Shown: piece after piece, positions 1-64,000 of the stretch
Layout: every line of letters starts with the position of its first letter
Position numbering within the stretch: position 1 is the stretch's first letter
Source of the DNA: an uncultured Bacteroidales bacterium
GTDB lineage: Bacteria > Bacteroidota > Bacteroidia > Bacteroidales > UBA932
Reading direction: 5' to 3'
DNA length: 64,000 nucleotides
Assembly: GCA_944322565.1 (NCBI GenBank)
Contig: CALUPG010000004.1
Coordinates: forward strand, 118,994-182,993
The notes under the pieces: model-generated
Databases searched by the model: none
Seen by the model: the letters and a program-made list of their open reading frames with translations, nothing else
Told to the model about the DNA's origin: nothing
Made by a program: the position numbers and the translations under genes

Positions 1-567
1 TCTGATTGACTTCAGGCGGACTGATGCAAGAAGCGGAGTCATCTCTATGGTACATTCCTGTTCCGAGCCCATGCTTACGCGCGCGATTCCGCACATGAGC
101 GGCGATGCCGGATTCTCGTCGGCTATGTCGGACATTGTGTCATAAAGGCCTGCAATGGAATTGATTCCCGCCCAGTTTGAGGCGTCTTTCCCTGAATTTG
201 CTATTACAGCCAGTATTTTGTTTCCCATGCGGGAAGCCGCCGGAATCTTGTCATTCAGACAGGCTTCAATCCTCTGGTAGGAGTCCAGCCGGCCAAGTCC
301 GTCGTCATTGAAGACAAAAATATCAATGATTGATGTCCCGCAGATGCTGCCTGATACATTCGTCAGCCGGACGTTGACGGCTGTCCGGCACTCGCTGCCG
401 GAGTCTTTCCGGAAGCTCCCTTCTGATGAGAGCCGTGAACCATAGTCGCATGAAAAAAAGACCGGAAGGAGAATAAGCAAGGCGTATGCAAACAGAATGT
501 TGCGATTTAAGAAGAATTGTAAAAAGAACTTCCGGTCTTTTGCAGTATGTCTTTCGGTGTCTGTCAT
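1..567 (-). CDS. FimB/Mfa2-like surface lipoprotein, partial (C-terminus beyond window)
   Basis: The reading frame is open from an ATG at 567 to the window edge, giving 189 residues with no stop. The N-terminus is long and basic, followed by a hydrophobic segment ending in FFSC (Cys about residue 43), a lipobox, so this is probably an outer-membrane lipoprotein. After it comes a beta-rich region with IIDIFVFNDDGLGRL, then ILAVIANSGKD and SPLMCGIARVSM. The same order of motifs (IFIYDDTGSL, YAYANAGK, SVPMCGKAVIDM) occurs in the 921-residue protein at 12244, so the two are paralogues. This arrangement is that of FimB/Mfa2-type fimbrial anchor or tip lipoproteins; the role is inferred. AGGGAGA lies upstream of the chosen ATG. 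A -7-like TAGATTTG is at 611-618 on this strand. Confidence 0.75.
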   Translation of the reverse strand, partial: MTDTERHTAKDRKFFLQFFLNRNILFAYALLILLPVFFSCDYGSRLSSEGSFRKDSGSECRTAVNVRLTNVSGSICGTSIIDIFVFNDDGLGRLDSYQRIEACLNDKIPAASRMGNKILAVIANSGKDASNWAGINSIAGLYDTMSDIADENPASPLMCGIARVSMGSEQECTIEMTPLLASVRLKSIR

Positions 568-793
568 AGTTGTGTCTCCCTGTCAATGTCTCTCTCCTCG
601 TTTGTGTCGGCAAATCTATGGCAGAATATTTTATGTATTGTCATATTTCAAAATAAAAACACAAAGTTTTTCTCTTTTTGAAAATCATTTTTTCTTTTTT
701 ATCATCTTTTCTCTTTTTTGAAGAAAATTTGTCCTAAATTTGAAAAAGATGCCTGACAATTGTGCGCAATTCATGATGTGATATTGTAATTAT
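568..793. promoter_or_regulatory. Divergent intergenic region with a pyrimidine-rich tract
   Basis: This region separates the divergent lipoprotein and glycosyltransferase genes. It holds a minus-strand -7-like TAGATTTG at 611-618 and a plus-strand TAAATTTG at 735-742. Bases 667-720 are almost only T and C on the plus strand, with repeated CTTTTT runs. Neither -7 element has a TTTG at the usual 19-base distance, so promoter strength is uncertain. Confidence 0.45.
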
Positions 794-1633
794 ATGGCTA
801 ATAAGAAAATATGTGCTTTGACCATGGCAAGGAACGATGAATTCTTCCTTCGCAAGTGGGTCTCATACTATGGGAAGGAGCTTGGCATGGAGAATCTTTA
901 TGTATTTCTTGACGGCAAGGACCAGCCTTTGCCGGACTGGTGTCCTGGAGTGCAGGTCACAGTCTGCGATAAGATTCAGGGGAAAGTAGTGGAGCTTGAC
1001 AGGCGCAGACTTGAGTTTCTTTCCGACCAGGCCGCAAAGCTGTTCTCCCGGTATGACATGGTGATAGGCACTGATGCCGATGAGTTCCTTATTGTTGATC
1101 CGAGGCTCGGGATGAAACTTGCTGAATACCTGAGTGCTCTGGATTGCCGGTCATCTGTCTCAGGACTTGGAGTCGATGTGGGGCAGAACATTTCCTGTGA
1201 AGGTGTGATTGATCCCTCAAGGCCGTTCCTGAGCCAGCGCAGCTATGCTTTGCTTGGAACGAGATATACGAAGCCGTCGGTGATGGCATGTCCTCTCCGC
1301 TGGGGATCAGGATTTCATAGAATCAAGGGACATAATTTCCATATTGCCGAAGGATTGTATCTTTTCCATTTCGGCTATCTGGATCTCAAGAGGATAGAAG
1401 ACAGATTCCAGGACAAGGACAGGATTGCCGGCGGATGGAGCCGTCATCTTGCCAAGCGGGCCCGTACTATCAGTCTTGTCAGCCGAAAAAAGGCAAGGGA
1501 CTGGGACCGGTGGACTGCGGCGGCGCGGACAATGCAGACATTTATCCGGCCTCCGTATGCGTTGAACAAGCCGGCAATGCTTAATATGGACATTGTCGTG
1601 AAGATTCCGGACAGATTCCGCGATATAGTGTGA
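794..1633 (+). CDS. Glycosyltransferase, Glyco_tranf_2_4-type
   Basis: A 279-residue soluble protein that opens with KKICALTMARNDEFFLRKWV, the signature of the small GT-A-like glycosyltransferases often annotated Glyco_tranf_2_4 or GT92-like. A DAD motif at residues 94-96 (GTDADEFLIVD) is the likely metal and nucleotide-sugar site. There is no signal peptide or membrane segment, so it should act in the cytoplasm. The family adds sugars to lipopolysaccharide or capsule intermediates, but donor and acceptor cannot be read here. It precedes the DUF47 gene by 28 bases and may be cotranscribed with it. The family call is fairly firm; the pathway is unknown. Confidence 0.8.
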   Translation: MANKKICALTMARNDEFFLRKWVSYYGKELGMENLYVFLDGKDQPLPDWCPGVQVTVCDKIQGKVVELDRRRLEFLSDQAAKLFSRYDMVIGTDADEFLIVDPRLGMKLAEYLSALDCRSSVSGLGVDVGQNISCEGVIDPSRPFLSQRSYALLGTRYTKPSVMACPLRWGSGFHRIKGHNFHIAEGLYLFHFGYLDLKRIEDRFQDKDRIAGGWSRHLAKRARTISLVSRKKARDWDRWTAAARTMQTFIRPPYALNKPAMLNMDIVVKIPDRFRDIV

Positions 1634-1661
1634 TTTTCATTCAAATAATTCATAGGCAGAC

Positions 1662-2315
1662 ATGAAATTTCTCAGATATTTCAGAAGATTCTCATCTTCA
1701 AAAACTCATTTTGTCCCGATATTTTCCCGTCAGGCTGGTTATATAAGGCAGGCTTCGTCGGCACTGGCTGCAATGATGAAGACTGTTGACAAGGCTGAAT
1801 GGCGCAGGCTGGAGAAGGAAATCAAGATGTGCGAAGTGCAGGGAGATGCAATTCTCACGGAATTCTATAGCGAATTGTATGAAAATATCATTACTCCCAT
1901 CGGCCGTGACCATCTACAGATAATAGCAATGTATATTGATGATTTTCTGGACAATATCAATGGTTCTGCCAAATCAGTACTGTTGTATCTGCCCGAAAAA
2001 ATCGCCCCGCAGCTTCTTGAACTGGCGCAGTATATTGAATCAGAGGCTGATGCGCTTAAGGAAATAATATCCATGTTCGGTGACATCAAGGCAAATTTTT
2101 CTGCTCTGACCCTCCAGTGCGAAAGAATTTCAGAGCTTGAGCATGCGGCCGACGACTCGTATGAAGAATTTATCGGGGATATTTTCCAGAATGAAAAGAA
2201 TCCGATAGAACTTATGAAATACAAGAATATCGCAGAGAATCTTGAGACAACTTCAGATGCGGCAAAGAAGGTGTCTGATCATGTCCGCACTATTCTTCTC
2301 AGTTATGCTGATTGA
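1662..2315 (+). CDS. DUF47 / PhoU-like phosphate transport regulator
   Basis: 217 residues, mostly helical, with the DUF47 (TIGR00153-like) pattern: FVPIFSRQAGYIRQASSAL near the start, then repeated PhoU-type helices such as CERISELEHAADDSYEEFIGD and KNIAENLETTSDAAKKVSDHV. Members normally sit next to a PiT-type inorganic phosphate permease and are thought to regulate it. No permease gene is nearby: upstream is a glycosyltransferase, and downstream a terminator and the convergent nqr operon. So it is either an orphan regulator of a distant permease or does something else. The length is typical for the family. Confidence 0.82.
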   Translation: MKFLRYFRRFSSSKTHFVPIFSRQAGYIRQASSALAAMMKTVDKAEWRRLEKEIKMCEVQGDAILTEFYSELYENIITPIGRDHLQIIAMYIDDFLDNINGSAKSVLLYLPEKIAPQLLELAQYIESEADALKEIISMFGDIKANFSALTLQCERISELEHAADDSYEEFIGDIFQNEKNPIELMKYKNIAENLETTSDAAKKVSDHVRTILLSYAD

Positions 2316-2393
2316 CATCATGACGGTTTTTTCTGATTTATGTCAGAAATGAGTTCCGGTTGCCTCAGACGATTGATTTAATAATATAAAAAT

Positions 2394-2436
2394 GAAGCCG
2401 ACCTCAAAAATCATCTTTTGGGTCGGCTTCTTTATA
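2394..2436. terminator. Bidirectional terminator between DUF47 gene and nqrF
   Basis: Arms GAAGCCGACC (2394-2403) and GGTCGGCTTC (2421-2430) are perfectly complementary, and CAAAA/TTTTG extends the stem inward. Uridine-rich tracts follow on both strands (TTTATATTT on plus, TTTTTATATTAT on minus), so it can end both converging transcripts. Confidence 0.9.
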
Positions 2437-2476
2437 TTTCAGAACCGGTGAAACAATCCTGAAAAAGTCTTCCGGA

Positions 2477-3736
2477 TTATGCTCCGAAGTTGTCGTAGAG
2501 TATATTCTCCGGCTGTACTCCGAGGCTGTCAAGGAGATTGACTACCGATGCCGACATCATAGGAGGTCCGCACATCAGGTAGAGGCAGTCCTCTGGAGCC
2601 TCATGGTTCTTCAGATAAGTCTCATAGAGCACTGTGTGTACGAATCCAGCAGTATATGCGACATGCTTTGCATCTGCCTCCGGGTCCGGCCTGTCAAGGG
2701 CAAGGTGGAACTTGAAGTTCGGGAATTCCTTTTCAAGTTCATGGTAGTCTTCAAGATAGAAGGCTTCCTTGAGGCTGCGGGCTCCATAGAAGAAGTTCAC
2801 TTTCCTTGTGGTCTTCTCTGTCTTGAAGAGATGCATGATGTGGCTTCTCATAGGGGCCATGCCGGCACCGCCTCCGACGAATATGAGTTCCTGGTCTTCA
2901 GGAAGATTGTCCGGAAGGAAGAATTCTCCGTAAGGACCGGAAATAGTCACCTTGTCTCCCGGCTTGAGAGAGTAGATGTAGGATGAACATACTCCCGGAT
3001 TTACCGGCAGGAACTTCCTTGTCGCACGGTCAACAGGCGGGGTTGCTATGCGGACATTCAGCTTGATGATGTCACCTTCAGCCGGATAGCAGGCCATGGA
3101 GTATGCCCTGAGGGTCGGTTCAGGATTGACCATCTTCAGGTCGAACACGCCCATCTTTTCCCAGTCTTCCCTGTACTCAGGGTCAACGTCAATATTTTTG
3201 TAGTCCACTGTGCAGGCAGGTACATCGACCTGGATATATCCTCCTGACCTGAAGTGAAGGTGCTCGCCTTCAGGGAGTTTGACAACAAATTCCTTGATGA
3301 AGGTCGCCACATTGTGGTTGGAGACGACTTCACATTCCCATTTCTTTACGCTCAGGGCAGATTCGGAGACAACGATTTTCATGTCTTCCTTGACTTTCAC
3401 CTGGCATCCGAGTCTCCAGTGGTTGTTGATCTGCTTCCTGTTGAAGAAGCCCACTTCTGTCGGCAGGATTGTTCCGCCGCCTTCAATCACCTGACATTTG
3501 CACTGGCCGCAGCTTCCTTTTCCTCCGCAGGCGGAAGACAGGAATATCTTCTGCTCTGCAAGTGTGCTGAGCAATGACGAGCCCGGAGTGACTTCGATTT
3601 CCTTCTTGCCGTCGTTGATGCTGATTTTTACTTTACCTGCAGGAGTGAGCCAGATTTTCACGGCCAGGAGCACTGCCACAAGCAATATGGTAATGACCAC
3701 AATGGTTATTACGCCTGATATTATTGTCGTTAACAT
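2477..3736 (-). CDS. nqrF: Na+-NQR subunit F (NADH dehydrogenase, 2Fe-2S/FAD)
   Basis: 419 residues, the entry point for electrons from NADH into the Na+-translocating NADH:quinone reductase. One N-terminal membrane segment (about 5-28) anchors it. The plant-type ferredoxin domain has Cys70, Cys76, Cys79 and Cys111, the same spacing as characterised NqrF. RAYSMA marks the FAD-binding fold and GGGAGMAPMRSH the nucleotide-binding part of the ferredoxin reductase module. It is the last gene of nqrABCDEF, 14 bases after nqrE, and is followed by a strong bidirectional terminator. High confidence. Confidence 0.97.
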   Translation of the reverse strand: MLTTIISGVITIVVITILLVAVLLAVKIWLTPAGKVKISINDGKKEIEVTPGSSLLSTLAEQKIFLSSACGGKGSCGQCKCQVIEGGGTILPTEVGFFNRKQINNHWRLGCQVKVKEDMKIVVSESALSVKKWECEVVSNHNVATFIKEFVVKLPEGEHLHFRSGGYIQVDVPACTVDYKNIDVDPEYREDWEKMGVFDLKMVNPEPTLRAYSMACYPAEGDIIKLNVRIATPPVDRATRKFLPVNPGVCSSYIYSLKPGDKVTISGPYGEFFLPDNLPEDQELIFVGGGAGMAPMRSHIMHLFKTEKTTRKVNFFYGARSLKEAFYLEDYHELEKEFPNFKFHLALDRPDPEADAKHVAYTAGFVHTVLYETYLKNHEAPEDCLYLMCGPPMMSASVVNLLDSLGVQPENILYDNFGA

Positions 3737-3750
3737 TTTTCCCTCCTGTT

Positions 3751-4359
3751 TTAAAGTTGAATGCCCATGAATGTCATGAATGAAATAGCCATGAGCCCTA
3801 CTGTGATGAATGTGATTCCAAGACCCTTGAGGGCATCAGGTACATTCGAGTATGCCATCTTTTCCCTTATTGCAGCGAGGGTTACGATTGCAAGGAACCA
3901 GCCGATTCCAGAACCGAGTGCATATACGGTTGCCTCACCGACATTGACGAAATCCCTTTCCTGCATGAAGAGCGAGCCTCCGAGGATGGCGCAGTTCACG
4001 GCGATGAGCGGAAGGAAGATTCCCAGCTGAGAATACAGTGTCGGGGTGAATTTCTCCACCACCATTTCCACTATCTGTGTGATGGCCGCAACCACTGCGA
4101 TGAAGATTATGAAGCTCAGGAAGCTGAGGTCCACATCCGGAAGTCCTGCCCACGCGAGGGCTCCCGCCTTCAGCACATGCTCATTGAGCAGGTAGTTTAT
4201 TGGAAGGGTCACGAGAAGCACGAAGATCACTGCAATACCCAAACCGGTAGCTGTCTTCACACTTTTGGATACCGCCAGATATGAGCACATGCCCAGGAAG
4301 TAGGCGAATATCATGTTGTCAATGAAAATTGACTTTACGAACAAGCTTAAATATTCCAT
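3751..4359 (-). CDS. nqrE: Na+-NQR subunit E
   Basis: 202 residues with about six hydrophobic helices, the usual size for NqrE. This integral membrane subunit of the sodium-pumping NADH:quinone reductase pairs with NqrD and helps form the ion path and intramembrane iron centre. Family signatures include [20 protein letters not shown] and [17 protein letters not shown]; the Cys in MCSYL and NCAILG are the conserved positions expected to bind iron. It lies between nqrD and nqrF, 18 and 14 bases away, in one operon. Confidence 0.96.
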
Positions 4360-4377
4360 TTCGATTTGAGTTTAGAG

Positions 4378-5001
4378 TTATTTTTCCTGCAGGTCTTTCT
4401 GGATGCTTCTCTGAATCCATACAATCAGTCCGAGGAGTATGAGTGCCATCGGAGGAAGGATCACAAGTCCGTTGTCCATATATCCCGCATCATAGAATGA
4501 CTGCGGAATGATGCGGTATCCGAACAATGTGCCTGATCCGAGGAGCTCGCGGAAGAATGCGAGGACAATAAGTATGAGTCCGTAGCCGGCACCGTTTGCC
4601 AGGCCGTCAAGGAGTGACGGTATCGGCTTGTTGCCGAGCGCGTATGCCTCGATGCGTCCCATCACGATACAGTTGGTGATGATGAGTCCGACATAGACGG
4701 ACAGAGTCTTGCTTATGCTGTATGAGTATGCCTTGAGGAACTGGTCGACAAGGATTACCATCAGGGCAACTACCACAAGCTGCACGATGATTCGTATTCT
4801 GTTTGGAATGGAATTCCTTATGATTGATACGACGAAGCTTGAAAGTCCTGTCACGACGATTACGGACAGTGCCATGACAAATGCTCCCTTGAGCTGTACA
4901 GTGACTGCCAGGGAAGAGCAGATGCCGAGCACAAGGACAGTCACCGGATTGCCCTTGAATATAGGCTTCAGAAGTACTTCTTTAAAGTTGATGTCTTTCA
5001 T
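4378..5001 (-). CDS. nqrD: Na+-NQR subunit D
   Basis: 207 residues, an integral membrane subunit with about six helices, homologous to NqrE and RnfE. Signatures are NPVTVLVLGICSSLAVT and IITNCIVMGRIEAYAL, containing the paired conserved Cys of the NqrD/E intramembrane iron site. The gene starts 3 bases after the end of nqrC, indicating translational coupling. Its role is Na+ translocation coupled to electron transfer from the NqrF side to NqrC and NqrB. Confidence 0.96.
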   Translation of the reverse strand: MKDINFKEVLLKPIFKGNPVTVLVLGICSSLAVTVQLKGAFVMALSVIVVTGLSSFVVSIIRNSIPNRIRIIVQLVVVALMVILVDQFLKAYSYSISKTLSVYVGLIITNCIVMGRIEAYALGNKPIPSLLDGLANGAGYGLILIVLAFFRELLGSGTLFGYRIIPQSFYDAGYMDNGLVILPPMALILLGLIVWIQRSIQKDLQEK

Positions 5002-5004
5002 TGT

Positions 5005-5856
5005 TTACTCCTCCACTGTTTGAGTTGTTTCTGGATTGGTCTCATCCTGGGAATCGGCAGGGACTTCTTCGTCAGCCTGCATTGTCATCAGGTACGGCTG
5101 GTAGTATGTCGCCCAGAGATTGATTCCTCTTCCGAGGGCCTGTGAGGTGATGGTGGCTCCGCTGATTGCATCTACGCAGGTCGGGTCATCTTCATGTTTC
5201 CCCTTTTCAACTGCAAAGACTTTTTCTCCGCTTCCGAAAGCCTTTCCCTGGAATGATGTGTAGAACGGGGCTTCAGCTATCTTGGCACCCAGTCCCGGAG
5301 TTTCTCCCTTGTGGTCGAAGATGGCTCCGACAATGGTCTTTCCGTCTTCTGCGAGTGCAATATAGCCCCATATCGGTCCCCAGAGTCCTGCTCCGTAGCA
5401 AGGAATGACAGTGACAGTCCTGCCGTTTATGTCGAATACGAATACAGGGAGGTCAAGAGATTCAAGCAGCGCGGCTTTGGAAGCCTCATCCTTGGTATCT
5501 GCGATTTTCTTCAGGATGTCGTTCTGCTTCTTCAGGTCTGCAGTCGACGGGACTTTGATGTCACGGACATTTCCCTTGCCCGTGTTGAGATGCTCTTTTA
5601 CATTGCCTAGTCCGTCTACATTGAATGCGTCAGTGATTTTCTCCGCATACATGGCCAGGACATCGGTAGTCTCGTCGATAGTGAGTGCCTCATCTGACTG
5701 TGCGGCGGCACTGAGCACTTTAGTTATGGTCTCAATCTTGATGTTCTCGTTCTGCTTGTCCTGCAGGCTCATTGCCACGAAGGCAAGGATGGCGGCGACA
5801 AGGATGACGAGAACGGTAGAATAGATCACCGTATATGTATTGCCGTTTGTGTTCAT
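5005..5856 (-). CDS. nqrC: Na+-NQR subunit C (FMN-carrying)
   Basis: I start it at the ATG at 5856 (MNTNGNTYTVIYS), giving 283 residues. An in-frame ATG at 5928 would overlap nqrB by 62 bases and adds a non-homologous tail. One N-terminal membrane helix precedes the FMN-binding domain. The SGATIT motif (Thr at about 237) is the covalent FMN attachment site, preceded by Asp in VDAISGAT. NqrC passes electrons between the membrane iron centre and NqrB. A tail after residue 260, rich in Glu and Thr, is longer than usual and probably species-specific. Confidence 0.93.
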   Translation of the reverse strand: MNTNGNTYTVIYSTVLVILVAAILAFVAMSLQDKQNENIKIETITKVLSAAAQSDEALTIDETTDVLAMYAEKITDAFNVDGLGNVKEHLNTGKGNVRDIKVPSTADLKKQNDILKKIADTKDEASKAALLESLDLPVFVFDINGRTVTVIPCYGAGLWGPIWGYIALAEDGKTIVGAIFDHKGETPGLGAKIAEAPFYTSFQGKAFGSGEKVFAVEKGKHEDDPTCVDAISGATITSQALGRGINLWATYYQPYLMTMQADEEVPADSQDETNPETTQTVEE

Positions 5857-5866
5857 ACCTATTATA

Positions 5867-7042
5867 TTAAGCTGTTTTGATTTTCTTTGCCCTTCTGCCC
5901 ATTGATGCCTGTATGACATAGTGGTCAATCAGCGGAGCAAATGTATTCATCAGAAGGATTGCCAGCATCATGCCCTCAGGATAACCCGGATTGAACATTC
6001 TGACTGTCACGGCAAGTGCTCCCACCAGGAATCCGTAGATCCATTTTCCGGTCTCGGTCTGGGCTGAAGTCACAGGGTCAGTGGCCATGAATACCGTTCC
6101 GAATGCGAAACCTCCCATCAGCAGCTGATAGTAGCCCGGAAGGTCTGTAACGCCGACTGCCTGTCCGAGGTAACCTATCGCAAGACCTCCGACCACTGAA
6201 GACAGCATGATTTTCCAGCTGGCGACACCGGTCCAGATGAGTATGACCGCACCGATGAGGATGGCTATTACGGATGTCTCACCGACGCATCCCGGGATGA
6301 CGCCGGAAATGAGATCCCATACATTTGTACCTGCTGCCTGAAGACCTTCAACTGAAGGATGGGCAAGAGGTGTGGCTCCCGAGAATCCGTCCACGAGTCC
6401 GTTCCCGCATGCATAGGCCTTTCCTTCTGCAAGATATCTGGTGGCACCGGCTGTCCAGATGGTGTCTCCGGACATCATGCTCGGATACGAGAAGAAGAGG
6501 AATGCCCTGGCGAGCAGAGCCGGATTCCAGATGTTCATTCCTGTGCCTCCGAACACTTCCTTGCCGAGGATTACGGCGAAAGCGACGGCTAACGCAAGCA
6601 TCCAGAGCGGAACATCCGCAGGAACAATCAGAGGTATGATCATACCTGAGACAAGATAGCCCTCGTTCACTTCATGACCGCGTATCTGTGCGGATATGAA
6701 TTCAATGGCGAGACCTACAATATAAGAGACAAGGTAGAGCGGAATGACTTTCACAAGCCCGTAGCCCACCATGTTCCAGAAGCCCCAGTCGTTCAGACCG
6801 AAGGCGACGCTGTGCTGGTAGCCGGTGTTCCATATTCCGAAGAGCATGGCAGGCACGAGGGCCAGCACCATTATGATCATGATTCTTTTCAAATCGACGC
6901 AGTCCCTGACATGGGAGCCTCTTCTGGTCACTGTGTCAGGCACATAAAGGAATGACTCGAAGGCATCGAAAGTCGAATGAAGGAATCCGAATTTTCCTCC
7001 TTTTTCAAAGGACGGCTTTATTTTGTCGATAAATTTTCTCAT
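5867..7042 (-). CDS. nqrB: Na+-NQR subunit B (FMN and riboflavin-binding membrane subunit)
   Basis: 391 residues, about ten transmembrane helices. A cytoplasmic N-terminal region contains the family signature LHSTFDAFESFLYVPDTVT. GFSGATPLAH carries the threonine to which FMN is covalently bound in NqrB. GTGMNIWNPALLARAF and FMATDPVTSAQTETGKWIYG are also conserved. NqrB holds the quinone site and the main Na+ path. It sits 12 bases after nqrA and 10 before nqrC, in the canonical operon order. Confidence 0.96.
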   Translation of the reverse strand: MRKFIDKIKPSFEKGGKFGFLHSTFDAFESFLYVPDTVTRRGSHVRDCVDLKRIMIIMVLALVPAMLFGIWNTGYQHSVAFGLNDWGFWNMVGYGLVKVIPLYLVSYIVGLAIEFISAQIRGHEVNEGYLVSGMIIPLIVPADVPLWMLALAVAFAVILGKEVFGGTGMNIWNPALLARAFLFFSYPSMMSGDTIWTAGATRYLAEGKAYACGNGLVDGFSGATPLAHPSVEGLQAAGTNVWDLISGVIPGCVGETSVIAILIGAVILIWTGVASWKIMLSSVVGGLAIGYLGQAVGVTDLPGYYQLLMGGFAFGTVFMATDPVTSAQTETGKWIYGFLVGALAVTVRMFNPGYPEGMMLAILLMNTFAPLIDHYVIQASMGRRAKKIKTA

Positions 7043-7054
7043 AACTTTCTTCTT

Positions 7055-8413
7055 TTAAGCCATTTCTTTCATCATAAGGGCTATGCCGTCCGTAATGATT
7101 GACTGAATCTCAATCTTGGAAGGACATACATATTCACAGAGCGCGAGGTCTTCCTCAAGCACTTCATATATTCCGAATTCCTCCATCTTGTCGATGTCGT
7201 TGGCCAGGCATGCCTTCGTGAGGTAGACCGGGTATATGTCCATAGGCAGCACCTTTGAATATACATCCGACATCACGAATGCGCGCGGGCCTCCGTGGAG
7301 GTTGGTATCCATGTCGTATGTCTTTTTGGGCGTAAGCCATGAGAAATAGGTGCGTGAAGTACTGAACAGTTTTGTCCTGAACGGTTTTGCCCATCCGAGA
7401 AGTTCATGTTCATTGCCTTCCTTGATCAGGGTAACCTGAGTGTCAAAGAACCCGAGGAATCCGTCCTCCCCGACATTTTCGCCAGTGAGGACATCACCGC
7501 TGATGAAACGGATGCCGGAGGCGGAGTTGCCGTAGAATTCGCTGATGTCTTTCATCGATATGCCCGGAAGTCCCTTGACATAGGCCGGTTCAATTGCCTT
7601 CGGCCCGGTCACCGCAATCAGTCTGGTCATGTCGTATTTTCCTGTGTTGAGGAATCTTCCGATGGCGGCGAGCATTACCGGGGAAACTGTCCATACTGTG
7701 TCTCCCTTCATTATCGGTGAGATATGATGAATCTGTACTCCGACATTTCCTGCCGGATGTTTGCCGCTGAATGAATGGAAGACGACATTCTCAAGTTTAT
7801 GGAAAACTGAACCGCTGGCATTTGCCGAGTTGAGCGAAACATGCACTTTCCCGTCCGTAAGTTTGGCGAGCGCGTTTACTGCTGTCTGTAGATTTGCGAA
7901 CTCATCCTTCAGAATATATTCCGTGTCTGCAGCAAGAGGCGCTGTCGAGAATGCGGAAACAAAAATGGCCTTCGGCTGTATTGCAGGATTGGCAATGATG
8001 CCGTAAGGCCTCTGGATGATTGCAGGCCAGAGCCCGCTTTTCATCAGAAGGGATTTGATCTGGGCTGCGTCAAGGGAAGAGACATTCCCGACAGCGAAGT
8101 TCAGATATTCCTGGGATGCATCCGCCTTTATGCGGACTTCAAGCAACTTTCTCTTGTCGCCTCTGACAACAGCAGCCACTGTTCCGCTTACCGGAGAAGT
8201 GAAGAGAATGTCAGGCGACTCCTTGTCAGCCAGTACGGGAGATCCTGCGAGGACCTTGTCGCCTTCCTTGACCAGAAGCTTAGGCTTAAGGCCGCGGAAA
8301 TCAGTCGGTTTGACAGCGACAACGTCAGGCACAATCGCCTTTCTGGTCTTGAGGCCGGCACTTCCTGAAATAGGAATGTTCAGGCCCTTTTTCAAATCGA
8401 TGTTGTTTGACAT
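7055..8413 (-). CDS. nqrA: Na+-NQR subunit A
   Basis: 452 residues, close to the usual 445-450. It starts with the typical KKGLNIPISG and contains RGLKPKLLVKEGDKVLAGSP, the biotinyl/lipoyl-like barrel. This peripheral cytoplasmic subunit binds near NqrB and takes part in quinone access. It is the first gene of nqrABCDEF. The 74-base gap to the divergent helicase gene must carry the operon promoter, but no clear TAnnTTTG element is visible there. Confidence 0.95.
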   Translation of the reverse strand: MSNNIDLKKGLNIPISGSAGLKTRKAIVPDVVAVKPTDFRGLKPKLLVKEGDKVLAGSPVLADKESPDILFTSPVSGTVAAVVRGDKRKLLEVRIKADASQEYLNFAVGNVSSLDAAQIKSLLMKSGLWPAIIQRPYGIIANPAIQPKAIFVSAFSTAPLAADTEYILKDEFANLQTAVNALAKLTDGKVHVSLNSANASGSVFHKLENVVFHSFSGKHPAGNVGVQIHHISPIMKGDTVWTVSPVMLAAIGRFLNTGKYDMTRLIAVTGPKAIEPAYVKGLPGISMKDISEFYGNSASGIRFISGDVLTGENVGEDGFLGFFDTQVTLIKEGNEHELLGWAKPFRTKLFSTSRTYFSWLTPKKTYDMDTNLHGGPRAFVMSDVYSKVLPMDIYPVYLTKACLANDIDKMEEFGIYEVLEEDLALCEYVCPSKIEIQSIITDGIALMMKEMA

Positions 8414-8487
8414 TATAAAAACAGTTTTGTGTATTTTCTGGAAACCGCCGCGAATATAGTCATTTTTTTTGTATTTTCGCGCCCATT

Positions 8488-10887
8488 ATGGAAAACATTG
8501 GAAGTGTGATTTTAGAGGGGCTGAACGGAGGACAGAGACAGGCTGTTGTCTGCACTGAAGGTCCGGTCCTGATAGTAGCGGGGGCGGGTTCCGGCAAGAC
8601 ACGGGTATTGACCAGCCGCATTGCCTATATTCTTGGGCAGGGATGTGCGCCGGAGCGCATCATGGCATTGACATTCACGAAGAAAGCTGCCTCCGAGATG
8701 AAGGAGAGGATTGCCGTGATGGTGGGGGAGAGGAAGGCCCGGAAACTGTTCATGGGAACATTCCATTCCGTTTTCATCAGGTTTCTGAGGGAATATGCCG
8801 AAAGCCTCGGATATCCTTCCGGTTTTACGATTTATGACACAAGTGATTCTGTCAGTGCAGTGAAGGCATGCGTGAAGGAACTCCAGCTGGACGAGAAGGT
8901 CTACAAGCCGAAGGAGGTGCTTTCGCGAATATCCATTGCCAAGAACAATCTTTATACGGCAGAGGCATATGTGTCGAAACCGGAGATAATGCAGAATGAC
9001 GCTGCGCGCAAGAAGCCGAGGACAGGTGACATATATCTGCTGTATGCGAAAAAGTGCAGACAGTCGGGTGTTATGGACTTTGATGATATCCTGTTGAATA
9101 TGAATATATTGCTTCGAGACAACAAGGAAGCTCTCGAAGATATTTCAGGCAGATTCTCATATATCATGGTGGACGAGTACCAGGATACCAATTTTGCCCA
9201 GTACAACATTCTCAGGAAGCTGAGCTCCCGGCATCGCAACATCTGTGTCGTGGGGGATGACTCGCAGTCAATATATGCATTCAGGGGAGCTAAAATTGAA
9301 AATATACTGAATTTCAAGAAAGACTATCCGGACAGCAGCCTTTTCCGCCTTGAGCAGAACTACAGGTCGACGCGGACAATTGTCGATGCCGCGAATTCCC
9401 TTATAGCAAAGAATACTTCCAGAATCCCGAAGACATGTTATTCTGAAGGCGAGGAAGGTCGTAAGATTCAGTTGCTCAATGCATACACGGAACAGGAGGA
9501 AGCATATCTGATATCTTCTTCAATTGTCTCTGAAATTCAGGCGGAACATGCGCAGTATCAGGATTTCGCGATTTTGTATCGCACTAATTCCCAGTCCCGG
9601 GCCCTGGAAGAAGCCCTGAGGAGACGCAATCTTCCGTATGTCATTTTTTCCGGACATTCGTTTTACGAGAGGGCTGAGGTCAAGGACATGATGGCTTATT
9701 TCAAGCTTTCCGTCAATCCGAATGACGATGAGTCGTTCAAGCGCATTGTGAACAAGCCTCTGCGTGGAATCGGAGACACTTCTCTTGCCGCCCTGGCGGC
9801 GGCTGCTTCGGACAAGGGATGTTCTCTCCATGCGGCCGGTCTTGCCCCGGGCCTGGAGACATACGGACTGAAACCGGCTGCTATATCCAGGATTGCCGCC
9901 TTCTGCAATATGATATCGGCATTCAACTCCAAGGCTGTGTCCGGGGATGCATATTCGGCGGCATCTGCGATAGCCATGGAATCCGGACTTCTGCCTGCTC
10001 TGAAAGAAGACACAAGCATAGAAGGTCAGTCGCGCCTGTCGAATGTGGAGGAACTCCTTGACAGCGTGAGCACATTTGAGGAAGAAAAGAAGAATGAATA
10101 TTTCGAGGAGATGCAGGCCGACGGCACTCTTGAGGACGGCAAAGGCCCTGAGGACTGTGACTTGCCGGCAGTGACGCTCAATGACTATCTGGAGAATGTG
10201 TCTCTTCTCAGTGCGGTGGACATGGCTGGCGACGAGGACAGCGCCAACAAGATAGCTCTGATGACAGTACACTCTTCAAAGGGCCTTGAGTTCCCTTATG
10301 TGTTTGTGGCGGGCATGGAGGAGAATCTTTTCCCTTCCGGGGGCCTTCTGGCGACAGAAGCGGACATTGAAGAGGAGAGGCGTCTGTTCTATGTCGCTGT
10401 CACCAGGGCAGAAAAAGCCGTCTGGCTGTCATTCGCGGCTACAAGAATGCGCAATGGCAAGCATGAGTCCAACTCTCCGAGCCGTTTTATAAGAGAGATT
10501 GACAGCAGGTATATAAAGAATCCTCTGCCGCAGAAGTCATCCATGTCCGAAAGATATGCGGATCAGGCTTCAGATGAACCCTGGAGGAGGCATGCGCTTG
10601 CGGAAAAGAGACTGCCAGGCTCGTCTCCTTTCCGTAAGCCGGAGGTCTCTGCCCGCAGAACGCCTCCGGTATCCGCTCCAGTGCCCAAACGGGTTCCGGA
10701 TGTTGATTTTATTCCAACTCCAGTGCTTGAGCTTCGTGAAGGACAGCGGGTCGAGCATAACCGCTTCGGGTACGGAACCATTGTGTCTATATCTGGTGAC
10801 AGGTCGAGCCTGAAGGCGAAGATATCTTTTGATGACTATGGGGAGAAGATACTCATGCTGAATTATGCAAAGATTCGTAGGATTTGA
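8488..10887 (+). CDS. UvrD/PcrA-family ATP-dependent DNA helicase
   Basis: 799 residues of superfamily 1A helicase. Walker A is GAGSGKTR (about 32-39) and Walker B is MVDEYQDTNFAQY (about 228). Motif III is GDDSQSIYAFRGA, motif V VHSSKGLEFPYVFVAG (about 595), and motif VI FYVAVTRAEKAVW (about 635). The last 50 residues (GQRVEHNRFGYGTIVSI) are the PcrA/UvrD Tudor-like domain that binds RNA polymerase. It probably works in nucleotide excision and mismatch repair and in clearing stalled polymerase. It is monocistronic, divergent from nqrA, and followed by a terminator. Whether it is the orthologue called PcrA or UvrD cannot be decided here. Confidence 0.95.
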   Translation: MENIGSVILEGLNGGQRQAVVCTEGPVLIVAGAGSGKTRVLTSRIAYILGQGCAPERIMALTFTKKAASEMKERIAVMVGERKARKLFMGTFHSVFIRFLREYAESLGYPSGFTIYDTSDSVSAVKACVKELQLDEKVYKPKEVLSRISIAKNNLYTAEAYVSKPEIMQNDAARKKPRTGDIYLLYAKKCRQSGVMDFDDILLNMNILLRDNKEALEDISGRFSYIMVDEYQDTNFAQYNILRKLSSRHRNICVVGDDSQSIYAFRGAKIENILNFKKDYPDSSLFRLEQNYRSTRTIVDAANSLIAKNTSRIPKTCYSEGEEGRKIQLLNAYTEQEEAYLISSSIVSEIQAEHAQYQDFAILYRTNSQSRALEEALRRRNLPYVIFSGHSFYERAEVKDMMAYFKLSVNPNDDESFKRIVNKPLRGIGDTSLAALAAAASDKGCSLHAAGLAPGLETYGLKPAAISRIAAFCNMISAFNSKAVSGDAYSAASAIAMESGLLPALKEDTSIEGQSRLSNVEELLDSVSTFEEEKKNEYFEEMQADGTLEDGKGPEDCDLPAVTLNDYLENVSLLSAVDMAGDEDSANKIALMTVHSSKGLEFPYVFVAGMEENLFPSGGLLATEADIEEERRLFYVAVTRAEKAVWLSFAATRMRNGKHESNSPSRFIREIDSRYIKNPLPQKSSMSERYADQASDEPWRRHALAEKRLPGSSPFRKPEVSARRTPPVSAPVPKRVPDVDFIPTPVLELREGQRVEHNRFGYGTIVSISGDRSSLKAKISFDDYGEKILMLNYAKIRRI

Positions 10888-10950
10888 CTTGGACGGCAGG
10901 AAAGATTCACTGTCTTCGTCCTGAAGTTTTTCAGAGTTTAGGTTTAGTAG

Positions 10951-10988
10951 CGGGGGAGCCATTCCAGTGGTTGCCCCGTTATTTTTTT
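10951..10988 (+). terminator. Terminator after the UvrD-like helicase
   Basis: The stem CGGGG...CCCCG, with inner CCA/TGG pairs, is followed by TTATTTTTTT. It lies 64 bases past the helicase stop codon. A second weak hairpin (GGACG...CGTCC) lies just upstream. Confidence 0.8.
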
Positions 10989-11146
10989 GAGGATAAACAT
11001 AAAAAAAATCATAAAATTAAAAATTCAGAAATTATTAATTAAAAAATCAGAAAAATCATTTCTCCGGCGGCGCTGCATAAATTCCATGAGCCTACATTTG
11101 TACCGGGGCATCCGTGGTGGGTGTCTGATAAAATGTGGAGACAGAT

Positions 11147-12247
11147 ATGAGAAGAAAGATTTTCAAGACAATGTCCGGGATATTGTGCCCGGCGGCAATC
11201 ACCTTGTTTCTGGTCATGACGATGTCATGTGAGCGCAATGCCGCTTCTGCAGGCAGTCCGGCTTTCATCCGGCTGACTTTTTCCGACAGTTGGTACAGTT
11301 CCACGCGGGCAGTTGAAGGTATGCCTGACACGAATGATTTTATCCTGAATGTTTCAGATGAAGACGGAGATGTTGTCTATTCGGGACTTTATGGGGCTTC
11401 TCCTGAAGTTTTTGAGGTGCCGCCCGGAAGCTATGACATATCTGTCAGGTCTTCGGAATTCTTATCTCCGGCCTTTTCTTCTCCGGTATTCGGTGACGAC
11501 AGGTGTGTCGTCGTTCCGGAAGGAGGGGCCGTATGTGTTGAACTTGAGTGTGTTCAGATCAATTCCGGAATCAGGCTCAGGATAGATCCGGATTTTCTGA
11601 CAAGATTCCCCCAGGGCGTTCTCTTCCTGTCATCCGAAGACGGACGGCTCATGTACGGCTATTCGGAAAAAAGAATCGCGTATTTCAATCCAGGGAATGT
11701 CTCTCTTGTTCTGAATGAGGGGAATGAAAGCAGGACTCTTCTTACAAGATGGCTTGAAGGCCGGGAAATATTGACGCTGAACATAGATGTCCCTGATGCT
11801 TCTGCCCCAGACGGAGGGTATATCAGCATATCCGTAGATACGTCCAGGGTGTGGACAGATGAGGACTATATGATAGGCGAAGAGCAGGAGAACACCGGAG
11901 AAGAGCCTGAAAATGCCGTTTCTGTCAGCCAGGCCAGGACTATGGCCGGAGAAAGGGATGTGTGGGTCACGGGATTTGTGGTCGGAGGAGATCTTACACG
12001 TTCCTCGATGTCATTCGAGGCTCCGTTCGAGACTTCAACCAATCTTGCGATAGCGGCAAGGTCTTCAGTCAGGGACAAGGATGCTTGCATGTCGGTGGAA
12101 CTTCCGTCCGGAGATGTCCGGGATGCTCTGAATCTCGTTTCTCATCCGGAATTGGTCGGTCGTCAGATATGGCTCCGGGGAGATATAGCCGAATCATATT
12201 TCGGGATTCCCGGCATCAAGTCAACAGATGAATTTATATTGAAATGA
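11147..12247 (+). CDS. DUF6359-containing surface lipoprotein
   Basis: 366 residues from the ATG at 11147, chosen over a GTG at 11135 because it gives a clean signal peptide and has GGAG upstream. The signal ends MTMSC (lipobox). The middle is a beta-rich domain with VFEVPPGSYDISVRSSEF, the pattern of DUF4493 in lipoproteins that wrap fimbria-like repeats. The last 110 residues match the DUF6359 pattern: VWVTGFVVGG, FEAPFETSTNLAIA, then GIPGIKSTDEF. An acidic linker lies between. It shares 4 bases with the next lipoprotein gene (ATGA overlap), so the two are translationally coupled. Function is unknown; adhesion or surface assembly is the likely area. TACATTTG at 11093-11100 may be the -7 element. 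Confidence 0.75.
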   Translation: MRRKIFKTMSGILCPAAITLFLVMTMSCERNAASAGSPAFIRLTFSDSWYSSTRAVEGMPDTNDFILNVSDEDGDVVYSGLYGASPEVFEVPPGSYDISVRSSEFLSPAFSSPVFGDDRCVVVPEGGAVCVELECVQINSGIRLRIDPDFLTRFPQGVLFLSSEDGRLMYGYSEKRIAYFNPGNVSLVLNEGNESRTLLTRWLEGREILTLNIDVPDASAPDGGYISISVDTSRVWTDEDYMIGEEQENTGEEPENAVSVSQARTMAGERDVWVTGFVVGGDLTRSSMSFEAPFETSTNLAIAARSSVRDKDACMSVELPSGDVRDALNLVSHPELVGRQIWLRGDIAESYFGIPGIKSTDEFILK

Positions 12248-15009
12248 AACGCGGAGTATTTTGCCTGGCCGGATATGCTGCTGCGGCATTGTTGTCCGGA
12301 TGCTGCGATGAAGTCATTCCTGAATTGTGCGTGGAGAACGGGACGGATGCCATGAGGTTTGTCCGTGTAGGCCTTGTGCCTGACGGATATGGCAGGCCGT
12401 CCGATAAAACCAGAAGTGCAGTGGGCGATGCCGTGTACGATGACAGCTATATTTCGGATGCCAACATTTTCATTTATGACGATACCGGCAGTCTCGTACA
12501 TTCTGAATATATGCACGGACAGTATGAAACAGATGTGGAAATACCTGCCGGGAGACAATATTTCATTTACGCCTATGCCAATGCCGGCAAGGCTGATGCT
12601 CCCGTATGTATGGATGATTTGGCCGGATTCCGTATGCGGATATCTGATGTCGGAGAGATGGCATCATCAGGTTCCGTGCCTATGTGCGGAAAGGCAGTCA
12701 TTGACATGACATCGGTACAGGAGGAGGTCAGCATTGTCTTGAAACGGATGGTGTCTGAAATAGTTCTCAGTTTCAGAAGCGATGATGACCTGCGGGTGGA
12801 TCTCTGCTCTGTGGAAATGGAAAACTCACCTATGGATATGGCTCCGTTCCGGGTATCTTCAGAACCGTTGCTGCGGGGCAGCGGTGATTATGCTTCGGAC
12901 GATGATTTGTCTGAACTGATGAATGACGGGCGGGTGAGTCTGTATCTGTTTGAAGATATGTCAAGTCCCAATGAAATGCCTGTTACTGATGATGACAGCC
13001 TCTCCGGAAGTCTGCCAGAAAATTGTCCTGCCGTCAGAATCAAGGGTAAAGTTATAAATTCTTCCGGCCTTGTTGCTGCTTCAGTTGACTATTGGCTGGC
13101 ACTTGACTGGAAACTGCGCCGGAACCACAGATATGAAATCCCTTTTGTCGCTACGGCATCAGGTATTCATGAAGATTCGTGGCGGGTGGAAGTTTCCGAT
13201 GGAGAACTTCAGATCTCCGATCATAGGATTGAGCTTCCGGTCAGTGCAACTGCAGTATTGAAAGTACCTGCAATGGAATATTCTGAAGTGATTTTTTCTT
13301 CTGACAATCCTGAAATTGCGGCTTCGGACAGCTTTGGCAATATCACTGCCTGCTCCCCCGGATTGACGGTCATAAGGGCGTATTGTCCGGCAGTGGATGC
13401 TTCTGCGTCTTGCGAAGTTGAAGTGTATTCTCCGGATGCATTCGTTGAATACACGGCAGACCTGTCTGAATATGCGAGGGCCTGGGGGAGAATCGATTTC
13501 ATGACAGCGGATGAGGACAGCCCGGTATCGCTTGTATGCGGAAATGACACATTGTATGTCGGAGTTCCTTCGGATGACAATATGATGACGCTCCATACTG
13601 CTTCACATGAGCTTTATTATGTTCCGGACGAGACTGCTTCCACCGTATATGTATGGAACGGAAAAGCATTGGGCAAGACTGTTCTCAAAGTCATTCAGGG
13701 CAGGAAGGAAGGGGAGATAGTGCTTGAGAACAGGGCATATCCAAGGTATATGCTGTTTGCGGACGGGATAAATGAAGTCTTGTTGTCGGATAGCGGGGGA
13801 AAGACTGATTTCAAGCTGTATCTGGCCGATGAGACTTGGGATTATCTTGATTCAGAGCCGTTTTTCGCTCCCGAGGAGGTATGCCGCCATTGGGAAGAAA
13901 CTGTTTACGATAATTTTTTCTGGGATTATATGGACTGCATCGAGATATCAGGGCCCGAAGGGTATGAATCCTGGCTTGATTTCAGGTTTACGACTTCCGG
14001 ATGGGATGACGGTGATGAAGATTATCTCAGCGCAGGTGAGATGTGGGTGCTGAAGTCGGATGAAACCGTGCCTGAGAATTTCACCCTGACTCTGCACAAT
14101 GGTGCCGGCGGATTCTCTGGTATGGCCGATACTGAAGTCCGTGTCTGTGTCGGCAAGACTTTCCTCAGACAGGGGTATATGGGGGAATATTACAATTTTC
14201 AGATTGCTCCTGATGACATGCAATCGGACAGAATATTGCTTGACCGGTCTCTCCTTAAGGACGCGCAATGGGAGGTCAGAAGATTTTTGGCGGAAGATGA
14301 AGGGGAAACTATGGCGGAGACATGGGCAAATGCAGACGATAAATTTACCGGGCTTCTTGAAGGACCGTTCCGGGATGCGGAGACGGGCCGGAGTTATCTG
14401 TCACTTCTTCCTCCTGAGGAACTCTCCGCCGACGAGTTCTTCGCAAACGGCTCATACATATTCAGGGGCAGTGTCGTCAATCCTCAGTCCGGCCAGGAAA
14501 TATGCGGCTACTACACTTTGGACATAATATTGTATGTGAGTGTCATCTCTTCTGTGGACATCAGTATTTCAGGACTCGCTGCAAGCAGGGTGGAACGGAC
14601 TTATGTGCCGTTAAGCAGGTGGTCGATGCCCGGGTACGAGGATTTCTGGAACAATCTGTATCCTGTGGAAATCCATGACTATGACACGGGATACAGGTAC
14701 AGGCTAAATTCGCTTGTCGGCAGCTATGTGGTGGATTCATTTGAAATCCCGGGAGCCATAAGCAGTCCGCAGCAGTCTTATGACACTGTATATATGGCTC
14801 TTGACGGAGTTTTCGGAAAAGGGCCGGGAGACTTTGAATTTTGCCTGTTGGGCGGTCAGTATAGCGTGGAAGAACTGAAGATTGACAGGTATACGGCTGA
14901 CATGTACAATTCCTGGGGTTACTGGCATTTTGTCCGCCAGTATGATTTCGGCCGATGTCTGGAAAATTATATCATTGAAGCCTATTATCATGACTTTGAT
15001 ACTTATTGA
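12244..15009 (+). CDS. Large FimB/Mfa2-like lipoprotein with Ig-like (BIG2) domain
   Basis: 921 residues with a lipobox at LLSGC. The N-terminal 250 residues are FimB/Mfa2-like: NIFIYDDTGSLV, YAYANAGKADAP, SVPMCGKAVIDM and ISIVLKRMVSEIVLSF-type strands, homologous in order to the partial gene at the window start. Around 310-395 is a bacterial Ig-like group 2 domain (DNPEIAASDSFGNITA, then GLTVIRAYCPAVDASA). The remaining 520 residues are beta-rich, aromatic and acidic, with no domain I recognise. It probably sits on the cell surface as an anchor or adhesin with the coupled upstream lipoprotein. No fimbrillin gene is present in the window, so a fimbrial role is inference. Confidence 0.7.
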   Translation: MKRGVFCLAGYAAAALLSGCCDEVIPELCVENGTDAMRFVRVGLVPDGYGRPSDKTRSAVGDAVYDDSYISDANIFIYDDTGSLVHSEYMHGQYETDVEIPAGRQYFIYAYANAGKADAPVCMDDLAGFRMRISDVGEMASSGSVPMCGKAVIDMTSVQEEVSIVLKRMVSEIVLSFRSDDDLRVDLCSVEMENSPMDMAPFRVSSEPLLRGSGDYASDDDLSELMNDGRVSLYLFEDMSSPNEMPVTDDDSLSGSLPENCPAVRIKGKVINSSGLVAASVDYWLALDWKLRRNHRYEIPFVATASGIHEDSWRVEVSDGELQISDHRIELPVSATAVLKVPAMEYSEVIFSSDNPEIAASDSFGNITACSPGLTVIRAYCPAVDASASCEVEVYSPDAFVEYTADLSEYARAWGRIDFMTADEDSPVSLVCGNDTLYVGVPSDDNMMTLHTASHELYYVPDETASTVYVWNGKALGKTVLKVIQGRKEGEIVLENRAYPRYMLFADGINEVLLSDSGGKTDFKLYLADETWDYLDSEPFFAPEEVCRHWEETVYDNFFWDYMDCIEISGPEGYESWLDFRFTTSGWDDGDEDYLSAGEMWVLKSDETVPENFTLTLHNGAGGFSGMADTEVRVCVGKTFLRQGYMGEYYNFQIAPDDMQSDRILLDRSLLKDAQWEVRRFLAEDEGETMAETWANADDKFTGLLEGPFRDAETGRSYLSLLPPEELSADEFFANGSYIFRGSVVNPQSGQEICGYYTLDIILYVSVISSVDISISGLAASRVERTYVPLSRWSMPGYEDFWNNLYPVEIHDYDTGYRYRLNSLVGSYVVDSFEIPGAISSPQQSYDTVYMALDGVFGKGPGDFEFCLLGGQYSVEELKIDRYTADMYNSWGYWHFVRQYDFGRCLENYIIEAYYHDFDTY

Positions 15010-15023
15010 TCATGACTTTGATA
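14985..15023 (+). repeat. Short imperfect tandem duplication spanning a stop codon
   Basis: The 15-mer TCATGACTTTGATAC occurs at 14988-15002 and again at 15009-15023, a 21-base period. The first copy encodes the end of the lipoprotein and the second lies after its stop. This looks like a small local duplication. Confidence 0.7.
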
Positions 15024-15030
15024 CCGGTTG

Positions 15031-15070
15031 AAAAAATAGCGGACGGTCCTTGTGTCGGATCGTCCGCTAT
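15031..15070 (-). terminator. dnaK terminator
   Basis: Arms ATAGCGGACG (15036-15045) and CGTCCGCTAT (15061-15070) form a perfect 10-base stem. On the minus strand it is followed by six T residues, as expected for the end of dnaK. On the plus strand the stem lacks a T tract, though it may still slow read-through. Confidence 0.88.
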
Positions 15071-15106
15071 GGCTCCCGGAGAGTCTCCGGTTATCTCGTG
15101 CAATGA

Positions 15107-17002
15107 TTACTGCTCGTCAGGTCCCTGGTCGTCAGGTCCGTTCTGCGGCCCCTGAGGCCCTCCCTGATAAGGATTCTGAGGCCCTCCCTGCTGTGCGCCT
15201 GCGGCTTTTGCCATATCCTCGGATGCGGCATGCCATGCAGACTCAAGTTCGCTGTTGTATCTGTCGATGTCAGAAATGTTCTGGCTCTTGACAGCTTCCT
15301 TGAGGTTGTTGAGTGCAGACTCGATTGCAGACTTCTTGTCAGCAGGAATCTTGTCTCCGTATTCCTTGAGGTTCTTCTCTGTCTGGAAGCAGAGGGCGTC
15401 GGCACTGTTGATCTTGTCGACTCTTTCCTTCTCGGCTTTGTCGGCTGCCTCGTTGGCCTTCGCCTCGTCACGCATCCTCTTGATTTCTTCATCGCTGAGT
15501 CCGGATGACGCCTCGATGCGGATCTTCTGCTCTTTGCCGGTGGCCTTGTCCTTTGCGGAGACATTGAGGATACCGTTTGCGTCGATGTCAAATGTCACCT
15601 CAATCTGAGGAATTCCCCTTGGAGCCGGAGCGATTCCGTCAAGATGGAACCTTCCGATTTCCTTGTTGTCCTTTGCCATAGGCCTTTCGCCCTGAAGGAC
15701 ATGGATTTCAACTGACGGCTGGTTGTCGGCTGCAGTCGAGAACACTTCGGATTTCCTTGTAGGAATTGTAGTGTTGGACTCGATGAGCTTGGTCATTACC
15801 CCGCCGAGGGTCTCGATGCCGAGTGAAAGAGGAGTGACATCAAGAAGAAGCACATCCTTTACATCGCCGGCAAGCACACCGCCCTGGATTGAGGCTCCGA
15901 TTGCAACTACCTCGTCAGGGTTGACGCTCTTGTTAGGCTCTTTCCCGAAGAATTTCTTCACAATCTCCTGGACAGCAGGGATACGGGTTGAACCGCCCAC
16001 AAGCAGGACTTCGTCTATGTCTGACGGCTGGAGATTGGCATCCTGAAGGGCTTTGCGGCATGGCTCGATAGTTCTCTGGAAGAGGTCATCGGCGAGCTGC
16101 TCGAATTTGGCCCTTGTCAGTGTCTTTACAAGATGCTTAGGAATACCGTCAACCGGCATGATGTAAGGCAGATTGATTTCAGTTGAAGTCTGGCTTGAAA
16201 GCTCAATCTTGGCTTTCTCGGCAGCCTCCTTAAGTCTCTGAAGCGCCATCGGGTCTTTCTTGAGGTCGATTCCGCCATTTTCGGAAGCAAATTCCGATGC
16301 AAGCCAGTCAATGATTACCTGGTCGAAGTCATCTCCTCCGAGGTGCGTGTCTCCGTTGGTTGACTTGACTTCAAACACACCGTCACCGAGTTCCATGATG
16401 GAGATATCGAATGTACCGCCTCCCAGATCGTATACGGCAATCTTCATGTCCTTGTTCTTCTTGTCAAGGCCGTAAGCAAGTGCCGCAGCCGTAGGCTCGT
16501 TGATGATACGCTTGACATCAAGGCCTGCAATCTTGCCGGCCTCCTTGGTGGCCTGCCTCTGTGAGTCAGAGAAGTATGCAGGAACTGTGATGACAGCCTC
16601 GGTGACTTCCTGTCTCAGATAGTCTTCGGCAGTCTTTTTCATCTTCTGGAGAATCATTGCAGAAATCTCCTGCGGAGTGTAGAGCCTTCCGTCAATGTCG
16701 ACTCTCGGCGTGTTGTTGTCGCCTCTGACGACCTTGTACGGTACTCTCTCAATCTCTCTGGAGACCTGGTCGTATGTCTCTCCCATGAATCTCTTGATGG
16801 AGAATACTGTCTTGTGAGGATTGGTTATGGCCTGCCTCTTTGCAGGATTTCCGATTTTCCTCTCGCCCCCGTCCGTGAACGCTACCACTGAAGGCGTAGT
16901 TCTCTGTCCCTCATTATTAATTATGACGGTAGGCTCGTTGCCTTCCATCACTGCCACGCATGAGTTCGTGGTTCCCAAGTCGATACCGATAATTTTTCCC
17001 AT
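15107..17002 (-). CDS. dnaK: Molecular chaperone DnaK (Hsp70)
   Basis: 631 residues. The nucleotide-binding domain opens with [17 protein letters not shown] and contains [19 protein letters not shown] and [18 protein letters not shown]. The linker [15 protein letters not shown] and the substrate-binding domain follow, then the helical lid with [19 protein letters not shown]. It folds and disaggregates proteins with DnaJ and GrpE, neither of which is nearby. The C-terminal tail is Gly, Pro and Gln rich ([14 protein letters not shown]) and ends GPDEQ, without the EEVD-like or EFEEV ending of many DnaKs. Six TGNCA pentamers lie 90-160 bases upstream of the start. No CIRCE element is visible. Confidence 0.97.
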
Positions 17003-17094
17003 AATATCTTTTCCTTTTTATTTTCTTTTGTTTTCAATTTGGATTGCCTGTCTGCCCGGACTGCCGGGCGACGCCGGGGTATTATCCAATGTTA

Positions 17095-17157
17095 TGCCAT
17101 TGCCGCTCTGATGGCAAAATGTGCCAAAATGTCATGATTTCTGGCAGAATACTGACA
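17095..17157. promoter_or_regulatory. Cluster of TGNCA pentamers upstream of dnaK (candidate stress operator)
   Basis: TGCCA, TGGCA, TGCCA, TGTCA, TGGCA and TGACA begin at 17095, 17112, 17122, 17130, 17142 and 17153, mostly 8-12 bases apart, close to one helical turn. Two form an inverted repeat TGGCA-N5-TGCCA. It lies in the divergent dnaK/rluA-type intergenic region, 92 bases or more upstream of dnaK. The regulatory role is inferred from density and position. Confidence 0.5.
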
Positions 17158-17293
17158 GGATTCATGCTTCTGATGCTTCAGAGCCGGTGTCCATGACAAG
17201 AGGAAAATTGGCTTTTTCGGCAAATATTTGCATATATTTGTCCCCTGAAACGGCATTCGTCCGGACATGGGAGACGAATAATATTGATATGTC

Positions 17294-18037
17294 ATGATTT
17301 ACAGGGAATTGACAGAAAAAGAGTATGCTGATGCGGAAAGCCGTATCCTGTATGAGGACAATCATCTTCTTGTCGTCAACAAGCAGGCCGGGGAGATAGT
17401 GCAGGCTGACATGACACAGGACGAGACTCTGGCGGATTTCTACAGGGCATTCATCGCAAAGCGGAACGGTAAGGATGGCGGTGTCTTTCTCGGCATTCCA
17501 CACAGACTGGACAGGCCTGTGAGCGGAGTGACTGTGTTTGCGCGCACTTCCAAGGCGCTTGAGCGGCTTAATGCCATGTTCCGGAACGGCGACATGCATA
17601 AGTTCTATTGGGCTCTCGTATGTTCACGGCCGCTTCCCGACAGTGCGGAACTGTCTGACTGGCTCGTCCGGAATGAGAAGCAGAACAAGTCCTATATTTA
17701 TGAAGGTAATCCCGAGGTGCGCAAAGACGCCAAGCTTGCACGGCTCAGGTACAGGACTTTGGGACATACTGACAGATATTGGCTGGTGGAAGTTGGCCTT
17801 CTGACAGGACGGCATCACCAGATAAGATGCCAGCTGGCCGGGCATGGCTGTGTCATAAGGGGGGACCTGAAATATGGTGCGCCGCGCTCCAATCCGGACG
17901 GAGGCATCTGCCTTCATGCCAGGAGGATAACTTTTGTGCATCCTGTGAGGAAGACGGAGATGACGATAGAGGCCCCGCTCCCTGCGTCATGGGCAGCAAT
18001 CGCCGCTTCCGCACTGGATGTCGGCCGGTCCGTCTGA
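17294..18037 (+). CDS. RluA-family pseudouridine synthase
   Basis: 247 residues. The catalytic motif is PHRLDRPVSGVTVFARTSKA, where Asp in HRLD attacks the uridine. RHHQIRCQLAGHGCVIRGDLKYG and LHARRITFVHP complete the RluA-type core. There is no S4 RNA-binding domain at the N-terminus, which starts directly with LYEDNHLLVVNKQAGE, so it is a short RluA/RsuA-like enzyme modifying rRNA or tRNA. The substrate position cannot be read. It is divergent from dnaK. Confidence 0.93.
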   Translation: MIYRELTEKEYADAESRILYEDNHLLVVNKQAGEIVQADMTQDETLADFYRAFIAKRNGKDGGVFLGIPHRLDRPVSGVTVFARTSKALERLNAMFRNGDMHKFYWALVCSRPLPDSAELSDWLVRNEKQNKSYIYEGNPEVRKDAKLARLRYRTLGHTDRYWLVEVGLLTGRHHQIRCQLAGHGCVIRGDLKYGAPRSNPDGGICLHARRITFVHPVRKTEMTIEAPLPASWAAIAASALDVGRSV

Positions 18038-18140
18038 CAGCCGTCGACATAATCCGTCATACAATTGCGACAGCAACAGACGCCGGAACTATAACAGCAG
18101 TGAACAATAATAACAGGAAACAACGCAATAACAACAAGCC

Positions 18141-19559
18141 ATGAGAAAATTTTTCTTGATAGCCGCTGCAGTTGCGGCTGCCGTTCTGATTCCCGCCTGC
18201 TGCGGCGACATGCAGAACATTATCCGCACAGAAGTGCCGGAGCGTCCTGCCGGCCAGGAGGATATGCTGAATTTTGCGGCTGAGCCGCTTGATACTGTAA
18301 GAATCGGATTCGTCGGCCTCGGCATGAGGGGTCCGGGAGCAGTTTCCAGGATGTGTCTCATAGACGGGACCAGAGTCGTTGCTCTGTGCGATGTCGAAAA
18401 AGACAGGGCGGAAGCCGCCGCGAAAATAGTGACCGGCCACGGCCGTCCTGAAGCTGCGCTGTATTATGGCTCCGATGATGCCTGGAAACAGTTGTGCGAC
18501 AGGGATGACATAGACCTCGTATATATAGCAACGCATTGGACCAAGCATGCCGAAATAGCAAAGTATGCTATGGAGCACGGCAAGCATGTGGCGATAGAGG
18601 TGCCTGCTGCGATGAGCCTTGCCGAAATCTGGGACCTGATAAACACCTCCGAGAGGACAAGGAGGCATTGCATGCAGCTTGAAAACTGCGTGTATGATTC
18701 ATTCGAACTTACGGCCCTGAATATGGCGCAGCACGGGCTGTTCGGTGAGGTCCTTCATGGAGAGGGCGCATATATCCACAACCTCGACGAATTCTGGGAT
18801 GAATACTGGCATGACTGGAGGCTGCTCTACAACAGGGATCACCGCGGAGATGTGTATCCTACCCATGGGCTGGGACCGATATGTCAGGTAATGGATATCC
18901 ATCGCGGGGACAAGATGAATGTACTTGTGTCAATGGACACCAAGGCCGTCAATGGCAAGGAATATTATGAGAAGCACCGTGGCGAGGCTGCCCCGGACTT
19001 TCAGAACGGAGACCATACGATGACCATGATTCGCACAGAGAAAGGCAAGACAATCATGATACAGCACGATGTGGTCAATCCGAGGCCATATAACCGCCTT
19101 TACCAGCTGACAGGGACCAAAGGCTTTGCCAACAAATATCCTGTTGAGGGATTCGTTGTGGATCCGTCAGCTGCAGGGGAACTCATTGCGGCAGACATGG
19201 ACGGCAGGCCGGGAAAAGTCGACATAGAGAATCTGTCATCCCACAGTTTTGTGCCTGAGGATGTGAAGGCCGCTCTGATGGAAAAATACAAGCACCCTAT
19301 CCAGAAAGAACTTGAAGAGACAGCAAAGAAAGTCGGCGGCCACGGCGGCATGGACTATATCATGGATTACCGTCTGATATATTGTCTGCGCAACGGGCTT
19401 CCCCTTGACATGGATGTATACGACCTCGCCGAGTGGTGCTGTCTTACAGAACTCACCGCCATCTCGATAGAGAACGGCAATGCCCCGGTTGAAGTCCCCG
19501 ACTTCACGAGGGGAGGGTGGAACAAGACGGACGGATACCGTCATGCCTTTGCGCAATAG
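18141..19559 (+). CDS. GH109-family Gfo/Idh/MocA protein, predicted lipoprotein
   Basis: 472 residues. A hydrophobic signal peptide ends LIPACC (lipobox). The Rossmann fold starts VRIGFVGLGMRGPGAVSRM, binding NAD. GDHTMTMIRTEKGKTIMIQH and VVNPRPYNRLYQLTGTKGFA are typical of GH109, the NAD-dependent alpha-N-acetylgalactosaminidase family. The enzyme oxidises C3 transiently, eliminates the aglycone and re-reduces. Likely substrates are GalNAc-bearing host or bacterial glycans. It is monocistronic, between an RluA-type gene and a convergent CYTH gene. GH109 members with Tat signals are known, but this signal shows no twin Arg, so how the cofactor is loaded is a question. Confidence 0.88.
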   Translation: MRKFFLIAAAVAAAVLIPACCGDMQNIIRTEVPERPAGQEDMLNFAAEPLDTVRIGFVGLGMRGPGAVSRMCLIDGTRVVALCDVEKDRAEAAAKIVTGHGRPEAALYYGSDDAWKQLCDRDDIDLVYIATHWTKHAEIAKYAMEHGKHVAIEVPAAMSLAEIWDLINTSERTRRHCMQLENCVYDSFELTALNMAQHGLFGEVLHGEGAYIHNLDEFWDEYWHDWRLLYNRDHRGDVYPTHGLGPICQVMDIHRGDKMNVLVSMDTKAVNGKEYYEKHRGEAAPDFQNGDHTMTMIRTEKGKTIMIQHDVVNPRPYNRLYQLTGTKGFANKYPVEGFVVDPSAAGELIAADMDGRPGKVDIENLSSHSFVPEDVKAALMEKYKHPIQKELEETAKKVGGHGGMDYIMDYRLIYCLRNGLPLDMDVYDLAEWCCLTELTAISIENGNAPVEVPDFTRGGWNKTDGYRHAFAQ

Positions 19560-19593
19560 CATTGGCACCCTTGCGACAGCTCCGTGCCGCCAA

Positions 19594-20070
19594 TCATTTC
19601 CAAGAGGAGAACGGAGCTGCGGCCAGCATCGAATTGTAATACCGCCGGTCTCCGGTGACTTCTTCTCCGAGCCATTCAGGTCTGCTGAACGGCTCGGATT
19701 CGTTTTTCAGTTCCAGTTCTGCCACCGTCAGTCCGAGATTATCTCCGAGAAATTCATCAACCTCAAATACATGGTCTCCGTACGGGACAATATGACGGAT
19801 TTTCTCTATGATTCCTGCCTGACACAGTTTCATGAGTCCTTCAGCTTCAGCGCCGGAAATTTCCGTCTCCCATTCGAACCGGCTTAGCCCGCTGTCATCC
19901 GAAGGCCCCTTGATTGTGAGCCAGCCCCTGTCTCCTGCTTTTCTGACCCTTACAGTCCTGCCGCTTTCTCTGCAGATATATCCCTGGGCCATGTGAGTGT
20001 GTGATGTGGCTGTCTCTTTGTATGAATTGTCCCTGACGAGGAACTTCCGTTCAATCTCAATGTGTTCCAT
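19594..20070 (-). CDS. CYTH domain protein
   Basis: 158 residues forming one CYTH domain. It begins HIEIERKFLV, the defining EXEXK motif of the triphosphate tunnel metalloenzymes, followed by alternating basic and acidic strands (TVRVRKAGDRGWLTIKG, RFEWETEIS, VFEVDEFLGD, VAELELKNE). Family members hydrolyse inorganic triphosphate or make cyclic nucleotides from triphosphates; for a single-domain bacterial protein a phosphatase on tripolyphosphate is most likely. It ends 34 bases from the convergent GH109 gene. Confidence 0.92.
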   Translation of the reverse strand: MEHIEIERKFLVRDNSYKETATSHTHMAQGYICRESGRTVRVRKAGDRGWLTIKGPSDDSGLSRFEWETEISGAEAEGLMKLCQAGIIEKIRHIVPYGDHVFEVDEFLGDNLGLTVAELELKNESEPFSRPEWLGEEVTGDRRYYNSMLAAAPFSSWK

Positions 20071-20153
20071 CTGTAAGTTGCTGTTGGAGTATTCCGGGGG
20101 CTAAATTAATAATTTTATCAGCACTGGCAGAATTATTGCAGGAAATCCGCCCC

Positions 20154-20306
20154 GGCTGCGGTGTCCGCATGGACTTGATAGGGAATCCGGTCAGAATCCG
20201 GAACAATACCCGTTGCTGTGTGTCCTCAAAAAGGGACTGTACAATATGCCACTGCCTCTGGCGGGAAGGCGTACAGTCAGGACGAGTCAGAAGACCTGCC
20301 GCAGCC
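20154..20306 (+). promoter_or_regulatory. Cobalamin (AdoCbl-type) riboswitch
   Basis: The closing stem GGCTGCGG (20154-20161) pairs with CCGCAGCC (20299-20306). Between them are the conserved B12-box elements: GATAGGGAATCCGGTCAGAA, then GCCACTGCCTC, GGCGGGAAGGCG, and finally AGTCAGAAGACCTGCC. It lies 126 bases upstream of the btuG-like ORF, leaving room for an expression platform, probably one that hides the ribosome site. Expected effect: high B12 lowers expression of the downstream uptake genes. No other long feature is seen in 20071-20431. Confidence 0.95.
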
Positions 20307-20431
20307 ATGACTATAAGTTGCACCGCGGGATTACGGCTTGCAGATTCGTCTTGATGAGATGTTTCCAGGACATTGTGCCCGGGATGTCTTTGGTGCGATG
20401 AAGCCTGTACTTTCCGCCTGAAGACATTAAA

Positions 20432-21529
20432 ATGACAGCATTACAATTTATTTTCCGCACGCTCACGGCTCTGGTGGCCATGACTTTTCTTTCCGGATGC
20501 ATGAAGGACGGTTTTTCCGGACAGCACTCTCCCGATGTGTTCCCTGAAGCCGGCAGCGGCCTGTTCATCCTGTGTGAAGGGAATTACAATGCAGGGAATT
20601 CCTCTCTGACATTTTATGACACCGGAGAAATGAAGGCATATGACAATGTGTTTTCCGGCGCGAACGACGGACAGAAGCTCGGGGACACGGGTCAGTCTAT
20701 GACAATGCACGGAGGCATCCTGTGGACGGTAGTCAATGCCTCCCATGTGGTCTTTGCGATAGATCCCCAGACTTTCAGGGAGAAGGGGAGAATAGTATCA
20801 TCAGATATGACTTCTCCGCGATTCATTCATTTTGTCTCTGACAGCAAGGCATATATCAGCCAGCTGTACGACAGCAGGATTCTGATTGCGGATCCGGTGA
20901 CATTCCGGGTGACGGGGAGCATTGACACGGGAATGGAACAGGGAACGGCTTCTGTGGAGCAGATGGTGCAGTACGGAGATTATGTGCTTGCCAACTGCTG
21001 GTCCTATCAGAAGGATATCATCAAGATAGACTCGCGCACTGATGAAATCGTGCAGAAGCTTGAGGTAGGCGTGCAGCCGCAGTCCATCTGCATGGATTCA
21101 GAAGACAGGCTGTGGGTGCTGACCGACGGAGGTGCATGGCCGGAGAATCCGGCAGGATACGAAGCTCCTCGCCTTGTATGCGTGGATCCTGATGCCTTCA
21201 CTGTCGAAAAGACATTCTGCTTTGCACTCGGAGACTCTCCTTCGGGACTTCAGACAGGTCCGGGCGGCAATGAACTGTATTTTCTGAACAACGGAAAAAT
21301 CTGGAAGATGCCGGTTTCCTCGGATTCCTTGCCTGACAGCCCTTTCATAGACCCGGGAGATGGCACATGGCCGTATGCGATGACTGTCTGTCCGTGGAAT
21401 TCCGATGTCTATGTGGCGGATGCCATAGATTATGTCCAGAACGGCGCGGTGACAAGATATTCCGCAGACGGAAAGGCCGTTGACGAATTCCGTACCGGTG
21501 TCTGCCCGGGCTCCTTCTGCTGGTTCTGA
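20432..21529 (+). CDS. btuG: BtuG-like surface B12-binding beta-propeller lipoprotein
   Basis: 365 residues, with a signal peptide ending FLSGC (lipobox). The body is a seven-bladed propeller of the YncE/DUF5074 type, with repeated blades such as GQSMTMHGGILWTVVNASHV, VEQMVQYGDYVLANCW and GVQPQSICMDSEDRLWVL. BtuG of Bacteroides thetaiotaomicron is a surface propeller lipoprotein of this size that binds cobalamin very tightly and hands it to BtuB. Two pieces of context support that role: a cobalamin riboswitch upstream and a TonB receptor gene 16 bases downstream. Assignment rests on context and fold rather than on binding residues. Confidence 0.87.
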   Translation: MTALQFIFRTLTALVAMTFLSGCMKDGFSGQHSPDVFPEAGSGLFILCEGNYNAGNSSLTFYDTGEMKAYDNVFSGANDGQKLGDTGQSMTMHGGILWTVVNASHVVFAIDPQTFREKGRIVSSDMTSPRFIHFVSDSKAYISQLYDSRILIADPVTFRVTGSIDTGMEQGTASVEQMVQYGDYVLANCWSYQKDIIKIDSRTDEIVQKLEVGVQPQSICMDSEDRLWVLTDGGAWPENPAGYEAPRLVCVDPDAFTVEKTFCFALGDSPSGLQTGPGGNELYFLNNGKIWKMPVSSDSLPDSPFIDPGDGTWPYAMTVCPWNSDVYVADAIDYVQNGAVTRYSADGKAVDEFRTGVCPGSFCWF

Positions 21530-21545
21530 GGGAAGGAGGCTCCGC

Positions 21546-23702
21546 ATGTGTCTGCGCAACGAAATATTCAGCCGCCTGCTTCTGTTATGTGCCATGCTCG
21601 TGCCCATGGCGGCAACAGAGCCTTTGTATGCGTCCGGCTCATTCCTATATGCCGGACAAGCGGCCCGTTATGCACTGCAGGACACATCTGCCGTTTATGC
21701 CGGGCAGGACCCGGCGGAACATGAACGGATTGAAGAGGCAAGGGTGACGGCACCGCGTGACACCCGCGGGATCGGTTCTGCGGTTACGGTATTCGCAACA
21801 CCGGCATTGAGGGAGAACATTTCAGTGTCACTTTCGGATCTTCTCGCTTACGGCTCTTCTGTCTTTGTGAAGCAGTCGGGACGGGCATCATTGTCGACAG
21901 TCTCATTCAGGGGAACCTCTTCTTCCCATACGCAGGTGCTATGGAACGGAATGAAAATCAATTCCCCGATGCTCGGGATGGCGGATTTTTCCATGATTCC
22001 GTCATTTCTGACTGACAATGCCTCTCTGCTGCATGGCCCGGCATCCCTTGCGGAGACATCCGGAGGCCTCGGCGGAGCCGTAAGTCTGAAGACGGGGTCA
22101 AGGCCTGACAACGGCTGGGGGCTGGAATATATCCAGGGTTTCGGCTCTTTCATGACCTTAGACGAATATCTGAAAGTCTCATACGGCGGCAGGCGCTTTT
22201 CCTCTTCGACGAGGGCTGCAGTCTCGTCGTCCCGAAATGATTTCAGGTATGTGAACAAGGACAAAAATGAGAATGTATATGACAGTCAGATGAATATAAT
22301 CGGCACATATCATCCTGTCGAGAGAAACCGCAACGGAGCATGGCTGGACATGCATCTGCTCCAGGATTTCAGATATGATGCAGGGAGGGCAGGTTCGTTC
22401 GTCCTGTCCGCATGGTATCTCCGCTCCAGGAGGGAACAGCCTCCGCTGACAGTGGATTACGGAATGCCGGCGGATTTTGTCAACGAGCAGAGGGAGAATA
22501 CAATCCGCTCTGTCTTGACATGGACGGCGCCCCTTCCGGAGAATTCATCTGCCTCGGTTTCCGCCGGATATGCCCGCTCGGCCCTGGACTACGATTATGC
22601 CAGGGACGGCGGCAGCGGCGAGATGACATGGATGAACAAGTCACGGAGCAGGACAAATACGGTCTTTTTCAGAGGAAAGTATGCTGTCCGTCTGGGAGAA
22701 CAGTGGCATCTTAGGACCTGCCTGACACTGGACAGGCATTATGTGGACTCCCGTGATGAAGCAAAACTGACGTCCGGCCCCGCAGACCGGTATCCGGGCT
22801 ACAATGCTTCCCGTACAGAACTGTCATTGTATCTTGCCGCAGACTGGCATCCGTTCCCCGGGGCAGGGATTTCCCTGTCGTTGAGGGAAGAATTGTACGG
22901 CAGGACATTCAGTCCTGTCATTCCATCCCTGTCCGCGGAATATCTCGTGTCGGAAAAAGGCAATCTTCGTCTTATGGCCTCGGTGTCACGCAACTACAGG
23001 TATCCGACTCTCAATGACTGGTATTTCCGGCCGGGAGGAAATCCTGATCTGAAACCGGAGCGAGGCTTCAGCTATGATGCCGGATATTCGTTTGCCCTGA
23101 CATTTCTTGAAGACCGGATATCGTTGTCGGGAAAAGGTTCATGGTTCGACTCCTATATAGACGACTGGATATTGTGGCTTCCGGCAGGCTCGGCGAAAAA
23201 TTTCTATACTCCGGTCAATCTCAAAAAGGTGCATGCATACGGAGTGGAGCAGTCCCTTTCATTCGGATGGTCATTTGCAGATGCCTGGACACTTGCCGCT
23301 GACGGCAATTTCACCTGGTCACCCTCAATTAACTGCGGGGAACCGATGAACAAGTGGGATGAATCCGTCGGAAAGCAGCTTGTCTATATCCCCGAATATT
23401 CTTCCTCGGTCACGGCATCCCTGTCGTGGCGCAGCTGGAAACTGCTGTACAAATGGTGCTGGTACAGTGACCGCTTCACCATGAGCAGCAACGACTACAC
23501 GATTTCCGGCTTTATTCCCGACTATTTCATGAGCGATGTGACCCTCTCGAAAAATTTTTCCTTCACCCTGGCCTGCATCACCGTTTCCCTTGTCGTCAAG
23601 AATCTCTTCGACGAGGACTATGTCACAGTCCTCTCCCGTCCTATGCCCGGAATCAATTTTGAAGCCTTTGTGGGGATAACTCCGAAATTCGGGAGGCGGT
23701 GA
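21546..23702 (+). CDS. btuB: BtuB-like TonB-dependent cobalamin receptor
   Basis: 718 residues from the ATG at 21546, preceded by AAGGAGG. A TTG at 21480 lies inside btuG and is less likely. The signal peptide is followed by a plug domain: RGIGSAVTVFATPAL, VSFRGTSSSHTQVLWNGMKI and GGLGGAVSLKTG. A 22-strand barrel ends in LVVKNLFDEDYVTVLSRPMPG. With the riboswitch and btuG it forms a complete capture unit for the outer membrane. No btuF, btuC or btuD genes follow; the next gene is nadD on the other strand. The TonB box is not obvious near the N-terminus. Confidence 0.9.
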   Translation: MCLRNEIFSRLLLLCAMLVPMAATEPLYASGSFLYAGQAARYALQDTSAVYAGQDPAEHERIEEARVTAPRDTRGIGSAVTVFATPALRENISVSLSDLLAYGSSVFVKQSGRASLSTVSFRGTSSSHTQVLWNGMKINSPMLGMADFSMIPSFLTDNASLLHGPASLAETSGGLGGAVSLKTGSRPDNGWGLEYIQGFGSFMTLDEYLKVSYGGRRFSSSTRAAVSSSRNDFRYVNKDKNENVYDSQMNIIGTYHPVERNRNGAWLDMHLLQDFRYDAGRAGSFVLSAWYLRSRREQPPLTVDYGMPADFVNEQRENTIRSVLTWTAPLPENSSASVSAGYARSALDYDYARDGGSGEMTWMNKSRSRTNTVFFRGKYAVRLGEQWHLRTCLTLDRHYVDSRDEAKLTSGPADRYPGYNASRTELSLYLAADWHPFPGAGISLSLREELYGRTFSPVIPSLSAEYLVSEKGNLRLMASVSRNYRYPTLNDWYFRPGGNPDLKPERGFSYDAGYSFALTFLEDRISLSGKGSWFDSYIDDWILWLPAGSAKNFYTPVNLKKVHAYGVEQSLSFGWSFADAWTLAADGNFTWSPSINCGEPMNKWDESVGKQLVYIPEYSSSVTASLSWRSWKLLYKWCWYSDRFTMSSNDYTISGFIPDYFMSDVTLSKNFSFTLACITVSLVVKNLFDEDYVTVLSRPMPGINFEAFVGITPKFGRR

Positions 23703-23760
23703 ATGTATTGTCGAATTTTCTTGCCCGGAGGTATGATAATCCCGAAAAATGCGGGGCGGG

Positions 23761-24321
23761 TTACATCAGATACCCGCTCATGTCGTGTCCGGCGGCGAGG
23801 CCTTCCCTGATTTCGGTTGAGGAGATGTCGACGACGGGAGCTCCTGTCATAAGGAGTATTCTGCTCCCGGGGCATTCATTTTCCAGCCTGGCCTTTGCGG
23901 CAGACATGTCGTGGCCTTTGCGGGGATAGACGGCGACTCCGTATTCGGTGAGGATTCTTTTCCAGTCTTTCCATTTGTCTATGTCAGGCAGGTTGTCTCC
24001 CCCGATGACAAGGGTGAAGTCATTCTCCGGTTCCCGGCTCCTTAGGGCATCAAGGGTGCGGATTGTGTATTGGGGCGACGGCATGTGCAGTTCTATGTCA
24101 TCGGCTTTTGCCTTCAGGTCCGGATGTCTTGCCAGAGCCTTGAGGGCTGCCCGGTATCTCTCTGCCCCGGTCTCGGCTTTCATGAATTCCTTGAACGGAC
24201 TCTGCGGGGACACGATCAGATACACCATGTCGGACAGGCCGGACATGGTCATGTACCGGATTATGGACAGATGTCCTATGTGCAGGGGGTTGAAAGTCCC
24301 CGTATAGACGGCAATCTTCAT
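23761..24321 (-). CDS. nadD: Nicotinate-nucleotide adenylyltransferase
   Basis: 186 residues from the ATG at 24321. An ATG at 24363 would overlap gmk and adds 14 unrelated residues. GTFNPLHIGHLSI is the nucleotidyltransferase motif, with HIGH at the active site, and DISSTEIREGL is the ISSTXXR motif. It adenylates nicotinate mononucleotide, a step of NAD synthesis. It lies 25 bases after gmk and is probably cotranscribed with it, the common gmk-nadD order in Bacteroidota. There are 58 bases to the convergent btuB. Confidence 0.95.
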   Translation of the reverse strand: MKIAVYTGTFNPLHIGHLSIIRYMTMSGLSDMVYLIVSPQSPFKEFMKAETGAERYRAALKALARHPDLKAKADDIELHMPSPQYTIRTLDALRSREPENDFTLVIGGDNLPDIDKWKDWKRILTEYGVAVYPRKGHDMSAAKARLENECPGSRILLMTGAPVVDISSTEIREGLAAGHDMSGYLM

Positions 24322-24346
24322 TTTGGGTAATTCACTTCGTTTACGG

Positions 24347-24922
24347 TCAGTTCCCGGCAGCAAGGAATTTGTCCACTGCCGTTTCCGCTTCCTTCAAGGC
24401 CTTGTCCAGGTCGTCATTTACGAGGACATAGTCGAACTTGCCTTCGGCGAAGGCTGTCTCTTCGGCAGCCTTCGCGACACGCTTTTCGATGGCTTCGGGG
24501 GAGTCTGTGCCGCGGCCGACGAGCCTCTGCCGCAGAACTTCCACGGAAGGGGCCTTTATGAAGATGGAGAATGCGCTGTCCCCGAATATCCTTTTCAGAT
24601 TGACACCGCCGCGGACATCGATGTCGAATACGATTACATGGCCTTTGGCCCAGATGCGCTCCAGCTCTGACTTGAGGGTGCCGTAGAATGAGCCGGGATA
24701 TACTTCCTCATGCTCTATGAATTTGTCCCCGGCTATCATCTGCCTGAATTCATCGGCAGAGAAAAAATAATACTCTTTTCCGTTCTGTTCCGAACCTCTC
24801 GGTGCCCTTGATGTGGCGGATATGGAGAATTCAAGCTCTGAATGCAGGCTGAGAATATGGTTGACAATCGTGCTTTTGCCGGCTCCTGACGGTGCCGAGA
24901 ATATTATTACTTTCCTATTCAT
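24347..24922 (-). CDS. gmk: Guanylate kinase
   Basis: 191 residues from MNRKVIIFSAPSGAGKST, with ATG at 24922; the longer frame adds 8 residues without support. The P-loop is SAPSGAGKST, followed by SRAPRGSEQNGKEYYF, the GMP-binding loop, and VIVFDIDVRGGVNLKRIF. It converts GMP to GDP with ATP. A -7 element TATTTTTG at 24944-24951 on the minus strand lies directly upstream. It heads the gmk-nadD unit and is divergent from fba. Confidence 0.96.
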   Translation of the reverse strand: MNRKVIIFSAPSGAGKSTIVNHILSLHSELEFSISATSRAPRGSEQNGKEYYFFSADEFRQMIAGDKFIEHEEVYPGSFYGTLKSELERIWAKGHVIVFDIDVRGGVNLKRIFGDSAFSIFIKAPSVEVLRQRLVGRGTDSPEAIEKRVAKAAEETAFAEGKFDYVLVNDDLDKALKEAETAVDKFLAAGN

Positions 24923-24943
24923 GTCTATTGTTTTAATTTTGCG

Positions 24944-24961
24944 CAAAAATAACTATTTTTG
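24944..24961. promoter_or_regulatory. Back-to-back -7 elements for gmk (minus) and fba (plus)
   Basis: TATTTTTG on the minus strand at 24944-24951 points to gmk. TATTTTTG on the plus strand at 24954-24961 points to fba. Both match the Bacteroidota TAnnTTTG consensus and are two bases apart, so polymerases serving the two genes would compete. Confidence 0.65.
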
Positions 24962-25055
24962 TGCAGTTTTCCGGAAAAGTGCAGGCGATGATATGAAAAG
25001 TGCAGACCTGTGTCCGGAAAAGTTCAGAACAATAACTTTAATTCTTATACAGATT

Positions 25056-26057
25056 ATGGTATCTTATAAAACACTCGGTCTTGTGAACACCAGAGAGATG
25101 TTCAAGAAGGCCATCAACGGCGGTTACGCCATCCCGGCATTCAACTTCAACAACATGGAGCAGCTCCAGGCTATAGTACAGGCTGCTGCCGAGACCAAGT
25201 CTCCGGTTATCCTCCAGGTTTCAAAGGGTGCGCGCAACTATGCCAACCAGACTCTTCTCCGCTATATGGCAGAGGGAGCAGTGGAGTATGCAAAGGAACT
25301 CGGATGGGCCAATCCTCAGATTGTCCTCCATCTTGACCACGGCGATTCATTCGAGCTCTGCAAGAGCTGTGTGGACATGGGCTTCTCTTCAGTCATGATC
25401 GACGGTTCTCATCTTCCGTATGACGAGAATGTCGCCCTTACAAAGAAAGTCGTAGAATACGCTCATCAGTATGATGTGACTGTAGAAGGCGAGCTCGGTG
25501 TCCTTGCCGGCGTCGAGGACGAAGTACAGGCTGAGCATCATACCTATACAAGGCCTGAGGAAGTGGTTGACTTCACTTCCAAGACAGGATGCGACTCTCT
25601 CGCAATCTCAATCGGAACTTCTCACGGTGCCTACAAATTCAAGCCGGAGCAGTGTACTCTCGACCCGAAGACAGGCCGTCTCGTACCTCCGCCACTCGCA
25701 TTCGACGTGCTTGACGGCGTGATGAAAGAACTCCCTGGATTCCCTATCGTCCTCCACGGCTCATCATCAGTTCCGCAGGAATATGTTGACATGATCAACA
25801 AATACGGCGGAAACCTTGAGGCAGCCATCGGTATTCCTGAGGAAGAGCTCCGCAAGGCAGCCAAGTCTGCAGTATGCAAGATTAACATCGACTCAGACTC
25901 CCGTCTTGCAATGACAGCAGCAATCCGCAAGGTATTTGCCGAGAAGCCGGCCGAGTTCGACCCTCGCAAATATCTCGGCCCTGCACGCGACGAGATGAAG
26001 AAGCTCTACACACACAAGATCATCAATGTCCTCGGTTCAGACGGAAAGGCTGAATAA
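25056..26057 (+). CDS. fba: Class II fructose-bisphosphate aldolase
   Basis: 333 residues from the ATG at 25056 (MVSYKTLGLVNTREMF); a longer frame reaches back into gmk on the other strand but has no homology. Zinc ligands and catalytic residues appear in LHLDHGDSFE, VEGELGVLAG, TSHGAYKF, LHGSSSVPQEY and INIDSDSRLA. It splits fructose 1,6-bisphosphate into glyceraldehyde 3-phosphate and dihydroxyacetone phosphate. The codons are strongly biased to C-ending forms (CTC, ATC, AAG), as in highly expressed genes. The leader after the -7 element is about 90 bases and a terminator follows. Confidence 0.95.
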   Translation: MVSYKTLGLVNTREMFKKAINGGYAIPAFNFNNMEQLQAIVQAAAETKSPVILQVSKGARNYANQTLLRYMAEGAVEYAKELGWANPQIVLHLDHGDSFELCKSCVDMGFSSVMIDGSHLPYDENVALTKKVVEYAHQYDVTVEGELGVLAGVEDEVQAEHHTYTRPEEVVDFTSKTGCDSLAISIGTSHGAYKFKPEQCTLDPKTGRLVPPPLAFDVLDGVMKELPGFPIVLHGSSSVPQEYVDMINKYGGNLEAAIGIPEEELRKAAKSAVCKINIDSDSRLAMTAAIRKVFAEKPAEFDPRKYLGPARDEMKKLYTHKIINVLGSDGKAE

Positions 26058-26082
26058 CAGGGATTGACATACAGCTAAGCCG

Positions 26083-26119
26083 CCGGTCCGGAAGCCACCA
26101 GTTTCCGGACCGGCTTTTG
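26083..26119 (+). terminator. fba terminator
   Basis: CCGGTCCGGAA (26083-26093) pairs with TTCCGGACCGG (26103-26113), followed by CTTTTG. It begins 26 bases after the fba stop. Confidence 0.88.
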
Positions 26120-26244
26120 TATAACATGCAGGCCGCCTTTGCCACGACAGTCATGTGCCTCTTTTCAAAGGAATCATGACAGAAGAAGAGCAGGACAGAA
26201 GGGAAAATGAGATGAAAGGTGCTTTCCGGCGGGTCTTGAAATTC

Positions 26245-27033
26245 TTACTCTTGGGGCTTCACTGACTGCTTTGCCATCAGGATTGCCATTTCATAAAGCA
26301 GATACAGGGGTACGGACACCACCAGAAGGGTGAACGGGTCCCCTGTCGGCGTTATGACAGCGGCAAGGACGAGCAGCACGACGACGGCATGTCTTCGGTA
26401 TTTCTTCAGAAACTGCCTGTCGACGATGCCGAGGGCGGACAATGCCTTTGCCAGAACGGGAAGTTCGAAGACAATTCCCATGACGAAGATCATCAGGAGA
26501 AAATTGCTCATGTAGGAGTCCAGAGATATCTGGTTGACAATACTGCTCCCGACCTGATATTCGGCAAGGAATCTGAATGTGAACGGAAAGACTATGCAGT
26601 AGCCGACGGCGCATCCGAGATAGAACATCACTGTGCTGAGCATGAATGCAGGACGGACGCTTTTCTTTTCATGTGGGTACAGGGCGGGGCTGATGAATTT
26701 CCAGATTTCATAAATGATATAGGGGAAAACCGTCACTGCCGCCATCCAGAATGATGTGCTGATGTGTGTCGTGAACTGCGATGTCACGCTGATGTTGATT
26801 ATGTCCACGGAGAAATCCCCGCCCATGAATCCTCCGAGCCATCTGTACAGGAAGAAGTCCGGTCTTGAGGGGCCGAGGACAAAGCTGTCGAAAATATGCG
26901 GAATGGCGATGAAGTATCCTGCCAGGAGTACGGCAGTCACGGCCCCGATGCGCATGATTGCCCATCTGAGTACATCAAGATGTCCCCAGAATGACATTTC
27001 AGATTCTCCTGTCTTCCGAATTTCTTCTTCCAT
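26245..27033 (-). CDS. tatC: Twin-arginine translocase subunit TatC
   Basis: 262 residues from the ATG at 27033, five bases after a good ribosome site (AGGAGGGA); an ATG 9 codons upstream is less likely. Six hydrophobic segments are visible. MSFWGHLDVLRWAIMR is the N-terminal family motif, followed by PYIIYEIWKFISPALYPHEK and FELPVLAKALSALGIV. TatC recognises twin-Arg signals of folded proteins. No tatA gene is adjacent. A minus-strand TATATTTG at 27091-27098 is a likely -7 element. Confidence 0.96.
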   Translation of the reverse strand: MEEEIRKTGESEMSFWGHLDVLRWAIMRIGAVTAVLLAGYFIAIPHIFDSFVLGPSRPDFFLYRWLGGFMGGDFSVDIINISVTSQFTTHISTSFWMAAVTVFPYIIYEIWKFISPALYPHEKKSVRPAFMLSTVMFYLGCAVGYCIVFPFTFRFLAEYQVGSSIVNQISLDSYMSNFLLMIFVMGIVFELPVLAKALSALGIVDRQFLKKYRRHAVVVLLVLAAVITPTGDPFTLLVVSVPLYLLYEMAILMAKQSVKPQE

Positions 27034-27243
27034 TGTTCCCTCCTGGCTGACAACTTTCATCGTTCACGCCCGGTCCGGCGAGTCCGGCGGCAAATATAAG
27101 AATCTTTCGGAATAAATCCGCAAGTGACGAATAGTGCCTGTATTGCGATAAAAATTACAATATCCGGCACTATCTAATTTTTACATTTGCATACGAAAAA
27201 TTGTGTTTGGATACAATTCTGATTTTATCGGACACTAAACCTG
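27034..27243. promoter_or_regulatory. Divergent intergenic region between tatC and the pectin locus
   Basis: A minus-strand TATATTTG (27091-27098) serves tatC. A plus-strand TACATTTG (27182-27189) is placed to drive the GH28 operon, giving a leader of about 50 bases. No TTTG is found at the 19-base position upstream of the plus-strand element, fitting a promoter that needs an activator such as the hybrid two-component regulator encoded downstream. Confidence 0.5.
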
Positions 27244-28872
27244 ATGACCATGCATCTGAAAAACAACGGAACATTGTCGGCAATTGCCCTGTGCCTTGCA
27301 GGCGCGGCGGCTGTTTTGGGTTGCCGGGAAACTTATGAGTTCGACTATCTGTATCAGGAACTGCCATTTGACATGAAGAAGGTGCATAGACCGAGGATTC
27401 CGGACCGTCAGGTGCTGCTCACCGACTTCGGGGCAAAGGGAGACGGGGTGACGCTCAATACTGATGCCTTCAGGCGGGCAGTGGATTCACTCTCGTCTGA
27501 AGGCGGAGGCCATCTTGTCGTACCCGAGGGAATATGGCTCACCGGCCCGGTTACGCTCAAGGACAACATAGACCTTCATGTGACTCCGGACGCAGTCATA
27601 AGATTCTCGTCGGACCGAAGTCTCTATACGATAGTTGAGACTGTATTTGAGGGACTTGACACCAGAAGATGCATCTCCCCGGTCAATGCGTCCGGGGCAA
27701 AGAACATCTCCATCACAGGAGGCGGGACAATCGACGGCTCCGGGGACGACTGGAGACAGGTCAAGCGCTCCAAGATGGCTCCGGCACAGTGGAAGGACCT
27801 TCTGGCGTCAGGCGGATTCACTGATGACAAGGGGAATGTCTGGTATCCGGACTCCAGTTCATTCCGGGGCTCGCTCGTGAGCGATGCCTTCAATGTCCCG
27901 CAGGGAATGGTGTCGGACGAAGACTGGGAGTCAGTCAAGACATATCTGCGTCCGGTGATGATAGGCCTGAAGGAGTGCGAGAATGTCCTGCTGGAAGATG
28001 TCCTTTTCCAGAATTCTCCTTGCTGGAACATACATCCGCTCATGTGCAGAAATGTAATAATCAATAATATAACTGTAAGGAATCCCTGGTATTCCCAGAA
28101 CGGAGACGGGCTTGACATAGACTCCTGTGAGGATGTGATTGTGATAAATTCCACTTTTGATGTCGGTGATGACGCGATATGCATCAAGTCCGGCAAGGAT
28201 GAGGACGGACGCCGGAGAGCCAGGCCATGCCGGAATCTCATCGTCAACAACTGCACTGTCTTCCATGGACACGGAGGCTTCGTGGTTGGCAGCGAGATGT
28301 CAGGAGGGGTCAGCAACATCCATGTGTCCGACTGCCGGTTTCTCGGCACTGATGTCGGACTCAGGTTCAAGAGCTGCCGCGGCCGCGGAGGAGTCGTGAG
28401 CAACATATTCATTGAAGACATCATAATGATGGATATCCCTACCGAACCGCTTCTGTTCGACCTTCACTATGGGGGCAAGTCGGCGGTCGAGGCTTCCGCC
28501 GCAGAGCATGGCTCATCCTTTGACATAGAGCCTGTCCCTGCGGACGAGACTACTCCGGAATTCAGGGACATCCATGTCCGGAACATAGTCTGCAGCGGGG
28601 CAGCAAGGGCCATGTATTTCAACGGCATACCCGAAAAGAACATTTCAGGCATAGAGATAGAGAACTGCCTGATTGTATCAGACAGGGGAGCGGACATCAG
28701 ATATTCGGACGGGGTGACCCTGAGAGATGTAGATATCCGTCAGTCTTCCGGGAAAGGTTATTCATTTGCCAATTGCCGCAATGTCAAGGCGGAGAATTGC
28801 AGAGACTCTTCCGGCAAAGTCGACAGGGAGAAGGTCTTCATCCATAAGAGCGAAGGAGTGGACATATTATGA
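27244..28872 (+). CDS. Polygalacturonase-type glycoside hydrolase family 28
   Basis: 542 residues. The signal peptide ends AVLGC (lipobox), so it is a lipoprotein of the outer membrane or periplasm. The right-handed beta-helix starts LTDFGAKGDGVTLNTDAF. The GH28 catalytic set is present: NGDGLDIDS, VGDDAICIKSGKD, HGHGGFVVGSEMSGGV and LRFKSCRGRGG, supplying the three Asp, the His and the Arg-Lys pair. It cleaves alpha-1,4-galacturonosyl bonds, perhaps in rhamnogalacturonan or as an exo-enzyme. It starts the pectin locus and overlaps the next gene by 4 bases. Confidence 0.93.
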   Translation: MTMHLKNNGTLSAIALCLAGAAAVLGCRETYEFDYLYQELPFDMKKVHRPRIPDRQVLLTDFGAKGDGVTLNTDAFRRAVDSLSSEGGGHLVVPEGIWLTGPVTLKDNIDLHVTPDAVIRFSSDRSLYTIVETVFEGLDTRRCISPVNASGAKNISITGGGTIDGSGDDWRQVKRSKMAPAQWKDLLASGGFTDDKGNVWYPDSSSFRGSLVSDAFNVPQGMVSDEDWESVKTYLRPVMIGLKECENVLLEDVLFQNSPCWNIHPLMCRNVIINNITVRNPWYSQNGDGLDIDSCEDVIVINSTFDVGDDAICIKSGKDEDGRRRARPCRNLIVNNCTVFHGHGGFVVGSEMSGGVSNIHVSDCRFLGTDVGLRFKSCRGRGGVVSNIFIEDIIMMDIPTEPLLFDLHYGGKSAVEASAAEHGSSFDIEPVPADETTPEFRDIHVRNIVCSGAARAMYFNGIPEKNISGIEIENCLIVSDRGADIRYSDGVTLRDVDIRQSSGKGYSFANCRNVKAENCRDSSGKVDREKVFIHKSEGVDIL

Positions 28873-30629
28873 TAAAAATTTTTTCTGTATTCATGGCGTC
28901 AGCCCTGTTCATGGCAACGGCGGCCATGCCGGGGACAGTTTCTGCAGACAATGTCCTGTCGCCGGAAGACAATGCCCCGGCCGGAAATCCCGGAGGGGAA
29001 AAGATAGTGCTGCGTCTCATGGGAGACTCCACCATGGCTGACAAAGACCTTTCCGGGGAGAATCCGGAGCGGGGCTGGGGCCAGCGCCTGCCTTCGCATC
29101 TGGACAGCTGTGTGGCAGTAGCCAATTATGCACAAAACGGAAGAAGCACGAAGAGCTTCATCGCACTCGGACTCTGGGACAAGGTGAAGAAAGACCTGAA
29201 GTCCGGCGAATATCTCTTAATCCAGTTCGGACACAATGACTCCAAGACATCCGACACCACAAGATATGCCCCGGCGTTCGGACTTTATCAGAAGAATTTG
29301 CGCCTGTTCGTGAGCCACGCCCTTTCTGTCGGGGCAAAGCCGATACTTTTCACTCCTGTTTCCAGGAGGTGGTTCGATGACAGGGGAAAGTTGAAGACAG
29401 ATTGCCACGGGGATTATCCGGAGGCTGCACGGCAGGTGGCGGAGGAATTCGGAATCCCTTTCATAGACGCCAATTCCATCACTCAGGAGTGGCTTTCTTC
29501 AATAGGGGAAGAGGCTTCACGGGAATATTATATGTGGATACCTGCGGGAGTATGCCCCCGGCACCCTGACGGACTGACGGACAATACGCATACTAATGTC
29601 GCAGGAGCCAGAAAGCTTGTCGAGCTTCTGCTTCCCGCTCTTTCCGATGTCATACCGGAGCTCGCCCCACATGTCACATGCTATGACTTTGTGGTTGCAA
29701 AGGACGGAAGCGGTGATTTCTTCACAGTGCAGGAGGCGGTGGATGCTGCACCTGACTACTGCAAGCAGTCCGGGACCCGGATTTTAATAAGAGAAGGAGT
29801 CTACAGGGAGAAGCTCACGGTCCCGGCCAACAAGCAGAAGCTTCGCCTGACAGGAGAAAATGTGTGGAAGACTGTCATCTCGTGGGACGACTATGCCCTG
29901 AAGACAGGCTCGACCGGCTATCCGATGGGGACTTCGGCCACTTCGACGGTATTCATGCATGCCGATGATTTCCTTGCAGAAAATCTGACTTTTGAGAACA
30001 CCGCCGGAGAAGGGAAGTCAGTCGGGCAGGCATGTGCGATAACAGTTGACGGAGACAGGGCTGCATTCCTGAACTGCCGCTTCCTCGGGAACCAGGATAC
30101 AATGTACAATTTCGGTCCGGGGCAGCGCCAGTATTTCAGGGACTGTTACATAGAGGGGACGACAGATTTCATCTTCGGGTTTGCGACGGCATATTTTGAC
30201 GGCTGTACGATAATGAGCAAAAAAAACAGCTATGTTACCGCTGCCGCGACTCCCGAAGGAGAGAAATACGGACTGGTCTTCAGGAACTGTACCCTCGTGC
30301 ATGCGGACGGCGTGTCGGAAGTATACCTCGGCCGCCCGTGGAGGCCATATTCAAGGACTGTGTTCATAGACTGCCGGCTCGGGGACCACATTCTGCCGGA
30401 AGGATGGCACAACTGGAACAAGCCACATGCGGAGAAGACATCATTCTATGCTGAATACGGCAGTCGTGGCCCTGGTGCCGCAGGCAAGGACACCAGAGTG
30501 CCGTGGGCGCATTTTCTGAAAGAAAAGGACCTTGCCGACTATACGCCGGAGGCTGTTCTCGGCCCTGCGGATGCCCCGGAGGCTACCACATCTGAGGAAA
30601 CCTCCGCATGGTATTTCAAAGTGTTCTGA
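28869..30629 (+). CDS. Rhamnogalacturonan acetylesterase (CE12) - pectin methylesterase (CE8) fusion
   Basis: 586 residues with an N-terminal signal peptide. Residues about 45-260 are an SGNH esterase of family CE12: LMGDSTMADK (Ser54), RGWGQRL, YAQNGRSTKSF, QFGHNDSK and THTNVAGARK. Residues about 275-570 are a CE8 pectin methylesterase: KDGSGDFFTVQEAVDAAP, REGVYREKLTV, FLGNQDTMYNFG, EGTTDFIFGFATAYF and LGRPWRPYSR, with both catalytic Asp and the Arg. One polypeptide would remove acetyl groups and methyl esters from pectin, opening it to lyases. It overlaps the GH28 gene by 4 bases (ATGA), so the two are translationally coupled. Both catalytic sets look intact. Confidence 0.93.
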   Translation: MIKIFSVFMASALFMATAAMPGTVSADNVLSPEDNAPAGNPGGEKIVLRLMGDSTMADKDLSGENPERGWGQRLPSHLDSCVAVANYAQNGRSTKSFIALGLWDKVKKDLKSGEYLLIQFGHNDSKTSDTTRYAPAFGLYQKNLRLFVSHALSVGAKPILFTPVSRRWFDDRGKLKTDCHGDYPEAARQVAEEFGIPFIDANSITQEWLSSIGEEASREYYMWIPAGVCPRHPDGLTDNTHTNVAGARKLVELLLPALSDVIPELAPHVTCYDFVVAKDGSGDFFTVQEAVDAAPDYCKQSGTRILIREGVYREKLTVPANKQKLRLTGENVWKTVISWDDYALKTGSTGYPMGTSATSTVFMHADDFLAENLTFENTAGEGKSVGQACAITVDGDRAAFLNCRFLGNQDTMYNFGPGQRQYFRDCYIEGTTDFIFGFATAYFDGCTIMSKKNSYVTAAATPEGEKYGLVFRNCTLVHADGVSEVYLGRPWRPYSRTVFIDCRLGDHILPEGWHNWNKPHAEKTSFYAEYGSRGPGAAGKDTRVPWAHFLKEKDLADYTPEAVLGPADAPEATTSEETSAWYFKVF

Positions 30630-30710
30630 AATCCATCATGCCCGGAATTTTTTGAGATAAGCGCAGGAATGTGTAAATTTATAGAATGTTTGCAATGAAA
30701 TGACTGGAAT

Positions 30711-33700
30711 ATGATGAAGAAGAGTACAATGATATCAGTGATTCTGCTTCCGGTGCTGCTTCTGGCTGTACCGGCCTTCCCTGTGTCATCTGCTCCCCTG
30801 AATTGCATATTCGAGCATTATTCCTCCGAAGACGGACTCTCGCACAATTCCATTGCCGACATTCACCAGGACCGGACAGGCTATATCTGGCTGTGCACCT
30901 GGTACGGACTCAGCCGCTTTGACGGCAATGCCTTCGTCAATTACTCCATTCTTCCGGGAGACTATACCAAACTGTCACACAACAGGCTCCTCTCCATCGG
31001 TGAGGACAGTCTGGGATATCTCTGGATAACGACTTATGACTACAGGCTGTTCCGCTTCGACCCCTGGCAAGAGAGATTCGCCGCAGTGCCGGACGACATT
31101 CCCGGCGCCGGGTTGAAGAATCTGCATGTGAATATGTTCCATTGCGATGCTGCAGGCAATGTATGGGTGTCTTTCCATGATGCGGGCCTGTGCAGGATTT
31201 CTCCGGACCTCAGCGCCACTGTCTTTTTCCAGGTCGGTGCCAATGAAATAGGAAAGAATGTCAAGTCGATATATGAGGATTCGGAAGGTGTGATTTATGC
31301 CGTGTCGGAGAACGGGATATTCGCAATAGAAAATGACATTCCTGTCCTGATATCGAGGATCGGCGGAATTGCTGGATTCACTGAATTCGGAGAAAACCTT
31401 TATTTCCTTTCGGACGAAAGCCTTCTTGTATTGGAGAAGAAGACAGGAAAGCAGCATAAGGTCGACCTGACTCCGTATGATGCCGGGCGGGCGACATCAT
31501 TGTCACTGACAGGCGGGCAGGACAAGTCTCTCTTTGTCGGATTCTCCGACAATGCGGTAGCTGAAGTCGACACTGCGGATTTCTCAATGGAAGTACACCG
31601 CACTCGGATGGGACGGGTCAGGTATCTTTTCCCTGATTCATGCGGGCTTCTCTGGATTGCGACCGACCGCACGGGCATCTGGTCATGGAATCCGTCCGGG
31701 GAAAAGTTCAGGCATTATGAGCATTCCCGCAATGTCAGGTCCTATTATGCGGACACACTTGCCATGGTGCAGGAGCATGACGGACAGCTGTGGATTAAAA
31801 TGAACAATTACGGCTTCGGATATTATGACAGGGACAATGACTCCATAGTACCTCTGAACAATGTCAAGGAACAGAAGGACAGCCGCTTCATGAACGGCGT
31901 AGCCTGCTTTGAAGTCGACAGGACAGGCGTTGTGTGGCTGTCTACTGCGGACAGAGGCCTTGAGAGGGTCACGGTGATTACCCCGAGGCTCGATGTCATT
32001 GTGCCGCCGAGCCGTTCCGATGATCCTCTTTCCTCCTCGGAAATAAGGGCCATCATGAGAGACAGGGACGGGAATGTGTGGGTGGCCAACAAGAGCAGCG
32101 AACTTTTCATCTATTCTCCTGACATGTCGGTGTGCCGGCGCTTTCCGGGCTCGGAGATGTTCGGGAACATATACTCGATATTCCAGGATTCTTCATCGAA
32201 TGTATGGCTCGGGACCAAAGGAGACGGCCTGCTGAGGCTCTCTCCGGACGGCAGCGGAGGTTTCGGTGTGTCCCGTTTCCGTCATGACGCGGCTGACCCT
32301 GCCTCGATAAGTTCCAACAGCATCTATTCAGTCACACAGGATAGGGACGGCCGCATCTGGGTCGGCACATACGGAGACGGACTGTGTATGCTTCCTTCTC
32401 CGGATGCCGAACGGTTCTGCACTGCCTATGAGGATTTTCCGGACTATCCGCTCGAATCAGGGGACAGGGTCAGATATGTCCACTGCATGGATGACGGCAG
32501 GATGCTTGTGGCCACGGTCGGAGGACTGATATGGTTCTGGCCGCAGGACAATCCGGAGCTCATTGAATTCCACACCGTGCGCAAAGTCCCGGGTGACAGC
32601 CGCTCGCTCGGGAACAATGACATCATATATATCTTTGACGATAATTCGGGAGGCACCTGGCTGTGTACTTTCGGAGGAGGGGCGGACAGAATCAGATTTG
32701 ACTCGGATGCTGTCAGCTTCGATGTCACCGGAGTTTCCGAGGGGCTTTCCAGCAATATTGTCCTCTCCGGAGTATGTGCGGAGAACGGGGACATCTGGCT
32801 CGCATCGGAGACAGGCATCTCAAGGATTTCGCAGGCAGACGGGAGAATCACCAATTTCTCCCAGTATGACGGAGTGGTGCCGACGACTTTCAGTGAGGCG
32901 GCATGTGCTGTCACAGAAGACGGCTCCCTGCTCTTCGGCACCTACAATAATGTCTATAAGGTGAATCCTGCTGACTTCGTGTACAAGAAGGAACCGGCCG
33001 ACCTGACAATATCCGGCGTAAGCATCGACGGCAAGAGGGTCCCGGTTGCCGGTGAAATAGAAATCCCGCATGACTATTCGTTCTTCAGAATAGATTTCTC
33101 TGCTCTGAACTACAGGGTCCAGGAAAGGCTGGGCTATTCGTACAAGCTTGAGGGGTATGACAAGAAATGGATATCAGGCCAGTCCAGCAGCGCCGTATAT
33201 TCCAGGATTCCGCAGGGGAGATATGTGTTCAAGGTGTCGGCATCTCCGTCACATGGAGAATGGGATGATGCCGAGGTAGTCTCCGTAAATGTCAGGGTCA
33301 GGCCTTCCGTGTGGACATGTACGGTAGCGAAGGTCATATATGCAGCCGTCTTTCTGCTCGTGTCATGGCTGCTTGTGAGAATGCTTGTGACCTCCATGAG
33401 GCTCAGGAATGACATGAAGCTGGAACAGAACCTCAATGAGCTCAAGGCCCGCTTCTTCACCAATATATCCCATGAACTGCGCACCCCGCTGACCCTGATT
33501 CTCGGAGGAATTGATGACGTGCGGAAGAATATCCCGGCCGGGGACAAGTCGGAATACGGTGTCAACCTTGTCTGGAAGAATGCCCGGAGGATGATGACAC
33601 TTGTGGACCAGCTCCTGGATATAAGGCGGATAGTGAACGGCAAGATGAGGCTGAGGGTGACAGAGTTTGACATCGTGAAAATCTGCCGTTCCGTCTATGA

Positions 33701-35081
33701 CGACTTCAAGGACATGGCGGCGGAGAGAAACATGGAAATGCTGCTTACGCATTCAGTGGATTCACTCTTGGTCTGGGGTGATGCCGGCCGTCTTGAGGCA
33801 CTTGTCTACAATCTGATGTCCAATGCCTTCAAATATACTTCGGACGAGGGCCGGATTGAACTTGCCCTGTATTACAGGGACGGTGAGAATGAATTCACGA
33901 TAATGGTGAAAGACAACGGCATAGGGGTGCCGAAAGACAAGCGTGCAGCTATATTCGAACAGTTTGTCCAGGCTTCCGGTTCCACTTTCCGCGGTATGGC
34001 AAGCAGCGGGATAGGCCTGTCGTTCTGCAAGGAAATTGTTGAGATGCACGGCGGAAGGATTTGGGTAGAGAGCGTTGAAGGCAAGGGGTCGGAGTTTTTC
34101 GTGACATTGCCGGCTGACAGGGACCATTTCACAGAGGAGACCGCCGAAATCATAGAGGAAGACAAGGGAGCCGGAGTCTCCGAGGAGTCATACGGACTCA
34201 GCAAGTTCAGGCTCAGGCCGACATATCCTGCCGGCTCTCTCAAGGTCCTTGTCGTTGAGGATAATGCCGAACTCAGGGTGTATATATACAATTGCCTCAT
34301 AAACCGGTATGAGGTCCGGGATGCGGCAAACGGAAAAGAAGCTCTTCATATTATCGCAGACGGCTGGGTGCCGGACATGATTGTCACAGACCTGATGATG
34401 CCGGAAATGGACGGGATTGAACTGATAAACCGAATCAGGGGAGACTTCAATACCAGCCATATACCAATAATAATGATTACCGCCAGACATGAGAATGACA
34501 CACATCTGAAGGCAATGAAGTACGGGGCCGACGGCTACATAGCCAAGCCGTTCACAATGGAACTTCTGACGGCCAGGATGGAGAATCTTCTGGAGCGGCG
34601 CCGCGCCCTTGTCTCAAGGATGTCCGCCATGTCCGCCGCGCAGGAAGAGGGCTGTCATTCCCCGGAAGGAGTCAAGTCGCGCAAGGTGGAGTTCTCTCCT
34701 GATGAGATTGTCATCACCGACAGGGACGAGGAGCTGATAAAGAAAGTCATGAAATGGCTTGAGGAGAATGTGTCGGATTCGGAGGTCACCGTCGACAATC
34801 TTGCCGGCTATGTCGGTATGGGCAGGACTTCCATGTACAACAAGCTCAAAGGACTCACCGGCAAGTCTCCGGTGGAGCTCATCCAGGAATTCCGTCTGGA
34901 AAAGGCCACATATTATCTCAGGAGCGGTCAGTATTCCGTATCCGAGACTTCGTATAAGGTCGGTTTCTCGGACCCGGGATATTTCAGCAGGACATTCAAG
35001 AAAAAATACGGGATTTCCCCGGCTGATTATATCAAGGCGCACAGGCACTCAGCCGCATCAGCCGAAGGCAACCCGTCATGA
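30711..35081 (+). CDS. Hybrid two-component system regulator (HTCS)
   Basis: 1456 residues. In order: signal peptide (1-28); periplasmic two-bladed propeller sensor of Reg_prop repeats (about 30-760, recurring GYIWLCTWYGLSRFDG-like units); Y_Y_Y domain (about 775-860); membrane helix (about 868-892); HisKA with ISHELRTPL (phospho-His 921); HATPase (about 1015-1125, with KDNGIGVPKDK and SSGIGLSFCKEIV); receiver (about 1180-1295, phospho-Asp 1227 in VTDLMMPEMDG); and AraC-type DNA-binding domain (about 1345-1445, FSDPGYFSRTFKKKYGISPADY). Such proteins sense an oligosaccharide in the periplasm and switch on the neighbouring locus. Its position amid pectin enzymes suggests a pectin fragment as ligand. 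All catalytic residues are present. Confidence 0.96.
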   Translation: MMKKSTMISVILLPVLLLAVPAFPVSSAPLNCIFEHYSSEDGLSHNSIADIHQDRTGYIWLCTWYGLSRFDGNAFVNYSILPGDYTKLSHNRLLSIGEDSLGYLWITTYDYRLFRFDPWQERFAAVPDDIPGAGLKNLHVNMFHCDAAGNVWVSFHDAGLCRISPDLSATVFFQVGANEIGKNVKSIYEDSEGVIYAVSENGIFAIENDIPVLISRIGGIAGFTEFGENLYFLSDESLLVLEKKTGKQHKVDLTPYDAGRATSLSLTGGQDKSLFVGFSDNAVAEVDTADFSMEVHRTRMGRVRYLFPDSCGLLWIATDRTGIWSWNPSGEKFRHYEHSRNVRSYYADTLAMVQEHDGQLWIKMNNYGFGYYDRDNDSIVPLNNVKEQKDSRFMNGVACFEVDRTGVVWLSTADRGLERVTVITPRLDVIVPPSRSDDPLSSSEIRAIMRDRDGNVWVANKSSELFIYSPDMSVCRRFPGSEMFGNIYSIFQDSSSNVWLGTKGDGLLRLSPDGSGGFGVSRFRHDAADPASISSNSIYSVTQDRDGRIWVGTYGDGLCMLPSPDAERFCTAYEDFPDYPLESGDRVRYVHCMDDGRMLVATVGGLIWFWPQDNPELIEFHTVRKVPGDSRSLGNNDIIYIFDDNSGGTWLCTFGGGADRIRFDSDAVSFDVTGVSEGLSSNIVLSGVCAENGDIWLASETGISRISQADGRITNFSQYDGVVPTTFSEAACAVTEDGSLLFGTYNNVYKVNPADFVYKKEPADLTISGVSIDGKRVPVAGEIEIPHDYSFFRIDFSALNYRVQERLGYSYKLEGYDKKWISGQSSSAVYSRIPQGRYVFKVSASPSHGEWDDAEVVSVNVRVRPSVWTCTVAKVIYAAVFLLVSWLLVRMLVTSMRLRNDMKLEQNLNELKARFFTNISHELRTPLTLILGGIDDVRKNIPAGDKSEYGVNLVWKNARRMMTLVDQLLDIRRIVNGKMRLRVTEFDIVKICRSVYDDFKDMAAERNMEMLLTHSVDSLLVWGDAGRLEALVYNLMSNAFKYTSDEGRIELALYYRDGENEFTIMVKDNGIGVPKDKRAAIFEQFVQASGSTFRGMASSGIGLSFCKEIVEMHGGRIWVESVEGKGSEFFVTLPADRDHFTEETAEIIEEDKGAGVSEESYGLSKFRLRPTYPAGSLKVLVVEDNAELRVYIYNCLINRYEVRDAANGKEALHIIADGWVPDMIVTDLMMPEMDGIELINRIRGDFNTSHIPIIMITARHENDTHLKAMKYGADGYIAKPFTMELLTARMENLLERRRALVSRMSAMSAAQEEGCHSPEGVKSRKVEFSPDEIVITDRDEELIKKVMKWLEENVSDSEVTVDNLAGYVGMGRTSMYNKLKGLTGKSPVELIQEFRLEKATYYLRSGQYSVSETSYKVGFSDPGYFSRTFKKKYGISPADYIKAHRHSAASAEGNPS

Positions 35082-35133
35082 AAATACATTTGGCATGTGT
35101 GTTATGGAAAAAGACGGATTCAACATGAATGTT

Positions 35134-37626
35134 ATGAAGAAAGAAAGATTCAACAGGTATATGAAAAAATTCCCGGTTGCAGTATTGTCAGCCGCGGCCT
35201 TCATTGCCGTTACCCTGCCTTCGGCTTCCGCATGCAGGGGGGCCGCAGAAAATGATTTCGGTTTCATAAGGGACATTGAGCCGTATTCGGTGAAGATGAT
35301 GCTTTCGGAAATGGCCCGGAATCCGCAGGCTACATGGCTTGACGGGCGCCGGGGACAGCTGAAATGGAACTACACCACCGGTCTGGAACTGCTTTCTTTT
35401 CTGGATGTGGAGGAGCGCTACGATCTCAGCTATGCCGGGGATTATGTCCGCGAGTGGGCAGATACCATGGCGACGGAGGACGGAGAGGTGTACAAATACA
35501 GGAAAGAGGCCTATAATTTGGACCATATCTGTCCGGCACGCATATATTACCGCCTTTACGAGGACACCGGTGACAAAAAGTACAGGAGGGTGCTGCGCAA
35601 TATACGCGCGCAGCTTGACACCCAGCCGAGGACAGAGGACGGCATATTCTGGCACAAGCAGATATATCCTCATCAGGTATGGCTCGACGGCCTCTACATG
35701 GCACAGCCCTTCTATGCTGAATACACGAAGAAATTCTCACCTAAGGCCGAAAGGGATTCCCTTTGCCATGACATCGCCGGGCATTTCGAGCGGGCAGCGA
35801 AGCATACATACGACCCGGCCACCGGGCTGTTCCGCCATGCGTGGGACGAGTCCCGCTCCATGTTCTGGGCTGATACTCTGACCGGACAGTCCGCTCATGC
35901 GTGGGGCAGGGCCTGCGGATGGTATGCGCTTGCCCTGACAGAGACTCTGGACTGGTTCCCTGAAAAGCATCCCGACCGTGATGCCCTTGTAGAACAGTTC
36001 CGCTATCTTATGGAGACTGTGCGGAAATATGCCGACTCTCAGACCGGAATGTGGTATCAGGTGCTCGACTCCCCGGGCCGTGAAGGCAATTATCTGGAGG
36101 CCACGGCTTCCGCCATGTTCACATACGCGGCATTGAAAGGAGTCCGGATGGGATATCTCGAAAGAGATGCGTGGCGTGACTATTCACTGGACACTTACCG
36201 TAAGTTCATCAGCACATTTGTCCGGGAAAACAGTGACGGTACCATCTCGCTGACATCCTGCTGCTCGGTGGCCGGTCTTGGCGGCAAGCAGATGCGCAGC
36301 GGCTCATACGAGTACTATCTGAGCGAACCTGTCACAGACAATGACTGCAAGGGCGTCGGGCCTTTCATCTGGGCGTCGCTTGAATATGAGGCAGCCTGCA
36401 ATATCGACTGTCATTTTCTTGAAGACGGCCGCTATGTGGCCGACGGAGAGCCTGTGGATGTGGACTTTGAGCTCATTCCGGCCTTCGACGGGGCCGAGGG
36501 CGGAGGAATATATACCGCGGGAGGCCGCGGAGGCAGGGAATATGTCGTCACATCCCTTGAGGATACAGACCGGGAGGGGACTCTCCGGCATGCCGTCAGG
36601 GCTGAGGGACCGAGAATCGTGACATTTGCCGTGAGCGGTGACATTCATCTGAAGTCTACGCTCAAGATAGAGGACCCGTACATAACCATTCTCGGCCAGA
36701 CGGCTCCCGGTGAGGGTATCACCATCCGGGACCACGGAGTCTACATCGGGACTGACGAAGTCATAATCAGATATCTGAGATTCCGTATGGGCTCCGCTGC
36801 AAAAGATGAGAATGATGCGCTCGGTGCAAGGCACAACAAAAACATAATCATCGACCACTGCTCCATCAGCTGGGCAACGGACGAGAATGCCTCGTTTTAT
36901 GCCAACAGCAACGCCACCATCCAGTGGTGCATAATCTCCGAAGCCCTCAATTCTTCCGTGCACCACAAGGGACAGCATGGATACGGAGGCATCTGGGGCG
37001 GCCGCAATGTCACATTCCACCACAATGTCATTGCTCACAACAACAGCCGGAACCCGAGGTTTGACCATCCCGAAGTCTATGAAGGCAGCGACCTGCTGTT
37101 CAGGCGCGGGACAGTCGAGTTCGTCAACAATATAGTCTACAACTGGGGAATGAAGGCCATTTACGGAGGGGAAGAGGGATGGTTCAATGTCTGCGGCAAT
37201 CTCTTCCGTCCGGGCCCGGGCACGAAAACCCTTGACGGGAGATATCTGCAGATATATACCTCGGAAAGTACATCCACGGTCCCCGGGTCTTTCTATATAA
37301 GGGACAATGTATATGATGTGTCGGCTGTCAGAGACGGAAATTATTTGGGAAAGAAGCCTGATGCTGACAAGATAGCCGGGAATGCCGCAGAATATGAGAC
37401 CGTGTCGGCTTGTTCCCCGTTCCCTTGCCGCGAGCCCGTATATGCCGCTCCGATAATGGAGGAATACGGAAAAATACTGGAATCCGCCGGAGCTTCTCTC
37501 TGCCGGGACTCTGCCGACATCCGTATCGTGCATGAAATCAGGACCGGAACAGCGACATTCTCCGGCTCCGTGACAGGAATACCTGGCATAATAGACTCTG
37601 AAAATGATATTGCAACTGAAATTTGA
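35134..37626 (+). CDS. GH105 unsaturated uronyl hydrolase - PL1 pectate lyase fusion
   Basis: About 830 residues. The start is uncertain: in-frame ATGs at 35095, 35104, 35134 and 35161 all precede a signal peptide (FPVAVLSAAAFIAVTLPSAS). I chose 35134. Residues about 45-430 are GH105: GQLKWNYTTGLEL, HQVWLDGLYMAQPF (catalytic Asp), QSAHAWGRACGWYALAL and LTSCCSVAGLGG. Residues about 447-800 are a PL1 lyase: FDGAEGGGIYTAGGRGG, ILGQTAPGEGITI, IDHCSISWATDE, HGYGGIWGGRN and NSRNPRFDHPEV. The lyase makes unsaturated galacturonides and the hydrolase removes the unsaturated end sugar, so the fusion couples consecutive steps. It overlaps no neighbour; the next ORF starts 2 bases after its stop. Confidence 0.9.
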   Translation: MKKERFNRYMKKFPVAVLSAAAFIAVTLPSASACRGAAENDFGFIRDIEPYSVKMMLSEMARNPQATWLDGRRGQLKWNYTTGLELLSFLDVEERYDLSYAGDYVREWADTMATEDGEVYKYRKEAYNLDHICPARIYYRLYEDTGDKKYRRVLRNIRAQLDTQPRTEDGIFWHKQIYPHQVWLDGLYMAQPFYAEYTKKFSPKAERDSLCHDIAGHFERAAKHTYDPATGLFRHAWDESRSMFWADTLTGQSAHAWGRACGWYALALTETLDWFPEKHPDRDALVEQFRYLMETVRKYADSQTGMWYQVLDSPGREGNYLEATASAMFTYAALKGVRMGYLERDAWRDYSLDTYRKFISTFVRENSDGTISLTSCCSVAGLGGKQMRSGSYEYYLSEPVTDNDCKGVGPFIWASLEYEAACNIDCHFLEDGRYVADGEPVDVDFELIPAFDGAEGGGIYTAGGRGGREYVVTSLEDTDREGTLRHAVRAEGPRIVTFAVSGDIHLKSTLKIEDPYITILGQTAPGEGITIRDHGVYIGTDEVIIRYLRFRMGSAAKDENDALGARHNKNIIIDHCSISWATDENASFYANSNATIQWCIISEALNSSVHHKGQHGYGGIWGGRNVTFHHNVIAHNNSRNPRFDHPEVYEGSDLLFRRGTVEFVNNIVYNWGMKAIYGGEEGWFNVCGNLFRPGPGTKTLDGRYLQIYTSESTSTVPGSFYIRDNVYDVSAVRDGNYLGKKPDADKIAGNAAEYETVSACSPFPCREPVYAAPIMEEYGKILESAGASLCRDSADIRIVHEIRTGTATFSGSVTGIPGIIDSENDIATEI

Positions 37627-37627
37627 T

Positions 37628-39472
37628 ATGAAGAGATTTTTTGTAATTCCGGCTGCCTGCATCCTTGCGATGACCGCATGCCAGGAACATGAGCCCGAGA
37701 CCGGAATGGTGATGCCTGCGCCCCAGAACATCAGGTGCACGGGCAATACGGAGAATTCCCTTGCATTCTCATGGGATAAAGTCGAGGGCGCGGAGCAGTA
37801 TGCGGCAAGACTTGTCACGACAGAAGACGGAGAATCAGTAGAACTCAAGTACGAGACTTCCGAGTCTGTGATTTTCAGCGGACTGGAGCCCGGGGTGTCC
37901 TATACCTGCATGGTAAGGGCCATTGCCGGGATGGACTATTCTCCGTTCGCATCGTCCGAGCCTGTGACGACAGGAGGCGGGCTCAGTCCTGATCCCGATG
38001 ACCCTGAAGATGAAGGGCTGTATGCGGAGATGAAGATTCCTGCGGCTGAGGATGAGCATGGGGCTGCCCTTGCTTTCCCGGGGGCAGAAGGCGGCGGAAT
38101 GTACACCACCGGCGGCCGGGGAGGCAGGATAATCCATGTTACCAACCTCAATGACAGCGGCACCGGTTCCCTGCGTGCTGCCGTCGAGGCAAGCGGGCCG
38201 AGGATTGTCGTGTTTGATGTGGCCGGCATCATAGAATTGTCCTCGAAGCTCAGGATCAGAAACGGCGACCTGACCATTGCCGGGCAGACGGCTCCGGGCG
38301 ACGGCATCTGCATAAAGAATTATGCGACAGTGGTGGAGGCAGACAATGTCATCATCCGTTTCGTCAGATTCCGCCTCGGAGACCAGGGAGCGAATGCAGA
38401 TGACGGCGAAGATGCAATATGGGGCCGCCGCCAGAGGGACATAATCATTGACCATTGCTCGATGTCTTGGTCGATAGACGAGTGTGCCTCATTCTACGGC
38501 AATTCCAATTTCACGATGCAGTGGTGTATATTGACCGAGAGCCTCAGGCACTCCGTGCACGACAAGGGCAGCCATGGCTATGGCGGCATCTGGGGCGGGG
38601 AGAATGCTTCTTTCCACCATAATCTGCTTGCCAACCACGACAGCCGCAACCCTCGCTTCGACCATCCTGAAATCTATGAGAATCCTTCCGACCCTGACCG
38701 GCGCGGCAATGTGGACTATCGCAACAATGCAGTCTACAACTGGGGAAGCAACAGTACATACGGCGGCGAGGGCGGACATTTCAACATGGTCGGGAACTAT
38801 TACAGGCAGGGTCCGGCTTCGCGCGACCGCGCATATTTCATAGATGCCAACGGAATCTATACCTCAAGCGGCACAGATTACGGCTATCCGTATCTCTACA
38901 TGGACGGCAACTATTATGTCCAGTATACCGGCATGACTGCAGAGGACGGGGTATACTGGCATGACCACGGGACAAACACGCCTCCCGATGCATCAAGGCT
39001 TCTTTCCTCCCTTCTTCCGATATCAGGCCCTGACGGACAGACAGTCTATACCACGACACATTCTGCACAGGATGCCTTTGCCCTGATATGCGAAACAGGC
39101 GGGGCTTCTCTTGTCCGGGATGAGGTTGATGAGAGGGCCTGTCTTGATGCACAGACAGGCACGGCATCATGTTCCGACGGAGGCAACGGCAGTGAGGACG
39201 GAATAATCGACACTCCTACGGCAGTCGGCGGCTGGCCTGAATATTCGGCAGCCACGGAAAATGAGGCCAATGACAAGACCGACACCGACGGGGACGGAAT
39301 CCCGGACTGGTTCGAAGAAAAGTTCGGCCTTGACACGGAGTCGGATGATTCCAAGGCTATGACGATTGATACCAAGGGTAGATATACCAACATTGAAATG
39401 TACCTTCATTATCTTGTGCGCGACATAGTGGCGTCACAGGCTGGGAACGGCATATACACTGCTCTCGATTGA
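37628..39472 (+). CDS. FN3-PL1 pectate lyase lipoprotein
   Basis: 614 residues from the ATG at 37628; the signal ends ILAMTAC (lipobox). Residues about 30-110 form a fibronectin type III domain (NSLAFSWDKVEGAEQYAARL). Residues about 150-470 are PL1: FPGAEGGGMYTTGGRGGR, IAGQTAPGDGICI, IDHCSMSWSIDECASFYG, HGYGGIWGGENASFHHN and SRNPRFDHPE. It is close in sequence to the PL1 module of the preceding gene, suggesting duplication. The C-terminus has DTDGDGIPDWFEEKFGLD, a calcium-binding loop of the thrombospondin-3 or dockerin kind. Probably a surface endo-lyase. Confidence 0.9.
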   Translation: MKRFFVIPAACILAMTACQEHEPETGMVMPAPQNIRCTGNTENSLAFSWDKVEGAEQYAARLVTTEDGESVELKYETSESVIFSGLEPGVSYTCMVRAIAGMDYSPFASSEPVTTGGGLSPDPDDPEDEGLYAEMKIPAAEDEHGAALAFPGAEGGGMYTTGGRGGRIIHVTNLNDSGTGSLRAAVEASGPRIVVFDVAGIIELSSKLRIRNGDLTIAGQTAPGDGICIKNYATVVEADNVIIRFVRFRLGDQGANADDGEDAIWGRRQRDIIIDHCSMSWSIDECASFYGNSNFTMQWCILTESLRHSVHDKGSHGYGGIWGGENASFHHNLLANHDSRNPRFDHPEIYENPSDPDRRGNVDYRNNAVYNWGSNSTYGGEGGHFNMVGNYYRQGPASRDRAYFIDANGIYTSSGTDYGYPYLYMDGNYYVQYTGMTAEDGVYWHDHGTNTPPDASRLLSSLLPISGPDGQTVYTTTHSAQDAFALICETGGASLVRDEVDERACLDAQTGTASCSDGGNGSEDGIIDTPTAVGGWPEYSAATENEANDKTDTDGDGIPDWFEEKFGLDTESDDSKAMTIDTKGRYTNIEMYLHYLVRDIVASQAGNGIYTALD

Positions 39473-39536
39473 TTCTCCTGACACGGGCGGGCCACATCTG
39501 CGGCTCTCTTGCCGATATGTGTCGTTACCGTACACG

Positions 39537-39584
39537 GAAAAATTGTCGCAATGTTAAAAAATACAAGCTTTGCGACAATTTTTC
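39537..39584. promoter_or_regulatory. 15-base perfect inverted repeat upstream of susC
   Basis: GAAAAATTGTCGCAA (39537-39551) and TTGCGACAATTTTTC (39570-39584) are perfectly complementary, spaced by 18 bases. It lies 65 bases after the lyase stop and 100 bases before susC. The T run in the right arm could make it a weak terminator ending the enzyme operon; alternatively it is an operator for susC. The rest of 39473-39683 holds nothing else clear. Confidence 0.6.
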
Positions 39585-39683
39585 GCATATTGCATTGTCA
39601 TTAATAGGTAATTTCGCATAACAGTTGATGTCAAAAGGCAAAAACAATAACCAAATAACAAATACTAACCAAATAGTTCTTTT

Positions 39684-42600
39684 ATGAAAAATCTGAAATA
39701 CAAGATTTCTCTGCTGGTTGCAGGGCTGCTTGCGACATTATCATTGTCGGCCCAGGAGATCAGCGGCGTCGTAAAAGATACCGGCGGCCTTCCTCTGGTC
39801 GGCGTGTCGGTCTTTGTGGACGGCACAACTATGGGAGTCTCGACTGACGCAGACGGAAGATATGCAATCAATGTTCCGGAAGCAAAAGGAAAGACCCTGG
39901 TGTTCTCTTGTATCGGTATGAGAACACATAGTGTTACAATCGGAAACTCATTACGGATAGATGTCATTCTTGATGAAGATGCCAATTTCCTTGAGGAGAC
40001 GGTTGTCATCGGTTATGCCACGGTGAAGAGAAAAGACCTCATGGGCTCTGTGTCTTCCGTAGACAGCAAGGCTCTGAATGCGATGCCGGTCACTTCCGTC
40101 AGTGAGGCCCTTTCCGGAAGGATGGCTGGAGTACAGGTAACGACGACAGAAGGTGATCCTGATGCTGAAATCAAAATCCGTGTACGCGGTGCCGGTTCCA
40201 TCACACAGGACAGTTCACCTCTTTATATTGTGGACGGATTTCCTGTGGAAAGCATCTCTGATATCCCGGCTTCTGACATACAGTCAATCGATGTGCTCAA
40301 GGATGCATTCTCTACTGCAATATACGGTTCCAGAGGAGCAAACGGAGTTGTACTCGTGACGACAAAGGGCGGCACGAGCGGAAAATTTTCCGTCAGCTAC
40401 AACGCATATTGGGGGATGAAGAAGATGGCAAATGCCGATGCCATTCAGGTAAACAGTCCGTATGACTTTGTCCGCAACCAGTATGAACTCTCTATGATAA
40501 GAGGTACATACGATGATGATTATGTGGACTATTTCGGTTCATACCAGGATATCGACCTGTACCGGAATGTCGAGGGGAATGACTGGATACGCCAGGTCTT
40601 CGGAAATACAGGGACTAACTACAGCCACAATGTCTCCGTATCCGGAAGCACTGACAAGGTGCGCTGGACTGCCAGCTATTCACATATCGGGGACAATGCC
40701 ATCATGACAGGTTCCACCTACAAGAGGGACAACCTCAACTTCAAGGCCAATTTCAAGCCTATCAGACAGCTTGAGTTTGATGTGAATGCCAGATATTCCA
40801 ATACAAGGATAATGGGCTCGGGCTCCAACTCGATGAATGACGCAGGCTCCACATCAGGAAACGGCCGTCTCAAGCACTCCGTGCAGTATACTCCGATTCC
40901 AATTGCCGAGGGCGCAGCTTCCGGTTCCGACCTTGAGGAGGACTATGGAGACAACGCACCTCCTCTCCAGTCAGTGGCCGACAATGACAACAAGCGCGTG
41001 CGCCGCAACTGGACGGTGAACGGGGCTGTCACATGGCACATAATCAAGAATCTCAACCTCAGGGTGGAAGGCGGTCTTGACGACTATACACAGGAGAATA
41101 ACAGATTCTACGGTCTCACCACATATTATGTGGGCAATAATGCACAGTATCAGGACCATCCGGCAACACGGTACACCGACCAATACAGGCAGACCATCCG
41201 CAACACCAACACGCTCAGCTACAATTTTGAAGAAGTGTTCAAGGATGACCGTCATCATCTGGACATCCTCCTCGGCCAGGAGTATATCGTGAAGAAATCC
41301 AATGAACTTACCTCTATGGTGGAGAATTTCCCGGTTTTCTTTGATGCGGAAATGGCATGGAACTTCATGTCCACGGGTACTGCGATATCCACCAACAACT
41401 ATTATGACCAGAACGACAAGCTTCTTTCATTCTTCGGCCGGGCCAACTATGTATTTGACGACAGGTATTCCGTATCGGCGACAATGAGGGCCGACGGCTC
41501 ATCCAAGTTCACCAAAGGGAACCAGTGGGGATATTTCCCTTCTGCGGCAGTGTCCTGGACTATTTCCAACGAGCCGTGGATGAAAAGTGCATCCGACTGG
41601 CTGAACAACCTCAAGCTTCGCTACAGCTATGGTACCGCCGGCAACAATAACATCCCGTCCGGAATGACAATGCTGAATTTCGCATCATTCTCCACTTCCT
41701 GGATTTCACAAAGTGACACATACTGGTCTACGGTGACAGACGGCGGAGATACCATCATGCCCAATGAGGACCTGACATGGGAGACTACGATATCACATAA
41801 TATCGGGCTCGACTTCTCATTCTTCAAAAGCCGGCTCAGCGGCTCCTTCGAACTCTATCACAATACTACCAAGGATCTTCTCATCCAGTTTCCGACTGCC
41901 GGCTCAGGATATGAGTTCCAGTACCGGAACATGGGGTCTGTCCAGAACAAGGGATTTGAGATTTCTCTCAATGCTGTCCTTGTCGAGAAAGAAAACTTCG
42001 GACTGACTCTCGGAGCCAATCTCAGCATGAATGAGAATATGGTCACAAGCCTCGGAGGTCTTGACAGAATCGAGTCAGAGACGCAGTGGGCTTCCACTGA
42101 AATAGGCACGGACTATCTCGTGACTGTCGGCCAGCCTCTCGGCAATATCTACGGCTATGAGTCTGACGGAATGTATACGGTAGATGATTTCACATACAAC
42201 GGGAAAGAGTGGGTGCTCAATGATGATGTCGTGGACTGCTCGGCTGTCATCGGTGACCAGTATCTGAGGCCGGGCGCCATGAAACTCAAAGATCAGGACG
42301 GGGACGGTGAAGTTACTGTTGATGACAAGAAAATCATCGGCAACGCCACCCCTAAGGGATTCGGAGGCATTTCCCTCACAGGTTATCTCTACGGATTCGA
42401 CTTCTCCGCCAACTTCAACTATGTCTTCGGCAACGACATCTATAATGCCAACAAGATAGAGTTCACTTCCACGAGAAAATACCGCAACAGGAACCTCATG
42501 AAGACTGACGAGCAGAGGTGGACCAACATTGACTGGTCTACGGGGCAGATGATTACAGACCCTGAAGTTCTCCGCGATGTCAATGCCGGAGCGACGCTCT

Positions 42601-42896
42601 GGTCTCCGGCTGTGGGCAATGCCGTCCTTTCGGACTGGGCGGTCGAAGACGGGTCGTTCCTCAGGCTTTCTTCCGCTACCGTAGGATATACGCTGCCGTC
42701 GCAGCTTACAATGAAGGCAAAGATTTCCAGACTGCGCTTCTATGTGACAGGAACAAATCTTTTCTGCCTCACAAGGTATTCGGGATATGACCCTGAGGTC
42801 GATACACGCCGTGCGACTCCTCTTACCCCGGGCGTAGACTATTCAGCCTATCCCAAGAGCATAGGATTCGTTGTGGGACTTAATCTTACTTTCTAA
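39684..42896 (+). CDS. SusC/RagA-type TonB-dependent outer membrane transporter
   Basis: 1070 residues. A signal peptide ends SLSAQ, followed by a carboxypeptidase-regulatory-like domain (ISGVVKDTGGLPLVGVSVFV, about 25-110). The plug follows with VVIGYATVKRKDLMGSVSSV, IRVRGAGSITQDSSPLYIVD and IYGSRGANGVVLVTTKGG, and then a 22-strand barrel ending in VGLNLTF with the C-terminal Phe used for barrel insertion. It imports oligosaccharides, presumably pectin fragments, with the SusD lipoprotein encoded 11 bases downstream. The gene belongs to the pectin locus. Confidence 0.96.
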   Translation: MKNLKYKISLLVAGLLATLSLSAQEISGVVKDTGGLPLVGVSVFVDGTTMGVSTDADGRYAINVPEAKGKTLVFSCIGMRTHSVTIGNSLRIDVILDEDANFLEETVVIGYATVKRKDLMGSVSSVDSKALNAMPVTSVSEALSGRMAGVQVTTTEGDPDAEIKIRVRGAGSITQDSSPLYIVDGFPVESISDIPASDIQSIDVLKDAFSTAIYGSRGANGVVLVTTKGGTSGKFSVSYNAYWGMKKMANADAIQVNSPYDFVRNQYELSMIRGTYDDDYVDYFGSYQDIDLYRNVEGNDWIRQVFGNTGTNYSHNVSVSGSTDKVRWTASYSHIGDNAIMTGSTYKRDNLNFKANFKPIRQLEFDVNARYSNTRIMGSGSNSMNDAGSTSGNGRLKHSVQYTPIPIAEGAASGSDLEEDYGDNAPPLQSVADNDNKRVRRNWTVNGAVTWHIIKNLNLRVEGGLDDYTQENNRFYGLTTYYVGNNAQYQDHPATRYTDQYRQTIRNTNTLSYNFEEVFKDDRHHLDILLGQEYIVKKSNELTSMVENFPVFFDAEMAWNFMSTGTAISTNNYYDQNDKLLSFFGRANYVFDDRYSVSATMRADGSSKFTKGNQWGYFPSAAVSWTISNEPWMKSASDWLNNLKLRYSYGTAGNNNIPSGMTMLNFASFSTSWISQSDTYWSTVTDGGDTIMPNEDLTWETTISHNIGLDFSFFKSRLSGSFELYHNTTKDLLIQFPTAGSGYEFQYRNMGSVQNKGFEISLNAVLVEKENFGLTLGANLSMNENMVTSLGGLDRIESETQWASTEIGTDYLVTVGQPLGNIYGYESDGMYTVDDFTYNGKEWVLNDDVVDCSAVIGDQYLRPGAMKLKDQDGDGEVTVDDKKIIGNATPKGFGGISLTGYLYGFDFSANFNYVFGNDIYNANKIEFTSTRKYRNRNLMKTDEQRWTNIDWSTGQMITDPEVLRDVNAGATLWSPAVGNAVLSDWAVEDGSFLRLSSATVGYTLPSQLTMKAKISRLRFYVTGTNLFCLTRYSGYDPEVDTRRATPLTPGVDYSAYPKSIGFVVGLNLTF

Positions 42897-42907
42897 AAGA
42901 CAGAGCT

Positions 42908-44824
42908 ATGAACATTATAAAAAGAATATTGGCCGGAGCCGGAATCCTTGCCGGACTGTCGCTCGCATCCTGTGATCTTACAACAGAATCGCAGTCAACT
43001 TTTGCTGAGCCTTCTGTGTTTTCAGACCCGACTCTCACTGAATATCAGATATACTCGATATATGAGGTGTTCGGTCACACCAACTCGCACAGAGGCCGTT
43101 ACCTTCCGTGGTACGGCTACAACACCGACATAGAATGGTATATCTCCAACACGATGGACGACAAGGCTGACATCGTGCGCTACAACATGATTAGCACCAA
43201 TTCCCAGCTGAATGTGCCTGACGGGCCATACAATGAACTGTTTGCCGGCATTGAGCGTGCCAATCTGACAATAGACGGAATCAGGGAGTACGGAGACCCC
43301 CTGTCCCGTCCCGAGATGGCGGCCCTCCTCGGAGAGGCGCTTACGATGAGGGCTGTACTCTATGCTGAGCTGCTGAAGGCATACGGTGAAGTCCCTGCCC
43401 GTTTCGGTCCTGTCACCCCTGAGACAATATATCTCAACAAGTCCGACAGGGATGACATATACAAGCAGCTTCTTGCTGACCTCGAAGAGGCTATCCCTTA
43501 TCTTTCATACAATGTCGCCACTACCGACAGGGTAAGCCGCGCTTTTGCCGCAGGAATGTATGCCCGCCTGGCTCTGATGGCTTCCGGATATGCCCTCAGA
43601 CCTGACAAGGGGTCTGTAGGAACCGGAAATCCAGGCACTGTGAGGCTTTCTGACGACCCTGAACTTTCCAAGGCAGCCCTTTATCCGAAGGCTCTTGAAT
43701 ATCTGAAGGATGTCATCAATGCCTCAGGCCTGGAACTTGAGCCGGACTATGAGGCCCTGTGGAAGAGCGTGAACGAAATGGACTTGACAGCCGGTCATGA
43801 GATTATATGGGTGATTCCGTTCAGTAACTCCCGCGGACGATGGAACTATACCTTTGCCATACGCAACAACGGCTACACTGATTATTCTCCTACAACATCC
43901 AACCGGGGGGGGCAGGCAGGTCCTGTGCCATATGTATATTACTGGTATGGTGAGAATGATTCACGCCGGGACATCAGCTGCGTCAATTACGAATGGGAAG
44001 ACCGCGGCAACGGCACATTGCCTTATCCTGCCGGCATAGCCAACTGGTATTTCGGCAAATACCGCTTCGAATGGATGACGACCCACCCTTATGGCGGAGG
44101 AAATGATGACGGAGTCAAGCCTGTCTATATGCGTTACGCAGACATTCTTCTCATGGCAGCCGAGCTGGCCAACTGTTCCGGCGATGAGAACGGTTCCGTA
44201 ACCAGAGATGAAAGCTATGCCAAGGAATGCCTGAGGACTGTGCTCAGAAGAGCCTACCTGGATCATGAGGCAGATGCCGACGCCATAGTCGACGCCCTCT
44301 CGGGAGAAGAGAATATATTTGAAGAAATCAAGAAGCAGCGGGCCCTTGAGTTTGTCGGAGAATTTCTCCGCAAGGCTGACCTCATCAGATGGAACTGCCT
44401 GAAATCAAGCCTGGACGGGGCGTCGGAAGAACTGGTGACCATGAGAGACAAGGGTACAGGTCCTGTGACAGGATTCAACTATGCCGGCCTCGGCACATAT
44501 CTCTGGTACCGCCACGGCACCGTGGACGGAATCCCTTCAATCGAGATGTACGGGATTCACAATGGGGAGACGGCAGCTACTGATGTCATCGCTCCGGAAG
44601 GTTCCGGCTGGGTTCCTTATACCAATTCGGACGGTGAGCCTTCAAGATATTTCTACTATGAGAACGGCAAGGGAGCGTTCATAAGTTCCGACACCGGATT
44701 CGACAAGGCCGTGAACGGATTCTATGATGAAGAGACCAATCCTGACGCAAAGCAGTGGTGGCCGATACCGCAGACTACCATCACCAATGCCCAGGGCTCA
44801 CTCTACAATGACTACGGTTATTAG
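42908..44824 (+). CDS. SusD/RagB-type surface glycan-binding lipoprotein
   Basis: 638 residues; the signal ends LSLASC (lipobox). It has the SusD helical TPR fold, with ALLGEALTMRAVLYAELLKA, YKQLLADLEEAIPYL and RAFAAGMYARLALMASGYAL, and the C-terminal motif VYMRYADILLMAAELAN followed by EIKKQRALEFVGEFLRKADLIRW. It closes the SusC barrel as a lid and binds the substrate. It follows susC by 11 bases and precedes the large lipoprotein gene by 24. Confidence 0.96.
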   Translation: MNIIKRILAGAGILAGLSLASCDLTTESQSTFAEPSVFSDPTLTEYQIYSIYEVFGHTNSHRGRYLPWYGYNTDIEWYISNTMDDKADIVRYNMISTNSQLNVPDGPYNELFAGIERANLTIDGIREYGDPLSRPEMAALLGEALTMRAVLYAELLKAYGEVPARFGPVTPETIYLNKSDRDDIYKQLLADLEEAIPYLSYNVATTDRVSRAFAAGMYARLALMASGYALRPDKGSVGTGNPGTVRLSDDPELSKAALYPKALEYLKDVINASGLELEPDYEALWKSVNEMDLTAGHEIIWVIPFSNSRGRWNYTFAIRNNGYTDYSPTTSNRGGQAGPVPYVYYWYGENDSRRDISCVNYEWEDRGNGTLPYPAGIANWYFGKYRFEWMTTHPYGGGNDDGVKPVYMRYADILLMAAELANCSGDENGSVTRDESYAKECLRTVLRRAYLDHEADADAIVDALSGEENIFEEIKKQRALEFVGEFLRKADLIRWNCLKSSLDGASEELVTMRDKGTGPVTGFNYAGLGTYLWYRHGTVDGIPSIEMYGIHNGETAATDVIAPEGSGWVPYTNSDGEPSRYFYYENGKGAFISSDTGFDKAVNGFYDEETNPDAKQWWPIPQTTITNAQGSLYNDYGY

Positions 44825-44848
44825 CAGACAGAATAAAAAGTTAATTAT

Positions 44849-47800
44849 ATGAAAAAGATATTCTCCATATTATCCCTCGGCCTTTCGGCGCTTGCAGTCT
44901 CAGTCCTTGCGGCCGGCTGCGTGGAAGAAGTGCCGGAAGTCATTGAGGATCTCAACCTCTCCAATGTCCTCATGCCTAACAGCCCGACAGCGACTGTCAG
45001 TACGGCCGACGGGCATACGGTCACATTCTCATGGACCAACTCCAATACTGCCACCCAGTATCTGATTGAAATCTATCAGTTTGAGACTGAATCTGCTCCG
45101 GCATCGGCAGATGCTGTCACAGAAGAGATGCTCTCGTCGATGACTCCTCAGGAAGAGGTCGTGATGCCGGCAGAGAGCGGCAGCCGCACAAGCACCGATG
45201 TTGTCCTTGACAGGGAATACAGCTATTATGCGCGCGTTTGCGGACAGAACAGGGCTGAAGGTTCTTCCCAGGGAGATTCCAAGTGGGCAGTATTCCCGTA
45301 TCCTATCGATACATATACGATAATGGACCCTCTCGCAAGTTTTACTCTTGCCGACAGGACCTCCAGCTCCGTATCGGTTGAATGGACTCTTGCCCAGGAC
45401 GATGAGGACGGAATCAACCAGATCCGTGTGTCACCGAATCCCGATGACGAGACATCTGCATTCAAGGCATACCCTGTGACAGGAGGAACGACTTCTCTTG
45501 TAATAGACGGCCTCAAGGCCTCTACCCGCTATACTGTTGCCGCACATTTCAATTCGGCGACAAGAGGTACAATCTTCGCATGGACAAGGCCTTCTGCAGA
45601 AGGCGCAGTACAGGTTTCTGACACTGCGGCCTTCAAGCAGGCTCTCGTCGAGGCTGCCGACTGGGCTACCCCTCCTCTCAAGATTCAGGTCGCCTACAAT
45701 GACGGCATACCATATGAGATGGGCCCGATGCATATTCTCGGACCTGTGGAAATCTACGGCGAGCAGACGGTCGACGGGGCAAGTCCTGTCATCATCGGAT
45801 ATTTCAATATGCGCTCACCGGGCATCAGCTACACATATACAGACTATACCAACCCTGATGCCCCTGTTGAAAACACGGTCGATAATATTCTCGGAGCAAC
45901 ATCGCTCAGGGCCGAGGCGCTTTCATTCAGCGGCAATGCATACGAGCTCGGAAGGAATGTGACATTCGCCGAGAACTTCCCTGCAGAATCATCGGTCAGT
46001 GTTGAAATCATCAACTGCGAGATGTCCGGATATTCCAACGGAATGTTCTATGACAACAGCAAGACCGTCAATTTCGGCAAGATCAGCTACGAGTCTGTAT
46101 ATGTGTCCGACATCAGCGGTGACGGCGGTGACAACTTCGACATCCGAGCCGAGAATACAATCGGAAGCATCACAATGCGCAACAGCACATTTACCGACGG
46201 AATGAGGACATTCATCCGCATCGACAAGGCGACTGTCAATTCATTGGTGTTCGAGAACAATACCGTTAACAATCTCGTCGGAATCGACAACGGCAACAAC
46301 AAGGGCCTGTTCAATATCAGGGGAACTGTCGCAACATTCGAAATCAGCGACAATCTTTTCCTCAATCTGAACGGATGCCCGTCCAGGACAGTGATGTTCC
46401 CGACGCAGGCCACGGCATATCCGACACTTGTGTCCGGCAACTATTATTACAATCTTGCGGATACATTCTTCTATGACCCGGAAGCCCAGAGCTGTCCGTC
46501 ATCGGATGAGTTCCCTCAGTCTGCAGCCATTGCCGGCGGCGGGGCAGTCCTCACCCAGGATCCTTGCTACAACAGCGAAAGAGGCATCTTCAATGTTACC
46601 AGTGCGGCAGTCCTTGCTGCCGAGGCCGGAGACCCGAGGTGGCTCACCGACTATGTTGAGCAGCCTGATCCGGACCTTGTGCCTGTAGAATACGGCTATA
46701 CATGGGATCTTACAGACACTGACACATATTATGATGTCATCGACGAGTCTTGCGTGAGAGGAAACACGAGGTTCATCATCTCCTCCAATCCTATCAATGT
46801 TACTGGGGACGGCTTTGAATTTACGGCTGAACCGGCCTCATTTGAATATTCCGGAGTGCCGACCGACTGCGCAATGGCATTCCTTGTGGACGGGCCGGGT
46901 TCAGTGGTGCTTTCTTCTGTGGAGGACGGCTCTTCCAATGACCACATTACCGTGGCATACGGACCTGCGGACGGGTCTTCCGTTGAGGAAGTAGCCGGAG
47001 CAGTGTATGCAGGCGCGGTACGCACAAAGGTAGTGTTCCCGGATTTTGCGGAAGGCGAGCAGCATCTTGTGTACATCTACGCCTGCGGCCCTGTAATCCT
47101 GAGCGAACTTTCATGGACGGCCGATACCGAGACCGGCGGAACATCTCCTCTTGACACTCCTTCGAATGTGGCGCTTTCTGTACCTGAGGCCTCAGACGGC
47201 ATTGTGACGCTTTCATGGGACGCCGTGGACAATGCAGCATCCTATATGATCAAATGGACCGGACCAGTGCCGTCTCTGGAGGATTCACTTTCAGTGACAG
47301 AAAACAGTCATGAGTTCTCTGTGGCCGACCTTGCCACTGGCATATACAATTTCTCCGTGCGCGCCGACATTTCCGAGACTGACCTCTCTCATGAGTCTTC
47401 AGAATTGTCCGAGGCTGTGAAATTCATCAGGCGGGAAACTCTCTCGAATGTCTCCGCGACATCACCTACGACATGGGGGCTTGAGGACTTCACTTTCATG
47501 CAGGAACTCATCGGTTCAGACCAGAATACCGACCCTGAGACTATCTGGGGAGATTCGTTCATCTACAATAACCTTGAGTATTATGCTGGAAATACAATCA
47601 GGTTCGCCAATTCGGACGGTCTTGTCTGCTTCCAGTATCCTGGCGGCAGCAACAATCCGCCAAACAGACGCTATCTGCGCTTCCTTGCCGGCGGCAGCGG
47701 TTCCGTTACAGTGACATTTGATGCCACAGCTTCAGGACGCAACCTGTATGTCCAGACGGCGGGAGTCTCCGGCCCTGCCCATGAAGCACCTAACACCGGT

Positions 47801-48451
47801 GAAGAAGGTGTTGAAAGAGGCACATTCACCGAAACGGTCACTGCAAATGCCGGCGATGAGATTATCCTTTGGGCGGATGCATCGCTCAGGGTATTCGAAA
47901 TCACCTGGACTCCTGACGGATATGACCCGGATGCGACAATCCCGTCAGACCCTGATGCCATTGAGGCAGCTACTGATATAATAGCAGCATCCTTTACTCC
48001 GGATGTCTCCATGACAATAGCCGCTGCCGGCCAGAGCAATACCATCAACAAGGTCACATATACGGCCAAGAGCGACAAGGATATACTCTGGGACGGCGAG
48101 AGAATCAAGCTTCAGGGTGCCTCTGAAGTCGACGACGCGGGAATGCCGACCGGCAATGTCATCTCCTTCAAGATTACCCGTCCGGGCACAATAAAGCATT
48201 ACATCCGTTCCGGCTCAAGCAGCGATCTTGAGAGACAGGTAAAGATAGACCTTGTGAAAAACGGTTCAGAGATACTGAACATCTATGATGAATTCGCTCC
48301 GGCTCCCGGATACAAGGACGGATCGGAAATCTCCACCGCAATCACCAGGGAGCATCTTGCAGGGACTTCTCAGACTGTAGTCGTGAACATATATGCGCCG
48401 ACCAACAGCGTGAATGTCTACTGGCTGGAATATATACCTGATACACTATGA
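44849..48451 (+). CDS. Large surface lipoprotein with FN3 and DUF4957/DUF5123-type domains
   Basis: 1200 residues; the signal ends LAAGC (lipobox). About 45-250 are two fibronectin-type III-like domains (VTFSWTNSNTATQYLIEI; VSVEWTLAQDDEDG). About 270-590 is a beta-helix-like region with EIYGEQTV, RAEALSFSGNAYELG and SVEIINCEMSGYSNGMFYDN, the pattern of DUF4957/DUF5123 proteins found beside SusCD in pectin loci. A further FN3 (about 770-860, VTLSWDAVDNAASYMIKW) and a beta-sandwich region (about 890-1035) follow. It is likely a surface glycan-binding protein of the SusE/F position. No catalytic motif is seen, though a pectin-lyase-like fold is possible. Confidence 0.85.
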   Translation: MKKIFSILSLGLSALAVSVLAAGCVEEVPEVIEDLNLSNVLMPNSPTATVSTADGHTVTFSWTNSNTATQYLIEIYQFETESAPASADAVTEEMLSSMTPQEEVVMPAESGSRTSTDVVLDREYSYYARVCGQNRAEGSSQGDSKWAVFPYPIDTYTIMDPLASFTLADRTSSSVSVEWTLAQDDEDGINQIRVSPNPDDETSAFKAYPVTGGTTSLVIDGLKASTRYTVAAHFNSATRGTIFAWTRPSAEGAVQVSDTAAFKQALVEAADWATPPLKIQVAYNDGIPYEMGPMHILGPVEIYGEQTVDGASPVIIGYFNMRSPGISYTYTDYTNPDAPVENTVDNILGATSLRAEALSFSGNAYELGRNVTFAENFPAESSVSVEIINCEMSGYSNGMFYDNSKTVNFGKISYESVYVSDISGDGGDNFDIRAENTIGSITMRNSTFTDGMRTFIRIDKATVNSLVFENNTVNNLVGIDNGNNKGLFNIRGTVATFEISDNLFLNLNGCPSRTVMFPTQATAYPTLVSGNYYYNLADTFFYDPEAQSCPSSDEFPQSAAIAGGGAVLTQDPCYNSERGIFNVTSAAVLAAEAGDPRWLTDYVEQPDPDLVPVEYGYTWDLTDTDTYYDVIDESCVRGNTRFIISSNPINVTGDGFEFTAEPASFEYSGVPTDCAMAFLVDGPGSVVLSSVEDGSSNDHITVAYGPADGSSVEEVAGAVYAGAVRTKVVFPDFAEGEQHLVYIYACGPVILSELSWTADTETGGTSPLDTPSNVALSVPEASDGIVTLSWDAVDNAASYMIKWTGPVPSLEDSLSVTENSHEFSVADLATGIYNFSVRADISETDLSHESSELSEAVKFIRRETLSNVSATSPTTWGLEDFTFMQELIGSDQNTDPETIWGDSFIYNNLEYYAGNTIRFANSDGLVCFQYPGGSNNPPNRRYLRFLAGGSGSVTVTFDATASGRNLYVQTAGVSGPAHEAPNTGEEGVERGTFTETVTANAGDEIILWADASLRVFEITWTPDGYDPDATIPSDPDAIEAATDIIAASFTPDVSMTIAAAGQSNTINKVTYTAKSDKDILWDGERIKLQGASEVDDAGMPTGNVISFKITRPGTIKHYIRSGSSSDLERQVKIDLVKNGSEILNIYDEFAPAPGYKDGSEISTAITREHLAGTSQTVVVNIYAPTNSVNVYWLEYIPDTL

Positions 48452-48480
48452 AGAGCTCACAGGCATTGATTGCCAAATGA

Positions 48481-48512
48481 AAGAGGGCGGGTCTGACCCG
48501 CCCTCTTTTTAT
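48481..48512 (+). terminator. Terminator closing the pectin locus
   Basis: AAGAGGGCGGGT pairs with ACCCGCCCTCTT across a CTG loop and runs into TTTTT. It starts 30 bases after the lipoprotein stop and is the strongest terminator in the window. Confidence 0.95.
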
Positions 48513-48619
48513 TCGTACTCCTGATTCCTGATGGAGTCCGGTTTCAAATATTCAATTCTCAAAGAGGAAAAATTCCTTTCTGGTCATCCTCTTTGCGTCA
48601 TCTGCAGGCAGATTCCCTG

Positions 48620-50917
48620 TTATGCCCTGCTGACCTTGATGACATTGCGGGTCATGCGTACCTTGGAGATGACCTTGTCCAGCTCAAGGTTGCTTGTGAC
48701 GGAGAGCTTGACTGAAATCTCGTATGTGCCGTGACGGTTGTCTTCGTTGACATTGAAAGCCCTGATGGAAGCCTTGAAAATGTTGATGTTGTCAATTATT
48801 TCGTTGATGACCGACGGCTCGCGCGCAGCGGTCACCTTCAGTGTCGCCTGAAAACTTGATGTGCTCGGAGTATCGCTCCAGCGCACTTTCTGGATTCTGT
48901 ACGGGTACATTTCAATGAGCCTTGCGGCGTTCGGGCAGGAGATGCGGTGTATCTTGATGCCGTCCTTGATTGAAACGAATCCGAACACATCATCTCCGTA
49001 GACCGGGTTGCAGCACTTGGCCATCTTGTAGTCAAGATTCTTCAGATTCCTGGCGTCGATTACGAGTATGTCATCGGAAGAAACTTTCTGAGCATCTTTT
49101 CTTTTTGCTCCCTGGGCATTATCCTGCGGGCTGCCGCCTTCCTGCTGCCTGTCTCCCTGGAGCGAAGCAGTCTGGGCCTGTCCGGCAGAGCTCTGTCCCG
49201 AGAGGCCGGCACCGGTGGCTTCAGATATTATGTCCTTCATGTCGGCTATGTCGACGGTCCCTTCTCCGACAGCTGCATAGAAGGCATTTACAGTCTTGAA
49301 CTGCAGTTTTTTCATTATGGCGGCAAGAATGTCGTCTGTCAGCTCCATTTTCCAGTTCTTGAGCCTTCTGCCGAGGAGTTCCTTGCCTTCCGCAGCTTTC
49401 TGGAACTCCGTCTCGCTGAGCTTCTGGCGTATTTTTGTACGCGCTTTTGAAGTCACGACAAAATTGAGCCAGTCCTGTGAGGGCTTCTGGTTCTTGCCGC
49501 TCATTATTTCCACTATGTCGCCTGTCGTGAGCTTTTCCTTGATGGGTACTGCCTTTCCGTTGACTTTACCTCCGGTGCATTTGATCCCGAGGTTGGAATG
49601 GATGTCAAACGCGAAGTCAAGGACTGTGGACCCGGCCGGAAGTTTCCTCAGTTCTCCGGTGGGGGTGAACACGAAGATTTCTCCGGACGGAGGCTCCGGA
49701 AGCTCATCATGGTAGTAGGGATTGTCCTTGCCGCTGCCGGGATGTTCAAGAATGTTGCGGACTGACACAAGCCATTTGTCCAGAGTGGCCTCATGCTTGA
49801 TGCCCTTGTATGACCAGTGGGACGCAAGTCCGTTCTCTGCCATGTCGTCCATTCTCTTTGTCCGGATCTGGACCTCAAGGAAGACATTGTCACTGTTTTT
49901 GACCGTGATGTGCAGGGATTCGTAGCCGTTGGGCTTCGGATTTGAAATCCAGTCCCGGAGCCTGTTGGTATCTGATTCGTATTCTTCAGTCACATAAGAG
50001 AATACTTTCCAGCACAAGGCATGCTCTGTCTCCCTGTCAGTGTCGCAGTCAATGATGAATCTTATTGCAAATACATCATACACTCCCTCGAACGGAACTT
50101 TCTGCTTCTGCATTTTCTTCCATATTGAGAAAGCGGTCTTCGTCCTGATTTTCAGCTTGTATGCGATGCCGGCATCGGAAAGTTTCTTCTCAAGCGGCCT
50201 GATGAACTCTGTCATCAGTTTATGCCTGTCTTTCTCGGTGGCTTTCAGCTTGTTGGTGATGGCTCTGTACTGCTCCGGCTCGGCATAGCGGAAATAGATG
50301 TCTTCCATCTCGCTCTTCATGTTGTAAAGGCCGAGCTGGTGGGCGAGGGGAATGTACAGCATAAGTGTCTCGAGAATCTTCCTTTCCCTGGAAAGTTTCG
50401 GAAAGATGTCAAGCGTGCGCATCACCTCCAGCCTGTCGGCAAGCTTCAGGACGGTGACCCTCGGGTCTCTGGAGTACGAGACAATCAGCTTCTTGTAGTT
50501 GTCTGCCTCAAGCTTCGTGTCCTTGGGCTTGATGGTGGAAATCTTGTTGAGCCCGTCAACAATCGTCAGGACATCGTTGCCGAATATTGATATGATTTCT
50601 TTTTGTGAGGGAACTACATCCCTGAGTCCTGCCTTTTTCATCATAACGGCAAGAAACTCTGCGGGATTATGCATTTCCTGGAATCTCATCGCCTCATGGA
50701 TGAACACTGCTGCGATGCATTCGGCAGGCAGTCCTATCTCGCATGCCGCAATCTTTGCCACATTGGCCGGATGCTCTATGAATGGCTTCCCGTTGCCTCT
50801 TGTCTGTCCTTCAAGGGAGTGAAATGCAATAATATATGCATTTCTGACAAGCTCTTTGCCGCTGTCACTGAAATTCGGGAACAATGTGTCTGTAGTCTCC
50901 ATGTCTCTATCACTCAA
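48620..50917 (-). CDS. RelA/SpoT-family (p)ppGpp synthetase with degenerate hydrolase site
   Basis: 765 residues with the long Rel layout: HD domain (about 20-200), synthetase (about 245-370), TGS (about 410-470, IFVFTPTGELRKLPAGSTVLDFA), a Cys-containing zinc-finger-like region (CCNPVYGDDVFGF) and a C-terminal ACT domain. In the HD domain His49 is kept, but the HDxxED motif reads HEAMRF (74-79), and RLHNMRT reads RLEVMRT, so hydrolysis is probably lost. The synthetase residues look intact: RTKTAFSIWKKM, YDVFAIRFII, NGYESLHITV and FLEVQIRT. It therefore probably makes but cannot degrade (p)ppGpp. Divergent from nothing; uvrB lies upstream on the same strand. Confidence 0.92.
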   Translation of the reverse strand: MSDRDMETTDTLFPNFSDSGKELVRNAYIIAFHSLEGQTRGNGKPFIEHPANVAKIAACEIGLPAECIAAVFIHEAMRFQEMHNPAEFLAVMMKKAGLRDVVPSQKEIISIFGNDVLTIVDGLNKISTIKPKDTKLEADNYKKLIVSYSRDPRVTVLKLADRLEVMRTLDIFPKLSRERKILETLMLYIPLAHQLGLYNMKSEMEDIYFRYAEPEQYRAITNKLKATEKDRHKLMTEFIRPLEKKLSDAGIAYKLKIRTKTAFSIWKKMQKQKVPFEGVYDVFAIRFIIDCDTDRETEHALCWKVFSYVTEEYESDTNRLRDWISNPKPNGYESLHITVKNSDNVFLEVQIRTKRMDDMAENGLASHWSYKGIKHEATLDKWLVSVRNILEHPGSGKDNPYYHDELPEPPSGEIFVFTPTGELRKLPAGSTVLDFAFDIHSNLGIKCTGGKVNGKAVPIKEKLTTGDIVEIMSGKNQKPSQDWLNFVVTSKARTKIRQKLSETEFQKAAEGKELLGRRLKNWKMELTDDILAAIMKKLQFKTVNAFYAAVGEGTVDIADMKDIISEATGAGLSGQSSAGQAQTASLQGDRQQEGGSPQDNAQGAKRKDAQKVSSDDILVIDARNLKNLDYKMAKCCNPVYGDDVFGFVSIKDGIKIHRISCPNAARLIEMYPYRIQKVRWSDTPSTSSFQATLKVTAAREPSVINEIIDNINIFKASIRAFNVNEDNRHGTYEISVKLSVTSNLELDKVISKVRMTRNVIKVSRA

Positions 50918-50995
50918 GTCCGATTATATACCGCCTGATTCGCAGCGATTGTATCTGTGAATTCATGACAGTTTTTCAAAGTTAATGAAAAACAA

Positions 50996-53128
50996 TTATT
51001 CTTTCCAGACTTTAAGATATTCTTTAAGTGCCCACATCTCGTCCCTGTACTTGGCGGCTGAGAGGAAATCCAGGGCAGCAGCGGCTTTCTGCATGTTCTT
51101 TTTGGCCTGCCCGGCAGCCTTTTCCACCTGTTCCCTCGACATGGCGCGTATGACGGGGTCCTGAAGCACGGCGGCGAGATCCGCCTCTATGTATCCGTTC
51201 TTGTATGCAGAGTTGGTGTCGCGCACGGAATCATGCCCAAGTCCCACTGATACGGTGCCTCTGCCGAGGTCGCTCGGGTCGGGGATGTAATGAGGGTCAT
51301 CGTATGAATTCGCGGCAGAGATTTTTCCTGAAACAGTGTTGGAGAGGCGTGGATTCTTTTTTATTCCGATCTGAGTCGGCGTAATGTTGTGTTTCCTGTT
51401 GTATTCCATCTGCTTTGCCCTGCGGCGGTCTGTCTCGTAGATGGTTTCCTGCATCGACTGCGTGATGGTGTCGGCATACATTATGACAAGTCCGTTGACA
51501 TTCCTCGCCGCGCGGCCGGCCGTCTGAGTGAGCGATCTCCCTGATCTGAGGAATCCCTCCTTGTCGGCGTCAAGAATTGCTACAAGCGACACTGTCGGGA
51601 TGTCAAGCCCCTCCCTGAGCAGATTGACTCCGACTAGCACATCGAAGAGCCCGTTCTTGAAGTCTTCGATGATTTCGACCCTTTCAAGTGTATCTACATC
51701 CGAATGGATGTAACGGCAGCGCACACCCATCCTTGTGAAATATTTTTCCAGCTCTTCCGCCATCCTTTTTGTGAGAGTCGTAACAAGGACCCTCTCGTCC
51801 TTTTCGGCGCGGCACCGGATTTCCTCCAGCAGGTCATCCACCTGGTTCTTTGTCGGCCGCACTTCTATCGGCGGGTCAAGGAGTCCGGTCGGCCTGACTA
51901 CCTGCTCCACGACAAGTCCTTCGGACTTCTCAAGCTCGTAGTCTCCCGGAGTGGCGCTGACATATACTTTCTGTCCGGTGACGGCTTCAAATTCATCGAA
52001 TTTGAGCGGCCGGTTGTCCGCAGCGGCAGGGAGCCGGAACCCATATTCGATGAGCACGGATTTCCGAGAATGGTCTCCTCCGTACATCGCCCTTATCTGG
52101 GGCAGGGTCACATGGCTTTCGTCGATGAATGTTATGAAATCCTTCGGAAAATAGTCTATGAGGCAGAACGGGCGCATCCCTTCGCTTCTTCCGTCAAAAT
52201 ATCTGGAATAATTCTCAATGCCCGGGCAATATCCCATCTCCTTTATCATTTCCAGGTCGTATTCCACCCTCTGCTTCAGTCGCTTTGCCTCCAGCGGCTT
52301 TCCGATTTCCAGGAAATATCCGCATTGCCTTGTGAGGTCGTCCTGGATCTGGCTGACTGCCTTGGCCGAGCGCTCGCGGGTTGTCACAAAATTGTTTGCC
52401 GGGTATATGGATACCTCCTCAAGACTGTCGATGAATGCTCCTGTCACCGGGTCTATGATGGATATGCTGTCTACCTCGTCTCCGAAGAATTCAATCCTGA
52501 CCGCATTTTCCCCATATCCGATGCAGATGTCCACGGTGTCCCCGCGGACTCTGAATGTTCCTCTCTTGAAATCTGTTTCCGTGCGGGAATAAAGCGCATC
52601 CACAAGCTGGTAGAGCAGTCTCGTCATGCTCCTCTCCTCTCCTTTGCGTATAGTTACGGTCTGTGCGTGGAAATCCTCGGGATTGCCTATGCCGTACAGG
52701 CATGATACGCTGGAAATCACTATGACATCCCTCCGCCCTGACAGAAGTGAAGAGGCCGCGCTGAGCCGGAGCTTCTCGATTTCGTCGTTGATGCTGAGGT
52801 CTTTTTCAATATATGTGTCAGTCGTGGGAATATAGGCCTCAGGCTGGTAGTAGTCGTAGTATGAAACAAAGTATTCCACCGCATTGTTCGGGAAGAATGA
52901 CTTGAATTCGCCGTACAGCTGCGCGGCAAGAGTCTTGTTGTGGCTCAGTATCAGCGCAGGCCGCTGCAGTTTCTCAATGACATTGGCCATGGTGAATGTC
53001 TTTCCCGAGCCTGTGACTCCGAGCAAAGTAACAGCATCCGTCCCGCTGCTGAGTGCGGAGCAGAGTCCCTTTATTGCCTCAGGCTGGTCGCCGGAGGGCC
53101 TGTAGTCCGATACAATCTTGAATTTCAT
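50996..53128 (-). CDS. uvrB: Excinuclease ABC subunit B
   Basis: 710 residues. Walker A is [18 protein letters not shown]. The beta-hairpin that probes DNA is [20 protein letters not shown]. Helicase motifs include [39 protein letters not shown] and QTAGRAARN. The last 40 residues are the UVR motif that contacts UvrC ([20 protein letters not shown]). UvrB verifies lesions for nucleotide excision repair. No uvrA or uvrC is adjacent. The 5' region contains a promoter-terminator unit and competing inverted repeats, so expression may be controlled by attenuation. Confidence 0.97.
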
Positions 53129-53152
53129 CGGTGCAATATACGCAAAATTCTT

Positions 53153-53215
53153 CAGAATGCGATTGCCCGGTCAATTCATGTTCACATCGCATTCCCTTGC
53201 CGTTTTCGGGCAATC
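53153..53215 (-). promoter_or_regulatory. Competing inverted repeats in the uvrB leader
   Basis: The segment 53155-53169 (GAATGCGATTGCCCG on the plus strand) can pair through its left half with ATCGCATTC (53186-53194) and through its right half with CGGGCAATC (53207-53215). The pairings share bases, so they exclude each other or form a pseudoknot. They lie 26 to 86 bases upstream of uvrB. Confidence 0.5.
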
Positions 53216-53231
53216 AGGGATGAGTATAAAT

Positions 53232-53308
53232 AAAAAAAAGAGGTTGTCGCCACTCACGTGGGGACCCCTCATACTAACCACATAATTAATAACACTAAAA
53301 CTAATAAC
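53232..53308 (-). ncRNA. Candidate small RNA or attenuated leader upstream of uvrB
   Basis: A minus-strand promoter with TACCTTTG (53315-53322) and TTTG 19 bases upstream (53342-53345) is one of the two best consensus promoters in the window. Its start would be near 53308. Transcription would run into a hairpin at 53240-53270 (GAGG/CCTC, GTC/GAC and CCAC/GTGG stems around GTGA), followed by eight T residues. The product is about 77 nt. uvrB starts 104 bases further on, on the same strand, so this is either a free small RNA or a leader whose terminator must be bypassed. I cannot name a family. Confidence 0.6.
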
Positions 53309-53314
53309 CGAATG

Positions 53315-53345
53315 CAAAGGTACTGCTTTTTTCTGTATCTCCAAA
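53315..53345 (-). promoter_or_regulatory. Strong Bacteroidota-type promoter (TTTG-N19-TACCTTTG)
   Basis: The -33 TTTG (53342-53345) and -7 TACCTTTG (53315-53322) are separated by exactly 19 bases. The same spacing, and even TTTGGAG at the -33, is found in the tRNA-Phe promoter near 63.7 kb. Confidence 0.75.
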
Positions 53346-53545
53346 TTTTTTGATAACATTTTTTACTGAAAAGCGGTGGTGTAATATGTCAATGTGTTCT
53401 ATAGTGCATATAATCAATGATTTATAAATTGTTAAATTTTTATTACAATGATTGTGAGATTCGTGGTAATTATATTCTTATTGTTTGCCTGATAGTATAA
53501 AGTAGTGTGCTGGTCTTTTCTATTCGCTGCAAATGAGGAGGTTAG

Positions 53546-53617
53546 ATGAAAGTGTCTTTCTCTGGATGTAATTTCCGATATATGGCGGCAGACATGTGGA
53601 CAATTGATTTTTTATAA
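53546..53617 (+). CDS. Possible 23-residue peptide ORF with strong ribosome site
   Basis: ATG at 53546 is preceded by GAGGAGG at a suitable distance, rare in this window. It encodes a 23-residue peptide beginning MKVSFSGCNF and ends at TAA. There is no promoter I can assign and no homology I recognise, so it may be chance. Confidence 0.2.
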   Translation: MKVSFSGCNFRYMAADMWTIDFL

Positions 53618-53756
53618 TTGTTTTTGATAGATTGTAACGATTTGTAAGTACAATTGCCGACATGGTTCAAAATAAATATCGTGACAGGCAGGAGAGCGAA
53701 TATTGTTAACTCCCGGAGTGATTGTCCGAAAAAAATCAGTGCAAGTCAAAATTTCT

Positions 53757-53814
53757 CCCGATAAAAATTTAATCGGGTTCTTAAAAATACTTATATTTGC
53801 ACCGGATATCCGGT
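53757..53814 (+). promoter_or_regulatory. Promoter with two flanking palindromes, scaffold-GGGtGRT operon
   Basis: The -7 element TATATTTG is at 53792-53799. A CCCGAT-N9-ATCGGG repeat (53757-53777) covers the expected -33 position. A perfect 14-base palindrome ACCGGATATCCGGT (53801-53814) covers the expected start site. Both are well placed for a repressor or for a 5' hairpin in the transcript. Confidence 0.6.
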
Positions 53815-53876
53815 CGGGTTCATTTTTATTTTATCTGAGCGGATATTTAATTGGAACAAAATTTATTTAACAGGTT

Positions 53877-54578
53877 ATGGTTTATTCTCACGAAGTGCAA
53901 CAGATGTGTTGCGTCAAAAAAGGACCTAACCATGGTCCGGCTCCTATTCCAGAGGAGGGAAAATGGGTAAAGGCAAAGGAAATCACTGACATCTCGGGAC
54001 TTACACATGGCATCGGCTGGTGTGCTCCTCAGCAGGGTGCCTGCAAGCTGACCCTTAATGTCAAGAACGGAGTCATCCAGGAAGCTCTTGTCGAGACTAT
54101 CGGATGCTCGGGCATGACTCATTCTGCCGCTATGGCTTCTGAAATTCTTCCGGGAAAGACAATCCTTGAGGCACTCAATACCGACCTCGTGTGCGATGCT
54201 ATCAATACTGCAATGCGCGAGCTTTTCCTCCAGATTGTCTATGGACGTACACAGTCTGCATTCTCTGAGGGCGGCCTTATGATAGGCGCAGGCCTCGAGG
54301 ACCTCGGCAAGGGTCTCCGCAGCCAGGTGGGAACTCTCTACGGTACACTCGCAAAGGGACCTCGCTATCTTGAGATGGCAGAGGGATATATCAAGACAGT
54401 TGCCCTTGACGAGAACGACGAGATCTGCGGATACGAATTCGTACACCTCGGCAAATTCATGGACCTCGTGAAGAAAGGCACGGATGCCAATGAGGCTCTC
54501 AAGCAGGTGACCGGCACATACGGCCGCTTCACCAAAGAGGCCGGTGCAGTTAAATACATTGACCCACGTAAAGAATAA
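53877..54578 (+). CDS. NifU/IscU-like iron-sulfur cluster scaffold protein
   Basis: 233 residues. The core resembles the NifU N-terminal scaffold: GWCAPQQGACKLTLNVKNG, then ETIGCSGMTHSAAMASEILP and GKTILEALNTDLVCDAI, matching the family's GC..S.AS......GKTLEEA pattern with Cys at the cluster positions. It has an extra C-terminal region of about 100 residues with a Gly-rich segment (MIGAGLEDLGKGLRSQVG). NCBI-style annotation pairs such proteins with GGGtGRT proteins, encoded 14 bases downstream here. It may build or carry a cluster for that partner. Codons are biased to C-ending forms, suggesting high expression. Confidence 0.82.
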   Translation: MVYSHEVQQMCCVKKGPNHGPAPIPEEGKWVKAKEITDISGLTHGIGWCAPQQGACKLTLNVKNGVIQEALVETIGCSGMTHSAAMASEILPGKTILEALNTDLVCDAINTAMRELFLQIVYGRTQSAFSEGGLMIGAGLEDLGKGLRSQVGTLYGTLAKGPRYLEMAEGYIKTVALDENDEICGYEFVHLGKFMDLVKKGTDANEALKQVTGTYGRFTKEAGAVKYIDPRKE

Positions 54579-54592
54579 GGAGGAAGACGATT

Positions 54593-55603
54593 ATGATAAG
54601 AGAAGTCAAATTCGAGAGCCAGGACCGTCGCATCAAACAGATTCTTGCCGCTCTCAACGAAAACGGTATCAAGGACATCGAAGAGGCAAACGCCATCTGC
54701 GACCAGTATGGTCTTGATCCTTACAAGGCTTGTGAAGACACCCAGCCTATCTGCTTCGAGAATGCAAAATGGGCTTATGTCGTAGGTTGCGCCATCGCCC
54801 TCAAGAAAGGCTGCAAGACCGCCGCTGATGCCGCTGAAGCCATCGGAATCGGTCTCCAGTCATTCTGCATCCCGGGTTCAGTAGCCGATGACCGCAAGGT
54901 CGGACTCGGCCACGGCAACCTCGCCGCCCGTCTTCTCCGTGAAGAGACCAAATGTTTCGCCTTCCTCGCCGGCCACGAGTCATTCGCAGCAGCAGAAGGC
55001 GCCATCAAGATTGCCGCAAAGGCCGACAAGGTGCGCAAGGAGCCTCTCCGCGTCATCCTCAACGGTCTCGGAAAGGACGCTGCCCAGATCATTTCCCGCA
55101 TCAACGGCTTCACATATGTGCAGACTGAGTTCGACTATTTCACCGGCGAGCTCAAGGTCGTTCGTGAAGTGGCCTACAGCAACGGTCCTCGCGCAAAGGT
55201 CAAATGCTACGGTGCCGACGATGTACGCGAAGGCGTTGCCATCATGTGGCATGAGGGCGTAGACGTTTCCATCACAGGAAACTCCACCAACCCTACCCGT
55301 TTCCAGCACCCTGTTGCCGGAACTTACAAGAAGGAGCGTGTCCTCGCAGGCAAGCCGTACTTCTCAGTTGCATCCGGCGGCGGCACAGGCCGTACCCTTC
55401 ATCCGGACAACATGGCCGCAGGTCCTGCCTCATACGGCATGACCGACACCATGGGCCGTATGCACAGCGACGCGCAGTTTGCAGGTTCATCCTCAGTTCC
55501 AGCCCACGTTGAGATGATGGGATTCCTGGGAATAGGCAACAACCCTATGGTGGGATGCACTGTTGCTTGTGCTGTGGATGTAGCCCAGGCTCTGAACAAG
55601 TAG
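54593..55603 (+). CDS. GGGtGRT protein, function unknown
   Basis: 336 residues, recognised by the signature VASGGGTGRTLHPDNMAAGP that names the family. Other conserved parts are EANAICDQYGLDPYKACEDTQ, GHESFAAAEGAIKIAAKADK and NNPMVGCTVACAVDVAQAL; Cys residues in the last motif and in NAICDQYG could be cluster ligands. The family's function is not established. It is next to the scaffold-like gene, 14 bases apart with GGAGGAAG before the start, and probably receives an iron-sulfur cluster from it. Codons are strongly optimised, more so than in most neighbours. Confidence 0.88.
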   Translation: MIREVKFESQDRRIKQILAALNENGIKDIEEANAICDQYGLDPYKACEDTQPICFENAKWAYVVGCAIALKKGCKTAADAAEAIGIGLQSFCIPGSVADDRKVGLGHGNLAARLLREETKCFAFLAGHESFAAAEGAIKIAAKADKVRKEPLRVILNGLGKDAAQIISRINGFTYVQTEFDYFTGELKVVREVAYSNGPRAKVKCYGADDVREGVAIMWHEGVDVSITGNSTNPTRFQHPVAGTYKKERVLAGKPYFSVASGGGTGRTLHPDNMAAGPASYGMTDTMGRMHSDAQFAGSSSVPAHVEMMGFLGIGNNPMVGCTVACAVDVAQALNK

Positions 55604-55740
55604 TCCAAAATCAGCAAAAAGGGTAATTTCTGCGTTACGCTTGTCCCTCAAATCCTCATTTACAGCAGTAAACTGCGGTTTTCTGGGACTTCGCAAGCCT
55701 TGAAATTCCACCTTTTATCTGATTTGCGGATAGAATATAT
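55604..55740. repeat. Possible dispersed intergenic sequence before the IS element
   Basis: This stretch follows the GGGtGRT stop and holds no gene. Its text recalls sequence I associate with repeated non-coding segments in Rikenellaceae genomes, from memory only. No second copy is seen in the window. A short minus-strand ORF across it is not convincing. Confidence 0.25.
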
Positions 55741-55744
55741 AAAG

Positions 55745-55776
55745 TCCCTGTAACTTCATGGGTTACGGGGATTTTT
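55745..55776 (+). terminator. Terminator upstream of the IS3 remnant
   Basis: TCCCTGTAAC (55745-55754) pairs with GTTACGGGGA (55762-55771), with one G-T pair, followed by TTTTT. It probably ends the scaffold-GGGtGRT transcript. Confidence 0.8.
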
Positions 55777-55841
55777 CGTGTATAGAAGTGACTTGAACTG
55801 AAAAAAGTTGACAGATTTGAGAGCATAAATCAAACGAGTCA

Positions 55842-56282
55842 ATGATAGAAAGACACAAGCGAGACATTGTCTTGAAGACCGACCCAGTGACCAGGGAGAA
55901 GTATTGGTCCAACGAGGTAGTCACAGTATACAAACCGGACGAAGGCGACCGGGCAAATGCAGTTCTGGATATTCTTAAAGGCGTAACGACGGCGGAGGAA
56001 GTCAGAAAAAGATTTGACATCGCAACAGTCAACAGCGTATATATGTGGATCGGCAAATATGTAACTCAGGAGAAAGCATTATCTTTGGAAGAACAATCCG
56101 AAGAAGATATGGCCGGGAAAAGTAAAGATGACCAGATCCGGGAACTCCGGGCACAACTCAAGCAGGCACGAAAGGATGCGGAGCTTGAGAAGTTGCGGGC
56201 AAAGGCCTATGACACGATGATTAATTTGGCCGAGGAGACGTTCAACATTCCCATAAGAAAAAAATCTGGCACCAAACGGTAA
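55842..56282 (+). CDS. IS3-family transposase OrfA
   Basis: 146 residues with an N-terminal DNA-binding part (VLDILKGVTTAEEVRKRFDI) and a leucine-zipper-like coiled coil (DDQIRELRAQLKQARKDAELEKLRAKAYDT, given as positions about 95-125). It ends AEETFNIPIRKKSGTKR, typical of IS3 OrfA. Seven A residues at 56258-56264 near its end are a classic site for -1 frameshifting, which would join it to the OrfB frame. Confidence 0.88.
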   Translation: MIERHKRDIVLKTDPVTREKYWSNEVVTVYKPDEGDRANAVLDILKGVTTAEEVRKRFDIATVNSVYMWIGKYVTQEKALSLEEQSEEDMAGKSKDDQIRELRAQLKQARKDAELEKLRAKAYDTMINLAEETFNIPIRKKSGTKR

Positions 56283-56485
56283 GTCTGCTACGCGAGGAAT
56301 GCCCGGGGTATGGCCTGGGCACTCTCTGCGGGCTGTTTGGTTACAGCAGACCATCTTACTATAAATGGGACAGCCGTGAGTTTGCAGAAAATGCCGTCGA
56401 GCCGCTTATCGTGGAAAAGGTAAGTGAGTACCGCAAGAATAATCCCGGTCTGGGGTGCGCGAAGCTATACCTGATAGTCAAACGG
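56225..56485 (+). pseudogene. IS3-family transposase OrfB, truncated remnant
   Basis: In the -1 frame relative to orfA, the frame reads SLLREECPGYGLGTLCGLFG then YSRPSYYKWD and KVSEYRKNNPGLGCAKLYLI, the usual N-terminal part of IS3 OrfB. The frame then continues without a stop into an acetyltransferase. The rve/DDE domain is missing, so this is a broken gene. Confidence 0.82.
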
Positions 56486-56899
56486 TTATTGCCTCTCCTG
56501 CTTGTCGGTGACGAACAGGAATCCATGATTGACAGGTATCTGGAGCGGGGCGAAATGTATGTGATGCAGGATATGTCGGAGACGCCGGTAGCCGTTGCCG
56601 TAGTCACGGATGAAGGTGACGGGGTGCTGGAGCTGAAAAACATAGCCGTAGACCCGCGTTTCCAGGGAAAAGGATACGGACGGGAAATGATCGAATATCT
56701 GTGCCGGAATTACAGGGGACGGTTCCGGGTCCTGACAGCCGGGACGGGAGACAGCATGAAGACTATGTCATTCTACAGGAACTGCGGATTCACCTGGTCG
56801 CATACCGTAGAGGATTTTTTCGTAAAGAATTATGACTACCCAATAATCGAGGAGGGCAGAGCCCTGAAAGATATGGTTTATTTCAAACGCAACTTATGA
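56411..56899 (+). CDS. GNAT acetyltransferase fused to a transposase fragment
   Basis: The frame given runs 162 residues from a GTG at 56411. Residues 1-24 are OrfB sequence. From RLLPLLLVGDEQESMIDRYL on it is a GNAT acetyltransferase, with VLELKNIAVDPRFQGKGYGR (the acetyl-CoA loop), VLTAGTGDSMKTMSFYRNCG and a tail DFFVKNYDYPI. Typical members of this type have only about 12 residues before LLPLLL, so the IS remnant has replaced the original start and first strand. Translation may begin within IS sequence, from an internal ATG at 56525, or by frameshift from orfA. Substrate is unknown; it may be active or a recent pseudogene. Confidence 0.7.
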   Translation: MEKVSEYRKNNPGLGCAKLYLIVKRLLPLLLVGDEQESMIDRYLERGEMYVMQDMSETPVAVAVVTDEGDGVLELKNIAVDPRFQGKGYGREMIEYLCRNYRGRFRVLTAGTGDSMKTMSFYRNCGFTWSHTVEDFFVKNYDYPIIEEGRALKDMVYFKRNL

Positions 56900-56943
56900 T
56901 TTGTAAAATGCCTGTCGTAGCACCCGCAAATGTGCCTTGAAAT

Positions 56944-57225
56944 ATGGAAAACGGACAGAATTATATCTTTGTGGTGTCTGGTCTTGATGCCGATGATCGG
57001 GAGATGGGCATATATCTTACAGCCGAGGATGTCGGGGAGATTGTACCGGCAAAGGTTGAAAACGGAAGTTCCGACACTTTTATGCTTTCTGACCTTGAAT
57101 ATTCTGCGGTCTTGTCTGATGACAGGGTATTCAGAAAGAGATGTTTGGGCGAGCGGATGGTCGTGGCGGGCGTGACATTGTCAATCGGGCGCCGAAAGGG
57201 GATGATAGGATTTGAAGATCTCTGA
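56944..57225 (+). CDS. Small hypothetical protein
   Basis: 93 residues, acidic, starting MENGQNYIFVVSGLDADDRE, with alternating beta-like segments and a basic end (SIGRRKGMIGFEDL). I do not recognise it. It lies 44 bases after the acetyltransferase and 81 before tmk, on the same strand. A 127-residue frame covers the same region on the other strand, but the plus-strand frame fits the operon direction better. Confidence 0.45.
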   Translation: MENGQNYIFVVSGLDADDREMGIYLTAEDVGEIVPAKVENGSSDTFMLSDLEYSAVLSDDRVFRKRCLGERMVVAGVTLSIGRRKGMIGFEDL

Positions 57226-57306
57226 ATTTTCCGTATTTTTAGCCGATTTTTCACGATAAAGGCACAGGTGGACAATTTTTCGGTGTATAAAATTACTGGA
57301 AAGAGT

Positions 57307-57984
57307 ATGCTGGTAGTATTGGAAGGACTGGACGGGTCGGGCAAATCGACCCAGGTAAAAAAATTGAGGAGGTACCTCGGGGAGAAAACAGGGAGGATGG
57401 AATATATACATTTCCCGAGATATGATGCTCCGGTCTACGGGGATTTGATCAGCCGCTTCCTCAGGGGCGAATTCGGCTCCAATGAACAGGTTCATCCGCA
57501 GCTGGTGGCGCTTCTGTTTGCTGAAGACAGGCATGGAGCTGCTGCTCAGATGAGAAGTATTCTGGATGCAGGCGGAATAGTCCTTCTGGACAGGTATGTC
57601 TATTCCAATATTGCATACCAATGCGCGAAATTGGATTCTGAAGTGGAGCAGGGGCGTCTCAAGGATTGGATCATTGATACTGAATACGGGGCTTTCGGAC
57701 TTCCTGTCCCTGATCTGAACATATTTCTTGATGTCCCGGTCGGGTTTGTGGAGCAGAAATTGTCATCGTCCCGTAATGGCAGCGGCAGGGAATATCTCGC
57801 AGGAGCCAGTGATATACATGAGGCGGACATTGAGTTTCAGAAAAAGGTCCGCGGCATATATCTCCGGCAGTGTCACGATGATCAGAAGTTCCTGAGGATT
57901 GACTGTGCCGGCACTGACGGAGGGATGTTGCCCCCGGATGACATTTTTATCCGAATCAAGGAGGTTGTAGACAAATTACTTTGA
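57307..57984 (+). CDS. tmk: Thymidylate kinase
   Basis: 225 residues from the ATG at 57307 (MLVVLEGLDGSGKSTQ), chosen over an upstream GTG at 57268 because the P-loop of tmk lies at the very start. EGLDGSGKST is the P-loop, LLDRYVYSNIAYQCAK the DRY motif, and LPVPDLNIFLDVPV the core strand. It phosphorylates dTMP to dTDP. The next gene starts 13 bases after its stop. Confidence 0.92.
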   Translation: MLVVLEGLDGSGKSTQVKKLRRYLGEKTGRMEYIHFPRYDAPVYGDLISRFLRGEFGSNEQVHPQLVALLFAEDRHGAAAQMRSILDAGGIVLLDRYVYSNIAYQCAKLDSEVEQGRLKDWIIDTEYGAFGLPVPDLNIFLDVPVGFVEQKLSSSRNGSGREYLAGASDIHEADIEFQKKVRGIYLRQCHDDQKFLRIDCAGTDGGMLPPDDIFIRIKEVVDKLL

Positions 57985-57997
57985 AAATATTATCGGG

Positions 57998-59371
57998 ATG
58001 TCAGAGAAGAACAGCAATGACAGTAATGATCTCAGGGATACGGCCGCATCAGAAGATGCGGTAGTCCGGGAAGAGACTGATTCTGGAAAAGAGACGGAAA
58101 CTCGGGCTGATGCGGGGACAGAATCAGCCGGAAGAAAGAAATTGCCTCAGCTCCCGCCTAGGGCGCGGCGCTTCTGCGCCTTTCTCGTAGGTGTCGTTTT
58201 TTTTATGTCAGGGACTCTGAAGCTTATGGATCCTGTCGGGTCGGGGCTCATAATGGAGGAATACTTCAAATTCTTTCATGTCGGATTCCTGTCTTTTGCC
58301 GCAAAGTCATCAGGAACGCTTCTGGCTTTCATAGAGACAATGTCAGGAGTGGCCCTGATTACAGGTGTCTGGCGCCGATTCACTGCTTGTGTCGTATCTG
58401 TCTTTATGGCAATATTCACTCTGCTGACATTGCTGCTTCTCATATTCAATCCTGCCATGGACTGCGGCTGCTTCGGAGAGGCCGTGCATCTGACCCATGC
58501 CCAGTCATTTCTGAAGAATGTCGTCATCGATGTCCTGATTTTCGCCGCATTCTGGCCGTTCAAGTCATTCGGCAGAAACAAGAGACGGAAATATGTCGCA
58601 TTTTCCCTTGTGTCGGTGGCTGTAGTGGCTCTCATGCTCTATTCTCTTCTGTATATTCCGCTGATTGATTTTACGGACTTCAAGCCCGGCGTAAGGCTTG
58701 CTGCGGCTGATGTCCGCAGTCATGCAGAGGGAGAAGATGCCTATGAAGCGGTATTTATCTACGAAAAGGACGGGGAGAGAGAGGCTTTTACTCTTGACAA
58801 TCTGCCGGACTCTACCTGGACTTATGTCAGCACTGAGACAAGGAGCCGCAATGCGTCAGCAGACGAGCTGATGCCGGCCTTGTCATTTTCGGATGCATCG
58901 GGAGAATATCATGATGAACTTGCAGCGCATAAGGATGTCATGATTGTTTCCATGTTCCGTCCCTCCGACGCCGATGCCGCCAAGTGGTGCAGGACTGCCG
59001 CATTTGTCAATGATGCCCTGGACAATGGCTTCTTTCCGCTTGTGATTGTGTCCGGGACTCCGGAATCTGTCCTGGCGGATTTTTCCGAATACGGCCTGGA
59101 CGCTAATATTTCCTCAACCCTTTTTCCGGTCTTGTATTATGCTGACTACAAGACCCTCATATCTCTCAACAGGTCAAACGGCGGAGTGACATATTTCAAC
59201 CGCGGATATCTGGTCAAGAAATGGTCCTACAACAGCATGCCGGGCAATGCCGACCTCGCAGAACTGGCTTCCGGCGATGTCACTGAGACTTTTCTTGTCT
59301 CGGACACCGCCGGAAGTCTGACTTTCCAGGGATTTCTCCTGTATTCTTTTGCCGTTATGCTTCTGCTCTGA
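57998..59371 (+). CDS. DoxX/MauE-like membrane protein (BT_3928-type)
   Basis: 457 residues. A charged N-terminal tail of about 50 residues is followed by four membrane helices (about 60-190), with GVVFFMSGTLKLMDPVGSGL and NPAMDCGCFGEAVHLTHAQS, the pattern of the Bacteroidota BT_3928 family related to DoxX and MauE. A fifth helix is near 205-225. The C-terminal 200 residues lie outside the membrane and have a thioredoxin-like feel without a CxxC. The paired Cys in DCGC may do redox chemistry. Function unknown. It converges with the zinc peptidase gene, 6 bases apart. Confidence 0.83.
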   Translation: MSEKNSNDSNDLRDTAASEDAVVREETDSGKETETRADAGTESAGRKKLPQLPPRARRFCAFLVGVVFFMSGTLKLMDPVGSGLIMEEYFKFFHVGFLSFAAKSSGTLLAFIETMSGVALITGVWRRFTACVVSVFMAIFTLLTLLLLIFNPAMDCGCFGEAVHLTHAQSFLKNVVIDVLIFAAFWPFKSFGRNKRRKYVAFSLVSVAVVALMLYSLLYIPLIDFTDFKPGVRLAAADVRSHAEGEDAYEAVFIYEKDGEREAFTLDNLPDSTWTYVSTETRSRNASADELMPALSFSDASGEYHDELAAHKDVMIVSMFRPSDADAAKWCRTAAFVNDALDNGFFPLVIVSGTPESVLADFSEYGLDANISSTLFPVLYYADYKTLISLNRSNGGVTYFNRGYLVKKWSYNSMPGNADLAELASGDVTETFLVSDTAGSLTFQGFLLYSFAVMLLL

Positions 59372-59377
59372 GATTTC

Positions 59378-60067
59378 TCAGTCTCTGCGGCCGCCCATCG
59401 CAATGGCAATGTAATAAAGCAGAGTCGCCAATGAGCCGATGGCTGCAATCACATATGTGTAGGCGGCCCATTTCAATGCATCAATTGCCATCGGCTGGGT
59501 GCGGCTGTCGGTTATGCCGGCATTGCCGAGCCATGACACTGCCCTCATGCTTGCATTCACCTCCACCGGCAGGGTGATGATGCTGAAAAGTGTAGTCATT
59601 GCAAAGAGGCCGATGCCTATCCACAGAAGTGTCGGGAATGTGTTTACCATTATGATGCCGAGCAGCAGAATCCACTGTACGATGTTGGAAGCGAAACTTA
59701 CGACCGGCACGAGAGCCGAGCGCATTTTCAGGGGAGCATATCCTACGGCATGCTGCACTGCGTGTCCGCATTCGTGTGCTGCAACGGCTGCTGCTGCAAC
59801 TGACCGGCTGGAATAGACCCCCTCGCTCAGGGCGACGGTCTTTGTCACCGGATTGTAATGGTCAGTGAGCATCCCGTTGGTCGGAATGACCTTGACATCG
59901 TAGATGCCGTTGTCATGCAGCATTTTCATCGCCACTTCGGCACCTGACATTCCGTTGGGCAACGCTTCTTTCGAATATTTCTTGAATCTGCTCTGAAGGG
60001 TGCCTTGTATGATCATGCTCAATATCATCACCGCTATGAAAATGATCCAGATACTCGTTGTTGTCAT
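59378..60067 (-). CDS. YugP-type membrane zinc metallopeptidase
   Basis: 229 residues with four hydrophobic segments. AAHECGHAVQHAVGYAPL has the HExxH zinc site, with the following His as part of the site. MSGAEVAMKMLHDNGIYDVK and DHYNPVTKTVALSEGVYSSR are the family's N-terminal signatures (Peptidase_Zn_membrane, PF04298). These are presumed membrane proteases of quality control. It is divergent from alr, with an inverted repeat between. Confidence 0.94.
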   Translation of the reverse strand: MTTTSIWIIFIAVMILSMIIQGTLQSRFKKYSKEALPNGMSGAEVAMKMLHDNGIYDVKVIPTNGMLTDHYNPVTKTVALSEGVYSSRSVAAAAVAAHECGHAVQHAVGYAPLKMRSALVPVVSFASNIVQWILLLGIIMVNTFPTLLWIGIGLFAMTTLFSIITLPVEVNASMRAVSWLGNAGITDSRTQPMAIDALKWAAYTYVIAAIGSLATLLYYIAIAMGGRRD

Positions 60068-60140
60068 TTTTTCTCTTTTTAATGATTATTTTTTTAAAAC
60101 ACGGTCGGAATCATCTGCAAAAAGCAAGCCGCTGAAATTT

Positions 60141-60159
60141 TGTCATGTTTTTCATGACA
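60141..60159. promoter_or_regulatory. Inverted repeat TGTCATG-N5-CATGACA
   Basis: Perfect 7-base arms at 60141-60147 and 60153-60159 around TTTTT, in the 150-base gap between the divergent zinc peptidase and alr genes. The word TGTCATG also appears twice in the dnaK/rluA-type gap (near 17130 and 17288). Candidate operator. Confidence 0.5.
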
Positions 60160-60188
60160 TTTCCATTATATGGTCCTGATTATTTTCG

Positions 60189-60196
60189 TATTTTTG
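60189..60196 (+). promoter_or_regulatory. -7 element for alr
   Basis: TATTTTTG matches TAnnTTTG and predicts a start near 60203. This makes the ATG-like start upstream at 60170 impossible and supports 60218. Confidence 0.6.
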
Positions 60197-60217
60197 CAGC
60201 CTTGCATTTTTGAACTG

Positions 60218-61357
60218 ATGATGGAAGAGGATAAAAGGTTTGCCGTAACCGGCAAGAAAGATGATTTTTCAAGACTGGAGATAAATCTCCCGAACTGCAT
60301 ACATAATTACCGTTATTTCCGGTCCAGGCTGAAGCCGTCCACAAAGATGCTCATTCTGGTCAAGGCCAATGCCTACGGGCATGGGGCAGTGGAGTTTGCC
60401 TCGATGATGGAGGAGGCCGGGGCGGATTATCTTGCCGTGGCGTACCCGGTGGAGGGTATAGAGCTTCGGAAGGCCGACATAAGGACGCCTGTCATGGTGC
60501 TTACTGCCGGGACGGATTTCTTCAGGGAAATCATAGACAACGGTCTGGAACCCGGCATCCCCAACATGTACACTCTCAAGGCCTTGTGCGGTGTCTTGGA
60601 CAGCAGGGGCATAAAAAGATTTCCCGTACATATCAAGCTGGATACAGGAATGCACCGTCTTGGCTTCATGACATCGGAAATTCAGGAACTGGTCGATTTC
60701 CTTGCCGGAACGGATGCCGTGCAAGTGAAATCAATATATTCACATCTTGCGGCAGCTGAAGACCCTGCCAATGACGCCTTTACGGAAGGGCAGGTGTCCA
60801 TGTTCAGGCAGAATGCGGACACGATATCCGCATCACTCGGCTACAGACCGCTGTATCATATCCTCAATTCTGCCGGTATAGAGCGTTTCCCCCAGTATCA
60901 GTTTGATATGGTCCGTCTTGGCATAGGCATCTATGGGATAAGCGCCCTCGACAATGTAAAGCTGGCCCCCGTGGCCTCCTTTAAGTGCAAAATATTGCAG
61001 ATCAAGCATCTCAAGCCAGAGGACGGGACCATAGGCTACGGACGCTGCGGCCAGGTGGCACCTTCAGGGACAGACATAGCCATCATCCCTGTGGGCTATG
61101 CCGACGGCATCGACCGCCATCTCGGCAACGGCCATTGTTCATTCATGCTCAACGGCCATCGCGTCCCTACCATAGGAAACATCTGCATGGACATGTGCAT
61201 GCTCGACATTACGGGAGTTCCGGCAGAAGTGGGCGATACCGTGACCGTCTTCGGTGAGGAGCCGACCGCATCGGAGCTTGCCTCCATCCTCGGCACGATA
61301 CCTTACGAGATATTCACTTCCATTCCGAGGCGTATCGAAAGGATTGTAACCCGCTGA
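60218..61357 (+). CDS. alr: Alanine racemase
   Basis: 379 residues from the ATG at 60218, which follows the -7 element; a longer frame would start upstream of it. Lys in ILVKANAYGHGA binds pyridoxal phosphate. HIKLDTGMHRLGF and IGYGRCGQVA (catalytic Tyr) are present, with PVGYADGIDRHLGNG and IGNICMDMCMLDIT following. It makes D-alanine for peptidoglycan. In many Bacteroidota alr is joined to murF; here it stands alone. Confidence 0.95.
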   Translation: MMEEDKRFAVTGKKDDFSRLEINLPNCIHNYRYFRSRLKPSTKMLILVKANAYGHGAVEFASMMEEAGADYLAVAYPVEGIELRKADIRTPVMVLTAGTDFFREIIDNGLEPGIPNMYTLKALCGVLDSRGIKRFPVHIKLDTGMHRLGFMTSEIQELVDFLAGTDAVQVKSIYSHLAAAEDPANDAFTEGQVSMFRQNADTISASLGYRPLYHILNSAGIERFPQYQFDMVRLGIGIYGISALDNVKLAPVASFKCKILQIKHLKPEDGTIGYGRCGQVAPSGTDIAIIPVGYADGIDRHLGNGHCSFMLNGHRVPTIGNICMDMCMLDITGVPAEVGDTVTVFGEEPTASELASILGTIPYEIFTSIPRRIERIVTR

Positions 61358-61495
61358 GTTTTAAGGGAGTGTTTTGTAGAATCCTGTGAGAAGTCCTGGT
61401 TTCTGCTTCCGGACACCTTACCGGTTTGAGGAAATTATGTGTCACTGAATGCACACCATAGTACAACCCGCCTAAAAATATAAATATGTAATAAT

Positions 61496-61981
61496 ATGAG
61501 TGCCAATAAAATACATAAAATATTATTTGTCTGCCTCGGAAACATCTGCCGTTCTCCTGCAGCGCAGGGTGTGTTTCAGTCGATTGTGGACAGCAGAGGC
61601 AGGGCGGATGAGTTCCTGGTGGATTCTGCGGGCACATATTCCGGTCATAGAGGCCAGCTTCCTGACAATAGGATGCGTGCTGCGGCTTCGCGCCGGGGCT
61701 ATGACCTGACTCACAGGGCGCGGCCGGTGTCTGTTACGGATTTTCTGGAGTTTGACCTCATAATAGCGATGGATGACAGCAATTTTACAGATCTGATGCA
61801 TCTGGCCCCGTCGGTGGAGTCATCCCGGAAGATAAAAAGAATGGCCGATTATTTTACCGGCCAATCCATGACTTATGTCCCTGACCCGTATTATATGGGA
61901 CATGAGGGTTTTGAACTTGTCCTTGACCTTCTGGAAAATGCCTGCGGCAATCTCTATGATTCGCTGGCTGCCGGGAAGTAG
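61496..61981 (+). CDS. Low-molecular-weight protein-tyrosine phosphatase
   Basis: 161 residues. VCLGNICRSPAAQG is the active-site P-loop CxGNxCRSP near the N-terminus, and VPDPYYMGHEGFELV supplies the general acid Asp (DPYY). It removes phosphate from tyrosine in proteins, possibly those governing exopolysaccharide synthesis. It is monocistronic after a 138-base gap from alr, with no terminator seen, and ends 10 bases from the convergent DJ-1 gene. Confidence 0.95.
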   Translation: MSANKIHKILFVCLGNICRSPAAQGVFQSIVDSRGRADEFLVDSAGTYSGHRGQLPDNRMRAAASRRGYDLTHRARPVSVTDFLEFDLIIAMDDSNFTDLMHLAPSVESSRKIKRMADYFTGQSMTYVPDPYYMGHEGFELVLDLLENACGNLYDSLAAGK

Positions 61982-61991
61982 CCGAAAAGTG

Positions 61992-62564
61992 TCAGAGCAT
62001 TATGCTCGATGCCACTTTGTCTGCCGTTTCCTGCCCTTTCAGGTGGGCCAGTATTGTGAGCCCGAAAGTGATTGCGTGTCCGGCTCCGCGGCCAGTGATG
62101 ATGTTGCCGTCTTTTGCCACTCCGTCCTTTGTATATTTTGCCCCCTTTTCAATCAGTGCCTGTTCAAATCCGTCGTAGCATGTCATTGTCTTTCCTTCCA
62201 CAGGCAGCTGGCTGAGGACGAGGCTCGGTGCTGCGCAGATGGCTGCCACTGTCCCTCCTTCTGCATAATGTTTCTGCATGAGGTCCATGAGCCTGCCGCA
62301 TTCCGCAAGGTTGTTTGAGCCCGGAAGTCCGCCGGGGAACAGCATGAGATCTTCGGCGGAAGTCCCTTCAAGTATGGCATTTTCAAGGAATTCTCCGAAA
62401 GTCATGTCCGCACCCATCGGGATGTTGTGCGACCCCATGACGGTCTTGTCGTCATAGATGGAAACTATCTTGAGATTCACCCCACCTCTGCGGAGGACAT
62501 CAATCGGGGCAATGGCTTCAGTCTCTTCAAAGCCGTTGGCGAAAAAAATGTATGCACCTTTCAT
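61992..62564 (-). CDS. DJ-1/PfpI-family protein
   Basis: 190 residues. GFEETEAIAPIDVLRRGG is the N-terminal DJ-1 signature with the conserved Glu, and AAICAAPSLVLSQ holds the nucleophilic Cys. GRGAGHAITFGLTIL is typical of bacterial YajL/DJ-1 proteins. Roles claimed for the family include protection from oxidative and carbonyl damage; which applies here is not known. It follows the dehydrogenase-like gene by 12 bases, likely one operon. Confidence 0.92.
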   Translation of the reverse strand: MKGAYIFFANGFEETEAIAPIDVLRRGGVNLKIVSIYDDKTVMGSHNIPMGADMTFGEFLENAILEGTSAEDLMLFPGGLPGSNNLAECGRLMDLMQKHYAEGGTVAAICAAPSLVLSQLPVEGKTMTCYDGFEQALIEKGAKYTKDGVAKDGNIITGRGAGHAITFGLTILAHLKGQETADKVASSIML

Positions 62565-62576
62565 GTCGATTTTGAT

Positions 62577-63491
62577 TTATGGTTTATGTATAAGGAACTT
62601 TTCAATGTTTGCAATCACTTTTTGTGAAAGTCTTTCCGTGCTCTGGGCTGACATGCCTGCCACCGAAGGCGTATAGATTACATTCCCGAATGTGGCAAAT
62701 TCATCTTCCAGTGTCCCCATCCCTGTGCCGTCGCAGAAATAGAAGCTGTCAGGATTGTCCCTGAGCCATTCCTTGATTGCCTCTATGTCGAAAGTCGCCC
62801 CTATGGAAGTGTTCATCAGTATCTTTCCGTTTCCGAGGATTTCAAATTCCTTCTTCTGGAGCAGATATGTGTTCCGAGGCAGTGTTGTCAGCACTATGTC
62901 GCAGGTCTTCAGCAGATTGTGCAGCGGAAGATATGAAATGCCGTCCTTCTCAGCCTCCGGTTTCCTCGTCCTGCTGAAGTAGTGCACATTGCTTCCGAAG
63001 AATCTGAATGCGTCCGCACACATCCTTCCCGTCGTACCAAGACCTATGATGCCCACATTCATCCCGCCCAATTCGTATTTGCGCTGCTTCCACTGCCTTT
63101 CTCCGAATCCGTGCAGGAAACGCACCGTTTCGCTTATCGCATATTCGACGACTCCTTCGTCTCCGTAGTCCCGCACACCAAGGACCGTGATTCCGTGTTC
63201 CCGAGCCGCAGCGATGTCGACATTGCAGCTGTTTTCATCGTACAGTGTGCAGCACATCCCGATATATCTGATATTCGGGCACGACTCAATCACATTCCTG
63301 CTGATTTTCGTCTTGAACGATACCAGCACCCCGTCTGCATCACCGATTCTCCGTATGATTTCCTCGTCCGAATCCGGCATGTCATAATGCATCTCCACTT
63401 CTTCTGCAAGCCCTTGAAGCCTCTCTTTTGCCGCATCATTGATCAGCACATCTTCTATTGCAACTATTTTTCTGAATCTGTTTTCTTTCAT
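62577..63491 (-). CDS. D-2-hydroxyacid dehydrogenase-like protein lacking usual catalytic residues
   Basis: 304 residues from the ATG at 63491 (MKENRFRKIVAIED); ATGs at 63512 and 63527 are possible. The NAD-binding Rossmann motif is VGIIGLGTTGRMCADAF, and the substrate domain surrounds it. In the usual family the catalytic Arg lies in NxxRGxxVD and the His in TPHxAG; here these read NTSIGATFD and TPSVAGMS, so both are absent. It may bind NAD without classical dehydrogenase activity or use other residues. Neighbouring DJ-1 protein suggests carbonyl or stress chemistry. Confidence 0.82.
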   Translation of the reverse strand: MKENRFRKIVAIEDVLINDAAKERLQGLAEEVEMHYDMPDSDEEIIRRIGDADGVLVSFKTKISRNVIESCPNIRYIGMCCTLYDENSCNVDIAAAREHGITVLGVRDYGDEGVVEYAISETVRFLHGFGERQWKQRKYELGGMNVGIIGLGTTGRMCADAFRFFGSNVHYFSRTRKPEAEKDGISYLPLHNLLKTCDIVLTTLPRNTYLLQKKEFEILGNGKILMNTSIGATFDIEAIKEWLRDNPDSFYFCDGTGMGTLEDEFATFGNVIYTPSVAGMSAQSTERLSQKVIANIEKFLIHKP

Positions 63492-63697
63492 GGCAAATGA
63501 ATTTTCGTGCATTTGTGGCATCACCAAGTCATCACCTGCAACTGCGAATCTACTAAAAGTTCAAGAAATCCCCAAGCCGCTTCCCGCATTTTCATCCAGG
63601 TTTTCATCCTAACATCGCACCAAATCCGTATGCTATTCCTCCGTATATCCGACAAATTCTGCATGAAATGAAAATAATCAGAAGAAATGAATAAAAA

Positions 63698-63728
63698 TTT
63701 GGAGTATGAGAAATTTTGCCTATCTTTG
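63698..63728 (+). promoter_or_regulatory. tRNA-Phe promoter (TTTG-N19-TATCTTTG)
   Basis: -33 TTTG at 63698-63701 and -7 TATCTTTG at 63721-63728 with a 19-base spacer. The start would be near 63735, about 43 bases before the tRNA. The rest of 63528-63777 shows no gene. Confidence 0.75.
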
Positions 63729-63777
63729 CAATCCCAATCGCAAGAGAGGGACAAGTTCATAAAAAGAACAGCAAAAT

Positions 63778-63850
63778 GGTGTCATAGCTCAGTTGGTAGA
63801 GCAAAGGACTGAAAATCCTTGTGTCCCTGGTTCGATTCCCGGTGACACCA
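63778..63850 (+). tRNA. tRNA-Phe (anticodon GAA)
   Basis: 73 bases. The acceptor stem GGTGTCA pairs with TGACACC, discriminator A. The D arm is AGCTCAGTTGGTAGAGC, the anticodon stem AAGGA/TCCTT with loop CTGAAAA (GAA at 63811-63813), and the T arm CCTGGTTCGATTCCCGG. CCA is not encoded. A terminator follows. Confidence 0.97.
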
Positions 63851-63860
63851 CTTCAGAATC

Positions 63861-63892
63861 AGAGAGTTACAGAAATGTGACTCTCTTTTTTT
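63861..63892 (+). terminator. tRNA-Phe terminator
   Basis: AGAGAGT (63861-63867) pairs with ACTCTCT (63880-63886), followed by T residues. It begins 10 bases after the tRNA. Confidence 0.8.
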
Positions 63893-64000
63893 GTGCCGTT
63901 TTGTCCCCTGTTTCGGGTAATGTGGGTATAATTGACAAAAACGGTTGGTAAAGTCACTGTAAGTTGTTAAAATTCTGTAAAATATAGAGATTAGATGAAA

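Follow-up and report, generated by a model that had tools for sequence, protein, structure and literature searches.

The gene pair at 53877-55603 of the window, as we call the whole 64,000-nucleotide stretch of Bacteroidales DNA analysed here, may encode a dedicated Fe-S scaffold and the client enzyme that it serves, both made at times of ample iron supply, and tyrosine-integrase islands of relatives would use the 3' end of the second gene, GGGtGRT, as their insertion site; we put this combined reading at a probability of about 0.5. The pair is a known family of unknown function, and its link to iron is stronger than the sequence alone showed. GGGtGRT is widespread and is repeatedly listed by proteome studies, and since it has a fixed partner of Fe-S type and an iron response in two phyla, its function is testable in Bacteroides thetaiotaomicron, where the pair is BT0173-0174. 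The island site, the new part of the analysis, would give Bacteroidales a defined address on the chromosome, served by an integrase subfamily of its own, by which gene traffic in the gut could be tracked.

The upstream ORF (53877-54578, plus strand, 233 aa) encodes the IscU-like scaffold and is separated by 14 bp from the GGGtGRT ORF (54593-55603, plus strand, 336 aa), which matches PF14057 over its full length (profile positions 1-327 of 327; 639.7 bits, cut-off 27). The scaffold scores just below the cut-off of Pfam NifU_N (PF01592; 20.5 bits vs. 22). An earlier note on this DNA described a NifU-like scaffold joined to a conserved protein of unknown function, and both the PF14057 score and an IscU-like fold match bear this out. 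Its statement that codons are strongly optimised also holds: GGGtGRT has the highest codon index (0.881) of the 40 window ORFs of at least 150 aa, followed by a DnaK-like ORF (0.857) and the scaffold (0.843), against a median of 0.787, the reference being 24 minus-strand ORFs from the ribosomal-cluster region of the same genome, a few of which are not ribosomal. High expression, which the note had also proposed, stands as a prediction from the indices of the two genes.

GGGtGRT is extraordinarily conserved: 145 of its 336 positions are identical in all 44 sequences compared, which span several phyla; C36 and C205 are invariant, and C121 is present in 43. Conservation is densest at residues 261-320 (49/60 invariant). 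The predicted model (pLDDT 78.6, pTM 0.81) combines a helical N-terminal part with an alpha/beta part and has no confident fold relative in structure comparison. The model drops below a pLDDT of 50 at residues 230-237, 262-292 and 297-312, mostly within the most conserved stretch; a segment at about 261-320 that is modelled with low confidence when the protein is alone would fit a ligand or partner site.

In the scaffold, C49, C77 and C106 are invariant in 30 sequences and C11 and C56 are present in 29. IscU holds its cluster with three cysteine ligands. The scaffold half of a model of a fused scaffold-GGGtGRT protein, modest in quality with a pLDDT of 52-73 over residues 31-120, retrieves ISCU chains first (Foldseek E 3e-4, probability 1.00, TM 0.54 on target). 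A profile built from the 30 scaffolds finds IscU chains (E 3.7e-5), and of the three invariant cysteines only C77 is aligned with an IscU cysteine in this comparison. NifU_N is matched at E 0.01 or better by 29 of the 30 scaffold relatives; against the SufU equivalog TIGR01994, the window scaffold scores 18.4 bits, well under the cut-off of 92.5. The scaffold would hold an Fe-S cluster on C49, C77 and C106 and pass the cluster to GGGtGRT.

The two genes travel together. Among 295 genomes of the window's order, GGGtGRT is found in 60, the scaffold in 59 and both in 58; of the one-gene exceptions, G058 and G200 lie at contig edges and G126 is a partial match. In a first sample of 61 genomes, including the window's own and 36 of its genus, GGGtGRT was matched in 13, in some as fragments only. 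The scaffold lies upstream of GGGtGRT in 86 of 90 compared loci, although some of these scaffolds are cut by a contig edge and one (L100) is in two pieces, and the remaining four loci (L002, L037, L086, L107) are cut at a contig edge. By record titles, the loci come from Bacteroidales, Treponema, Clostridia and Succinivibrio, with Vibrio, Persicobacter, Collinsella and Subdoligranulum contributed by a plasmid collection, so the same gene order is seen in Bacteroidota, Spirochaetota, Bacillota, Actinomycetota and Gammaproteobacteria. Occasional spacers occur: a 63-aa ORF lies between the two genes in a Parabacteroides distasonis record (L141, 11791-11982), and gaps of about 470 bp separate them in L063 and L085. 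Gene neighbourhood was set aside as a guide to function, the neighbours varying among 80 named loci when ORF lists were compared by eye. ORFs in which the scaffold is fused to GGGtGRT make up 26 of 120 listed proteins (e.g., P0009, P0054-P0064), many with a common linker, and are either real deletions or assembly faults; because their break points are scattered and nearly all are singletons, they were given little weight as proof of contact.

The iron response takes the earlier note's suggestion of an iron-sulfur system without a known job further than the DNA could. In iron-depleted (dipyridyl-treated) B. thetaiotaomicron, published data give changes of -12.8 to -11 for BT0173-BT0174, annotated as GGGtGRT and NifU; in the same paper the decrease is 2.7- to 3-fold for ferritin and a gene of the rubrerythrin family, and 2.5- to 3.4-fold for a set that includes Rnf (PMC10434189 / PMC5395762). 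In Clostridium pasteurianum supplied with iron, GGGtGRT is reported as 7.1-fold higher early and 2.2-fold higher late, and a NifU-like protein, whose locus tag neighbours that of GGGtGRT, as 2.4- and 3.7-fold higher early in two spots (PMC10434189 / PMC5395762). Expression that follows iron supply is thus in print for these two organisms and would probably hold for the window organism; a client enzyme of an Fe-S scaffold would be worth making only with iron at hand. GGGtGRT itself would act as an enzyme and not as a store, as His, Asp, Glu, Arg, Lys and Asn are well represented among its invariant residues.

That the pair is instead a store of iron or iron sulfide, an abundant complex that loads Fe-S units in times of plenty and returns them in shortage, would sit well with several observations: expression tracks iron and in B. 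thetaiotaomicron drops more than that of ferritin, very high expression is predicted, and a chicken-gut study finds GGGtGRT highly expressed in vivo in several taxa (among PMC7035244, PMC11204068, PMC9942572). We nonetheless consider a store unlikely, as the invariant residues C36, H107, H128, E129, K161, D162, R169 and C205, and likewise H239, R267, H270, D272, H291, D293 and H305, would look rather like those of an active site, and GGGtGRT has only two invariant cysteines. SufU works without holding a cluster, and SufU chains are among the structural matches of the scaffold, which raises the idea that the IscU-like protein is a sulfur carrier, or a zinc-dependent persulfide carrier of SufU type, feeding sulfur to GGGtGRT. 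This we hold to be distinctly unlikely: IscU-type chains rank before SufU chains in two comparisons, the match list of the 30-scaffold profile names no chain as SufU, and a cluster system would more naturally respond to iron.

The IscU-like fold, together with the order sufB-sufD-sufS-sufU, one transposase and then the pair in Collinsella, could also be taken to mean that the pair is a second general Fe-S assembly line backing up SUF. The window genome has SUFBD genes at another place, and the pair is therefore not its sole Fe-S machinery; a general backup is very improbable, given also that GGGtGRT is unmatched in 235 of the order's 295 genomes, that iron shortage lowers expression of the pair in B. 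thetaiotaomicron instead of raising it, and that the two-gene unit has no desulfurase gene. The reading of a dedicated scaffold and client enzyme can be extended, more tentatively and with the odds leaning against it, to an unrecognised two-protein Fe-S enzyme system with a private scaffold, switched on at plentiful iron in gut anaerobes and vibrios; several kinds of islands, some with defence-like cargo, would then have docked independently at the 3' end of the GGGtGRT gene because that gene is unchanging.

Control of the pair was examined upstream of the scaffold. A 21-bp near-palindrome with one mismatched pair, CCCGATAAAAATTTAATCGGG (53757-53777), lies over the presumed -33 region; a -7 box of Bacteroidota type, TAtaTTTG, called with the Bacteroidota promoter consensus, lies at 53792-53799 on the plus strand; and a perfect 14-bp palindrome, ACCGGATATCCGGT (53801-53814), lies at the predicted start site. 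The earlier note was right that an inverted repeat over the -33 region and a perfect 14-base palindrome are present in the sequence. The pattern TAnnTTTG is common in relatives, occurring in 59 of 78 other upstream regions vs. 10.2 +/- 2.9 in shuffles. By contrast, neither palindrome has a counterpart in these 78 regions: the closest matches to CCCGATAAAAATTTAATCGGG and ACCGGATATCCGGT have 6 and 4 mismatches, no better than the shuffled-sequence minima of 5-7 and 3-5, and L051 and L055 have no counterpart upstream despite proteins about 96% identical to the window's. What relatives have in common with the window is the type of promoter, not the two operators. By a rule set beforehand, tight regulation by two palindromic operators was to be judged by whether they are conserved before orthologous pairs; as they are absent there and the best matches stay at shuffle level, that part of the note falls.

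In the window itself the palindromes are weakly above chance. Both occur together in 60 of 5000 shuffles of the window promoter, and there are six perfect palindromes of at least 14 bases in the window vs. 4.2 expected and seven near-palindromes of the CCCGATAAAAATTTAATCGGG type vs. 6, 1, 3, 5 and 4 in five controls. Their positions over the -33 region and the start site, and the rarity of the two together in shuffles, could mean that they are true operators, bound by a regulator that only this lineage has; with 78 upstream regions lacking a counterpart and a window 14-mer count near chance level, we think this quite improbable. Perfect palindromes of at least 12 bases occur in 10 of the 78 upstream regions (8.2 +/- 2.7 expected) and those of at least 14 bases in six vs. 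2.6 +/- 1.5 in shuffles, so that longer palindromes, unrelated to the window's, are somewhat frequent in promoters of the pair; they differ in sequence from one another, e.g., in L032, L033, L042, L056, L075 and L088. The sequence CCGGATATCCGG is found at 37 places in the genome with at most one mismatch, four of them exact, vs. one for a reversed control, which contains GGCC and is possibly unfair. A regulon was rejected after the exact copies were examined one by one, the three others being unlike promoters: that in L018 lies within a long ORF, that in L020 in a hairpin just beyond an ORF, and that in L021 in what we take to be an L13-like coding frame.

Behind the GGGtGRT stop codon, a 130-bp imperfect palindrome (55606-55735) precedes the predicted intrinsic terminator of the pair, GTCCCTGTAACTTCATGGGTTACGGGGATTTTT (55744-55776, plus strand); the RNA of 55600-55790, which covers both, folds with a z of -6.15, and a 77% identical partial copy of the palindrome is present at G000:C6:37307-37405. 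Further on, an ORF at 55842-56282 has no Pfam match and is followed by a GNAT ORF at 56411-56899, whose first residues resemble the start of an IS3-type transposase; 55842-56899 is possibly an insertion-sequence remnant fused to an acetyltransferase. Elsewhere in the window, a cobalamin riboswitch lies at 20142-20317 (96.2 bits), and minus-strand ORFs at 2480-8413 presumably correspond to an Rnf electron-transport cluster. Rnf genes are also among those that fall in iron-depleted B. thetaiotaomicron (PMC10434189 / PMC5395762).

The second part of the main reading concerns the 3' end of GGGtGRT. From codon 280 to the stop, 55430-55603 (plus strand) of the window corresponds to a stretch that in relatives is duplicated beside islands, and this 3' end appears to be an insertion site of tyrosine-integrase islands. 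Three such islands, of about 12, 24 and 18 kb, were found in G263, Bacteroides fluxus and G032, respectively; each has a whole GGGtGRT gene with an integrase about 340-370 bp behind it at one border, and at the other border the 3' end of the gene once more. The genome of G263 is a single contig; its integrase, a tyrosine integrase of 405 aa, lies about 345 bp behind the gene, and the gene's last codons recur about 12.4 kb farther on in a 194-bp repeat of 92% identity. G032 belongs to the window's genus, and its uvrB lies on the side where the window has it too; a Phocaeicola massiliensis record has a short form with a truncated integrase. Because each island closes with a repeat of the 3' end, the gene is left whole: next to the integrase, G263, B. 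fluxus and G032 all have a full-length GGGtGRT reading frame. Beyond the 3'-end copy, B. fluxus has NhaC, DUF4251 and response-regulator genes, which in B. finegoldii are also found downstream of the undivided gene, with five other genes between. The window has neither such an integrase nor a 3'-end copy, and because the 3' end is single there, its site is empty.

The integrases form a subfamily: compared with that of G263, those of B. fluxus and G032 show 75% and 73% identity, the remaining matches in the 295 genomes, as listed at E 1e-60, reach 43% at most, and PF17293, PF13102 and PF00589 are all over cut-off in G263 and G032. In the viral_contigs collection, eight integrase copies of at least 74% identity were found, four of them 290-370 bp behind a GGGtGRT 3' end and the other four at the very edge of a contig. 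Contigs 3300032167_005224 and 2898051414_000005 each have two integrases parted by a 3'-end copy and thus two tandem islands, the first integrase of the latter being 99% like that of G263; in two more viral contigs, integrases of 67% and 56% identity adjoin a 3' end, the latter in reverse orientation. Most of the aligned copies have their left edge at about codons 279-283, and the islands of G263, B. fluxus, the P. massiliensis record and viral contig 2898051414 have most of their last 20 bases up to codon 280 in common. The islands would arise by site-specific recombination near codons 279-300. Between the stop codon and the integrase (L143 2772-3115, L200 2303-2670, L142 6012-6390), two direct and one inverted short repeat are present, which we take to be arm-type sites; by eye they differ in sequence from island to island, as if arm sites and integrase co-evolve. 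Other 3'-end copies, starting at about codons 299, 302 and 311 with no integrase in view, may be other elements or remnants. In L059, 62 bp of the 3' end recur in inverted orientation about 110 bp past the gene (6846-6907 vs. 7183-7122) and a 35-bp piece lies in direct orientation about 1.9 kb on (6977-7011 vs. 8946-8980), probably a rearranged remnant of some insertion.

Some observations speak against the island site. No excised form was seen, and of 99 loci for which 1 kb downstream is available, only three have an integrase within 1.5 kb, with none of 67 on the upstream side; the count of 99 leaves out L142 and L209, in which an integrase follows the gene at 0.4 and 1.4 kb, and L124, with too little sequence. 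A 3'-end piece is in view in four of 58 loci with at least 3 kb downstream. No matched empty site was obtained from G094 and G186 vs. G263, nor from the window, G026 and G061 vs. G032; the contig of G321 ends about 125 bp behind the gene, and right flanks are too variable for a clean empty site. Several contigs do break within the gene or shortly after it, which could make the repeated 3' ends plain duplications or assembly faults instead of island ends: of the 80 genome_contigs loci, 13 end at most 1 kb after the stop, seven begin at most 1 kb before the scaffold, and the scaffold is missing or cut in six. Duplications or faults of this kind are a highly improbable source, since G263, whose genome is one contig, B. 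fluxus and G032 each have the gene, the integrase and the copy on a single contig, since the same integrase subfamily sits at the same place in all three islands, and since the islands have their right-end sequence in common up to codon 280. A diversity-generating retroelement behind the repeated 3' ends was considered as well; no reverse transcriptase was recognised by eye among the insert ORFs.

The cargo of the putative islands varies: AbiGi-like and PLD-type genes in G032, a nucleotidyltransferase with a HepT-like partner in the P. massiliensis record, and a resolvase and a D12 methyltransferase in B. fluxus. DUF3871 is found in both the G263 and the G032 islands, together with RadC and a short second integrase; no relaxase was found among the part of the island ORFs scanned with Pfam. 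A limited literature set yielded no description of GGGtGRT as an island site.

Compared with known systems, the window GGGtGRT protein is a full-length match to the PF14057 family with no family-level difference, and what is added here is its fixed partner gene, its iron response and the candidate island site. The scaffold resembles the N-terminal scaffold domain of IscU/NifU (PF01592) in fold by model comparison and has a weak profile likeness to it over residues 49-113, with C77 in common; it differs in scoring under both the Pfam and the NCBIfam cut-offs, in having about 110 further C-terminal residues, in carrying CAPQQG where the first-cysteine loop usually stands, and in its partner, which is GGGtGRT instead of a cysteine desulfurase. 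SufU has the same IscU-like fold, and its chains are among the structural matches, but the sequence match is weaker (TIGR01994). Tyrosine-integrase islands adjoining conserved genes are described as SGI1-type islands at the trmE 3' end and as dusA islands (PMC4482086, PMC8409611). The islands at GGGtGRT are like them in having an integrase next to a conserved gene, and differ in that their target would be GGGtGRT, their hosts are Bacteroidales and their integrase has Arm-DNA-bind_5 and Phage_int_SAM_5 domains.
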